From positions 1 through 37,736 of the IMG/VR virus record IMGVR_UViG_3300032163_000053: DNA of 37,736 bases; one strand, written 5' to 3'. This document shows, in pieces, positions 1 to 37,736 of this stretch (its first letter is position 1; each line of letters opens with the position of its first letter). The notes beneath the pieces are model-generated. The model searched no databases. It was not told the DNA's origin and saw only the letters and a program-made list of their open reading frames with translations. The position numbers were made by a program, and so were the translations under genes. Source of the DNA: a virus.

Positions 1-100
1 ACAGCCGTTTAGCACACGTGAGAGAGAATCGGCTACCATCAGAGCTACTTTGACGTCCGTCTATCTCTATTCAATTGTCAAAGAACGTTTTATATTCAAC

Positions 101-143
101 CCTCACCCTATTGTGACACAGTCTCCCAGGGGGGAGGGTGAGG
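101..143. repeat. Palindromic intergenic repeat / possible terminator
   Basis: CCTCACCCT (101-109) pairs perfectly with AGGGTGAGG (135-143), and an inner CTCCC/GGGAG helix lies in the loop. GC-rich elements of this CCCTCACCCT...AGGGTGAGG type are common dispersed intergenic repeats in environmental bacterial genomes. No T-run follows on either strand, so a dispersed repeat is more likely than a terminator. Confidence 0.55.
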
Positions 144-167
144 CCGGTTGCATTTTCATTGTTCGCG

Positions 168-186
168 CCTGCCTGCGGTAGGCAGG
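168..186. repeat. Short palindromic repeat CCTGCCT-N5-AGGCAGG
   Basis: Perfect 7-bp inverted repeat with a GCGGT loop. The same core in an 8-bp version (GCCTGCCT-N7-AGGCAGGC) lies inside the phage radical SAM gene at 17132-17154. It looks like a dispersed small palindrome of the host genome. Confidence 0.6.
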
Positions 187-257
187 GGTGACGAATCCGT
201 CATGTAAAATTTATTTGAAATTTGGCCTTTGAAATTCGACATTGCTTTAAAAAAGAT

Positions 258-332
258 TGGGGTGTCGTCAAGCGGTAAGACACAGGTCTTTGGAACCTGG
301 ATTCGGAGGTTCGAATCCTCCCACCCCAGCCA
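258..332 (+). tRNA. tRNA-Gln (anticodon TTG), prophage integration site
   Basis: A complete 75-nt cloverleaf can be drawn. The acceptor stem is TGGGGTG (258-264) with CACCCCA (322-328), followed by G and an encoded CCA (330-332). The anticodon stem CAGGT/ACCTG encloses the loop CTTTGGA, with anticodon TTG at 290-292. The T-arm GGAGG-TTCGAAT-CCTCC is intact. Its last 23 bases (310-332) are repeated at 37342-37364, so the phage integrated here and restored the 3' end with its own copy. prs lies about 100 bp beyond the other repeat, so the uninterrupted host order was tRNA-Gln then prs. Confidence 0.96.
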
Positions 333-1413
333 TTTTCTCTTGATTTTGTTGAGTTTTCAATGTGTGAACAAAGTGTGAACGGCTACTCATAATTTCAGCA
401 AGCCTGCTTGTTTGAGTTTTAGCATATATCATCGTAGATTTAATGTCGGCATGGCCAAAAACAGCTTGCACATCCGAAAGTGATTTACCCTCCTCGTTTA
501 TCATCTGATTTCCAAGACTGTGTTTAGTCCCCTGATACAGAGGTAGGATAGAAATACCATATTGTTGATGACCTAAATTTACCATTTTCTTCCACGCCTT
601 TTCCAGCATTCGCCTTGAGTAAGGTCGGCCCCTTCTTGAGAAAACAAAGGTGGGATGCCCATCCGCTTTCAAGCATTCTTCAATCTCCGGAAAGATGGGC
701 AGGACTCTCAGCTTCTCGGTTTTTGTTCCTTTCAGTTTACCGTCCATGCTCACGGCGTGCCTGATATAGATTTGTCCTGTAGACCAATCAACATCTTCTT
801 TCTGGAGACCCCGTCCTTCATTTGGACGACAGCCAGTCCATCGCAGGAAGGTAAGAATCGCTTTATCAGTTTCAGGAACAAATTGGAAGAGCTTCTCTTG
901 TTCTGCTTTTGTATACCAATGAGGATTATGTTGGGGAACGTACCGAATCGGTTTGAATTCTGGAATCTGTGAGATTATTTTTTTACCGGACATCCATTTG
1001 AAAAAGCTTTTCAATTCGGCCATGTAATTTCTTTGGGTTTTCTTACTTCGGGCTTCCAACGACTTCTTGAATGCCTCAATACCAGCATCGTTAATCTGAC
1101 AAACATCTTGTTTTTTGAAATGGGGGATAAGAAGATTTTCTGCAATCCTCCCCCTTTTCTTTTGCCAATCTGAAGAACAGTTTGAATCCTTCACCCAATC
1201 CCTGATGGTTTTATCGAAAGGAATCTTCTTGAACAAAGTCCAGTCTGCACTATTGTAGCCATTAGCTTCGATATGGCCAATCACGCTCTTGACCTGTTCA
1301 ATATCCCTGAGAGGTTCGCCAAGAGCATCCCGTTGAAGGAAAATCCTTTTTCCCTGATACGTGAAGTAAATTTGGAAGTGCTGTGGACGGGTTTGTCGAT
1401 ATCGAATGTTCAT
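268..1413 (-). CDS. int: Tyrosine recombinase integrase
   Basis: Site-specific recombinase that joins attP to attB in tRNA-Gln. Length (381 aa in the prophage) fits phage tyrosine integrases: N-terminal arm-binding region (about 1-60), core-binding SAM-like region (about 65-155) and catalytic domain (about 165-345). Visible catalytic elements are R196 in TGCRPNEG, a Lys in the beta-hairpin near 228-235, K297-H298 in YQGTKHS, H321 in FGHAD and nucleophile Y330 in MIYAK. The usual HxxR box reads Q294-G-T-K297, an uncommon variant. The start has a strong AAAGGAGG site. A consensus promoter lies about 180 bp upstream. The frame runs through attL into the tRNA, and residues 369-381 are host-encoded, so the C-terminus changes on excision (see findings). 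Confidence 0.93.
   Translation of the reverse strand: MNIRYRQTRPQHFQIYFTYQGKRIFLQRDALGEPLRDIEQVKSVIGHIEANGYNSADWTLFKKIPFDKTIRDWVKDSNCSSDWQKKRGRIAENLLIPHFKKQDVCQINDAGIEAFKKSLEARSKKTQRNYMAELKSFFKWMSGKKIISQIPEFKPIRYVPQHNPHWYTKAEQEKLFQFVPETDKAILTFLRWTGCRPNEGRGLQKEDVDWSTGQIYIRHAVSMDGKLKGTKTEKLRVLPIFPEIEECLKADGHPTFVFSRRGRPYSRRMLEKAWKKMVNLGHQQYGISILPLYQGTKHSLGNQMINEEGKSLSDVQAVFGHADIKSTMIYAKTQTSRLAEIMSSRSHFVHTLKTQQNQEKMAGVGGFEPPNPGSKDLCLTA
310..332. repeat. attL core (23-bp direct repeat)
   Basis: TTCGAATCCTCCCACCCCAG plus CCA is identical to 37342-37364. The bases on either side differ (G309 versus C37341, T333 versus C37365), so the repeat is exactly 23 bp. It spans the T-loop to the CCA end of tRNA-Gln, the classical crossover region for tyrosine integrases. 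Confidence 0.93.
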
Positions 1414-1592
1414 CTCATCCTCCTTTGAATAGGGGAAGACGCCACAGCCGGAGAGAAACTTGTGAGGTTAAAACTCCCGCAACCGTTTTGCCTTCCCCTG
1501 TTTTGTTTGATTGATTCCCTCACGTTTTTTACTCCGATGACAAAATTTGTTCAGTTAGAAAAGCTGTTCAATATCCAACTCTTATGCCATAT
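1414..1592 (-). promoter_or_regulatory. int 5' leader with long-range stem
   Basis: A transcript from the promoter at 1593-1621 would carry a leader of about 170 nt before int. On the minus strand AGGGGAAG and CTTCCCCT form a perfect 8-bp helix around a ~47-nt loop that can form smaller helices such as AAAAC/GTTTT, and it ends just upstream of the int ribosome-binding site. I could not match it to a known riboswitch class. The palindrome ACAAA-A-TTTGT lies at 1540-1550. Confidence 0.4.
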
Positions 1593-1621
1593 ATTATAGT
1601 CATTATACAAAAATTTGTCAA
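1593..1621 (-). promoter_or_regulatory. Consensus sigma70 promoter for int
   Basis: Perfect -35 TTGACA (1616-1621) and perfect -10 TATAAT (1593-1598) separated by exactly 17 bp, reading toward int. A second TATAAT-like hexamer lies inside the spacer. The -35 overlaps a palindrome ACAAA-AA-TTTGT (1607-1618), nearly matching the one at 1540-1550, so a repressor or excisionase could bind both. It lies downstream of the terL stop. Confidence 0.8.
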
Positions 1622-1657
1622 GAGTTATTTTTAGCTTGTAAGTTATTGAAATTATTA

Positions 1658-3682
1658 TTAATATCTTTGTGCCCAGGAGGATTTTTGAATCGGCTTCTTT
1701 GGCGGGGTTACAGATGGGGGTCTTGGAATATCAACCGAATAGATAGCTCCTATACTCAGAAGTTCATGTGCTTCCCGAACTGAAACATCTAACTCCTGTC
1801 CTTTTTCCAAGATAGAATTATTTTTCCATGTGATTCCTCGTTTCATCTTTACTTTCACTATCTCGGTTGGTGGTTTCTGCTCTTCTACTTTCTTTTCTTC
1901 TGGTTTGTTTTTCATAACCGGAGCCTGTTTTTGAAGATCATCACAGAGTGCCTCAAGATTTGCATTGAGTAAGATTAATGCGGCAGAGGCATAAATTCGG
2001 ATATCAAGGGCTTCGTTTCTCTCACGCCACTTTATCCATTGCCTTACTGGAAATCCCTTCACATACTTTACAATAATTTTTTCTGCCGTAAGTTGTTTAA
2101 AAAACTCCTCATCGTAATTTAGACTCACAGGAAAGTGGCAATAACCTGCTTGACCCGGTTCGATTAATTTCAATCTTGAGTACAGATTTTCTTTCAGTCC
2201 ATCGGTGCCCAAACTATATAGCAAAACTCCACGTTGATTTGAGGGGCGGGAAACCAGGGCTTTCCCTGAGATACTCGCTCCCTTCACAGCATAAAACCGT
2301 TTCCCCTGACGGGGTTTGATCCACTCGTAAACTCTTTTTGTAAAAGCTCCTGTGTCAATGCACACAGAAACAATTTTTAGTTTCGCTCCGCTTTCATGTG
2401 TAAATGTTGATTGAAGGTATTCATCCAGTTGTTGCCACACATCATCTTGAACAGGATTGCCAGGGAATATCCTAAAATCAATTCCCCATGATTCTTCTCC
2501 TCGTCCCCAGCCGACCACCTCGCACTCGATCCGGTTGTCCTGAATATCTACGCCTGCGGTTAGGACTCCAACCTGCATGGGAACTTTTGTGTAGTGTTCC
2601 CGCCTTGAAAATAAAGTATCTTCGTCAAGTTTCTCACTCGATTCCTCCCATGTTTCAGCCAGAATCGCATTGGTGAAGGTCTTTAAAAGTTCCCGTGACC
2701 CTTTAGCCTTATAAAAATCTGATACAATAGCCGACCAACTTTTCCAACCCAACGGGCTGTAAAGAGCATTAAGATGAAAACCAGCGATGGGACTATCAGG
2801 ATTAGCCCTAAGCCACTTCCCGTTTTCCAGCATTTGGGTCTTATGACCCTCTTCAATCAGTTTCCCGCAACTGACACACTTTAATTTCACACTATTCAAT
2901 ATAGGCTGGTTCTCTTCATCTTTATCCCACACCAGATTTCCAAATTGAAGTATCTGTTCATGGTTGCAATAGGGGCAGGGGACGTGATACTGTCTTTGAT
3001 CCGAAAGAAGGTACTCCTGTTCGATTCGTGAAAAATTTTTAATGGAAGGAACGGAAGCAAGGTAAATTTTGTGGTTAAAAAATGTGGTCGTCCTTTTTTC
3101 TGCAAGAGAAACTGGATCTCCCTCTCCGGAAATATCCTGTCGGTAGCCGTCCACCTCATCCAAAAAGACATATTTAGCCGAGATCATTTTGAGTCCGGAG
3201 GCCGAGTTCGCTCCGACAATGAATAAGATGCCTCCTGGAAATTCCTTTTCCAGAATTGTATTGGATTCTTGCTTTCGTTTTTCACTTACCAAACCATACA
3301 AAACAGAGGAGTCTTCAAGCATCGGTGTAATTTTTTGTTTGGATAGCTTTCTCGCCAGAGCAATAGTTGGTTCTACAATCATGATCGGCGAAGGAAAAAG
3401 ATGGATTATCGCTCCCAACCAATTTAATCCGCACTCCGTTCCACCAATTTGTGCGGCTTTCTGAAATACAACTCTTCTGTATGGAGACCCAGGACTCAAG
3501 CAATCCATAATTTCTTTGGCAAACGGAGTACGGCTGGTTTTCCATCTCCCAGGTTCGGCAGAAGCTTTAGAGGACAATACTCTAAATTGGTCAGCCCACT
3601 CAGATACGGTCAGATTGGGGTCTGGGGTGAGTCCGTGATCAATGATTTGGTTGATTAGTCGTTCGGAGTCTACTGCATTCAT
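1658..3682 (-). CDS. terL: Terminase large subunit, GpA family
   Basis: DNA-packaging motor ATPase and nuclease that cuts phage concatemers and translocates DNA through the portal. 674 aa, normal for the lambda gpA family. A Walker A-like loop QKAAQIGGTE lies near 74-83, Walker B YVFLDEVD at 171-178, and a zinc-ribbon-like CPYC/CVSC pair near 235-275. A C-terminal nuclease region includes TAGVDIQDNRIECEVVGWG. The last ~90 residues are a Lys/Pro-rich linker and a small extra segment. Its ATG shares one base with the terS stop (TAATG), so the two are translationally coupled. It sits at the distal end of the tail operon next to int, not beside the portal gene. Confidence 0.93.
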   Translation of the reverse strand: MNAVDSERLINQIIDHGLTPDPNLTVSEWADQFRVLSSKASAEPGRWKTSRTPFAKEIMDCLSPGSPYRRVVFQKAAQIGGTECGLNWLGAIIHLFPSPIMIVEPTIALARKLSKQKITPMLEDSSVLYGLVSEKRKQESNTILEKEFPGGILFIVGANSASGLKMISAKYVFLDEVDGYRQDISGEGDPVSLAEKRTTTFFNHKIYLASVPSIKNFSRIEQEYLLSDQRQYHVPCPYCNHEQILQFGNLVWDKDEENQPILNSVKLKCVSCGKLIEEGHKTQMLENGKWLRANPDSPIAGFHLNALYSPLGWKSWSAIVSDFYKAKGSRELLKTFTNAILAETWEESSEKLDEDTLFSRREHYTKVPMQVGVLTAGVDIQDNRIECEVVGWGRGEESWGIDFRIFPGNPVQDDVWQQLDEYLQSTFTHESGAKLKIVSVCIDTGAFTKRVYEWIKPRQGKRFYAVKGASISGKALVSRPSNQRGVLLYSLGTDGLKENLYSRLKLIEPGQAGYCHFPVSLNYDEEFFKQLTAEKIIVKYVKGFPVRQWIKWRERNEALDIRIYASAALILLNANLEALCDDLQKQAPVMKNKPEEKKVEEQKPPTEIVKVKMKRGITWKNNSILEKGQELDVSVREAHELLSIGAIYSVDIPRPPSVTPPKKPIQKSSWAQRY

Positions 3683-4164
3683 TAAAGTAAACCATTCCCA
3701 TTTTTCTGATCCAAACTATTTCCGTTTTCACTGGAGAGTTCTTTCAAGGCTTCTATAATCTCTTTTCTTAGTAAACTTTCTATTTGGGATTGATCGATTA
3801 TAGAGGACAATATGGGAGATATTCGACTTGGGATGTTAAGCAGGGAATCTCTCACGCTACGAGCTTTCTTAAATAATGCGGATTCAACTGTCTTTCGATC
3901 AAGGAGCTTTCCTTCCTTCTCCAAGACTTCGAGTTGTCTCAGGCGGGCTAAGCTCTTTTCCTTCAATGCTCTGGATCGGGTAAGTTGTTGACCAGGAGTA
4001 ATCGTTTGGATTTCTTTGATAAGTCGGATGGCATCTTCGTATTCAATCAGACCATCATTGATAGTAAGCCGACCTGTCTTAACAAACTGATTGATTCGAG
4101 GTCGGGAATATTTGTAGCCGTCTTTGGATAATTGTTTAACTGTGTCAGCTTGATTGAGTAGCAT
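3682..4164 (-). CDS. terS: Terminase small subunit (Nu1-like)
   Basis: DNA-recognition partner of the terminase. 160 aa. The N-terminal ~55 residues (NQADTVKQLSKDGYKYSRPR) look like a winged-helix/MerR-like DNA-binding domain that recognises cos, followed by a charged helical oligomerisation region (about 60-150), as in lambda Nu1 and related small subunits. The call rests on this architecture plus its position immediately upstream of, and overlapping, terL. The Shine-Dalgarno signal is weak, but no better internal start exists. Confidence 0.82.
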   Translation of the reverse strand: MLLNQADTVKQLSKDGYKYSRPRINQFVKTGRLTINDGLIEYEDAIRLIKEIQTITPGQQLTRSRALKEKSLARLRQLEVLEKEGKLLDRKTVESALFKKARSVRDSLLNIPSRISPILSSIIDQSQIESLLRKEIIEALKELSSENGNSLDQKNGNGLL

Positions 4165-4278
4165 ATAAAATCGGTAAGGGGTTAATAATTAAGAGAAATT
4201 TATAGTACAAAAATCGAAGATATTCTGCGAGGCAATGCCAACCGCATATTCTTTGGAAAACATTCTCTTTTTTTCGAC

Positions 4279-4707
4279 CTATGTTGCTTCGACCCGTTTC
4301 TCAGACAAAGGTTGTAACTCCTTGTGAATGGCAACCCAACGAGGGCTTAACCTGTGTGGGTCTATATCTAAAAATGGATTGAAGTTACTTACTCTTTTTG
4401 ATCCTTTTGGTCTTCCAATATCTATTCTGTTTTGCTGCTGTATATCATCTGTAGCCCATCTGCAGTTACCTGGTTCGTAGTTACCTTTTGAGTTTTTTCT
4501 ATCCATAGTTGTTCCTTCAGGACGCTCACCCATATCTGCTAAAAAGTTAACAAATGAATTTCTCCATCGTTCACATACAGTTATACCCTTACCACCATAA
4601 CGGCCATAATTAATTGATTTTGGCTTGTAGCATCGTTCCTTCATAGCTTGCCAACTTCTGTACGTTCTGCTAACCTTTCCATATATAGCATGACCATGTA
4701 TCCACAT
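4279..4707 (-). CDS. Putative free-standing homing endonuclease-like protein (copy 1)
   Basis: 142 aa with the pattern common in phage HNH/AP2-type homing-endonuclease-like proteins: SWQAMKERCYKP, YGGKGITVCERW, FLADMGERPEGTTMDRKNSK and NYEPGNCRWATDD. A catalytic HNH triad is not clearly visible, so nuclease activity is uncertain. It lacks the N-terminal Cys-rich domain of its relative at 23202-23735. It lies between terS and gpZ with 114 and 174 bp of flanking non-coding DNA, unlike the tightly packed neighbours, which fits a later insertion. The start has GGGAGA 8 nt upstream. Confidence 0.7.
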   Translation of the reverse strand: MWIHGHAIYGKVSRTYRSWQAMKERCYKPKSINYGRYGGKGITVCERWRNSFVNFLADMGERPEGTTMDRKNSKGNYEPGNCRWATDDIQQQNRIDIGRPKGSKRVSNFNPFLDIDPHRLSPRWVAIHKELQPLSEKRVEAT

Positions 4708-4732
4708 CTTAGTATTCTCCCATTGTAATTAA

Positions 4733-4764
4733 AGTTTGGATTCAAATAAAAAATGATCCAAACT
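4733..4764. repeat. 9-bp inverted repeat upstream of homing-endonuclease gene
   Basis: AGTTTGGAT (4733-4741) and ATCCAAACT (4756-4764) are perfect arms with a 14-nt loop. It lies in the 174-bp gap between gpZ and the HNH-like gene, which also holds a TGCCC/GGGCA helix near 4840-4865. It could be a terminator for the tail transcript or an inserted-element boundary. Confidence 0.45.
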
Positions 4765-4881
4765 CCTCAGAAACTTACCTATCTGATCCAACTCTTCCAA
4801 AGAAGGCTGGCCTGATACTCACAGGCTACCGGACACCTGATCGTGCCTTGTGCCCGCCTTACAAGGGCACCTGATAGGCTA

Positions 4882-5421
4882 TTACTCATTAGTCATTCCC
4901 TTAGTCATCCTGTATTCGATCTCATGTGAAAAGTTTGTTTGTAGATCAGCCTTGACCTTATCTTCGATAATCCCCATCCCTATGGTCGATCCAACTAATT
5001 GACGAATGGACGGCCCCATAATCTTTCTAAAGGGGAATCGTTCTTTACCTGTTCTGACATACGCCCCTGCACCGAACTTCCTTATCATAAAGGTATGGGG
5101 TAGAAGCTCCTTCTTCCCTCTCTTGATCTTTACTTTGGCTCCTGCCCATTTCCTATTCCAACTAATTGTTCCAAAGGCTTCAGCAGGAAGGTTCTTTCCA
5201 GTAACTTTCATGTCGACTCGTAGATCATCCTTCGCTGCGACAGAGATGTTTGGATCGAGGTTCTTCTTTGCAATCTGATAATCCTCTCTGATCCTGCTTG
5301 ATATTGTGGTGCGGGCACTCTTCATTGTCCTCAGACAAGACCTTCGCACAGCCTTCCTGATAAGCTTTGGATCAAGGAATTTCTTCGCTTCCTCTATCCC
5401 TTCGATTTTGATCTCAATCAT
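4882..5421 (-). CDS. Minor tail protein Z-like
   Basis: 179 aa resembling lambda gpZ (prophage minor tail protein Z), which acts late in tail assembly to complete the tail tip or its DNA-facing end. Visible features are an N-terminal IEGIEEAKKFLDPKLIRKAV segment, a basic helical region of the RTTISSRIREDYQIAKK type, a central beta region with LPAEAFGTISWNRKW and KIKRGKKELLPHTFMIRKFG, and a Gly/Arg-rich SIRQLVGS end, matching that family's order. Its ATG overlaps the preceding stop (ATGA), indicating coupling. It is unusually far from the gpU/tail tube genes with which Z is normally grouped. Confidence 0.7.
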   Translation of the reverse strand: MIEIKIEGIEEAKKFLDPKLIRKAVRRSCLRTMKSARTTISSRIREDYQIAKKNLDPNISVAAKDDLRVDMKVTGKNLPAEAFGTISWNRKWAGAKVKIKRGKKELLPHTFMIRKFGAGAYVRTGKERFPFRKIMGPSIRQLVGSTIGMGIIEDKVKADLQTNFSHEIEYRMTKGMTNE

Positions 5422-5594
5422 TTACCACCTCTCCAGGTTAACTCTCTGAGGATACAGTATTCATCGAAGGTCGCATCATACTCGTCAATTATTTCGCTAT
5501 AGGTGCGACCCTTTCTGGTTTCAGGATGTTTCATCATTGATAGCAACTCTTCTGATCGGTCTTTTAGTTTCTTTAGTTCCTTTGCAGTTTTCAT
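5418..5594 (-). CDS. Small hypothetical protein (58 aa)
   Basis: Starts at MKTAKELKKLKD, with GGGGAT just upstream. A start 18 nt earlier has no ribosome-binding site. The protein is helical and highly charged (SEELLSMMKHPETRKG, DEYDATFDEYCILREL), with no recognised domain. Its 5' part overlaps the 3' end of the preceding gene by 74 nt in another frame, and its TGA overlaps the ATG of gpZ. It is probably translated because it carries the coupling into gpZ. Confidence 0.55.
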   Translation of the reverse strand: MKTAKELKKLKDRSEELLSMMKHPETRKGRTYSEIIDEYDATFDEYCILRELTWRGGK

Positions 5595-5760
5595 ACACAA
5601 TCCCCAATTCATTGATCAAAGATTTCAGTTTGATTTCAGCCCTGATGCACGCAGTTTGAGATTCTTCAGTATCATAGAGAGATGCTCTGCCCCGTCTTTC
5701 TGACCAGCCGGAGATTGCGAATGCCTTTTGGATTATCTTTTCTTCAAAGTCGGTTAGCAC
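5521..5760 (-). CDS. Small hypothetical protein (79 aa), GTG start
   Basis: Starts with GTG directly after the TAA of the holin-like gene (TAAGTG), so translation is probably coupled. The sequence (LTDFEEKIIQKAFAISGW, then an Arg-rich RRVAINDETS end) is helical with no domain I recognise. Its last 74 nt overlap the start of the next gene. Position among distal tail genes gives no clear role. Confidence 0.5.
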   Translation of the reverse strand: MLTDFEEKIIQKAFAISGWSERRGRASLYDTEESQTACIRAEIKLKSLINELGIVYENCKGTKETKRPIRRVAINDETS

Positions 5761-6183
5761 TTACTTTCCATTCCCCGTTAAATGTGCAAATAAATATTTG
5801 CCGAGTAAGATGATAGCCGAAATTCCTCCGCCCACCACAGCAGAGATATATCCCGCTTTGGTTTGAAGGCTGGATATTTTCTGTTTCAATCCGTCGCTGT
5901 TGGTCGTGCCATTCACTTCGTTTTCCAAAACATCAATTCTCTCCGTGTCTGTCTTAATCTGTAAGCAGGCAGAAGTTAAATCTTTTTGCATAGGAACTAA
6001 AGTCCCACATACATCCTCAATTTTGGAGATCGTCTCCTTATGTTGTTGGTTGATCGTCTCCCATAATGTTTTATGAAATTCATCATTTACCCGTAAACGT
6101 TCATCAACTTTGCCAACCCATCTCTCGAGACTGTCTTTTTCGAGCACTACTACACCATTCGATTTCTTTTTCTTAATTGCCAT
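5761..6183 (-). CDS. Coiled-coil protein with one C-terminal membrane segment, holin-like candidate
   Basis: 140 aa from MAIKKKKSN, chosen because GGGAG stands 7 nt upstream (an ATG 18 nt earlier lacks one). A long helical/coiled-coil segment (about 20-105) is followed by one hydrophobic stretch YISAVVGGGISAIILLGKYL (about 113-132) and a short charged tail. This layout recalls XhlA-type holin accessory proteins and phage holins with a single span. No endolysin lies next to it, so a lysis role is inferred only. It could also be a membrane-bound tail-associated protein. Confidence 0.5.
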   Translation of the reverse strand: MAIKKKKSNGVVVLEKDSLERWVGKVDERLRVNDEFHKTLWETINQQHKETISKIEDVCGTLVPMQKDLTSACLQIKTDTERIDVLENEVNGTTNSDGLKQKISSLQTKAGYISAVVGGGISAIILLGKYLFAHLTGNGK

Positions 6184-6184
6184 C

Positions 6185-6517
6185 TTAAACTCCCTTTCCA
6201 AACGTGATAGCTTTAGGGGCTATCATTTGTTTCAGTATTGCCTTTAAACCTTCTACGTCTTTGCATGCATCAATATCTTTTTCTGTAATTGTGGGTTCTG
6301 GACCTGTTATGCTTGATGGAGTAAATACTTTCGGGTTCACATCCTTCAAGGTTACTACCTCACCATCCATAATCTGATGAGTATCTATTTTTACATCAGG
6401 AGTAACCTCAATGTATTGAAGGTCTTTAGTTAGATTTATTTCTATAACATCTTTCCTTGTGGTAGATATGATTTTTTTAATAGTTCCGTCTTTATCGTAC
6501 AAAGCATAATTCTTCAT
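6185..6517 (-). CDS. Hypothetical tail-region protein (110 aa)
   Basis: Begins MKNYALYDKDGTIKKIIST, then a beta-rich segment with DVKIDTHQIMDGEVVTLKD and a C-terminal helix DACKDVEGLKAILKQMI. Small proteins with a YALYDKDG-type opening occur downstream of phage tail fibre genes and are sometimes assembly or tip accessory proteins, but I cannot name a family. The start overlaps the previous stop (TAATG). It lies between two tail-tip-associated proteins and the holin-like gene. Confidence 0.5.
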   Translation of the reverse strand: MKNYALYDKDGTIKKIISTTRKDVIEINLTKDLQYIEVTPDVKIDTHQIMDGEVVTLKDVNPKVFTPSSITGPEPTITEKDIDACKDVEGLKAILKQMIAPKAITFGKGV

Positions 6518-7365
6518 TATCTTTTAATCTCCTGAATAGTTAACATTCTGGATTGTGATATCGCAGAACAAGTAGTTGCACCCGTTCTGTGTTTCATCCA
6601 AGACATTGACCAGGTATAGGAATGTCCATTAATCAAAGTTTCAATGGTTCTGACAAAGGGCTCTGTAGCAAGATTAGTAATAATATAAGAAGCCGCAGCT
6701 TGTACGTTCCAAACATTGTACATCGTTGACCAAATCAATGCTGAAGCTGTGTTGTCATAAAGTTTTATTTTGTATGATACTCCCCAATCTGTATTCCAAT
6801 CAAAACCTGATATCGCAGAATAAATATCACTTGCAGTTAAAATTGCTGGAAAATCTTGTCCCACAATATCAATATGTTCAAGTTCTTCCCAGCCTCCTGT
6901 TCCAGCGATAGTTCCTCCGAGATGCCCTGATCCATTCATTACCATATTAGTAGATAATTCACTAAAGTCTATTGAATTACCTATCGTTCCATACTCGCTG
7001 GCTGTAACAATTACGGTTGTTCCTGATCCAGCAGAGGGAACAACACCGTTAGTATCAGCAAGTAGGGCAGTTATTAAATTGGTACAGGCTTCTGCTGCAC
7101 TTGCACCTATAGTTACTTCTCCTGATCCGGTTCTTACGTTTTTCCAAACATATGGTATTCCACAAACAAACGTCTCATCTTCAACAGCTATGCCAGCCAT
7201 TGTGATCGTACCGACAGCCTTGAGTGTATAATCAGCTGAAGTATTGATGTGATTCGAAGCATAGAGATAAGTCAAGTCATTAACTGTCGCCAAGGTCAAA
7301 TCTGGGGTGAATATCAGATTTGGAAACCCTGAAGATGACTTCGGCTGGATGGTTTTCTCTGTCAT
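6517..7365 (-). CDS. Tail-tip accessory protein with GTITMAG domain (copy A)
   Basis: 282 aa. Residues about 48-155 carry a domain with AVGTITMAGIAVEDETF, GEVTIGASAAEACTNLI and MNGSGHLGGT, repeated in the next upstream gene. The GTITMAG...LTMDGSGxLGGT pattern is known from phage tail/baseplate surface proteins. The C-terminal ~120 residues (YKIKLYDNTASALIWSTMYN, RTIETLINGHSYTWSM) look like a separate beta-sandwich. No enzymatic motif is visible. It starts 2 bp after the upstream stop. It probably decorates the tail tip and contacts the cell surface. Confidence 0.6.
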   Translation of the reverse strand: MTEKTIQPKSSSGFPNLIFTPDLTLATVNDLTYLYASNHINTSADYTLKAVGTITMAGIAVEDETFVCGIPYVWKNVRTGSGEVTIGASAAEACTNLITALLADTNGVVPSAGSGTTVIVTASEYGTIGNSIDFSELSTNMVMNGSGHLGGTIAGTGGWEELEHIDIVGQDFPAILTASDIYSAISGFDWNTDWGVSYKIKLYDNTASALIWSTMYNVWNVQAAASYIITNLATEPFVRTIETLINGHSYTWSMSWMKHRTGATTCSAISQSRMLTIQEIKR

Positions 7366-7366
7366 T

Positions 7367-8131
7367 TTAGCTCACCGTGATTTCGACTGTATAATCTTTG
7401 TAACCTGCTGCACGGGCAGTCACTTTGTACGTGCCCACTATCAGGCTTTTCAGAACAAAACTTCCAGTTGTGGCATTGAATGGAACGATTGGTTCGGCTC
7501 CTAAAGCTGTTAGAATTTGAATCATTATTTCTGTTGGATTTGGTAATCCTGCTCCCAAAGTTGCAGCATCCACTCCATCATCAGCAATCGCTGTCTTATC
7601 CCATGTTGCTATAGTTGTTATCAGGGTCTTATCTGCAAGAACCACATCAACCCCTGACGTTGTTCCTCCAAGATGCCCACTACCATCCATCGTCATATTG
7701 GAAGATGCCTGAGAAAAATCGATTGAATTACCTATTACTCCGGCATGGACAGCCGTGACCACTACGGTATCTCCTGCACCGTCTGTGGCAATAACAGTAG
7801 GTAAATCTGCCGTGATCGCAGCAACTAAATTCGTAACGGCTTCAGGAGCATCAGCCCCTATCGTTACCTCACCTTTCTGAGTTCTTGCAACCTTCCAAAT
7901 AAAAGTTTGAGTATCTATGATGAAAGTCTCATCTTCAACAGCTATGCCAGCCATCGTTATCGTTCCGACTGCCTTGATAGCAGGAGTTGTTACTTTGGAA
8001 TCAAAATCTACAGCAACTCCTTCCGTTACAGATTCTCCGGCATTTACCTGGATATCCAGCATATCGTCAGGACAGATTCCAGTTCTTTTAATTTCTCCCG
8101 TTGCAGCAATATAGACAATAAAAAACTTCAT
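7367..8131 (-). CDS. Tail-tip accessory protein with GTITMAG domain (copy B) and Ig-like end
   Basis: 254 aa. An N-terminal ~45-residue segment (MKFFIVYIAATGEIKRTGI) precedes the repeat domain at about 52-155, with KAVGTITMAGIAVEDETF, GEVTIGADAPEAVTNLV and MDGSGHLGGT. This is strongly similar to the downstream neighbour, so one arose by duplication. The last ~70 residues end in LIVGTYKVTARAAGYKDYTV, the signature of a small Ig/carboxypeptidase-regulatory-like beta sandwich, common on phage surface proteins. A GAGG ribosome-binding site precedes the start. It lies directly after the gpJ-like gene, a usual place for tip decorations. Confidence 0.62.
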   Translation of the reverse strand: MKFFIVYIAATGEIKRTGICPDDMLDIQVNAGESVTEGVAVDFDSKVTTPAIKAVGTITMAGIAVEDETFIIDTQTFIWKVARTQKGEVTIGADAPEAVTNLVAAITADLPTVIATDGAGDTVVVTAVHAGVIGNSIDFSQASSNMTMDGSGHLGGTTSGVDVVLADKTLITTIATWDKTAIADDGVDAATLGAGLPNPTEIMIQILTALGAEPIVPFNATTGSFVLKSLIVGTYKVTARAAGYKDYTVEITVS

Positions 8132-8141
8132 AAAATCCTCG

Positions 8142-11100
8142 TTATCTCTTCATACATTGAGCCATCAGACTTCGATTTTTTACAGATGAAGGTACAGAGT
8201 AACTTCTTGCATAAAACTGATAATGATATGATCCAGCAGCAGGCTTATCACCAATATTGAAACTTAGCAAAGTTCCATATACAGACGGAGCAAAGATATC
8301 GTAAGCACTCCAGACCTCTGTTTCTGAAACTCCTATCAATTCTCTTGTGATCATCAAATCTATATAAGCCCAACCAACAAAAAAGAATCCAGAAGTTGTT
8401 AGAAAAACAGGAGATCCATCGGTTGTGAGTGTTACAGACTGAATTAAAATCCAAGTGTCAGCAGGGAGATTAATTGATCCTACCGTGTAAGCACTTACCG
8501 GAATCGTTACCGCTTGCCCCTTAATTTTTAAAGTATCGACAGCTAAATCTACAATCTTGCCGGTATTAACAGACAGATTTGCCATCTTCGCTTCATCAAC
8601 GGCCAGATTTTCTATCTTTGCATTTTTGATTGCACCGTTCTGAATATAAGCGGAACCGATTACTTCGTTTGCAATAGCATTCCAGGCTAAATCATGAACT
8701 CCACTGATATTGACCGCAATAACAAAATCAGCATCGGTCAAGGTTGGGTTCGTATCGGATACCGAATAAGAAGATGCTCCGTTTATCCAATAAATATATT
8801 TGAGGTTTGTATTACCCGCACTGATAGCATAAGCCACGCCGTTATAATAAAGTGTGTGAGCATTCCAAGCTACATATCCTGCAGTCGGGCTATTGTTTGT
8901 CCATGCATCTCCTGTGATGACGGGGATTTTTGTATAAATCTGAGAAGCCTGAATAGCGAAGGTTCCAATGTCGGAGGTATTCACCATTGCAGTGGTCGCT
9001 GCCACACCTCCTGTATCGCTTACAGGATACCAGGCAGAATAACCTCCATTTGGATTTTTATTTCTTGCCCAATAATACTTTGTGGTGCTGTAAACGTCGA
9101 CCAGATCCGTGTAGAAAGTTCCATATACAGTAGCAATCTTAACGGCACTTGCTCTATTGTTGACGCTGGCTCTCCAGATTTCAGTTTGAAAGATATATGG
9201 ATCGTTTACACTTGTCCAATTTAGGAATACGTTCTTGAAGGCTGCCTCTGCTGTGAGGGAGGTTAGCCCAACAGCAGGTGTTCCTACGATGGTGATATCA
9301 ACAACTGGAGGGGCTATTCCTGCAACATCAAATATTGATAAGCTGATTGCTTTGAACTTATAGCTTGCACCTACGATCACGTCTCGGAAAATAAGAGGGC
9401 CAGCATCGTACATGATGCCGATGATTTGATAAGTAACTCCTGCATCTCTCGAGATATAGATATTTGCCTTAGCCCAATTTGTATCAACCGCTGGTCTGGT
9501 GAAAGTAAGTTTTACTCCCGTTTTATCTGTCATTTCAACAACAGAAAAATTCGTAACATCAGGAGGAACCGTTAATGGATTTAGCCAATCCGGGCCAGAA
9601 GGCCACTGAGTATCTGGAGGCAAACTTGAATACACTGGTTCGGATATGACGATGTCTGTATCTGCATAGACAAGATCGTTATATTCTACAGCCGATATCT
9701 CGATCTCATTTTCAGGAGTCTTAGAAATCTGCATAATCCTGAAAGGCTTTGCCTCGACACCTGTTAAACCCAAAGCATATAAACCAAAAGAAGGAGGTGG
9801 TGTTGTGAAAGCTGTACAATGAACCGTAGTATAGGTTCCCGGCCCATCAGTTATCGCTCTGGTTTCCAAAGTATCATTTGCTAATTTACAGGTGATAACC
9901 CACCCTGTGGTAATCGTTACTGGCTGATCCAGAGTGATTGCAGTGGTTGTCGCAGAAACAATCCGTCCTCCCTGCCCCCAGGCAAATACGTCATGTTGAA
10001 ATTTAACAACATCGCCAGGAAGCATATGGAGCGCATCGATGGCTCCCTTAAAACTAACTTGTTCATCTTGATACTTCGGTGCATTAAGATGAAATCTTGC
10101 TTCTCTATAAACCTGGGACTGGCGGGATGCTCCTATCAGAGATAATCTTCTTGTTCTCTTTGGAACTCCCCCAGTAATAGCAATATAATCCGTTACATCT
10201 ACTGTTGATTTCTGATATTTATTTGCTTTGTTTGCATAGTCCACTTCAATAGAGTTGGGCTTGCTTTTTTCTGATTGAAACGTATGTTTGAAACTACCCT
10301 CAATTATATTCCCCATGTTAAAAATATATGAGGGAGATTCTTTCTTATCGATCAGAAGCTGGATTGCATCTTTATTCCAAATTGGTAAAGCTCGAAAGGA
10401 ACCACAGATTTGATTGATACAATCAAAGGCTGCATTCTGAGCATCTATGACCAAGTCCAGTTCATTTCGTTTTTCTCCAAATTCCCAACCAGCGGTATCT
10501 GATGGAGTTCCGTTGCTCCATCCTCCAGAACCAGTGGCTGTGTGGGTTCCAACAGAAGTGATTAGTAGATTCGTATAAATCGTAGAATCTGCAGCAGATT
10601 TGCAACAGATATATTTGCCGATATCCCCTGCTACAAAAGTGTAGTCGTTATCAGTTAAAGATGTGGCATCTACGGCATTTATTCCTCTCTTTATCCCGTT
10701 CCCCAGTTTCACATCACAGTAGTCCGCCATGAGGATTAATTGATCGTTGTTGATATTGGCTTGGGAAATATAACGACCTGTCCCATATCTCTGATTAACC
10801 ATCAAGTCGTTAACGTTATAGATTGGATTGTTTGTCCACTCGATTACTGAGGTATCAAGATTCAAAACTTTGATGCCTCTGATCCGAGTTAGAACATTTG
10901 GAAGTTGCCCTGATAGTTGTTCAGTTGCTAAAACTTTAATTGCGAGCAAAGCTGTATAAGGGTAACTTAATGTGTCATATTTCACTTCGATGATGTTATC
11001 CAGATACAAAGCACCGTTTACAGCAGGAGGAGCATCCCAACCAGTAAAGGTAACTCTAATGTCGTACTGCCCTGGGGTTAAATCATCTATCCTAAAGAAT

Positions 11101-12098
11101 CTTCGTACTGGATCAACTGAGGAAACCGTGATTTCAAGCGACCCATCATTTGTCCAATTTTCTGCGGAATGTAACTTGTGCTCGATAAGACAACTTGTGG
11201 TGTGTGGATAACCGTTTCCGTGATATTGAATGTTAATGGAGGGAGCTCTGATTCTAAGTTCAAATGCCTCTACATCAGAATCGACTGTGGTATAAACATA
11301 TGGTGTCTCAGTTAGCTTTACGCCAGCCATAGAGTAGGTCTGACAAATATCTCCGAACCCTGCTATCTGAGTTTGGTTATGGGTTCCAAGCCTATAGTCC
11401 CATGTGACATCCTTAAAATTGGAAAGTAAATTGTCGTTTATTAAGATATAGGGTTTATCAACTAAAGGATCAGTACAAACCCCAGATAAATCCTCCTTCA
11501 TGATACCTTCGATTGGCCCTTCAGATAGAGCGATCAAAAGGTTTAAATAGTTCTTATCTGCATCAGAGGAGATATAGGCTTCAATTAAATTTCCACCCAA
11601 AAGATGTTCGCCGTAGACAATAGGAACAGGAACTCCTTGACGAACTTGCATTTGTAGACCGTCCCAACCGTAAGTTGGGCTGGAATTTAAACCTTTGCCA
11701 GTATCGGGTGCTTTGGGTGCGGTGGCATAAGAATAGATTATGAAGGCTACAGCAAGAACGACGGTGGCAATAGTGGCCCAAGTTATTACTATTCCTCCCC
11801 CAATATAAATTCCACCAGTGATTCCAATAGCACCAAGTATTGCTCCAAAAATTGCTTCAAATCCAACTTCCTGAATTATAATTACTTCATCCCCATCGTT
11901 TAATGGATTTCTCCATTTGAGTGGGTGTAGTGTCTTACCATTCACCCGCACTGTTATATAAGGAGGGTCATCTCTGACTTCTGGATGTTTTTGAAATAGA
12001 GATGTGAAGATAGATAGAATAGTTTGATTGCGTGACTCAAATCTAATCCAGGTAGACTCATCAAATAAAACAGGTATATAAGTTACGTTGACTTTCAT
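8142..12098 (-). CDS. Central tail tip / host specificity protein J-like, fused to gpI-like domain
   Basis: 1318 aa from MKVNVTYIPVLFD, whose ATG overlaps the stop of the NlpC/P60 gene (ATGA). An in-frame ATG 45 nt upstream is less likely. Residues ~1-78 form a ubiquitin/ThiS-like domain ending NDGDEVIIIQEVG, as in lambda gpI, followed by a hydrophobic hairpin (~82-125, FGAILGAIGITGGIYIGGGI). The J-like body follows from about GWDGLQMQVRQGVPVPIVYG onward. Fibronectin-III-like repeats occupy roughly 800-1020 (PPDVTNFSVVEMTDKTGVKL), and short helical repeats (AKIENLAVDEAKMANLSV) precede a C-terminal beta domain that probably contacts the receptor. It follows the gpM-, gpL- and gpK-like genes, in lambda order. 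Confidence 0.88.
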   Translation of the reverse strand: MKVNVTYIPVLFDESTWIRFESRNQTILSIFTSLFQKHPEVRDDPPYITVRVNGKTLHPLKWRNPLNDGDEVIIIQEVGFEAIFGAILGAIGITGGIYIGGGIVITWATIATVVLAVAFIIYSYATAPKAPDTGKGLNSSPTYGWDGLQMQVRQGVPVPIVYGEHLLGGNLIEAYISSDADKNYLNLLIALSEGPIEGIMKEDLSGVCTDPLVDKPYILINDNLLSNFKDVTWDYRLGTHNQTQIAGFGDICQTYSMAGVKLTETPYVYTTVDSDVEAFELRIRAPSINIQYHGNGYPHTTSCLIEHKLHSAENWTNDGSLEITVSSVDPVRRFFRIDDLTPGQYDIRVTFTGWDAPPAVNGALYLDNIIEVKYDTLSYPYTALLAIKVLATEQLSGQLPNVLTRIRGIKVLNLDTSVIEWTNNPIYNVNDLMVNQRYGTGRYISQANINNDQLILMADYCDVKLGNGIKRGINAVDATSLTDNDYTFVAGDIGKYICCKSAADSTIYTNLLITSVGTHTATGSGGWSNGTPSDTAGWEFGEKRNELDLVIDAQNAAFDCINQICGSFRALPIWNKDAIQLLIDKKESPSYIFNMGNIIEGSFKHTFQSEKSKPNSIEVDYANKANKYQKSTVDVTDYIAITGGVPKRTRRLSLIGASRQSQVYREARFHLNAPKYQDEQVSFKGAIDALHMLPGDVVKFQHDVFAWGQGGRIVSATTTAITLDQPVTITTGWVITCKLANDTLETRAITDGPGTYTTVHCTAFTTPPPSFGLYALGLTGVEAKPFRIMQISKTPENEIEISAVEYNDLVYADTDIVISEPVYSSLPPDTQWPSGPDWLNPLTVPPDVTNFSVVEMTDKTGVKLTFTRPAVDTNWAKANIYISRDAGVTYQIIGIMYDAGPLIFRDVIVGASYKFKAISLSIFDVAGIAPPVVDITIVGTPAVGLTSLTAEAAFKNVFLNWTSVNDPYIFQTEIWRASVNNRASAVKIATVYGTFYTDLVDVYSTTKYYWARNKNPNGGYSAWYPVSDTGGVAATTAMVNTSDIGTFAIQASQIYTKIPVITGDAWTNNSPTAGYVAWNAHTLYYNGVAYAISAGNTNLKYIYWINGASSYSVSDTNPTLTDADFVIAVNISGVHDLAWNAIANEVIGSAYIQNGAIKNAKIENLAVDEAKMANLSVNTGKIVDLAVDTLKIKGQAVTIPVSAYTVGSINLPADTWILIQSVTLTTDGSPVFLTTSGFFFVGWAYIDLMITRELIGVSETEVWSAYDIFAPSVYGTLLSFNIGDKPAAGSYHYQFYARSYSVPSSVKNRSLMAQCMKR

Positions 12099-12514
12099 TC
12101 TTGATCCTTGATTCTGAAGTAACCGTAGATTTTGTCTTTCCATAAAGGGTTAGTCAGAGAATCTATTCTTGTTCCAGCTTTGTCATAGGCATGGATAAAT
12201 CGGCCCTCTCCCAGATATATCCCCGCATGACTTGGATATTCTTTGCTGTTGAATAAAACCATATCTCCAACTTTTAACTTCTCATCCTTAGTGAGTTTTC
12301 TGAAAAAACTTGCATACTCCTGGAGATAAAGGTCTGTCTTTCCAGACCAATCCTCGACATATGAATAGTCAGGAAGTTTGATTTCAAACTCTTTGAAGTA
12401 ATGAATCAGGACGCCATAGCAATCTATTTTTTCTGGCCCACGTCCACCTATCTCAAATTGCATTCCCAATAAGTCTTGTGCGATCTGATTAGATTTAGCT
12501 AAATTAAACAACAT
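12095..12514 (-). CDS. NlpC/P60 peptidase, tail tip protein K-like
   Basis: 139 aa, an NlpC/P60 cysteine-peptidase fold resembling the C-terminal part of lambda gpK. The likely catalytic Cys32 lies in KIDCYGVLIHYF, His96 in PSHAGIYLG and a polar residue or His108 in RFIHAYD. It would cleave peptidoglycan cross-links during DNA entry. It overlaps gpL-like at its start and gpJ-like at its end. The lambda gpK N-terminal JAB domain is absent, so this is a single-domain version. It is the only cell-wall hydrolase I recognise in the prophage. Confidence 0.88.
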   Translation of the reverse strand: MLFNLAKSNQIAQDLLGMQFEIGGRGPEKIDCYGVLIHYFKEFEIKLPDYSYVEDWSGKTDLYLQEYASFFRKLTKDEKLKVGDMVLFNSKEYPSHAGIYLGEGRFIHAYDKAGTRIDSLTNPLWKDKIYGYFRIKDQE

Positions 12515-13172
12515 ATAATCCTCTCTGCGGAATGGCTGGAAAAGCCCCGAATCGACTTGAATTTGTATGAAACTTGCATCCTACAGGGCCTATTCTGGTG
12601 TGATCACATTCGATGGTGGGATTAGAAAAACCACCTGGAGAGCTATAGACGCCCGCATCACCAAGCCAGCATCCTTCACTTTTGAAGAACCACTGACAGT
12701 GATCCCTTTCGAATAGTCTTCCTGGAATTTGAACTTCGTAAAGGTCGAGTTTACTGGTTAGATTAAAAACTGCTTCATGCTCTGTTGATTCAACCGAATC
12801 GATATAGAATGTCGAAGAGATGTTGGCTGCTGCATCAGCTAATTGATTCAGAAAAATTAATTTCATCACGACTTTGCAGCCGATTAAACCGTTGTTTGCA
12901 ACTAAGGTAGATATGATAGTTCGATCAACTGCAGATAGTTTCACCCTAACCGTATCGATCTCGCCGAGGGCATTGGCTCCGATTCCCTCATGTGTTAGCG
13001 GAAATGGTAAATAGTCGTATCCTCCACTTGTTGGATAGTGAACTATTGCATCCCATTCACAGACTCTCATAATAGAAGCAGGAGAGGGAATGGTGATCTC
13101 GTACAACATCACAGGTTGATTCTCAGATTTGTTTTTTTCGGTTATGAAATTCTGATCTATGATTTCTGACAT
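12504..13172 (-). CDS. Minor tail protein L-like, four-Cys Fe-S type
   Basis: 222 aa, similar in layout to lambda gpL, a tail-tip hub protein reported to bind an Fe-S cluster in its C-terminal domain. The N-terminal two thirds are beta-rich (LGEIDTVRVKLSAVDRTIIS). The C-terminal domain has the expected four cysteines: C159 in RDHCQWFF, C168 in SEGCWLG, C189 in IECDHT and C199 in GPVGCKFH, then a NSSRFGAFPAIP end. It is followed by the gpK- and gpJ-like genes in lambda order. GGAAGAAATTTAG precedes the start. Confidence 0.85.
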   Translation of the reverse strand: MSEIIDQNFITEKNKSENQPVMLYEITIPSPASIMRVCEWDAIVHYPTSGGYDYLPFPLTHEGIGANALGEIDTVRVKLSAVDRTIISTLVANNGLIGCKVVMKLIFLNQLADAAANISSTFYIDSVESTEHEAVFNLTSKLDLYEVQIPGRLFERDHCQWFFKSEGCWLGDAGVYSSPGGFSNPTIECDHTRIGPVGCKFHTNSSRFGAFPAIPQRGLYVV

Positions 13173-13185
13173 CTAAATTTCTTCC

Positions 13186-13527
13186 TTAGAGTATTTGGAT
13201 TAGCTTGATTCCTGTGTTTGCGAGTTGGTAGGAAAACTCTTCAAACGTCAGGTTATCTTCGGCAAACCTCACGGTGTAGCTTGTAGTCGTTGGATCAACA
13301 TAAGTGAATGCTTCATAGGAACCCTTCCGGGCGAGATAGAAAGCCCAAAGAGTGCCTACTTCAGTCAGATTTAAAACTTTGTAAGTCAGGGTAAATAAGT
13401 GTTTACCAGCAGACCATTTGGGTCTTCGTTGTTCTGCTCCGTTTTCAAAAGCAGAAATCAAGGTTTTAAATTGAACTTGTTTTCCAAAAGAATAAGAAGG
13501 TGCTGGACTTGTTGGATAAGTTTGCAT
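13186..13527 (-). CDS. Minor tail protein M-like
   Basis: 113 aa from MQTYPTSPAPSYS, selected because GAGG is 9 nt upstream. The longer frame back to 13575 would cross the hairpin described next. The protein is beta-rich with FKTLISAFENGAEQRRPKW, YEAFTYVDP and a final FEEFSYQLANTGIKLIQIL, the general design of lambda gpM-type or DUF2460-like small tail-tip proteins that bridge tape measure end and L. It lies between the tape measure and gpL-like genes, the lambda position for M. Confidence 0.68.
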   Translation of the reverse strand: MQTYPTSPAPSYSFGKQVQFKTLISAFENGAEQRRPKWSAGKHLFTLTYKVLNLTEVGTLWAFYLARKGSYEAFTYVDPTTTSYTVRFAEDNLTFEEFSYQLANTGIKLIQIL

Positions 13528-13545
13528 AGTTGGTACCTCGCAAAA

Positions 13546-13598
13546 TAAAAAAGGGGTGCACGAACCTGTCTTCATTTTCGGTTCATATGTGCACCCCT
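13546..13598 (-). terminator. Terminator-like hairpin between tape measure and gpM genes
   Basis: On the minus strand AGGGGTGCAC pairs perfectly with GTGCACCCCT (10 bp), an inner GAACC/GGTTC helix extends it, and a TTTTTTATTTTG run follows. It lies inside the tail operon and so probably lowers rather than stops downstream transcription, or needs antitermination. It resembles the hairpin at 32254-32304. Confidence 0.75.
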
Positions 13599-13652
13599 GA
13601 GAATTACTGGGTCTCGCTCTATTTAATTTTTAGATTCAGTTCATATAATTTA

Positions 13653-15896
13653 TTATGATCTCGCACTCACCTTGTTGAAACGTCTACCCTTATAGTAAAT
13701 TGACTCTATCGTTGGGCCATATAGTCTTGTGAAACTACCAAGATCAGTGGCCTGGATGAATGTGTTATAGTTATTGGTATCTCCTCCACCCTTATTCTTT
13801 TCAGCCGGAATTACGGCCTCACCTTTATGCAACATAGCTAAACCTGTTCTTGGAACATAGTCGGTTCCATGTTGCAGCATTTCAAAACCAGTTACAAAAC
13901 TTGCTGCTCCACCAGCACCACTCCCAGTTATACCAGCTGCCCCACCGCTTATGGAAAGGGCAGAAGACCCACCTCCTCCGAATAAATTTCCAATACCACC
14001 AAATAATCCACCTGTTATATTTGTGCCCGTGATATTTCCCATCAATAGATAGTTCATGGAAATTTCTAACAGTTTTTTGATGATAATATTTCCCATACTG
14101 GTAATGATACTCTTCATGGCTTCAGCAAATGTTTTTGTTCCGTTAATCATTTCCATGAGACCGGAAGACCATGCAGAAGACATAGAACGGGCTACATCTG
14201 TAACCGCATCTACCACTTCTTTATTAGCCATTTGGGTTCGTATTTCTTGCCCAACTTTCTTTACTAAATCAATTTGTGTTTGGTAATACTCTCTTAATCC
14301 TGGAGTAGCATCCCTCAGTGTCTCTAATCTTCTAACCTCAGAATCTTCAAGTGCTTTATTGTTAGTAATCAAATCCTTCACATTATTGGAATGTTCGGAA
14401 AGTAATTCCAAATATTGTCTTTCCAAGTTCAGTTTGGCTACAGTTCGTTCCTCTGCTCCCGCTACTTCGGCAATAGGAATTCTCACCCCTCCTTTTTCCA
14501 TATATCCTTTTGGGATGGCTTTCTCTAAAGATTCTCTCCAGTCAGGCATTTCTCCTAATTCTTGTAATCTCTCTACATCATATAGTACCTTCTGAAAGGC
14601 TACATTTAATTGCAAAACTTTATCGGTAGGAAGCCAAGCTCCTACTTCTCTAAGTTCACCATTAACTCGAATCCATCCCTTTTGGATAAAGTCAAGAGAA
14701 TCCCTCCAATCAGGCATCGTACCCAAATCACTAAGATTCTGTGCTTCTGCTACTAACTTTGCAAATTGAAGATTAAGACCTTGTATTCTGTCTCCTTCTT
14801 GCTTTTTTAATTCAACAGCTTGTTTGGCAAAAGATTGGTTTATTTTGGAAATATCTAACCCTTTCGCTTTCTCAATAGCTACCTGTCTTTCAGCTTCTAA
14901 TTGATTAAGTTTATCCTGGTAGGTTAGATAACCGATGCTAAGTATCTTTCGATCATATTCTAAATTTAAACGGTTCTGGTCTTCCTTTATTTTTCTTTCT
15001 TCTGTAAGTTTTTGTGCCTGGGGTGCAGTTAATCCTCCTGCTATGGGGTAGTCTTCTTCTAAATAAGTTCCTTGTATACTTTTTCGGATCTTTTCTTGTT
15101 CCTCAATTCTTTTCCGAGCTTCTTCAGGGGATGCCCAAATCCCTCCCATTGTGGTTCCTCCATATTCGGGAGGTCTAAAAAATGCTTTTCCAATAGCCTC
15201 TTTTACTTCTTCCCAACCACTCTTGAGTTTTTGAACCCTTTCGTATTCGTTTTCAACAAGTTTTCCATAGATTTTTACATATTCATTGGATTGACGAATT
15301 ACTTCGTTCAATATTGCTTGATGCTTCCCAGCCTCGGTAAGATATTTTGGAATAGTACCGAGCATCTCAGCATATTTGGCATATGCTTCTTCAGGATCAA
15401 TCGGGAAAACAGCTTTTAAACCCCTCGTCCTACCAGTAATAATAGCCTCAGTTACTAAATCATAAGCCTCTTTAACAGTTATCCCCATCTTCCTTGCAGC
15501 TATTCTTGAAGCTTCAGTCATTTTTACAATTTCATCTGAATTAAATCCCTCAACTAATAATCTTTGAGCTTTTACCATTATTTCTGTTTGTTCTACAAAA
15601 ACCCCGGAAGCCCTTGAAATATCCTTTATTAGTTGATCGCTCATCACTCCAGAAGCAGTTGCAATCATTTTAAAAGATTCTTCGATTGCCACTGCTCTCG
15701 CAGTTTGTTCATAAAACTGAGCAAATTGTTTTCCTGCATTAAGTATCTGTTGACCCAAATACACAAATGCCGATCCGGTAATGGCATTAATAGCTGTTTG
15801 CATTCCGCCTATGGCATTCTGCATCTTTGTTAAAGCTGCTGTGCCTTGATCATTAACTTTTAGACTTACGGTTAATTCGGTTGTTTGTTGTGCCAC
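13653..15896 (-). CDS. Tail tape measure protein (gpH-like)
   Basis: 747 aa, starting with GTG 1 nt after the end of the gpGT frameshift extension, with AGAGGATAAC as ribosome-binding site. It sets tail length and is ejected with DNA. N-terminal helical region (TELTVSLKVNDQGTAALTKM), long coiled coil (about 200-560), a Gly/Ser/Ala-rich hydrophobic region (about 620-690: GGLFGGIGNLFGGGGSSAL) and a conserved C-terminal GTDYVPRTGLAMLHKGEAVI motif typical of lambda gpH-like tape measures. An internal repeat is visible, with LGTMPDWRDSLDFIQKG and LGEMPDWRESLEKAIPKG. Together these give high confidence. Confidence 0.92.
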   Translation of the reverse strand: MAQQTTELTVSLKVNDQGTAALTKMQNAIGGMQTAINAITGSAFVYLGQQILNAGKQFAQFYEQTARAVAIEESFKMIATASGVMSDQLIKDISRASGVFVEQTEIMVKAQRLLVEGFNSDEIVKMTEASRIAARKMGITVKEAYDLVTEAIITGRTRGLKAVFPIDPEEAYAKYAEMLGTIPKYLTEAGKHQAILNEVIRQSNEYVKIYGKLVENEYERVQKLKSGWEEVKEAIGKAFFRPPEYGGTTMGGIWASPEEARKRIEEQEKIRKSIQGTYLEEDYPIAGGLTAPQAQKLTEERKIKEDQNRLNLEYDRKILSIGYLTYQDKLNQLEAERQVAIEKAKGLDISKINQSFAKQAVELKKQEGDRIQGLNLQFAKLVAEAQNLSDLGTMPDWRDSLDFIQKGWIRVNGELREVGAWLPTDKVLQLNVAFQKVLYDVERLQELGEMPDWRESLEKAIPKGYMEKGGVRIPIAEVAGAEERTVAKLNLERQYLELLSEHSNNVKDLITNNKALEDSEVRRLETLRDATPGLREYYQTQIDLVKKVGQEIRTQMANKEVVDAVTDVARSMSSAWSSGLMEMINGTKTFAEAMKSIITSMGNIIIKKLLEISMNYLLMGNITGTNITGGLFGGIGNLFGGGGSSALSISGGAAGITGSGAGGAASFVTGFEMLQHGTDYVPRTGLAMLHKGEAVIPAEKNKGGGDTNNYNTFIQATDLGSFTRLYGPTIESIYYKGRRFNKVSARS

Positions 15897-15897
15897 G

Positions 15898-16415
15898 TTA
15901 TCCTCTTTTTGCTTTCTCTATCTCCTCGTCTGTTTCTTCTTTTTCAACTTGGTAGAAGGCTATCCAATAATAGTATTCATCCATTGACAGGGCTTCCAAA
16001 TCTTTTACGAAGCATCTTTTTCGATCTGCGAGGGCATAGAGGTTTCGAAGAAAGGGTCTTCTTTATTTTTGAACCTCTCTATAATCTGTTCCAAAGATTC
16101 TGTAGAATGCATTGCATTGGAAATCTTTGTCACAATATAGAAATCTAATTGTTCGAGAAAAGGCTTATCAGTTTCATTGAACAACTTATTCCCATTCTCA
16201 TCCTGTGCCTTCTCAATAATAGTCCAGACGCTGAAAGCAGCATCATCAATCCTGGGAATCAAATCATTTCCTCGAATCTGAGACTTGATTTTAATATTCT
16301 GCATCTCTCGAACTGTAATAGGAGTAAACCAAATTGTTTCTCCAAATTCAGAAACCGTTACTGATTTTTTCTCCCTCTTACCTGGATACTCTCTGATCTT
16401 TTCCTTTAAAGCCAT
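15898..16415 (-). CDS. gpGT-like tail assembly chaperone made by predicted -1 frameshift
   Basis: The zero-frame gpG-like gene ends at 16005. At its end the run GAA-AAA-G (A-run 16017-16021) would let the ribosome slip to -1 at Lys133, continuing for 39 residues (RCFVKDLEALSMDEYYYWIA and on) to a TAA at 15898-15900. The extension, with its MDEYYYWIAFYQ motif, resembles gpT-type domains of lambda-like phages. It has no start of its own and fills the 100-bp gap before the tape measure gene. The predicted fusion is 172 aa. It would hold the tape measure during tube polymerisation. The slip site is not the lambda GGGAAAG heptamer, so efficiency is unknown. Confidence 0.78.
16005..16415 (-). CDS. 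Tail assembly chaperone, gpG-like
   Basis: 136 aa zero-frame product lying directly upstream of the tape measure gene, the standard position of lambda gpG. Starts MALKEKIREYPGKREKKSV; the middle has IWFTPITVREMQNIKIKSQI, and the C-terminal half is acidic and helical (AMHSTESLEQIIERFKNKED). It coats the tape measure during assembly and is absent from the finished virion in lambda. Strong AAAGGAGG site. Its first 10 nt overlap the end of the radical SAM gene, which ties that gene into the tail operon. Confidence 0.82.
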   Translation of the reverse strand: MALKEKIREYPGKREKKSVTVSEFGETIWFTPITVREMQNIKIKSQIRGNDLIPRIDDAAFSVWTIIEKAQDENGNKLFNETDKPFLEQLDFYIVTKISNAMHSTESLEQIIERFKNKEDPFFETSMPSQIEKDAS

Positions 16416-17407
16416 AAACTTTCCTCCTTTATTTTAGTAAGCTCCATCAACATAGGAAACAAATTCTTAAATGCTGAACAAAAGGGGCTCTTATGTTCAT
16501 AAGTTCCATATGCAAGTTTTCTTGTATATGGACAACCTCCCTGGCACCAAGTAATCCATTCACAGTCCTGGCATTCAGGAAGATTTTTAGCCGACCATCT
16601 CTGACGAAATTTTATAGAAGACCAGTTTCTATTAATTAAGATATGGCCAACTTTGGTGTCTAAATCCGCATTACAACTTCGGATCGTTCCGTCAGGATCA
16701 ATAGTTAGAAACCACTTTCCACATGAGTAGCAATTTTTCTGACCTTTCCACGTAGGGTAAGTGGACTCCATTATAAAATTAGGCCACATGGGGTTCTCGG
16801 CTTTAAGCAACAGGTCAAACATTTTCTTCATTTGTTTCTCATATTCATCAACATAACCAGAAATAGTCCCGCCGTTATAAAGTCTGTTAGTCCTCATATG
16901 ACAGTTGTGTTTAATCGCTAATTCTGTAAGTTGTGTAAGCCTTGAAAGGTTTAATTCGTCAAGAGCAATAGCTAAAGCACATCCTCCGCATATTGATTTA
17001 ACCATCTTTATCTTTTCTTCCACACCATCTAAACTATCATAGGTAGGATTCAACAGAACTCTCATTTTCATTTTTTTAATATCATTCAAGATATCGAAAG
17101 TTAGTAAATCTCCATTTGTAAAAGTTAACCAGCCTGCCTCTGAATTAGGCAGGCACTCCTTTGGTTTCATCGTCATCACGTTTTGGTATATTAATTTCAT
17201 TGCTTTGAAACTGTATAAAGGCTCCCCGCCAATAAAATGAATTTTAAATTGTTTTACCCTTTCCTCTTCGAGAATATTAGCAATCCACAAGGGAAGTTCT
17301 TTTCTAATATCCAAAGACATTTCATCATTGCCCTTTGGGTAGTAGCATTCGGGACATTCCCTGCTGCAAATATTATTAACGTAAACAAGAAGATGAAGCA
17401 TTTCCAT
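16406..17407 (-). CDS. Radical SAM/SPASM peptide-maturase-like enzyme
   Basis: 333 aa. Residues 14-21 carry the canonical CxxxCxxC motif (C14, C18, C21) that binds the catalytic 4Fe-4S cluster and S-adenosylmethionine, and GGEP is at 60-63. A full C-terminal SPASM domain follows: C226 and C229, a G240-x4-C245 motif, then C279-x2-C282-x5-C288-x3-C292, and a final C310, enough for two auxiliary clusters. Such enzymes modify peptides or proteins, forming thioether or C-C cross-links or formylglycine. Its ATG overlaps the preceding stop (TAATG), and its end overlaps gpG. The best candidate substrate is the Cys-rich repeat protein two genes upstream. I do not recognise a specific subfamily. A small palindrome lies in the coding region at 17132-17154. 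Confidence 0.88.
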   Translation of the reverse strand: MEMLHLLVYVNNICSRECPECYYPKGNDEMSLDIRKELPLWIANILEEERVKQFKIHFIGGEPLYSFKAMKLIYQNVMTMKPKECLPNSEAGWLTFTNGDLLTFDILNDIKKMKMRVLLNPTYDSLDGVEEKIKMVKSICGGCALAIALDELNLSRLTQLTELAIKHNCHMRTNRLYNGGTISGYVDEYEKQMKKMFDLLLKAENPMWPNFIMESTYPTWKGQKNCYSCGKWFLTIDPDGTIRSCNADLDTKVGHILINRNWSSIKFRQRWSAKNLPECQDCEWITWCQGGCPYTRKLAYGTYEHKSPFCSAFKNLFPMLMELTKIKEESLWL

Positions 17408-18153
17408 TATTCAGAATCCTTCAATCGTTTTATATTATCAATATGCGTAGCGTATTCCGACAATCTCTGAGAACGTGCAACGGATGAAGGATACGTTGCA
17501 GTTAGATATTTGTCATGATCCATCGCATTATATTTGCTCCCATCAAATTCAACTAAAAAACATTTTCCAGCATTGGTTGAAATAGTTTTAACTACCTGGA
17601 TATAAGGTAATTTGCTGTCCCGTTCACCAATCATGCTGTTACATACGATATGCTTTTCTCCAAGTGCTTCCCAAAAATCACCTTTATCAGAGAATACTGG
17701 AACGTAAGCATAAAGTCTGTTAGCTAATCCTGACATAAAAATAAACCGAAAAAGCATGGAAGAAATAAGACGTGAAATCGTAGTTCCCTGAAAGGGTTCA
17801 GTAATCCATTTTTCATAGCTAAAATCACCCTTTCCATATCCATCAGGGTTATCCAAATATTCTTTGAAAGTTACCGTTGCAATCGTTGATTGTTTGTCTT
17901 TGACATAGCACTGCATAGATTGCCCAATCTTTCCCTTTGGAATTGAACGATGGATTTTATTGATAGCTACATAGGTAGGATCATCCCTAACGATCTTTTG
18001 AACTTTTTCTTCGTCGGCAATATCATTCACATCAATAAAAGTAAGGGATGCCACTACTTTGGGTGGCTTTTTAGACATATAAGCATCGAGCCAACAGTCA
18101 GTTGGAATCGAAATAGTTATTCCTTCCTTTGGTAGAAATCTTTTAAATTCCAT
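17407..18153 (-). CDS. Unknown protein between Cys-rich repeat protein and radical SAM enzyme, possible GNAT-like fold
   Basis: 248 aa with no confident family. The centre (about 117-165: EPFQGTTISRLISSMLFRFI, then LANRLYAYVPVFSDKGDF and EALGEK) resembles the acyl-CoA-binding helix and following strand of GNAT acetyltransferases, where a Q/RxxGxG loop would normally be; here it reads QGTTISR, so cofactor binding is doubtful. It starts 10 bp after the Cys-rich gene with GGAG upstream, and its stop overlaps the radical SAM start. It may modify, bind or present the Cys-rich product. This is inferred from context, not from a motif. Confidence 0.55.
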   Translation of the reverse strand: MEFKRFLPKEGITISIPTDCWLDAYMSKKPPKVVASLTFIDVNDIADEEKVQKIVRDDPTYVAINKIHRSIPKGKIGQSMQCYVKDKQSTIATVTFKEYLDNPDGYGKGDFSYEKWITEPFQGTTISRLISSMLFRFIFMSGLANRLYAYVPVFSDKGDFWEALGEKHIVCNSMIGERDSKLPYIQVVKTISTNAGKCFLVEFDGSKYNAMDHDKYLTATYPSSVARSQRLSEYATHIDNIKRLKDSE

Positions 18154-18163
18154 TTATATTCTC

Positions 18164-18778
18164 CTAATATAACAACCAAACATCCGGTGCATATTTCATA
18201 GCATTACATTGGCAGGACTGTGTGTAACAAACAGCATTACAGGAGCATCCTTCATCATAGCAAGCAGAATTGCAAGCACAGGCGCTATCGCCGTAACACT
18301 GAGCATTACAGGAACATCCCTGCCCTTGAGAATAGCAGGTAGCATTACAGGAGCAATATTCACCATAGCAAGCAGCATTACATTGGCACGTCTGACTATA
18401 GCAAGTAGAGTTACAAGAGCAGGCACTATACCCATAGCAAGTAAAATTGCATACACAGGGAGGGCTACCGTCACCTTTACAACCACCACCCTGACTATAG
18501 CAAGAAGAATTGCAAGAGCACGTTGAGTAACCGTAACAAGTAGCATTGCAACCACAACCTTGGGTATAACAGGTGGCATTGCAAGAACAAGCACCGAAAG
18601 AATAACAGGAATAATTACATGAACAGGCAACATATCCGTAACATTGAGCATTGCAAGAACAAGCACCATAACCGTAACAAGTTGCATAGCAGCCACAAGA
18701 TTCCCCGTAACAGGTAACATCACAACTACAACCATGTGTATAGCAAGTTCCATCGCATTGGCATGCTGGCATTCCCAT
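18164..18778 (-). CDS. Cysteine-rich repeat protein, candidate radical SAM substrate
   Basis: 204 aa with 48 cysteines. After MGMPA it is almost entirely an 11-13-residue repeat C-x-C-N-x-x-C-Y-x(3-5), with 15 full units and a 16th half unit, interrupted once near residues 94-107 by GGGCKGDGSPP. It ends with KYAPDVWLLY. There is no signal peptide, membrane segment or classical leader. The 12-residue period with aligned Cys recalls disulfide-braced beta-solenoids and, alternatively, metallothionein-like CxC clusters or repetitive RiPP precursors. It is followed by the possible GNAT-like and radical SAM/SPASM genes and preceded by tail-fibre genes. AAGGA stands 8 nt before the ATG. An overlapping frame (18196-18753) is a repeat shadow. 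Confidence 0.8.
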   Translation of the reverse strand: MGMPACQCDGTCYTHGCSCDVTCYGESCGCYATCYGYGACSCNAQCYGYVACSCNYSCYSFGACSCNATCYTQGCGCNATCYGYSTCSCNSSCYSQGGGCKGDGSPPCVCNFTCYGYSACSCNSTCYSQTCQCNAACYGEYCSCNATCYSQGQGCSCNAQCYGDSACACNSACYDEGCSCNAVCYTQSCQCNAMKYAPDVWLLY

Positions 18779-18790
18779 TATAGATATCCT

Positions 18791-19237
18791 TTAAGGTATA
18801 GAAACCTTTAGCTCTACCGTCAGGAAAGCTCCCGCTATAGTACCCCCAACTGTGTCGACAAACATCTCAAGAAGTTTCCCTGCAACAAAGGCCGTAGTGT
18901 TAAATGCGATCACAGTTCCGGTATAAGCATTGAGAGCAATAGTTGGTCTGTTACCCTGCGTAGTCCAAATCGTTGTGCCGTCGTAGTGAATATCTACTGT
19001 GATAAGGCTACTACCTGTTGGGCAGGCTGTTACGGATAAATATACAGCTACAGCAGTACAATTAAACGGAACATAAAATTTACAACACGGAGAAACTGTT
19101 GTGTTTGCTACTAAAGTTCCGGGAACACTCCAAATTATAACCGGAGCCCCCACAGATATGATTCCACCACCTGCATCATTCGTATGTGAATGAACAGCAT
19201 TGGTAAAATCGGTTATAGTTGGTTTATGTAGTTTCAT
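18791..19237 (-). CDS. Tail fibre-like beta-sandwich protein (148 aa)
   Basis: Residues 10-25 have the FTNAVHSHTNDAGGG motif, a His-containing trimer-forming element seen near the tips of many phage tail fibres, then a beta-rich region to the end (KFYVPFNCTAVAVYLSVTAC; TVDIHYDGTTIWTTQGN). No enzymatic residues are visible. It lies downstream of the collagen-like fibre and DNRLRE-like genes and upstream of the Cys-rich gene, so it is probably a fibre component. Start preceded by AAAGGATTTAAAG. Confidence 0.6.
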   Translation of the reverse strand: MKLHKPTITDFTNAVHSHTNDAGGGIISVGAPVIIWSVPGTLVANTTVSPCCKFYVPFNCTAVAVYLSVTACPTGSSLITVDIHYDGTTIWTTQGNRPTIALNAYTGTVIAFNTTAFVAGKLLEMFVDTVGGTIAGAFLTVELKVSIP

Positions 19238-19249
19238 TCTTTAAATCCT

Positions 19250-19831
19250 TTATGGAAAAAATAGAAAAAAATTAGCTGTTCCTGCTGGAGGTGTAAAAGT
19301 TATATCAAGCTTAGCTGCCAAACTTGTATTTGTTTCATAGGAAGCCATTACTTTGTAATAATAATCAGAACAATTATTTCTCCAATGAATCTGAAGTGCA
19401 TTCCCAGATGCCCAACCAGCCCTATTAATTATAGCCTGTAATATGGTCTTTAATTCGGGAGAACTAAACCATTGTGAAATTCCTCCACCTGGAGTCCAAC
19501 CCACAGAAGACCCTACCGATCTACCATTCAAATCAGTATTGGATATCGGAGCAGCAGGACTATCAGCAGCCTCAAAGTAGATTAGTGAGGCTGGAGAATA
19601 ACCAGCATTTTCACCAGTACAATAGAACTTAAATATTGCTGAATCAATGACTGATCCCACTGGGATTAAAACACTGGTAAATCTAAAAGTATTCCAACTT
19701 CTATACCAACCACCATCGCTATTCAAACCAATTACCTGGGTATTTATAGAATTGCTCCACTCCGTTGAATAGTCTTGCCAGCTGACAGTATCATTTGCTC
19801 CTAAATTAACTTGAAGATTAAGAATTGACAT
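19250..19831 (-). CDS. DNRLRE-like beta-sandwich surface protein
   Basis: 193 aa. The sequence resembles the DNRLRE-type domain of surface and fibre proteins: an N-terminal strand with DYSTEWSNS, RFTSVLIPVGSVIDSAIFKF, then a SLIYFEAADSPAAPI segment and a final KVMASYETNTSLAAKLDITF. There is no signal peptide or catalytic motif. GAGG precedes the ATG, which follows the fibre gene stop by 1 bp. It probably attaches to the collagen-like fibre or forms part of the adhesion apparatus. Confidence 0.55.
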   Translation of the reverse strand: MSILNLQVNLGANDTVSWQDYSTEWSNSINTQVIGLNSDGGWYRSWNTFRFTSVLIPVGSVIDSAIFKFYCTGENAGYSPASLIYFEAADSPAAPISNTDLNGRSVGSSVGWTPGGGISQWFSSPELKTILQAIINRAGWASGNALQIHWRNNCSDYYYKVMASYETNTSLAAKLDITFTPPAGTANFFLFFP

Positions 19832-19832
19832 T

Positions 19833-22829
19833 TTATGCCTCTTGATTAGAAGCCATGCAGCCCCAGACAGCTGCTACTGTGTCATAAATAAAACCGACTG
19901 TTAAGAGTTTTGAGATAACTGTTGTAGTTGGCAATGCCACACCTTTAGCTATAAACTTTGCTCCCCAGGTTATTGCTCTTGCTGTTCCGTCATCCTTTAT
20001 TCTTATAACCAACTTCTGAAAATTAACAGGTGTTCCAGTCAGGTTGGTCGTGAACGATGTGATAGCTGCGGCCTGAGCAGTAATCGTAACCGAATCACAG
20101 TTATCAGTATTGATTGTTGGAGTGCCTTCTGAAACTATCGTTGTAACACGAGGAGCCCATATTGGCCCTGAGTAACCTGAAATCCCAGAGTATCCACTAT
20201 AACCTGAAATTCCGGAGTAACCCGACGTTCCAATCCCTGAGTAACCAGAAATCCCTGAGTATCCGCTATAACCTGATGGCCCACTATAACCGGATTTTCC
20301 AGAGTAACCGGAGGTTCCTATTCCAGAATAACCAGAAATCCCTGAGTATCCGCTATATCCTGATATCCCTGAGTATCCAGATGTTCCTATTCCGCTATAA
20401 CCTGAAGTCCCTATTCCTGAGTATCCAGATGTCCCTATTCCAGAATAACCAGATATTCCGCTATAGCCTGAGTATCCAGAAATTCCAGAGTAACCGCTAT
20501 ATCCAGATGGCCCGCTATAACCAGATATCCCTGAATAACCCGACGTTCCAATCCCTGAGTAACCAGAAATCCCTGAGTAACCAGATGTCCCTATTCCAGA
20601 ATAACCAGAAATTCCTGAGTATCCGCTATAACCTGATATCCCTGAGTATCCAGAGTAACCAGATGGCCCGCTATATCCAGAAATTCCTGAGTAGCCTGAT
20701 GTGCTACTATATCCACTGAAACCAGAAGTTCCACCGCCACTTGAAACAACCGCTTTACCTGTAGCAGCAGATTCAAGAGTAACCGTACAATTATTAGTAT
20801 CAACCCAAACTACAGTAAGTGGAATGAGTTGATTATCAATAGCATCAAATACTTGAACAATTACTTCTTTATATCCAAGGTTATGGGTAATGTTCCATGT
20901 AACATTTGAAGCTCCTTGGGTGTGGATGTAGTTACTTCCACCACCAGAATAGCCTGATATCCCGCTATAGCCTGAATAACCTGATATCCCTATCCCTGAG
21001 TATCCGCTATAACCTGATACCCCTGAATAACCCGACGTTCCAATTCCTGAGTAACCAGAAATTCCTGAGTAACCAGAAATCCCTGAGTAACCCGATGTCC
21101 CGATGCCTGAATAGCCTGAAATTCCAGAGTAACCGCTATAACCAGAAATCCCTGAGTAACCCGATGTCCCGATGCCTGAGTAACCTGAAATTCCAGAGTA
21201 ACCGCTATATCCAGATGGCCCGCTATAACCCGATATCCCGGAATAACCCGACGTTCCAATCCCTGAGTAACCAGAAATCCCTGAGTATCCAGAATAACCC
21301 GATGGCCCGCTATACCCTGAAATTCCAGAATAGCCTGATGTCCCTATTCCTGAGTAACCCGATATCCCTGAGTATCCGCTATACCCTGATGTCCCAATCC
21401 CTGAGTAACCTGATATCCCGGAATAGCCTGATGTCCCTATTCCTGAGTAACCTGAAATTCCAGAGTAACCCGACGTCCCGATTCCACTATATCCTGAAAT
21501 TCCAGAGTAACCAGAAGTTCCATCAATACCGCTATAACCTGAAATTCCGGAGTAACCGGATGTTCCTATGCCAGAATAACCAGAAATCCCGCTATCTCCA
21601 CTATAACCAGAAATTCCTGAGTAGCCTGAATAACCAGATGTTCCTATTCCTGAATAACCAGAAATCCCAGAGTACCCTGAATCGCCACTGTACCCTGATG
21701 TACCTATCCCCGAATAACCGCTATAACCAGATTTTCCAGAGTAACCTGATTCTCCGATCCCAGAGTAACCAGAAATCCCTGAATAACCTGATGTGCCTAC
21801 GCCTGAGTAACCAGAGGTTCCTATTCCAGAGTAACCGCTATAACCCGATATCCCAGAGTAACCTGACGTTCCAATTCCCGAATAACCAGAAATCCCTGAA
21901 TAACCCGATTGTCCGTCTGCACCAGAATAACCGCTTATCCCTTCAAGACCGTCAATCCCTGAGTAACCACTATCTCCTGACAGCCCCGAATAGCCACTTT
22001 CGGAAGCCTGACCGTCTAAGCCACTATAACCAGATTTTCCAGAGTAGCCTGATGTACCGACTCCAGAATATCCACTTATACCTGAAATTCCGCTATACCC
22101 CGAAAGACCTTGGGTTCCCTGTTCACCAGAGTAACCTGATAGGCCGATTCCGGAGTAGCCCGAATAACCCGATTCACCGTTTACTCCACTAAATCCAGAG
22201 TAGCCTGAATCACCCAAACCACCTGAATAGCCAGAAAGCCCGCTTGTTCCTACCCCTGAGTATCCTGACGTTCCGCTATAACCAGAGATCCCGCTATTAC
22301 CGCTATAACCAGATTGACCTGAATAGCCTGAAATCCCTAAAATCCCGTCAATCCCGCTATAGCCAGAGAATCCTGATAAACCTACCCCTGAGTATCCTGA
22401 CGATCCGCTATAGCCAGAGATTCCATCCTGACCGCTATAACCACTGTAACCACTATCAGATGCTATCCCGCTATAACCTGAAACCCCAGAATAACCTGAC
22501 GTCCCTATGCCTGAGTAGCCTGAAACTCCGCTATAACCTGATTCTCCGATGCCTGAATAGCCTGACCATCCACTATTAGCTGCTTGTCCGTCCAGTCCGC
22601 TGAAACCAGAATACCCGGAATAACCCGAATCACCTGCAAGACCATCCTGCCCTAAATACCCCGAATAACCAGATTTCCCGGAGTATCCTGAATAGGCCGA
22701 ATAGCCAGAAAGCCCTGCCTGAATCAATACATCAATCTCAGGTTGGGAAACTTCTATAACTTCAGAGCTTCCAACGATTTCAACTGTGATTGTCGTTGTT
22801 TCGATTTCAACTACGGAGATAACTGGCAT
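19833..22829 (-). CDS. Collagen-like Gly-Tyr-Ser-Gly repeat tail fibre
   Basis: 998 aa. A beta-structured head (~1-45, PVISVVEIETTTITVEIVGS) leads into roughly 600 residues of SGYSGISGYSGIGTSGYSG-type repeats. An interruption follows (about residues 630-705, HTQGASNVTWNITHNLGYKE), then ~180 more repeat residues and a ~105-residue globular end with ITWGAKFIAKGVALPTTTVI and FIYDTVAAVWGC. Most repeats obey Gly-X-Y with periodic IGTS breaks, so a trimeric collagen-like rod is likely. Collagen-like phage tail fibres of this type are known. It is transcribed within the tail operon. Repeat length may vary between isolates or assemblies. Confidence 0.82.
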   Translation of the reverse strand: MPVISVVEIETTTITVEIVGSSEVIEVSQPEIDVLIQAGLSGYSAYSGYSGKSGYSGYLGQDGLAGDSGYSGYSGFSGLDGQAANSGWSGYSGIGESGYSGVSGYSGIGTSGYSGVSGYSGIASDSGYSGYSGQDGISGYSGSSGYSGVGLSGFSGYSGIDGILGISGYSGQSGYSGNSGISGYSGTSGYSGVGTSGLSGYSGGLGDSGYSGFSGVNGESGYSGYSGIGLSGYSGEQGTQGLSGYSGISGISGYSGVGTSGYSGKSGYSGLDGQASESGYSGLSGDSGYSGIDGLEGISGYSGADGQSGYSGISGYSGIGTSGYSGISGYSGYSGIGTSGYSGVGTSGYSGISGYSGIGESGYSGKSGYSGYSGIGTSGYSGDSGYSGISGYSGIGTSGYSGYSGISGYSGDSGISGYSGIGTSGYSGISGYSGIDGTSGYSGISGYSGIGTSGYSGISGYSGIGTSGYSGISGYSGIGTSGYSGYSGISGYSGIGTSGYSGISGYSGPSGYSGYSGISGYSGIGTSGYSGISGYSGPSGYSGYSGISGYSGIGTSGYSGISGYSGYSGISGYSGIGTSGYSGISGYSGISGYSGIGTSGYSGVSGYSGYSGIGISGYSGYSGISGYSGGGSNYIHTQGASNVTWNITHNLGYKEVIVQVFDAIDNQLIPLTVVWVDTNNCTVTLESAATGKAVVSSGGGTSGFSGYSSTSGYSGISGYSGPSGYSGYSGISGYSGYSGISGYSGIGTSGYSGISGYSGIGTSGYSGISGYSGPSGYSGYSGISGYSGYSGISGYSGIGTSGYSGIGTSGYSGIGTSGYSGISGYSGYSGISGYSGIGTSGYSGKSGYSGPSGYSGYSGISGYSGIGTSGYSGISGYSGYSGISGYSGPIWAPRVTTIVSEGTPTINTDNCDSVTITAQAAAITSFTTNLTGTPVNFQKLVIRIKDDGTARAITWGAKFIAKGVALPTTTVISKLLTVGFIYDTVAAVWGCMASNQEA

Positions 22830-22849
22830 CTTTATTTTACCCTTTGGAT

Positions 22850-23218
22850 TTATGCGGAATAACCGCTATAGCCTGAGTAACCGGAGTATCCAGACTTTGA
22901 AACTTCTGGAGTGATCGTAAATGTCCCTCTTAAAAGTTCTGTCACAACTCCACTTATTTCCATCTCAATGGAATAGATATAATCTCCTGGAGTAAATGTG
23001 CTTGTTACTGAAGAAGGAATGTAAAGTTGAATCTGACCCAGTGAGGCATTGGTGATTTTGATTCCAATGTCGAATTCATTGGTGGAATGTTGATTCTTTC
23101 GGATTTGTCCTCTGAAGACATAGTTTGTCAAAACCATTGGAATATCGTTTTGTTTTAGGACTAAATCCTTCAGGAAGGTTTCACCAGCCTCTACTATAAA
23201 ATTATATTGGCCACTCAT
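22850..23218 (-). CDS. Small tail/baseplate beta-sandwich protein ending in GYSG repeats
   Basis: 122 aa. Residues 1-105 are a single beta domain with VEAGETFLKDLVLKQNDIPM and LRGTFTITPEVS, resembling N-terminal domains of baseplate and fibre-attachment proteins in other siphophages. The last ~14 residues are SGYSGYSGYSGYSA, the same repeat as in the adjacent 998-residue fibre. It overlaps the 3' end of the HNH-like gene by 17 nt. It probably bridges the tail to the fibre. The shared end suggests exchange or splitting of an ancestral gene. Confidence 0.6.
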   Translation of the reverse strand: MSGQYNFIVEAGETFLKDLVLKQNDIPMVLTNYVFRGQIRKNQHSTNEFDIGIKITNASLGQIQLYIPSSVTSTFTPGDYIYSIEMEISGVVTELLRGTFTITPEVSKSGYSGYSGYSGYSA

Positions 23219-23735
23219 TTTTTGCTCCTTGTACTCTCCTTGAATTATTTACTTGTTCCTTCTGAGTTGACCACTTACAATTCCCAGGTTCATAATTTCC
23301 ATCATTATCTTTTCTATCTATACTTAATCCTTCGGGTTTTGGCCCCATATCTTCAAGGAAGTTTTCAAATCCATGCTTTCCAGACCATCTATCACAAATG
23401 GTAATTCCTCTCCCACCATAATATTCATATCGTTGATTTTTTGGGTTTAAACATCTTTGTTTCATACCTTCCCAACTTGTATATATTGAAGTGTTTGTAT
23501 ATCCATGTTTAAGCGCTAACTTTCTTATAGAAGCACGTTGTTTACTCGATTCCCTATGAAAACACCCACAACTTTTTGTAAGACCACTAACAAAACTCAT
23601 GGTAGGAACAAGATAATATTCTCCACAGTCACACTGTGTTAACCATACGACCCGGCCATAATACCTTTCAGAAGTTGGAAAAATAGCCATCAATCTTCCA
23701 AATTTTTGTCCTCTGATATCTATAAAATTCGACAC
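23202..23735 (-). CDS. Putative homing endonuclease-like protein with N-terminal Cys motif (copy 2)
   Basis: 177 aa starting with GTG (AGGAGAATTAAC upstream). Residues ~30-60 have a zinc-ribbon-like CDC-x20-CGC motif with Cys at both ends (QCDCGEYYL and KSCGCFHRES). The rest matches copy 1: SWEGMKQRCLNP, YYGGRGITICDRW, FLEDMGPKPEGLSIDRKDN and NYEPGNCKWSTQKEQVNN. This family is frequent in phages as free-standing mobile endonuclease-like genes; the catalytic residues are not obvious. It lies between the tail tube gene and a small tail gene, whose start it overlaps. Confidence 0.72.
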   Translation of the reverse strand: MSNFIDIRGQKFGRLMAIFPTSERYYGRVVWLTQCDCGEYYLVPTMSFVSGLTKSCGCFHRESSKQRASIRKLALKHGYTNTSIYTSWEGMKQRCLNPKNQRYEYYGGRGITICDRWSGKHGFENFLEDMGPKPEGLSIDRKDNDGNYEPGNCKWSTQKEQVNNSRRVQGAKNEWPI

Positions 23736-23808
23736 GTTAATTCTCCTATGATTTTTTGGGATTATTCCTGGGGTTCATCTCATATGAATGGATTTGAAAG
23801 AAGGAACT

Positions 23809-23844
23809 GCACGGGAGATATTTTTCGGAGGGAATCTCCCATGC
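23809..23844. terminator. Hairpin after the tail tube gene
   Basis: GCACGGGAGAT (23809-23819) pairs with ATCTCCCATGC (23834-23844), 11 bp with one G-T, loop 14 nt. It follows the tail tube stop in the minus direction and precedes the HNH-like gene. No clean T-run follows on the minus strand, so it may be an RNA-stability or weak terminator hairpin. Confidence 0.45.
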
Positions 23845-23873
23845 AGAGTATGAGGCAGGAGGGAAAAATCTTG

Positions 23874-24809
23874 TTAGGTAATTACCAGAGAAATCTCATC
23901 ATCAGAATCATCACAACACATCTCAAAGTCGATTCCTAAAGTCCTAATTCCACCACGATCACCTGGATTGATATTTGCATATCGAATCACAGGCATTGTA
24001 ATGGTTACTATGTTTCCGGCTGTAACTCCAGCAGCGATTGTTAGTGCTCCAACACCATTGGTTTTCCAGTTGGTGAAAAAATCATAAGACGCCACTAATG
24101 GCAATTCGGGGTCAAGACTACCTTTTGGATTTCTACCAGTGATCAATGCTGATAAATAGCCCGATGCACTATTAATGGATTCTCTCAAGGTAACAGTATT
24201 AGCGATATCCCAGTCCAATTTTGAAATTATCGCTGCATAACTATCTACCAAGAATGCAGCACTAATGAAAGCAGGTGGCACAACGTCATCGTATCCTGCA
24301 GCATCCAATAAACCCACATCGCTTGTGTCGATTCCTACACCTGTAAATTCAAAGTCTAATCTACCCGGCTTCCCTGATTCGATTGAGCATTTTACTGTTC
24401 CACGAGCACCTATGATCTTATGCAACACGCCATCAAAGTAAGCTCCTATTGTCAAAGATGGAATGGCTGTAGTGATCGGTGAAATCACTACGCTGGTCGG
24501 GGTTTGTGCCGGAGTTGGTACAACACCAAATCCACACCCTTTAAGAAGTGTGGCATAATCCGGGGCCACTCCTGCTGTCCCCGAACCTCTTAATTCTACG
24601 GAGCATGAAATCTTGGCAGACTGCAAACCTCCGATTCCAGGGCTTCTACTCAAAGAACCCCTCATAACGTCCCTGTTGTACGTGTTCTGAGATGGTTTGT
24701 AATCGACCTTTGAACATAATACGAGTTCGGTTGCAGTCAGTGCTTCTACTGCTCCTTCCGTTCCTTCTACCTTTGCGGCAAGTTGTGAAGCGAATAATCT
24801 GCTGGGCAT
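23874..24809 (-). CDS. Major tail tube protein
   Basis: 311 aa, the size of siphophage tube subunits with an added domain. Sequence signs are a MPSRLFASQLAAKVEGTEGA start typical of tube proteins, tube-type beta segments such as AKISCSVELRGSGTAG and GKPGRLDFEFTGVGIDTSDV, and a C-terminal beta-rich domain (FEMCCDDSDDEISLVIT) that may be Ig-like or decoration-like. It lies directly after the tail terminator gene and before the gpG/tape-measure region, the standard place. GGAGG precedes the ATG. Confidence 0.8.
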   Translation of the reverse strand: MPSRLFASQLAAKVEGTEGAVEALTATELVLCSKVDYKPSQNTYNRDVMRGSLSRSPGIGGLQSAKISCSVELRGSGTAGVAPDYATLLKGCGFGVVPTPAQTPTSVVISPITTAIPSLTIGAYFDGVLHKIIGARGTVKCSIESGKPGRLDFEFTGVGIDTSDVGLLDAAGYDDVVPPAFISAAFLVDSYAAIISKLDWDIANTVTLRESINSASGYLSALITGRNPKGSLDPELPLVASYDFFTNWKTNGVGALTIAAGVTAGNIVTITMPVIRYANINPGDRGGIRTLGIDFEMCCDDSDDEISLVIT

Positions 24810-24821
24810 TTTAAATTCCTC

Positions 24822-25250
24822 CTATTGTGAACACGGATCAAATGACCGTGTACGAAACTGTATTTTAAAAATTATCTGAATTCCGGCAATGATATTTGAA
24901 TCTTCCTTTAAAATCATTTCATTCGAACTTGGCTCGGTTAATATAGCTAAACCTCCCCAGGTCTGATCAGACCCAATAGCTGTTAGAATATCTGCTATCA
25001 GGTTTCTTGCTGTTTCTGCTGAAGTGGAATCAGCCACACTGATAATGCACTCAATCGTTAACCAAGAATCATGATATCCAAAGTTGGAGTTCTGACTCTC
25101 TTCCGCTATGTCTCGATAACATAAAGCAGGAAGTTCATCCTGGCTCAGTTCTGTTGTTCGCCATTGAAAAACATTATCTCCAAAAGCTGTTACAGCTTTG
25201 AATCTGGTATCAACGTTATCTAAAATCTGCTGTCTGATGCTATCGACCAT
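24822..25250 (-). CDS. Tail terminator / minor tail protein U-like
   Basis: 142 aa. The alpha/beta layout and position match lambda gpU-type terminators, which cap the tube. Helix-rich opening (MVDSIRQQILDNVDTRFKAV), a beta region with DELPALCYRDIAEE, SWLTIECIISVADS followed by an ARNLIADILTAIGSDQTWGG helix-turn and a final GIQIIFKIQFRTRSF strand are the typical order for this family. Start overlaps the previous stop (TAATG). It precedes the tube gene. Confidence 0.72.
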   Translation of the reverse strand: MVDSIRQQILDNVDTRFKAVTAFGDNVFQWRTTELSQDELPALCYRDIAEESQNSNFGYHDSWLTIECIISVADSTSAETARNLIADILTAIGSDQTWGGLAILTEPSSNEMILKEDSNIIAGIQIIFKIQFRTRSFDPCSQ

Positions 25251-25555
25251 TAATTCTCACCTAAAACAAGCTCAACGAGTTCATCCGAACCAACATGGAT
25301 TGCATTAACCTTATAAGTTTCTCCGTTTGGTAGTTTAATAATTGAGCCATGTGCTATATGTTGGTCGATGAAATCGGTTTTCGTAATCAATAGTCTGGGA
25401 GATTCAGTTTCCACAGTTTGACCAAAGATATCTTGGCCTAAGTAAGTGGAGTCATACATTCCCTTGATCGTCTTTTCTCCACCCACAACTTCAATTTCAT
25501 CCCAGTCGTTCAGGACGTTTGCGAGATCGTTTTTGATTACTGTATTTAGACTCAT
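25250..25555 (-). CDS. Head-tail joining protein (gpFII-like)
   Basis: 101 aa. A short N-terminal helix (MSLNTVIKNDLANVLNDWDE) and a small beta-barrel with IKLPNGETYKVNAIHVGSDE resemble lambda gpFII-type or ATP-binding-sugar-transporter-like head-tail joining proteins. It lies between the capsid region and the tail terminator, the standard position. It begins 59 bp inside the 3' end of the preceding small gene. Confidence 0.65.
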   Translation of the reverse strand: MSLNTVIKNDLANVLNDWDEIEVVGGEKTIKGMYDSTYLGQDIFGQTVETESPRLLITKTDFIDQHIAHGSIIKLPNGETYKVNAIHVGSDELVELVLGEN

Positions 25556-25673
25556 CCTTTTTTATCCATCCAAATAGCTTCAAAATTTCTTCAGCATCTT
25601 CTTTATCAACCACCGGATTAAAAACTCTGGGGTCTCGATGCTTTATTATTGGATCTCTTACCTGAATTTCCAT
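25497..25673 (-). CDS. Small hypothetical protein (58 aa)
   Basis: Begins MEIQVRDPIIKHRDPRVF, 1 bp after the stop of the 218-residue gene (TAAGATG), so coupled. C-terminal half basic (KYSNQKRSRKRPERLG). The 3' 59 nt overlap the gpFII-like gene. Similar short proteins in head regions can be joining-protein accessories, but no family is evident. It is included because spacing and coupling support translation. Confidence 0.45.
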   Translation of the reverse strand: MEIQVRDPIIKHRDPRVFNPVVDKEDAEEILKLFGWIKKDESKYSNQKRSRKRPERLG

Positions 25674-25674
25674 C

Positions 25675-26331
25675 TTACGAAGCAATCGCTCCCGAAATCA
25701 CAAATTCGAACTCCACTCCGATAGTAGAGGCAAAGCAAAACCCGTCAGTTTTCTTTTCACTAATGACATAATTATCGCCGGTTAATACCGAACCTGTTTG
25801 AACATTAGTCACACTAACGATGGTATATGTATTATTTGCCATTAGGTTCACTTTTTTATTGGTAAGATCAGAAAACTTGAGTTGATCTCTTCCTGATCGA
25901 GTTACGTATGAAAAACCGAATACGGAAGTGCCTTGCGGGACAAGGGTTAGAATGTTTCTATAATGGTCTGACATAATTTCTTGCTTACCAGCAAGAAGAA
26001 TAACAACTGACTCACCTGTTGGATTCACCCCCGTGATTGTCCATACCATTCGGATATATCTTTTCAATTTTTCAATCGCAAAAGACTTGATTTCAATGGC
26101 ACTAAAATTAGCAATAGCATCAAAGGTATGTATATCCTCAAAATCCAAATCATCTGTTGTGTCCGATTCTTGTAGTTTAAAAACAATATTCTTTCCCGCA
26201 TTTCCAGAAGGATTAGAAGCTATGATGATTTGGATGCCACGGCTAAATCCGTTTAAATCTACAGGATCACCAACTCCAGATGCAGTTCTAACTGCGATAG
26301 GAGCTATATCTATAGGTTGGAAAGTATCCAT
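25675..26331 (-). CDS. Hypothetical head-associated protein, possible decoration
   Basis: 218 aa, beta-rich, no signal peptide. Two segments are visible. Residues about 1-115 contain DTFQPIDIAPIAVRTASG and FKLQESDTTDDLDFEDIHTF, with the TDDLDF-type sequence of phage virion beta-sandwich proteins. A second region (120-218) contains YVTRSGRDQLKFSDLTNKKV and ends FEFVISGAIAS. It lies immediately after the capsid fusion gene and its terminator, where decoration or stabilisation proteins are often encoded. TAGGAGAAATTTA precedes the start. Confidence 0.5.
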   Translation of the reverse strand: MDTFQPIDIAPIAVRTASGVGDPVDLNGFSRGIQIIIASNPSGNAGKNIVFKLQESDTTDDLDFEDIHTFDAIANFSAIEIKSFAIEKLKRYIRMVWTITGVNPTGESVVILLAGKQEIMSDHYRNILTLVPQGTSVFGFSYVTRSGRDQLKFSDLTNKKVNLMANNTYTIVSVTNVQTGSVLTGDNYVISEKKTDGFCFASTIGVEFEFVISGAIAS

Positions 26332-26345
26332 TAAATTTCTCCTAT

Positions 26346-26380
26346 AAAAAAAGTAAGGTGGGGATATTTCACCCCACCTT
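26346..26380 (-). terminator. Rho-independent terminator after the capsid gene
   Basis: Minus strand: AAGGTGGGG and CCCCACCTT form a perfect 9-bp stem with a short TGAAATAT-type loop, followed by ACTTTTTTT. It lies between the capsid stop (26394) and the next start (26331). A partial terminator here would raise capsid over downstream gene expression. Confidence 0.82.
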
Positions 26381-26393
26381 TAAATTATGAATC

Positions 26394-27647
26394 TTATGAC
26401 TGATCCGCTTTCATAAAGCTGAAAGATGCTGCATGGCGAACTCCAACATCAACAGACTGAAGCCCAACCACTCTGATTCCACCACTTGTTGATAAACTGA
26501 AAGGATCAACAAGAATATCCAAAACTCCCCACATTGCGAGAACAAAGTCTGCCCAGTTTCCAAAGATGAGGCCGTGAAGATCGCTCTCCCCACCCTCACT
26601 CAAATTCTTAGGCACACAATTTGTTGCATATGCAGGATATCCATTCATAGTATTATCATCTGTCCAAATGAATCCAACTGGATTTGTTGCGTGTCTTACT
26701 GTCTGCTTGAAGACTGATTTCTGCTCTGGTGTGCAAACGTAACTCAGCGATCCCATCAAAGCATTTGCAACTTCAACATCTGCTTCCAATTCAAGAACGT
26801 TTGCCCATGTGGGCACGGTAGCTCCTGCAACCGTTCCGATTCCTGTAATAGAACCACTCATCAAACCAACTGGCTCGCCTGATCCACCACCTTTAAAGCA
26901 GGCAGTATCAATACCAACGGCCAAATTTCCAGCAATCGCTCCTCGAACAAAACTTTCAACATCTATCGAAGCCTGAATTAAAAGCTGGCGAGTAAAATCT
27001 ACATATGCTCCAACTGTTTTTGGTGCAAAAGTCAACTGCCCAAGGATAGGAAGCCCCTCGGTAGGTGCATTTCCTTCAGTGATCCAGTAGCAAGTTGGGC
27101 CACTCACGTGCTTTGGAATAGCCACGTTTCCGACCAATCCACCGAGGATTGTCGCATTCAACTTTCTGATCAAGAGACTGTTATAAAGCATCTCGATGAA
27201 AGAACCTGCTAACAGGTTTGTAGCCACGGCATAATTCCCGTAACCTCCGCCAGCACCAGTGCTATAATCGAAATCTCTCTTTGCCTGGACTTCAAAAGGA
27301 ACATAAAATCCAGCGGGTTCAGGAAGCTTTAAATGGTTTCTGACTGCATCTGAACACTCTTTCTCAAAACAACCTTTTTCCCATTTTCTATCTGCAATGG
27401 AAAGAATGGCCCTTTTGAAAGAGAAGTTCTTAATCTCTTTTTCATTTAATCCGATTTCAGGAGTCACATCGACTGGTTTGATTTTTCCCATCTTTTCGAG
27501 CACCATTGCTCTGAACTCATCGACGGTTTTACCTTCAGCGATAGCTCCTTCTGTTAATTCGTCTGCTTTAAACTGTCTTCCGATTGAAAGGATAGCAGAC
27601 ACCCTTTCTCTTTCTTCTTTTTGGATTGTTGCTAAATCTTTTTCCAT
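26394..27647 (-). CDS. Predicted internal-start product: scaffold-capsid protein
   Basis: In-frame ATG at Met290 (27645-27647), with AAGGAG at 27657-27662 and a 9-nt spacer. The product, MEKDLATIQKEERERVSAIL onward, is 417 aa: a helical scaffold-like segment followed by the HK97 capsid domain. Lambda makes Nu3 from an internal start in gene C by the same device. If used, it would supply capsid subunits in excess of the protease-bearing fusion. The evidence is the signal and domain boundary only. Confidence 0.6.
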   Translation of the reverse strand: MEKDLATIQKEERERVSAILSIGRQFKADELTEGAIAEGKTVDEFRAMVLEKMGKIKPVDVTPEIGLNEKEIKNFSFKRAILSIADRKWEKGCFEKECSDAVRNHLKLPEPAGFYVPFEVQAKRDFDYSTGAGGGYGNYAVATNLLAGSFIEMLYNSLLIRKLNATILGGLVGNVAIPKHVSGPTCYWITEGNAPTEGLPILGQLTFAPKTVGAYVDFTRQLLIQASIDVESFVRGAIAGNLAVGIDTACFKGGGSGEPVGLMSGSITGIGTVAGATVPTWANVLELEADVEVANALMGSLSYVCTPEQKSVFKQTVRHATNPVGFIWTDDNTMNGYPAYATNCVPKNLSEGGESDLHGLIFGNWADFVLAMWGVLDILVDPFSLSTSGGIRVVGLQSVDVGVRHAASFSFMKADQS

Positions 27648-28514
27648 TTTAGGAATCTCCTTTTTAACCTCTTTTGGAAGAGGTTCTATTTTTTGTTCTT
27701 GTTCCTCTTTAACTTCGGGAACAGGTTTTGGTATTAGAATCCTTGTTTCAAACTGCTCAGGATTTTTTCTACCTACACCCACATTAATATCTGCTGGTAC
27801 ACTGACAATACTAATTTCCATCGGCTCCCAAACTGCTCTGTAAGTTTTTTGTTCTGATTTCCCATCAGATACGAACCGCTTCTCCAATATTCCGTATCCC
27901 ACGGAAACATTTTCACGAATACCGTCAACGACATCTTGAAAGATTTCATCGGCGTGAGGACTCTTCCCGAATCTCACGATGGCAATCCCCTTCCTGGAGT
28001 TGCTGATAAAAGCTTCCTCGATCTTCCCGATCTGGTCGTCGGTATTGTGATTAAGAAGCAGTGGGCCTCCGGTTTTAATACGCCCCAGCTTCACCGATGC
28101 AACACTATGATCTAAAATTTCCATTCCATCACAACGTTCAACCGGCTCCTCTGAAGAGAAGGATAATTTAACTGTTCTCTTCTCAACATTCACATTAGTT
28201 TCCGGGTCCAACTTCATTGTTCTATATTGCATCCCGGTCTTAATAATCTCTTTTACTTCATATTCTGGTTCATCTTTTTTATCTTCTTCATTACGTTCCT
28301 CTTGAATTTCTTCGGACTTATTCGCAATCCACTTACCATCCTTGTCCTTATGGTATTTGGTTTCTACTGCTGCCCAGGCAGTAGCAAATGCTTTGCTTTC
28401 GTCACCTTTGTACTGATCAAATGCAGCATTGAAAGCTGCCATAAATATTTCTTGGGCATGCTTTGGGCATTCTTTAACTGCAGGTGGAAGTTCACTTAAT
28501 TTTGAATAAGGCAT
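26394..28514 (-). CDS. ChaB / prohead protease / HK97-type major capsid fusion
   Basis: 706 aa. Residues 1-66 are a ChaB-like domain (MPYSKLSELPPAVKECPKHA; DGKWIANK). Residues ~105-260 are an HK97-family (U35) prohead protease with likely catalytic His156 in LLLNHNTDD and Ser204 in ENVSVGY. A Glu/Lys-rich linker (265-300) and a scaffold-like helix (ERERVSAILSIGRQFKADEL, ~300-345) follow, then an HK97-fold capsid protein (~360-706, with GFYVPFEVQAKRDFDYSTGAG and IPKHVSGPTCYWITEGNAPT). An internal ATG at Met290 has a strong AAGGAG site (see separate entry). It lies directly after the portal gene and ends before a strong terminator. Confidence 0.88.
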   Translation of the reverse strand: MPYSKLSELPPAVKECPKHAQEIFMAAFNAAFDQYKGDESKAFATAWAAVETKYHKDKDGKWIANKSEEIQEERNEEDKKDEPEYEVKEIIKTGMQYRTMKLDPETNVNVEKRTVKLSFSSEEPVERCDGMEILDHSVASVKLGRIKTGGPLLLNHNTDDQIGKIEEAFISNSRKGIAIVRFGKSPHADEIFQDVVDGIRENVSVGYGILEKRFVSDGKSEQKTYRAVWEPMEISIVSVPADINVGVGRKNPEQFETRILIPKPVPEVKEEQEQKIEPLPKEVKKEIPKMEKDLATIQKEERERVSAILSIGRQFKADELTEGAIAEGKTVDEFRAMVLEKMGKIKPVDVTPEIGLNEKEIKNFSFKRAILSIADRKWEKGCFEKECSDAVRNHLKLPEPAGFYVPFEVQAKRDFDYSTGAGGGYGNYAVATNLLAGSFIEMLYNSLLIRKLNATILGGLVGNVAIPKHVSGPTCYWITEGNAPTEGLPILGQLTFAPKTVGAYVDFTRQLLIQASIDVESFVRGAIAGNLAVGIDTACFKGGGSGEPVGLMSGSITGIGTVAGATVPTWANVLELEADVEVANALMGSLSYVCTPEQKSVFKQTVRHATNPVGFIWTDDNTMNGYPAYATNCVPKNLSEGGESDLHGLIFGNWADFVLAMWGVLDILVDPFSLSTSGGIRVVGLQSVDVGVRHAASFSFMKADQS

Positions 28515-28533
28515 TGTATTCTCCTATTATTAA

Positions 28534-30021
28534 TTAATCTTTCTGCACCCCAGGATTTGTGAATTGCAAAGTGTATTTGGGATTACCTGTTTGCTGAGGA
28601 ACAAATTCAATCCCATTCTGAACTTCTAATTCTTTCTCGTGTTTCAACTCGATTAAAAGTTCCTCGTAATCGAGACCTTGTTCAGCCACGATCTTGCTTC
28701 TTGTAGTAAAGCCCGCTTGAAGGGCTGTTAGCTCGGCTACGACTTCCCTCTGAGGATCAATGTAAGTGAATCCCCGTGGAACCCACTTTGGACAATTTAA
28801 CTTGTCAAGTTTCTGCGCCGGAAGATTAACTGCTCCGCTTAGCAAACCCATTCCCAACCAATCTGGAAAAATATCTTCACATAGGTGCTCCACCGTCCAG
28901 ACCTGTAACTCTCTGTAATAATCTCGATCAACGTTTTGTCCTGCCCTGATGGAATTATAGTTTGTGGTTTCCAAATCGTTAGCGATCATGTGATAGTTTA
29001 AATTCATTCCAGAGCTAATCCCTCTCAAAATCTCCTTTGAAAAAGCTACGAAGTTTCCAGTTGGGTGTTGGGGATCATATGGCTGAAATTCTGTTCCTGG
29101 AGGCAGATTGATGTAAGCAGTGCCCGGTTCGACTCGTTCGATAAGATTGCCTGCGCTATCTTTCCCATCATAAATAAGAGGTTCAGTTGATTTCTGGCTT
29201 TTGATGAATCCCCCTTTTGATGCACTCTCACGTGAACTAATCAACTCTGCTTCTTCGTATCCCTTCAACCATGCCATTCGAATCATGACACTGGTTGCCC
29301 AGGGATAACCCCTGGTCTGTGTCGGACGTTCCTGAACGAATAGATGTGTTAGTTCCTCTACAGGAATACGAATTCTATTTCCAACTACTGCCGTCGATCC
29401 GTATGGGTAATCATATGGGCTTCTCTGGAAGAGCCAGTAAGCCGCTGGTCTATCCCAATTATCAACTTCGACCCCCATTCGAACTCGGTTTCCATTTGGA
29501 AGTTTGTCTTCGTTATATTCCTCGTCCATCAAATCTGCATCCAAAAGCTGTAGAGAAAATCTAAAAGGGTTATCAAAGTTTTTAATTTTACGAATTAGAA
29601 TTTCCCCATCCCGTGCGACGGCTTGAATAACCATCTTTTGAACGTCAACCCAGGACAGTTTGCCAGTCACGGTACAGAATTCTTTTTTGCCCCATTTATT
29701 CCATGCATCCTCTATAATTCCGTTGGCCACAGAATCATATGTCCCGTTGACTCCGGTCTTTACTTTCGATTGAAACTGTATTCCCTGTCCGATAACGAAA
29801 GTTTTCAATAGCGATAGGAACCGTCTCATGTAAGGCTCGTTTGTCTCAAGGTCACGGCTTCTCGTTCTTAAAACTCTCAGTTTGTACCGTAACTCAGCAT
29901 CAACAGATAGTGGACTGGAGATCCAATCATTAGTTAGGCGGTTAATCCCTGCCGCTGCAAAACTTCTTTTATGTCCATTATTTTTGTGATAGCCAAAATA
30001 TCTAAAGACTTTTTCAAACAT
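28534..30021 (-). CDS. Portal protein, lambda family
   Basis: 495 aa, normal for lambda gpB-type portals, which form the dodecameric ring at the head vertex. Family features include SPLSVDAELRYKLRVLRTRS RDLETNEPY in the N-terminal wing, FVIGQGIQFQSKVKTG, the AVARDGEILIRKI segment, FVQERPTQTRGYPWATSVM in the stem region, and LNYHMIANDLETTNYNSIRA near the C-terminal third. It follows the gpW-like gene and precedes the protease/capsid fusion with 19 bp between. AAAGGAAAACT precedes its start. Confidence 0.93.
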   Translation of the reverse strand: MFEKVFRYFGYHKNNGHKRSFAAAGINRLTNDWISSPLSVDAELRYKLRVLRTRSRDLETNEPYMRRFLSLLKTFVIGQGIQFQSKVKTGVNGTYDSVANGIIEDAWNKWGKKEFCTVTGKLSWVDVQKMVIQAVARDGEILIRKIKNFDNPFRFSLQLLDADLMDEEYNEDKLPNGNRVRMGVEVDNWDRPAAYWLFQRSPYDYPYGSTAVVGNRIRIPVEELTHLFVQERPTQTRGYPWATSVMIRMAWLKGYEEAELISSRESASKGGFIKSQKSTEPLIYDGKDSAGNLIERVEPGTAYINLPPGTEFQPYDPQHPTGNFVAFSKEILRGISSGMNLNYHMIANDLETTNYNSIRAGQNVDRDYYRELQVWTVEHLCEDIFPDWLGMGLLSGAVNLPAQKLDKLNCPKWVPRGFTYIDPQREVVAELTALQAGFTTRSKIVAEQGLDYEELLIELKHEKELEVQNGIEFVPQQTGNPKYTLQFTNPGVQKD

Positions 30022-30030
30022 AGTTTTCCT

Positions 30031-30588
30031 TTAAAATTGAATCAGGACTTTATTCTGCGGAGGTAGCCCCTTAGCGATTAGGTCTCTTTGATCTTCCTGT
30101 CTGACTTCGCTCTTTAAAAAGGATCTCCAATCTAAAAGCTCAGTGGGAGTTAGTTTCGAGATTGACCTGCCTCCCAGACTATAGGACTGAACATCAGCCG
30201 TGGTTTTTCCTTCTAAGAGAGCCTCGACTGCATCCAAGCATCTTCGTGCCCAACTTCTTGTATCAAACACTTCTGTAGCAACCCAGTCGCTAACGACTTC
30301 GATTGATCCTTCAGAAATGAAATGACGTTCTGTTACTATCCCTTCACCTTCGCCAGTTGTTAATGAGGCGAAAGATTTCCAGGCATAAATTCCAGCTTCG
30401 ATGGCCCCTGAAATTGCCCCAGTAATCTCGAAGTCCCAACCATTCCCATTTGAAGTACCCTCCGCATTAAACTTCCCGTCTTTACCCAAAAAATAGAAAG
30501 TCAAGTCCCAGGATGAAGAAGGGTATAGGGATAATTCGTTTTCAGTCCATGCAACTGTGTCTCCAGCATGGAAAATTCCAGGAATCAT
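30031..30588 (-). CDS. gpW-like head completion protein with extra N-terminal domain
   Basis: 185 aa. The C-terminal ~65 residues (ALLEGKTTADVQSYSLGG then ISKLTPTELLDWRSFLKSEV) match the small helical gpW pattern (helix, SYxxxGR turn, helix) found between terminase/portal genes in lambda-like phages. The N-terminal ~115 residues form a beta-rich domain (FHAGDTVAWTENELSLYPSS). It is immediately upstream of the portal gene, the normal context for gpW. TTAGGAG precedes its ATG. Confidence 0.62.
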   Translation of the reverse strand: MIPGIFHAGDTVAWTENELSLYPSSSWDLTFYFLGKDGKFNAEGTSNGNGWDFEITGAISGAIEAGIYAWKSFASLTTGEGEGIVTERHFISEGSIEVVSDWVATEVFDTRSWARRCLDAVEALLEGKTTADVQSYSLGGRSISKLTPTELLDWRSFLKSEVRQEDQRDLIAKGLPPQNKVLIQF

Positions 30589-30596
30589 TTGAACTC

Positions 30597-30938
30597 CTAA
30601 TTTACTTGCTTAAACTCTGACCACACCCAATCCAAGTCCGCTGGATTAGCGGTTAAGTAATCGATCCAAACTTTAACGATTGGATCTGAAATATAACGGC
30701 TCAAATATGAAGCCAATCCACTTTTATCTGTTGGCTTTGGGCCAAATGGACAACTTGGAAATGGAGGTGTTGGTTTTGGTCCTACAGTTACTGGAATCGG
30801 AACTGGTTCTGGAATCGGAACCGGTGCAGGAATTGGTACAGGTGTTACCACGGAATCCTTTTTGCCTCTGATTTTAAGGAAGTAATAAAGTCCACCAGCC
30901 ACAATAGCGATTACAGCAATAATAATAAATATCCACAT
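30597..30938 (-). CDS. Membrane-anchored Pro-rich protein
   Basis: 113 aa. One N-terminal membrane span (MWIFIIIAVIAIVAGGLYYF, 1-20), then a basic stop-transfer (KIRGKK), a Pro-rich tether (VPIPAPVPIPEPVPIPV) and a ~40-residue globular end rich in aromatic residues (YLSRYISDPIVKVWIDYL). A single span plus Pro-rich tether resembles spanin, holin-accessory or envelope proteins, but no canonical lipid-modified partner or endolysin is adjacent. It lies upstream of the gpW-like gene. AAGGAG precedes the start. Confidence 0.55.
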   Translation of the reverse strand: MWIFIIIAVIAIVAGGLYYFLKIRGKKDSVVTPVPIPAPVPIPEPVPIPVTVGPKPTPPFPSCPFGPKPTDKSGLASYLSRYISDPIVKVWIDYLTANPADLDWVWSEFKQVN

Positions 30939-31042
30939 TTTTTTATCTCCTTATTGGCGAGGAACAGGCGAAGAGAGTTTTAGTTTCCAGTTTCATTCTG
31001 AGTGATGTAACTCTCTTCTTTCACCATCGCATTTCGAATCAC

Positions 31043-31058
31043 ATCCAAAGATTTGGAT
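31043..31058. promoter_or_regulatory. 16-bp palindrome ATCCAAA-GA-TTTGGAT
   Basis: Perfect 7-bp arms with a 2-bp spacer in the 163-bp gap between the membrane protein and the 117-aa gene. A near copy (AATCCAAA-GAG-TTTGGATT) occurs at 33729-33747. It may be a repressor operator. No strong promoter was seen beside it. Confidence 0.4.
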
Positions 31059-31101
31059 ATAATTCTCCTTCTGAAGAATACTTATATATTTTTTGCGGGG
31101 C

Positions 31102-31455
31102 TTATTTCTTTGGATTATCTTTGGATAGGATCGAATCGAAGAGTTTGCGAAACCCACCTCTCCCCAACTTGGGAGGGTTCATGTTATTTTTTAAGAAAAG
31201 CCGTCTTCTGGCTTGATAACTGTTCCAATAATCTTTGTGATTCCGAAACCACATACGACAACTTTCGGCATGGTCAAATAGACTGTGAGGAGCTTTCTTC
31301 GATGTTTTGGATTCGTAAAAGTCTTTTTGGAGTTGAACGGCCTCATGACCTGTGATAACCTTCATCCGTTTCGCAAGGTCTCTGTCGAACTTGCGTATCT
31401 CCCGCACCCATGCTCCTGAATAGCCGGAGTATCCGGAGTAAGCTTCTACTTCCAT
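31102..31455 (-). CDS. Hypothetical protein with GYSG insert (117 aa), paralogue A
   Basis: Starts MEVEAYSGYSGYSGAWVREI, chosen because it follows the previous stop by 8 nt, whereas the longer upstream frame overlaps the preceding gene. The GYSGYSG stretch matches the fibre repeat. The rest (KFDRDLAKRMKVITG, WNSYQARRRLFLKNNMNPP) is related to paralogue B at 31771-32238. No enzyme motif is visible. The basic Arg-rich segment suggests nucleic-acid binding. Confidence 0.5.
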   Translation of the reverse strand: MEVEAYSGYSGYSGAWVREIRKFDRDLAKRMKVITGHEAVQLQKDFYESKTSKKAPHSLFDHAESCRMWFRNHKDYWNSYQARRRLFLKNNMNPPKLGRGGFRKLFDSILSKDNPKK

Positions 31456-31462
31456 ATAAATA

Positions 31463-31621
31463 TCATTTTCCTCCCTTAAATTTTTCCTCCGCCTTCTGCA
31501 ACTGCTTACGAATCCACCAATAGTCAACAAGCTTTTTGATCATTCCCGGCTCACAATTTCTAATATCAGGACTCTCAATCTGATCCCTGATTCGCTTCAG
31601 ATCTCTTAATTCTTTTTTCAT
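31463..31621 (-). CDS. Small hypothetical protein (52 aa)
   Basis: MKKELRDLKRIRDQIESPDI followed by a Trp/Lys-rich helix (LVDYWWIRKQLQKAEEKFKG). GGAGG lies 8 nt upstream, and its ATG overlaps the stop of the preceding gene (ATGA), so translational coupling is clear. Helical, charged, with one Cys and no domain. Position is between the two paralogues. Confidence 0.6.
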   Translation of the reverse strand: MKKELRDLKRIRDQIESPDIRNCEPGMIKKLVDYWWIRKQLQKAEEKFKGGK

Positions 31622-31770
31622 CTTATATCCTCCATGATTATGACTTTCTCACTCATCAATTTAATTGGAGTGATGAAAAACTTTTGGAACATCCCGCAGA
31701 ACCATGCGGTCACACACCAGGAATGCTGGTGGTGAACAAAATCTGAACACGTCCAACGAATTATTATCAT
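31618..31770 (-). CDS. Small Cys/His-rich hypothetical protein (50 aa)
   Basis: Starts MIIIRWTCSDFVHHQHSWCV, with AAGGAGG 5 nt before the ATG and the upstream gene's stop directly adjacent. Three Cys (8, 19, 25) and three His within 20 residues suggest metal binding. Its stop overlaps the start of the next gene. No family is recognised, but its spacing and ribosome-binding site are the best of the small genes. Confidence 0.65.
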   Translation of the reverse strand: MIIIRWTCSDFVHHQHSWCVTAWFCGMFQKFFITPIKLMSEKVIIMEDIR

Positions 31771-32238
31771 TTAATCCTCCTTATCTTCCTTCTTTTCCCT
31801 TCTTCTCAATAAAACACTAAAGTGTCGGCAAGCCAGATCGTAACCAGCCTCTCCTCTCAAACTTTGTAGCCATGCTTCCCGGATTCGATCCGGTCTGACT
31901 TGGACATAATAATTTTTCCATGCCAGCATCCATTCTCTGTGTGCAAGGGCTGGAGGAACAAGCCCTCTCTGAAAATAACTTCGCCGTCTTTGATTATAGG
32001 CAAGTTGCCTCTTTTTATTCTTGCGGTGCCACTGTTTGATGTACTCCCGCTTGTGCTCCCCGCTTGCCAAAGGGCGGTATGGCGTAAATACTTTTCCAGA
32101 TGCTTTCAAACCTTCTATTTTTTCAAGATCGGAAACATGGATTTCGTTAAAACGAATAATATCCATACGCTTCCGGAGATCCTCGTCAAATTCCAAGATA
32201 GCTTCAGCCCAAACCGCCGAAGATTTAGCATGTCTCAT
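31771..32238 (-). CDS. Hypothetical protein, paralogue B (155 aa)
   Basis: N-terminal FDEDLRKRMDIIRFNEI aligns with FDRDLAKRMKVITGHEA of paralogue A, and YNQRRRSYFQRGLVPP aligns with YQARRRLFLKNNMNPP. The central KREYIKQWHRKNKKRQLAYN is strongly basic, so nucleic-acid binding is possible. The Shine-Dalgarno sequence is weak. It is first in a four-gene coupled block after a terminator-like hairpin. Confidence 0.55.
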   Translation of the reverse strand: MRHAKSSAVWAEAILEFDEDLRKRMDIIRFNEIHVSDLEKIEGLKASGKVFTPYRPLASGEHKREYIKQWHRKNKKRQLAYNQRRRSYFQRGLVPPALAHREWMLAWKNYYVQVRPDRIREAWLQSLRGEAGYDLACRHFSVLLRRREKKEDKED

Positions 32239-32253
32239 TTTTCAGATCCAAAC

Positions 32254-32304
32254 AAAAAAGGGATGTATGAACCTCTTTTTTCATATCAGGTTCATTTCAT
32301 CCCT
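32254..32304 (-). terminator. Terminator-like hairpin upstream of the 155-aa gene
   Basis: Minus strand: AGGGATG-AA-ATGAACCT pairs with AGGTTCAT-A-CATCCCT (15 bp with a small internal loop), followed by TTTTTTG. It shares its layout and the GAACC/GGTTC segment with the hairpin at 13546-13598. It lies between a small early gene and the block leading to the head genes, so it could separate early and late transcription. Confidence 0.78.
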
Positions 32305-32414
32305 CGTATTGCGGATCTCTTATTTAATTTAGGGTGGGAAAATTGCCGGCGCCACCTTCCCACCCCCGATAGGAGTTCTCAGCGACAGAGAACTTCCAGT
32401 TAATTCCGGTATTA
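32305..32414 (-). promoter_or_regulatory. Non-coding region with two further hairpins
   Basis: GGGTGGGAA (32332-32340) pairs with TTCCCACCC (32357-32365) around a GC-rich 16-nt loop, and AGTTCTC (32374-32380) pairs with GAGAACT (32388-32394). No T-run follows either on the minus strand. With the terminator-like hairpin downstream this makes three consecutive hairpins. They may be an antitermination target or structured leader. Confidence 0.45.
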
Positions 32415-32681
32415 TTAAGTAATCCAGATACCTAATGACTTAAATGCTCCAGGCCAAGTTATAACAGAGTAGAGGTAGGAGCCTTTCAGATAAAGTTTGG
32501 CTCCAGTAGATTTTCCCTTTTCCATAATAAGAACGGCTACTTTATGATCTGGATCAATAACACCTCTCATTTTAATTCCTTCGGACTTAATAGCTTTGAT
32601 TATATTATTTATTCCCCCTGCTGATTTAGCATTATCAAATTTGTTAAAATATAATTGAATCCTTTTGTTATTTTTTTCCAT
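32415..32681 (-). CDS. Hypothetical protein (88 aa)
   Basis: Starts MEKNNKRIQLYFNKFDNAKS, chosen for the GGAGGTGAT box 5-8 nt upstream; a GTG 9 nt earlier lies in that box. The alpha/beta segments (GGINNIIKAIKSEGIKMRGV; VAVLIMEKGKSTGAKLYLKG) suggest a small globular protein. No family or catalytic motif is recognised. It follows the Cys-motif gene by 15 bp and precedes three hairpins. Confidence 0.6.
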   Translation of the reverse strand: MEKNNKRIQLYFNKFDNAKSAGGINNIIKAIKSEGIKMRGVIDPDHKVAVLIMEKGKSTGAKLYLKGSYLYSVITWPGAFKSLGIWIT

Positions 32682-32696
32682 CTTTATCACCTCCGT

Positions 32697-32864
32697 TTAT
32701 GAGAACTTCTTAGTTAATTCATGTTCAAAACTTTTGAATTTTTCGCAATCTGAACATCTATCAGCCTTCTCACATTGCATCACTTCTAACTTCCATGATG
32801 GCTCCGGTCTAATCCTACTAATCTGGTTTGGTAGCCACTCTTTGGGTTCTTTGATTTTCTTCAT
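32697..32864 (-). CDS. Small Cys-motif protein (55 aa)
   Basis: MKKIKEPKEWLPNQISRIRP, then CEKADRCSDCEKF, with Cys at 31, 37 and 40, and a His near 48, possibly binding a metal. The ATG overlaps the previous TGA (ATGA). Its opening is like that of the 48-aa gene just before it (MKKIEEPDLDWI), pointing to local duplication. No further role is visible. Confidence 0.55.
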   Translation of the reverse strand: MKKIKEPKEWLPNQISRIRPEPSWKLEVMQCEKADRCSDCEKFKSFEHELTKKFS

Positions 32865-33007
32865 TTTTTTTCTTCTCTTCTTCCTTTCTCTTTTTTTTCG
32901 TTCATCCTGTCAATTAGGTCTCGCACCGAAATCGGATAGGGGAGCCTACCCAGAGTTAGTTGGGCGGTTAGTATCCAATCCAAATCAGGTTCTTCTATTT
33001 TCTTCAT
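32861..33007 (-). CDS. Small hypothetical protein (48 aa)
   Basis: Starts MKKIEEPDLDWILTAQLTLG; its ATG overlaps the previous stop (CTATGA), and a GAG-type box lies upstream. The C-terminus is a run of Lys, Glu and Arg (EKKEKGRREEKK) that may be disordered. Too short for family assignment. Spacing and coupling at both ends support translation. Confidence 0.55.
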   Translation of the reverse strand: MKKIEEPDLDWILTAQLTLGRLPYPISVRDLIDRMNEKKEKGRREEKK

Positions 33008-33489
33008 AGCCACTCCGCATTGATTTCAATTTTCCGGTAAAATCCCATATCATCCCATTTGATAAATCTCGAAGGTTTAAATTTTCGTATTTGGGGAGGA
33101 GTAACTTCATTATTCCAGTTCCAATAATCCGTTGGCTCAGGTTGAAAGGGAACGGATACTTCGCACACTGGCCTATCCTCTATATAAGGTGATTGACCAA
33201 TTCGTTCGGCAGTAATGTGGATATCTCCTGAAGGAAAATGTTCTGTTTGAGTAATAATGTAAGCCTGTCCATTTATCCAAATAGAATCTCCGGCGTAAAG
33301 TTGAATGGTTTGGATTCCGTTTGTAACAAAGTCTATTCGAACCCGTTGATCACTCATAAATCTTCGACGGTGCTCCCCATTTTCGAAGGCAGTGTTTTGA
33401 ATATGATATTCATGATTACTTTGAATACTTCTTCCGTCAATTTGGATGTCATTAATGATTCCGCCGTCATGCTGAAGTGTTTCGCTCAT
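33004..33489 (-). CDS. Hypothetical beta-rich protein (161 aa)
   Basis: The N-terminal half has beta-hairpin signs (IINDIQIDGRSIQSNHEYHI; VRIDFVTNGIQTIQLYAGDS), then IWINGQAYIITQTEH; the C-terminal part is Pro/Trp-rich (PTDYWNWNNEVTPPQIRKF). I do not recognise a family. It is ATGA-coupled at both ends in the block between the putative origin and the head genes. Confidence 0.55.
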   Translation of the reverse strand: MSETLQHDGGIINDIQIDGRSIQSNHEYHIQNTAFENGEHRRRFMSDQRVRIDFVTNGIQTIQLYAGDSIWINGQAYIITQTEHFPSGDIHITAERIGQSPYIEDRPVCEVSVPFQPEPTDYWNWNNEVTPPQIRKFKPSRFIKWDDMGFYRKIEINAEWL

Positions 33490-33662
33490 GCTAATCGAAT
33501 CGACCTCCTGTAAATCTGGTTGAATGTTTCTTCCTCTTCTTTGGATAAATTATTTCCTGATTCTATTCTATCGAGAAGCGAAAGGATAAAGTAACATTCC
33601 CAGTTACTCAAATTCCTTGCATCCAAAGATTGAAATATCTGGTCAAATCTTTTTAAATTCAC
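33486..33662 (-). CDS. Small hypothetical protein (58 aa), GTG start
   Basis: GTG AAT TTA start, then NLKRFDQIFQSLDARNLSN and a helical acidic stretch LSKEEEETFNQIY, ending RRSIRLA. The stop overlaps the ATG of the next gene (ATGA), supporting coupling. It has the look of a small regulatory or structural helix protein, but no family is seen. It lies next to the putative origin. Confidence 0.55.
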   Translation of the reverse strand: MNLKRFDQIFQSLDARNLSNWECYFILSLLDRIESGNNLSKEEEETFNQIYRRSIRLA

Positions 33663-33756
33663 TTTTTACCCCACTTACCCCGTTGGTGCTTTTGGTGCCT
33701 TTAATGCTATCTTCCAAATATTTTAAACAATCCAAAGAGTTTGGATTAGTAATCAT
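33643..33756 (-). CDS. Possible very small gene (37 aa) in the origin-like region
   Basis: MITNPNSLDCLKYLEDSIKG, then STNGVSGVKSEFKKI and TGA. It overlaps the start of the 58-aa gene by 20 nt. It has no good ribosome-binding site and contains the AATCCAAA/TTTGGATT palindrome, so it may not be translated. Confidence 0.3.
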   Translation of the reverse strand: MITNPNSLDCLKYLEDSIKGTKSTNGVSGVKSEFKKI

Positions 33757-33867
33757 TTACCCATTTGCCCATTTAACCCATGAGGATATATAATATATAT
33801 TCTAAGTACTCTCTCTCTCTCTCCCTCCCGTGGGGTAAATGGTTAAGTGGTGAAGTGGGTAAGTCTG
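33663..33867. other. Putative phage replication origin with iteron-like inverted repeats
   Basis: No confident gene. Iteron-like TTACCC and CCCATTT motifs (33666-33681, 33757-33781) face matching motifs on the other strand (33832-33861), forming a ~23-nt imperfect inverted repeat. Between them are the AT-rich segment ATATATAATATATAT (33786-33800) and a CT tract (33810-33828). It follows the helicase-like gene. This arrangement is typical of origins but untested. Confidence 0.5.
33729..33747. promoter_or_regulatory. 19-bp palindrome AATCCAAA-GAG-TTTGGATT
   Basis: Perfect 8-bp arms, matching in core and spacer start the palindrome at 31043-31058. It sits on the right-to-left transcript upstream of the 58-aa gene and may be an operator for an unidentified regulator. 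Confidence 0.42.
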
Positions 33868-35199
33868 CTATATCTTGGAAACAATCCTTTTCCTTCCTTC
33901 CTTTACAATCTTAATCTCATTATTTTCTTCCAAATTACTAAGTGCCCGACTAAATGTTTCCAATCCAAACCGTTCCATATGGACTTTATTTTGAAGATTA
34001 CTCATATTTATAAATTCCACATTTCTTAAAACTCGCCTGATTCTTTCTTCCATTCCAGGTTTGGATTGTTTATCGTCAGTAATAATTGGAGCATATTGGA
34101 TTCTCATTTGTCTTTGCCATTCAATTAACTGAAATACTCTTTGGAGCATTTCTTCAATAACGATCATTTTATTTTCACTTAAACAGAAAATTTGGAGAAA
34201 CTTAATGGCATAGTTTTCTAATCGTCTTGCCTCTTCAGAAGTATCTAAATCGTTATACCAAAGCCTCCAAAGTGCCATTGCTTCATTATCTAAACGGACA
34301 CTTGTAGATGGTAATGGCCATCGCTCATCAATATCATTAAGTGCCCGAACCAGTCTTGAGACCTCTTCTTCAGGAATTTCTTCAGGCCACGGTACTTTAA
34401 TCTTTTCATTGGATGGACATATCCAGAGACGATTGAGTAATCCTATCTTTTGAAAATCGACACTGAATTGGTCTTCCCACATTTCATCAGTTGTATTGGC
34501 AATGAATGAGAGGTGGACATCATAGAGGTTATTGACCTCCCCCTTGATTTGATGGTGGTGTGTTGTTTTTTCAAAAAGCTCATTTATTATTGGAAGCAAG
34601 GCACTGGATTGGATTTTTGCTTTTTGGGTAAGTGTGTAAAGTTCATCAGCCACAAATACGGATATTTTATGCTCATTTAGAGCGTCAATCAGACCACGGT
34701 CTGATGCGGGTTGACAGACATGAATGGTTTCTTTGTTTGGGTATTGAAGACCAAATTCATGGAAAAAATCATTTACGAGATTGTTTGCGGTGGATTTCTT
34801 CTGAACACCCGACTGTCCAATATTGATGAGAAAGAGGCGAGGTTCAGGATGATAAACCAAATGTGACTGAGTCATACCTCGTATTCTTATCCTTTTACAG
34901 AAAAGATTTCCTAAATAAGTAGACATTAGAAAGACCCAATATGGATCAGGAATTTCACATCTATAACTGCCATCAGGAAGGTGCCCATAGGTATCAAGAA
35001 AATCTTTAATGAATCCCTGGAATACGTGCACGGGGCATGGATGGGTTCGGTAATAATCATCAATCGTAGGATCATACAGCATAGGTTTATCTGGATTAGC
35101 CAAATCCATCATGCTTTCTACTTCAATGACGGCTTCAGGATCACCTGTGCGGTCATGTGTGTCCCTAACTTCTGTTACACTATTCAATTCCATTTCCAT
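33868..35199 (-). CDS. Replicative helicase-like P-loop ATPase (DUF3987-like)
   Basis: 443 aa. Walker A-like NIGQSGVQKKST (126-137), Walker B-like SVFVADE (180-186), a probable sensor segment around LSFIANTTDEMW, and a C-terminal winged-helix-like region (VHMERFGLETFSRALSNLEE; about 390-443). This layout fits the DUF3987/helicase family partnered with prim-pol primases in phages and plasmids. It would unwind DNA from the hexamer at the fork. The start overlaps the primase gene end by 20 nt, and the origin-like region follows. The family name is a judgement from motifs. Confidence 0.78.
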   Translation of the reverse strand: MEMELNSVTEVRDTHDRTGDPEAVIEVESMMDLANPDKPMLYDPTIDDYYRTHPCPVHVFQGFIKDFLDTYGHLPDGSYRCEIPDPYWVFLMSTYLGNLFCKRIRIRGMTQSHLVYHPEPRLFLINIGQSGVQKKSTANNLVNDFFHEFGLQYPNKETIHVCQPASDRGLIDALNEHKISVFVADELYTLTQKAKIQSSALLPIINELFEKTTHHHQIKGEVNNLYDVHLSFIANTTDEMWEDQFSVDFQKIGLLNRLWICPSNEKIKVPWPEEIPEEEVSRLVRALNDIDERWPLPSTSVRLDNEAMALWRLWYNDLDTSEEARRLENYAIKFLQIFCLSENKMIVIEEMLQRVFQLIEWQRQMRIQYAPIITDDKQSKPGMEERIRRVLRNVEFINMSNLQNKVHMERFGLETFSRALSNLEENNEIKIVKEGRKRIVSKI

Positions 35200-36193
35200 C
35201 TTTTTCCTCCCTTATAAATTCATCAGTGAGCCATCGCATGGCTCTCTGTCTATCCCATTCTTTAATATGCTGAACTAACTGAATCACATTTCCTCCAATC
35301 CCACAGTGGAAGCAGTGGTAAAGATTGTTATTTAATACAAAACACTTTTCTGCTGAACTTCTATGACCAGTCGGGCAGTTTCCCTGTATTGATTGTCCTG
35401 CCCAATCCAATCCCAATGATTCAAAAAGCCCCAATCTTTCAGCTACCAATTCAATTTGTAAATTATTTAGCTCTTCCATTTTTTGAACTCGATACCTACC
35501 GAGGCGGAGAACCTGCTTTTCCTTTATCTTCTCAAGATCAAGTTTCTTTCTTTCAGTGTAACCAAATTTATTAAGGTATTTTTCAAACGACACGGTTTTT
35601 ATTGGTAGGTCATTTTCAAATTCATAATTGGTTTTGCTAACGGGATGGATAGAAGGAGGTACGACACTGATATGCCAGCTTCCCCGCAGTTCAATCATAC
35701 TATCGCCTACGGTATAAATCAGTTTTGTGCAATCTTCTGGAATAGAATCGGCAAAAACCCAAATGTGTGGCCCACCCGATCCTGTCTTAACCCATAGGGT
35801 TTCATTCAATTCCGGGAACTCCTGGAGCATTTCCTGCTTCAGTTCAAATTTCTTTTCCCCATCGAAATCAAAGATGACCAGATTATTGCTTGCAACCCCA
35901 CCAATCAAGGCTATCTGATTGCTCCAGTTGTGGAAGTTTCCTTCCAATTTAGCCCACCAGTATCGCAGTTGCGTGAAAGTGGGTTTACAGAATTTATCAT
36001 CAATAAAAAGTTCACGTCTCCAAGCGATAGCAGGAATTTTATGTCCGTTTACTACAGGGATTGGACAGAAGCCCATTCGATGATATTGTAAGGCGTGGCA
36101 AAAAATAGGATTATCCAAATCCTTCATAGGGATTTTGAACTTGGAATTATCATTAAAATAGGTAAGTAATTCTTCTTTGTTTACTTTTTCCAT
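35180..36193 (-). CDS. Primase: prim-pol domain fused to zinc finger
   Basis: 337 aa. The N-terminal bifunctional primase-polymerase domain (about 25-200) has the metal-binding D109-x-D111 in VIFDFDGEKK, a GSGGPHIWVFAD motif with catalytic-type His143, and GSWHISVVPPSIHP. The C-terminus has a CHC2-like zinc-binding segment (NCPTGHRSSAEKCF, then YHCFHCGIGGNVI, about 268-300). It synthesises RNA/DNA primers for phage replication. It overlaps the helicase gene and the preceding small gene, so primase and helicase are a replication operon. No DNA polymerase was found. Confidence 0.87.
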   Translation of the reverse strand: MEKVNKEELLTYFNDNSKFKIPMKDLDNPIFCHALQYHRMGFCPIPVVNGHKIPAIAWRRELFIDDKFCKPTFTQLRYWWAKLEGNFHNWSNQIALIGGVASNNLVIFDFDGEKKFELKQEMLQEFPELNETLWVKTGSGGPHIWVFADSIPEDCTKLIYTVGDSMIELRGSWHISVVPPSIHPVSKTNYEFENDLPIKTVSFEKYLNKFGYTERKKLDLEKIKEKQVLRLGRYRVQKMEELNNLQIELVAERLGLFESLGLDWAGQSIQGNCPTGHRSSAEKCFVLNNNLYHCFHCGIGGNVIQLVQHIKEWDRQRAMRWLTDEFIREEKDGNGIE

Positions 36194-36393
36194 GATTCAT
36201 CCTTGTCAATCTTCCTGGGTTTAAAATAAGTTTTTTCCAGTAATATATCCGTCAGTCGATTGAGCTTTTTTTCCCGATGGATTTTTAACGTATTAAGTTG
36301 CTTTTCCTTTTCCGCTTCCGAAAGTGGAGGTCTTGGTTTCTTTTTCCATTCACTTTCGAGTTCTTCCCAGAAAGACTTTGTTTTTTTAGGCAT
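36181..36393 (-). CDS. Small basic hypothetical protein (70 aa)
   Basis: MPKKTKSFWEELESEWKKKP, then a helical Lys/Glu-rich region (EAEKEKQLNTLKIHREKKLN) and RLTDILLEKTYF. GGAGG precedes the ATG. It overlaps the genes on both sides (by 8 and 13 nt), so it is translationally tied to the primase. A DNA-binding or primase-accessory role is possible but not shown. Confidence 0.6.
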   Translation of the reverse strand: MPKKTKSFWEELESEWKKKPRPPLSEAEKEKQLNTLKIHREKKLNRLTDILLEKTYFKPRKIDKDESWKK

Positions 36394-36607
36394 CAGTATC
36401 CTCCCTTTTCACCCACTTGTAACCACCCTGTTTAATGACAAGATTATGTGTCCGGAAAAGCGCACCCCATGACTTTAGAATTTCTGCAATTGCTACTTCA
36501 CAGGCCGTTCTTTCTCCCTGAAGAACAAAAAATTCTTTACCCAATCTGGATCGCTTTCGCTTCTTTTCAATTTCCTCTAACCTTTTGATGGCCAGTTCCG
36601 GTTTCAT
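36386..36607 (-). CDS. First gene of the replication operon, hypothetical (73 aa)
   Basis: Starts MKPELAIKRLEEIEKKRKRS, chosen for the GGGAGGTGAG box upstream. Helical N-terminal half, then RTACEVAIAEILKSWGALFR and a short basic tail. VRR-NUC or repressor motifs are absent. It directly follows the leader with two hairpins, so its expression should reflect that control. Unknown family. Confidence 0.6.
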   Translation of the reverse strand: MKPELAIKRLEEIEKKRKRSRLGKEFFVLQGERTACEVAIAEILKSWGALFRTHNLVIKQGGYKWVKREDTDA

Positions 36608-36700
36608 TTTTCTCACCTCCCTCACTTAGAGTCATATAAAAATCGAAAACTTTTCTCTCGCTTTGTGAAAAGAAAAACTTGAGTCACCTTTCCAAAGAAA

Positions 36701-36794
36701 ACCGGGGGAGGTTTTGATGGTGTCCGTTGCGGACAGGATGGTGGGGACTCCTCCCCCGGCTGAGCTCTCTGTAAGCTCTATTGGAATGTCCCCA
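36701..36794 (-). ncRNA. Structured leader RNA with terminator-like stem and possible pseudoknot
   Basis: On the minus strand CCGGGGGAGG and CCTCCCCCGG form a perfect 10-bp stem enclosing a TGTCCG-CAA-CGGACA hairpin, followed by TTTTCTTT. Upstream, TGGGGAC can pair with GTCCCCA in the loop, and GAGCT/AGCTC makes another helix. The pairings can coexist as a pseudoknot. I cannot match it to a known class. It could be an attenuator or antitermination element before the replication genes. Confidence 0.5.
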
Positions 36795-36806
36795 TTTCTT
36801 GGGCAT

Positions 36807-36848
36807 AAAAAAACCCCCGACCTGTAGTAGTGCTTAGGATCGAGGGGA
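36807..36848 (-). terminator. Rho-independent terminator downstream of the lipoprotein gene
   Basis: Minus strand: CCCCTCGA and TCGGGGG form a 7-bp stem with one bulged T, then TTTTTTT. It lies 64 bp after the lipoprotein stop and just after the promoter at 36869-36897, so it can end the lipoprotein transcript and also attenuate the phage early transcript. Confidence 0.8.
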
Positions 36849-36868
36849 ATTTCTTTCCTTTTGCTATA

Positions 36869-36897
36869 ATTAAAGTCGACTAACAGGAAATATTCAA
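36869..36897 (-). promoter_or_regulatory. Candidate early promoter
   Basis: TTGAAT (36892-36897), a 17-bp spacer and TTTAAT (36869-36874) on the minus strand, close to the sigma70 consensus. The transcript would start near 36862 and pass the terminator and structured leader before the replication genes. It lies between the lipoprotein stop and that terminator. Confidence 0.55.
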
Positions 36898-36911
36898 TCC
36901 AAAGAAAATAT

Positions 36912-37178
36912 TTATTTTTCTTCTTCCCCACCCACCTTCTCATAACCAAGAACTTTCATACAATGATGGGCCTCTACAGAATGGATAATAGAAAGTATTC
37001 CGGCAGTGACCAGAATATCAGCCGTCATGTAAACAGCCCATCCTTTGTTGCAACTATCCCTATCTCTTTCAAACTGGACTGAGTTAATAGGTTGCCCATC
37101 TTTCCGAGTCCATCCTTTTGAACTAACACACCCAACCAGTAATCCTAACACCACAGCCAGCATTAATAATTTTTTCAT
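36912..37178 (-). CDS. Small lipoprotein, moron candidate
   Basis: 88 aa. MKKLLMLAVVLGLLVGCVSS is a lipoprotein signal with the lipobox LVGC (acylated Cys17), so the mature protein is anchored in the outer or inner membrane. The remainder has QFERDRDSCNKGWAVYM and AHHCMKVLGYEKV, with two Cys that could form a disulfide. Similar small D/C...CM-x-x-GY lipoproteins occur widely. The gene lies inside attR with a terminator after it, separate from the replication genes, and could alter the lysogen surface, for example by excluding other phages (inferred). AGGAGAATGAG precedes the start. Confidence 0.75.
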   Translation of the reverse strand: MKKLLMLAVVLGLLVGCVSSKGWTRKDGQPINSVQFERDRDSCNKGWAVYMTADILVTAGILSIIHSVEAHHCMKVLGYEKVGGEEEK

Positions 37179-37341
37179 CTCATTCTCCTTTTATTTTGAA
37201 TTTGACTTTTTATTCATCATCAGCTACCCTTATCATTCTGAAGGGTTTTTTGAGTTTCTCATTCGTGCATGGATTGTGAATGGTATTTTGCTGTATCTTT
37301 AATTGGCCGTAAATAGGACAGTTTGGGGTGAAGGGGCATCC
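37179..37341. other. Phage attP arm between the lipoprotein gene and attR
   Basis: The minus strand holds an open frame from the attR core to a TAA at 37210-37212. In circular phage DNA this is continuous with int and adds 43 residues (GCPFTPNCPIYG to MIRVADDE). The plus strand has a terminator-like hairpin at 37226-37251. TTGGGGTG at 37323-37330 copies the first eight bases at the tRNA-Gln 5' end (257-264). Confidence 0.7.
37226..37251 (+). terminator. Plus-strand terminator-like hairpin near attR
   Basis: ACCCTT (37226-37231) pairs with AAGGGT (37241-37246), loop 9 nt, followed by TTTTTT. No plus-strand gene precedes it in the prophage, so it could block antisense or readthrough transcription toward prs. 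The int-tail frame also runs through it on the other strand. Confidence 0.5.
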
Positions 37342-37364
37342 TTCGAATCCTCCCACCCCAGCCA
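37342..37364. repeat. attR core (23-bp direct repeat)
   Basis: Identical to 310-332. Upstream phage sequence differs at the first flanking base, and host sequence begins at 37365. It defines the right boundary of the prophage; prs follows 101 bp later. Confidence 0.93.
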
Positions 37365-37392
37365 CTCTTCTAAGGTATAGCGCATAGGGCAA

Positions 37393-37428
37393 AGAGCATA
37401 GCGTGTCTCTCTATACGCTTTATGCTCT
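37393..37428. repeat. Long hairpin between attR and prs
   Basis: AGAGCATA (37393-37400) pairs with TATGCTCT (37421-37428), extended by GCGT/ACGC after a 2-nt bulge. No T-run follows. It is host sequence, probably a repeat or a structure in the tRNA-Gln/prs spacer. Confidence 0.5.
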
Positions 37429-37465
37429 GCGCTTAGCAATTTATTGGATAGGAGAAGAGGTTCTT

Positions 37466-37736
37466 ATGAGTAAAAAAAGGGTAGTAGTCAAACCAGGGGA
37501 GGATTTAAGTTGGTTAAGGATATTCACTGGAAATTCAAATACCGAATTAGTGCAAAAGATTTGTGACCAGCTGGGGACCCCCCTTGGAAAGTCAGTGGTG
37601 AGCACCTTTAGTGATGGAGAAATCCATGTTGAGATTGATGAAAGCGTCCGAGGAATGGATGTTTTCGTGATCCAGTCCATTTCTTCTCCTGTCAATGACA
37701 ACCTGATGGAACTCCTCATTTTGATCGACGCCCTGA
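37466..37736 (+). CDS. prs: Ribose-phosphate pyrophosphokinase, 5' part (runs off window)
   Basis: The first 90 codons of PRPP synthetase, which transfers pyrophosphate from ATP to ribose 5-phosphate for nucleotide, His and Trp synthesis. Diagnostic N-terminal segments are [15 protein letters not shown] (family consensus ...FxGNSNPxLAxxI), [18 protein letters not shown] and [31 protein letters not shown] precedes the ATG. It is intact to the window end. The tRNA-Gln then prs order is seen in several bacterial lineages, and the prophage has pushed the tRNA 37 kb upstream. Confidence 0.95.

Follow-up and report, generated by a model that had tools for sequence, protein, structure and literature searches.

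A cysteine-repeat tail protein encoded beside radical SAM/SPASM enzymes suggests that some tailed phages chemically staple parts of their tails

The virus DNA analysed here, a whole 37.7-kb IMG/VR record (IMGVR_UViG_3300032163_000053; 37,736 nucleotides, hereafter the window), has three neighbouring genes, which encode a Cys-repeat protein (CysRep), a protein of GNAT fold and a radical SAM/SPASM enzyme. Together with related contigs, this locus suggests that, in some phages, parts of the tail are chemically stapled by the phage's own enzymes. Genomic linkage, fusion of the repeat to tail proteins and enzyme homology lead us to an enzyme-substrate reading: the repeat would be a fibre domain stapled by phage radical SAM enzymes, probably through thioethers, with the GNAT protein as an accessory modifier. 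We hold this full reading with moderate confidence. The joint claim that the repeat is both a radical SAM substrate and part of the virion we regard as highly probable, and that the cross-links are thioethers specifically is offered tentatively, by analogy with known maturases.

The record is that of a temperate siphophage with recognisable genes for integrase, terminase, portal, capsid, tape measure and a J-like central fibre; its late genes lie on the minus strand. On that strand the CysRep gene (18164..18778; 204 aa, 48 Cys), encoding the proposed substrate and virion appendage, is followed after a 10-bp gap by the gene of the 248-aa GNAT-fold protein (17407..18153), which overlaps by 1 bp the gene of the 333-aa radical SAM/SPASM enzyme, the proposed maturase (16406..17407). 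The three genes are packed between fibre genes and the gpG-like chaperone and tape measure. The fibre genes encode a 998-aa collagen-like protein of GYSG(ISGYSG) repeats (19833..22829, minus strand), a 193-aa protein and, immediately upstream of CysRep, a 148-aa fibre-head-like protein (18791..19237, minus strand; PHROG 27064). On the other side, the radical SAM gene overlaps by 10 bp the gene of the gpG-like tail assembly chaperone (16005..16415, minus strand; PHROG 344 'tail assembly chaperone', E=8e-9), which we place outside the maturation module. The ORF calls agree with the initial annotation of this DNA on the three-gene cassette, its boundaries, the Cys count and the overlaps. That annotation also held the cassette to be built into the tail operon, which is borne out in the window by the overlap with the chaperone gene but is not universal, since in contig G018 a chaperone homologue 45% identical to that of the window lies ~12 kb away. 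GYSG-type proteins are also encoded near the CysRep genes of contigs G006 and G007, and an HNH endonuclease gene sits amid the tail genes of the window (23202-23735; PHROG 374, E=3e-61).

CysRep consists of 16 units of the form C-x-C-[N/D]-x-x-C-Y, each of 11-12 residues. A consensus drawn from 13 proteins, with 138 units in all, reads C-[ST]-C-[N>D]-x-[TSA]-C-Y-G-[YQ]-S-(A), with a period of 11 or 12. When the 16 window units were scored as CxC[NDY]xx.Y, the two Cys positions used TGC and TGT at 7:9 and 8:8 and the Tyr position used TAT and TAC at 10:6, with the residues constant. Because synonymous positions vary freely while the residues are kept, the repeat is under selection as protein and is more than repetitive DNA. 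Its ends are also shared: CysRep starts with MGMPAC and ends with KYAPDVWLLY, a 97-aa stand-alone protein of contig G002 (L032:6750-7043) starts with MGMPSC and ends with KYAPDVWLFY, and the G006 version ends with KYAPGSWLFY. Within the units [N/D]xxC is the rule; N or D stands three residues ahead of 173 of 596 Cys. Tyr8 is kept in 114 of the 138 units, often where Cys7 is absent, and N/D at position 4 co-varies weakly with Cys at position 7 (odds ratio 2.2, p=0.08). An AlphaFold2 (AF2) model of low alignment depth is beta-rich and solenoid-like (pLDDT 74), and AF2 is prone to over-predicting solenoids for repeat sequences. A fold search with this model gave no significant PDB match, so that the model carries no weight in our reading, and an insect-type 12-residue disulfide beta-solenoid (TmAFP-like) was dropped on the same result.

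Seven contigs have the repeat embedded in, or joined to, proteins of the tail fibre, baseplate or tail tip. In G001-G004 it splits a C1q-domain fibre protein (PF00386, 5.3e-5 in G001, with homologues in G002-G004), ahead of which stand two paralogous fibre proteins that lack the repeat. Two consecutive baseplate-region proteins of G014 contain it, as do tail-tip-like proteins of G018 and L059, and in G006 and G008 the repeat gene adjoins a fibre gene and the radical SAM gene. The virion location first proposed for the window protein gains support from these fusions to C1q-like fibre, baseplate and tail-tip proteins, and from these contexts the repeat is very probably a part of the virion, a surface-exposed domain. 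Glycosyltransferase-like genes lie near the CysRep genes of G007 and G008 (L091:7539-14033, L011:1814-3088), possibly for further decoration of the fibre.

Linkage between repeat and enzyme was followed from both sides. IMG/VR was scanned with exact DNA patterns for two successive repeat units, and a second, wider pattern was added. Among the matches listed, the two-unit pattern returned nine coding contigs (G001-G009) plus chance matches, and the wider pattern only one more coding contig (G014); L013, L014, L015 and 13 wider-pattern contigs were discarded as chance DNA matches with no ORF carrying the motif. A related radical SAM enzyme is encoded in nine of the ten repeat contigs (G001-G004, G006-G009, G014), and the tenth, G005, stops inside the repeat gene. 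On the coding strand of seven contigs the forward pattern matched 28 times and reversed-pattern controls 0 times. From the enzyme side, a search with a second radical SAM family, rSAM-B, used no Cys information and gave 24 loci, 19 of them distinct after removal of near-duplicates; the contigs are metagenomic and often partial, and the loci counted are not independent draws. With a threshold of at least 9 Cys in 50 residues and ~6 kb inspected on each side of rSAM-B, a Cys-rich ORF was found in 14 of the 19 distinct contigs; by the same threshold there are three such ORFs in the 169 kb of phage CP220. CxCNxxCY or another Cys-rich repeat occurs somewhere on the contig in 17 of the 19. L046 (G003), L047 (G014) and L054 (G007) carry their Cys-rich ORF elsewhere on the contig, outside the ~6-kb stretch, and the remaining two show a weaker Cys tail (L066) or a motif confined to the tail of the enzyme itself (L057). 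The initial annotation had named radical SAM homologues without a Cys-repeat gene as evidence against its proposal; the searches did not refute it, as each informative contig with the CxCNxxCY type of repeat also encodes a radical SAM enzyme. On this genomic evidence the pairing is not accidental.

The window enzyme had been annotated as a radical SAM protein with a complete SPASM domain, and its superfamily membership is upheld. It has the CxxxCxxC motif (C14, C18, C21), GGEP and seven SPASM Cys (C229, C245, C279, C282, C288, C292, C310), all of them invariant in seven homologues. The NCBIfam SPASM model TIGR04085 scores it at 47.6 bits against a cut-off of 27; its scores with Pfam Radical_SAM and SPASM stay under their cut-offs. 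Its family, rSAM-A, occurs in seven cassettes on six contigs at 43-54% identity to the window enzyme. The best NCBIfam equivalog is the ranthipeptide maturase PapB (NF047865; 5e-13), and the window enzyme falls far under the cut-off of every equivalog; PapB membership itself failed, at 48.9 bits for the window enzyme and 206.8-209.7 bits for two rSAM-B proteins against a cut-off of 340. The rSAM-B family, which is absent from the window, aligns over its full length with PapB (6.5e-62), SCIFF (4e-42) and QhpD (1e-40), in each case under the curated cut-off. Most rSAM-B proteins end in a substrate-like C-terminal tail, CxC[NYD]xxxY (e.g. CDCYNANYTGP), sometimes in two copies (L001:6637-7887, L032:10081-11331, L033:12400-13620, L034:11734-12996, L035:8964-10418, L047:432-1793, L092:3617-4762, L056:5998-7437, L057:824-2284), which is possibly a pseudo-substrate or recognition element. 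The rSAM-B genes of G009 and G006 carry intein-like insertions (L036:2287-5040, L037:1458-3122), both near the first SPASM region.

The 248-aa protein, in which a possible GNAT-like segment had been noted, is a GNAT protein by predicted fold: its AF2 model (pLDDT 70) matched PDB structures with a Foldseek probability of 1.00 and a best E of 4.6e-6, and all 50 matches listed are annotated as GNAT-type acyltransferases. Its L033 homologue matched PF00583 at E=0.0026, under the cut-off, and kinship with arginine succinyltransferases was unsupported by Pfam. The GNAT gene lies directly upstream of rSAM-A in seven of seven cassettes. Larger cassettes have the order rSAM-B, PanC-like protein, GNAT, rSAM-A, rSAM-B usually preceding the PanC-like HxGH nucleotidyltransferase (L001:7884-8678, L032:11332-12138, L033:11603-12397, L034:12989-13807, L091:5675-6544, L092:2871-3635), which was named from Pfam matches under the cut-offs (Pantoate_ligase E=7e-4, CTP_transf_like E=0.024). 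Since the larger cassettes add rSAM-B and the PanC-like protein, the window holds, by gene content, the minimal set of CysRep, GNAT and rSAM-A. A block of fibre head, CysRep, GNAT and rSAM-A, in this order, is common to the window and the first cassette of the 102-kb contig G002, and the 148-aa window protein is 51% identical to the C-terminus of a 666-aa protein upstream of the G002 CysRep. Beyond cross-linking, the GNAT and PanC-like accessory enzymes, like the glycosyltransferase-like genes of G007 and G008, suggest further decoration.

In the mechanism we propose, the CxC[ND]xxCY repeat would form a domain of the tail fibre or tail tip and undergo post-translational modification in the infected cell by one or more phage radical SAM/SPASM enzymes. 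The enzyme would take a hydrogen from the Asn or Asp of each unit, and this residue would then be joined to the Cys three residues on, giving an [N/D]xxC beta-thioether as in NxxcA and freyrasin. In the simplest model there would be one thioether per unit, [N/D]4-x-x-C7, repeated along the domain, with the CxC pair left for disulfides or metal. Such a domain would make a stalk or tip of short period, stapled covalently and resistant to unfolding and to proteolysis; the GNAT protein probably acylates a residue in the Cys-repeat domain or the neighbouring fibre.

Several known systems come close to this scheme. QhpD is a radical SAM enzyme that puts thioethers into a functional protein and not a natural product; this maturase of the quinohemoprotein amine dehydrogenase gamma-subunit is among the full-length matches of rSAM-B, but it is non-viral and acts on another substrate. 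PapB, which matures freyrasin, and the ranthipeptide maturases (NF047865, SCIFF TIGR03974) resemble the phage enzymes in combining radical SAM and SPASM domains, in a target with repeated Cys and in the full-length rSAM-B alignment. Unlike them, the phage enzymes score under the family cut-off, are phage-encoded and are paired with a GNAT protein, and they would act not on a small peptide but on a virion protein as large as 736 aa. In the streptococcal RiPP system NxxcA/NxxcB, which makes a beta-thioether between Asn and Cys, Cys23 is joined to Asn20 three residues upstream, and in freyrasin Cys is joined to Asp in six bridges (PMC8326336). The [N]xxC motif of NxxcA likewise occurs in each phage unit, although the window protein has 16 such units and one phage fibre as many as ~24, and the phage enzymes show no sign of ancestry shared with NxxcB beyond the superfamily.

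Several observations do not favour the thioether scheme: no leader peptide or RiPP-recognition domain came to notice in the analyses described here, and, because positions 4 and 7 co-vary weakly and Tyr8 persists, there is room for other chemistries. In these the radical SAM enzyme would modify the repeat without a thioether, by e.g. a Tyr-centred cross-link, a change to the Asn or Tyr backbone, or epimerisation. The retention of Tyr8 despite loss of Cys7, the many rSAM-B tails that read CxC[NY]xxxY without Cys7 and the cyclophane maturases among the remote matches are in keeping with such a product; we nevertheless judge it unlikely, since rSAM-B finds its best full-length matches among thioether maturases and the Cys density of the repeat is extreme. 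Quite improbable in our view is that the repeat is a metallothionein-like domain binding metal or Fe-S, or a disulfide ladder, with the radical SAM target elsewhere. CxC pairs are similar to metallothionein motifs, and three Cys per unit would give room for metal or disulfides; the conservation of Asn and Tyr speaks against this, and the strict linkage of the repeat to radical SAM and GNAT genes would be left unexplained.

Two readings would take the repeat out of the enzyme's reach or out of the virion, and we give very little weight to either. The radical SAM and GNAT genes could serve auxiliary metabolism and have nothing to do with the Cys protein, a role put forward for the radical SAM proteins of Campylobacter phage CP220, in whose description the 21-bp repeat and the many radical SAM proteins were mentioned separately and the latter interpreted as metabolic (PMC2853527). 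CP220 encodes 11 radical SAM proteins, some plausibly metabolic, e.g. a QueE-like one, but the sole intragenic repeat of its genome (21 bp, CPT_0180) codes for CDCNYCT units and is followed a few genes later by a radical SAM gene, and linkage and synteny extend across unrelated phages. The repeat protein could also be a phage-carried secreted RiPP, a toxin or signal, as related maturases act on small secreted RiPPs; here the repeat is found fused to proteins of the fibre and baseplate and stands among late structural genes, both of which argue for the virion, and no export genes were seen adjoining the repeat gene. An antimicrobial-peptide function for the Cys-repeat protein likewise ranks low.

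Our preferred reading, a virion domain stapled by phage radical SAM enzymes, joins enzymes of a known kind to a substrate that appears undescribed. Radical SAM/SPASM maturases are so far known mainly from small peptide natural products and from few enzymes, and the literature searched, with most subscription papers outside its coverage, contained no account of radical SAM maturation of a phage virion protein. A virion appendage of this kind had been called new in the initial annotation, and it appears so within that literature. If the reading is true, it adds a novel means by which a virus can reinforce or vary a structure that binds its host, and it assigns a function to many phage radical SAM genes that so far lack an explanation (PHROG 1802, the CP220 set hitherto called metabolic). 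Natural, repetitive, covalently stapled protein fibres would then also become available for engineering.

A wider reading, to which we give slightly less than even odds, is that many unrelated tailed phages have independently equipped their tail fibres, tips or baseplates with Cys-repeat domains stapled by radical SAM enzymes (CxCNxxCY, CDCNYCT, CSGSCSGKC, CNCDCNC and others), a general and previously unseen class of virion fibre cross-linked by phage-encoded RiPP-type chemistry. The genomic rule is simple, a Cys-repeat fibre plus a radical SAM enzyme, and lends itself to tests in cultured phages. In the CP220 group, Caitlin and JWF, too, a radical SAM gene adjoins, or lies close to, a small or tail-region ORF that contains a Cys-rich repeat or tract; the repeat sequences differ, so that the arrangements are analogous and not homologous, and they were earlier taken as metabolic or left unexplained. 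In CP220 gp140 (L070:5191-6795) the 21-bp repeat encodes CDCNYCT, with a radical SAM gene a few genes downstream; two other CP220 Cys-rich proteins, of the NCxNC type, were not counted as the same, one being ~7 kb from any radical SAM gene. Achromobacter phage JWF has a fibre, gp028, with CNCDCNCNCSC, and the radical SAM protein gp030. Erwinia phage Caitlin (NC_031120) has two CSGSCSGKC-rich ORFs (L069:6077-6460 and 6403-6864) beside the radical SAM genes gp172 and gp171; both ORFs are missing from the annotation of the record.
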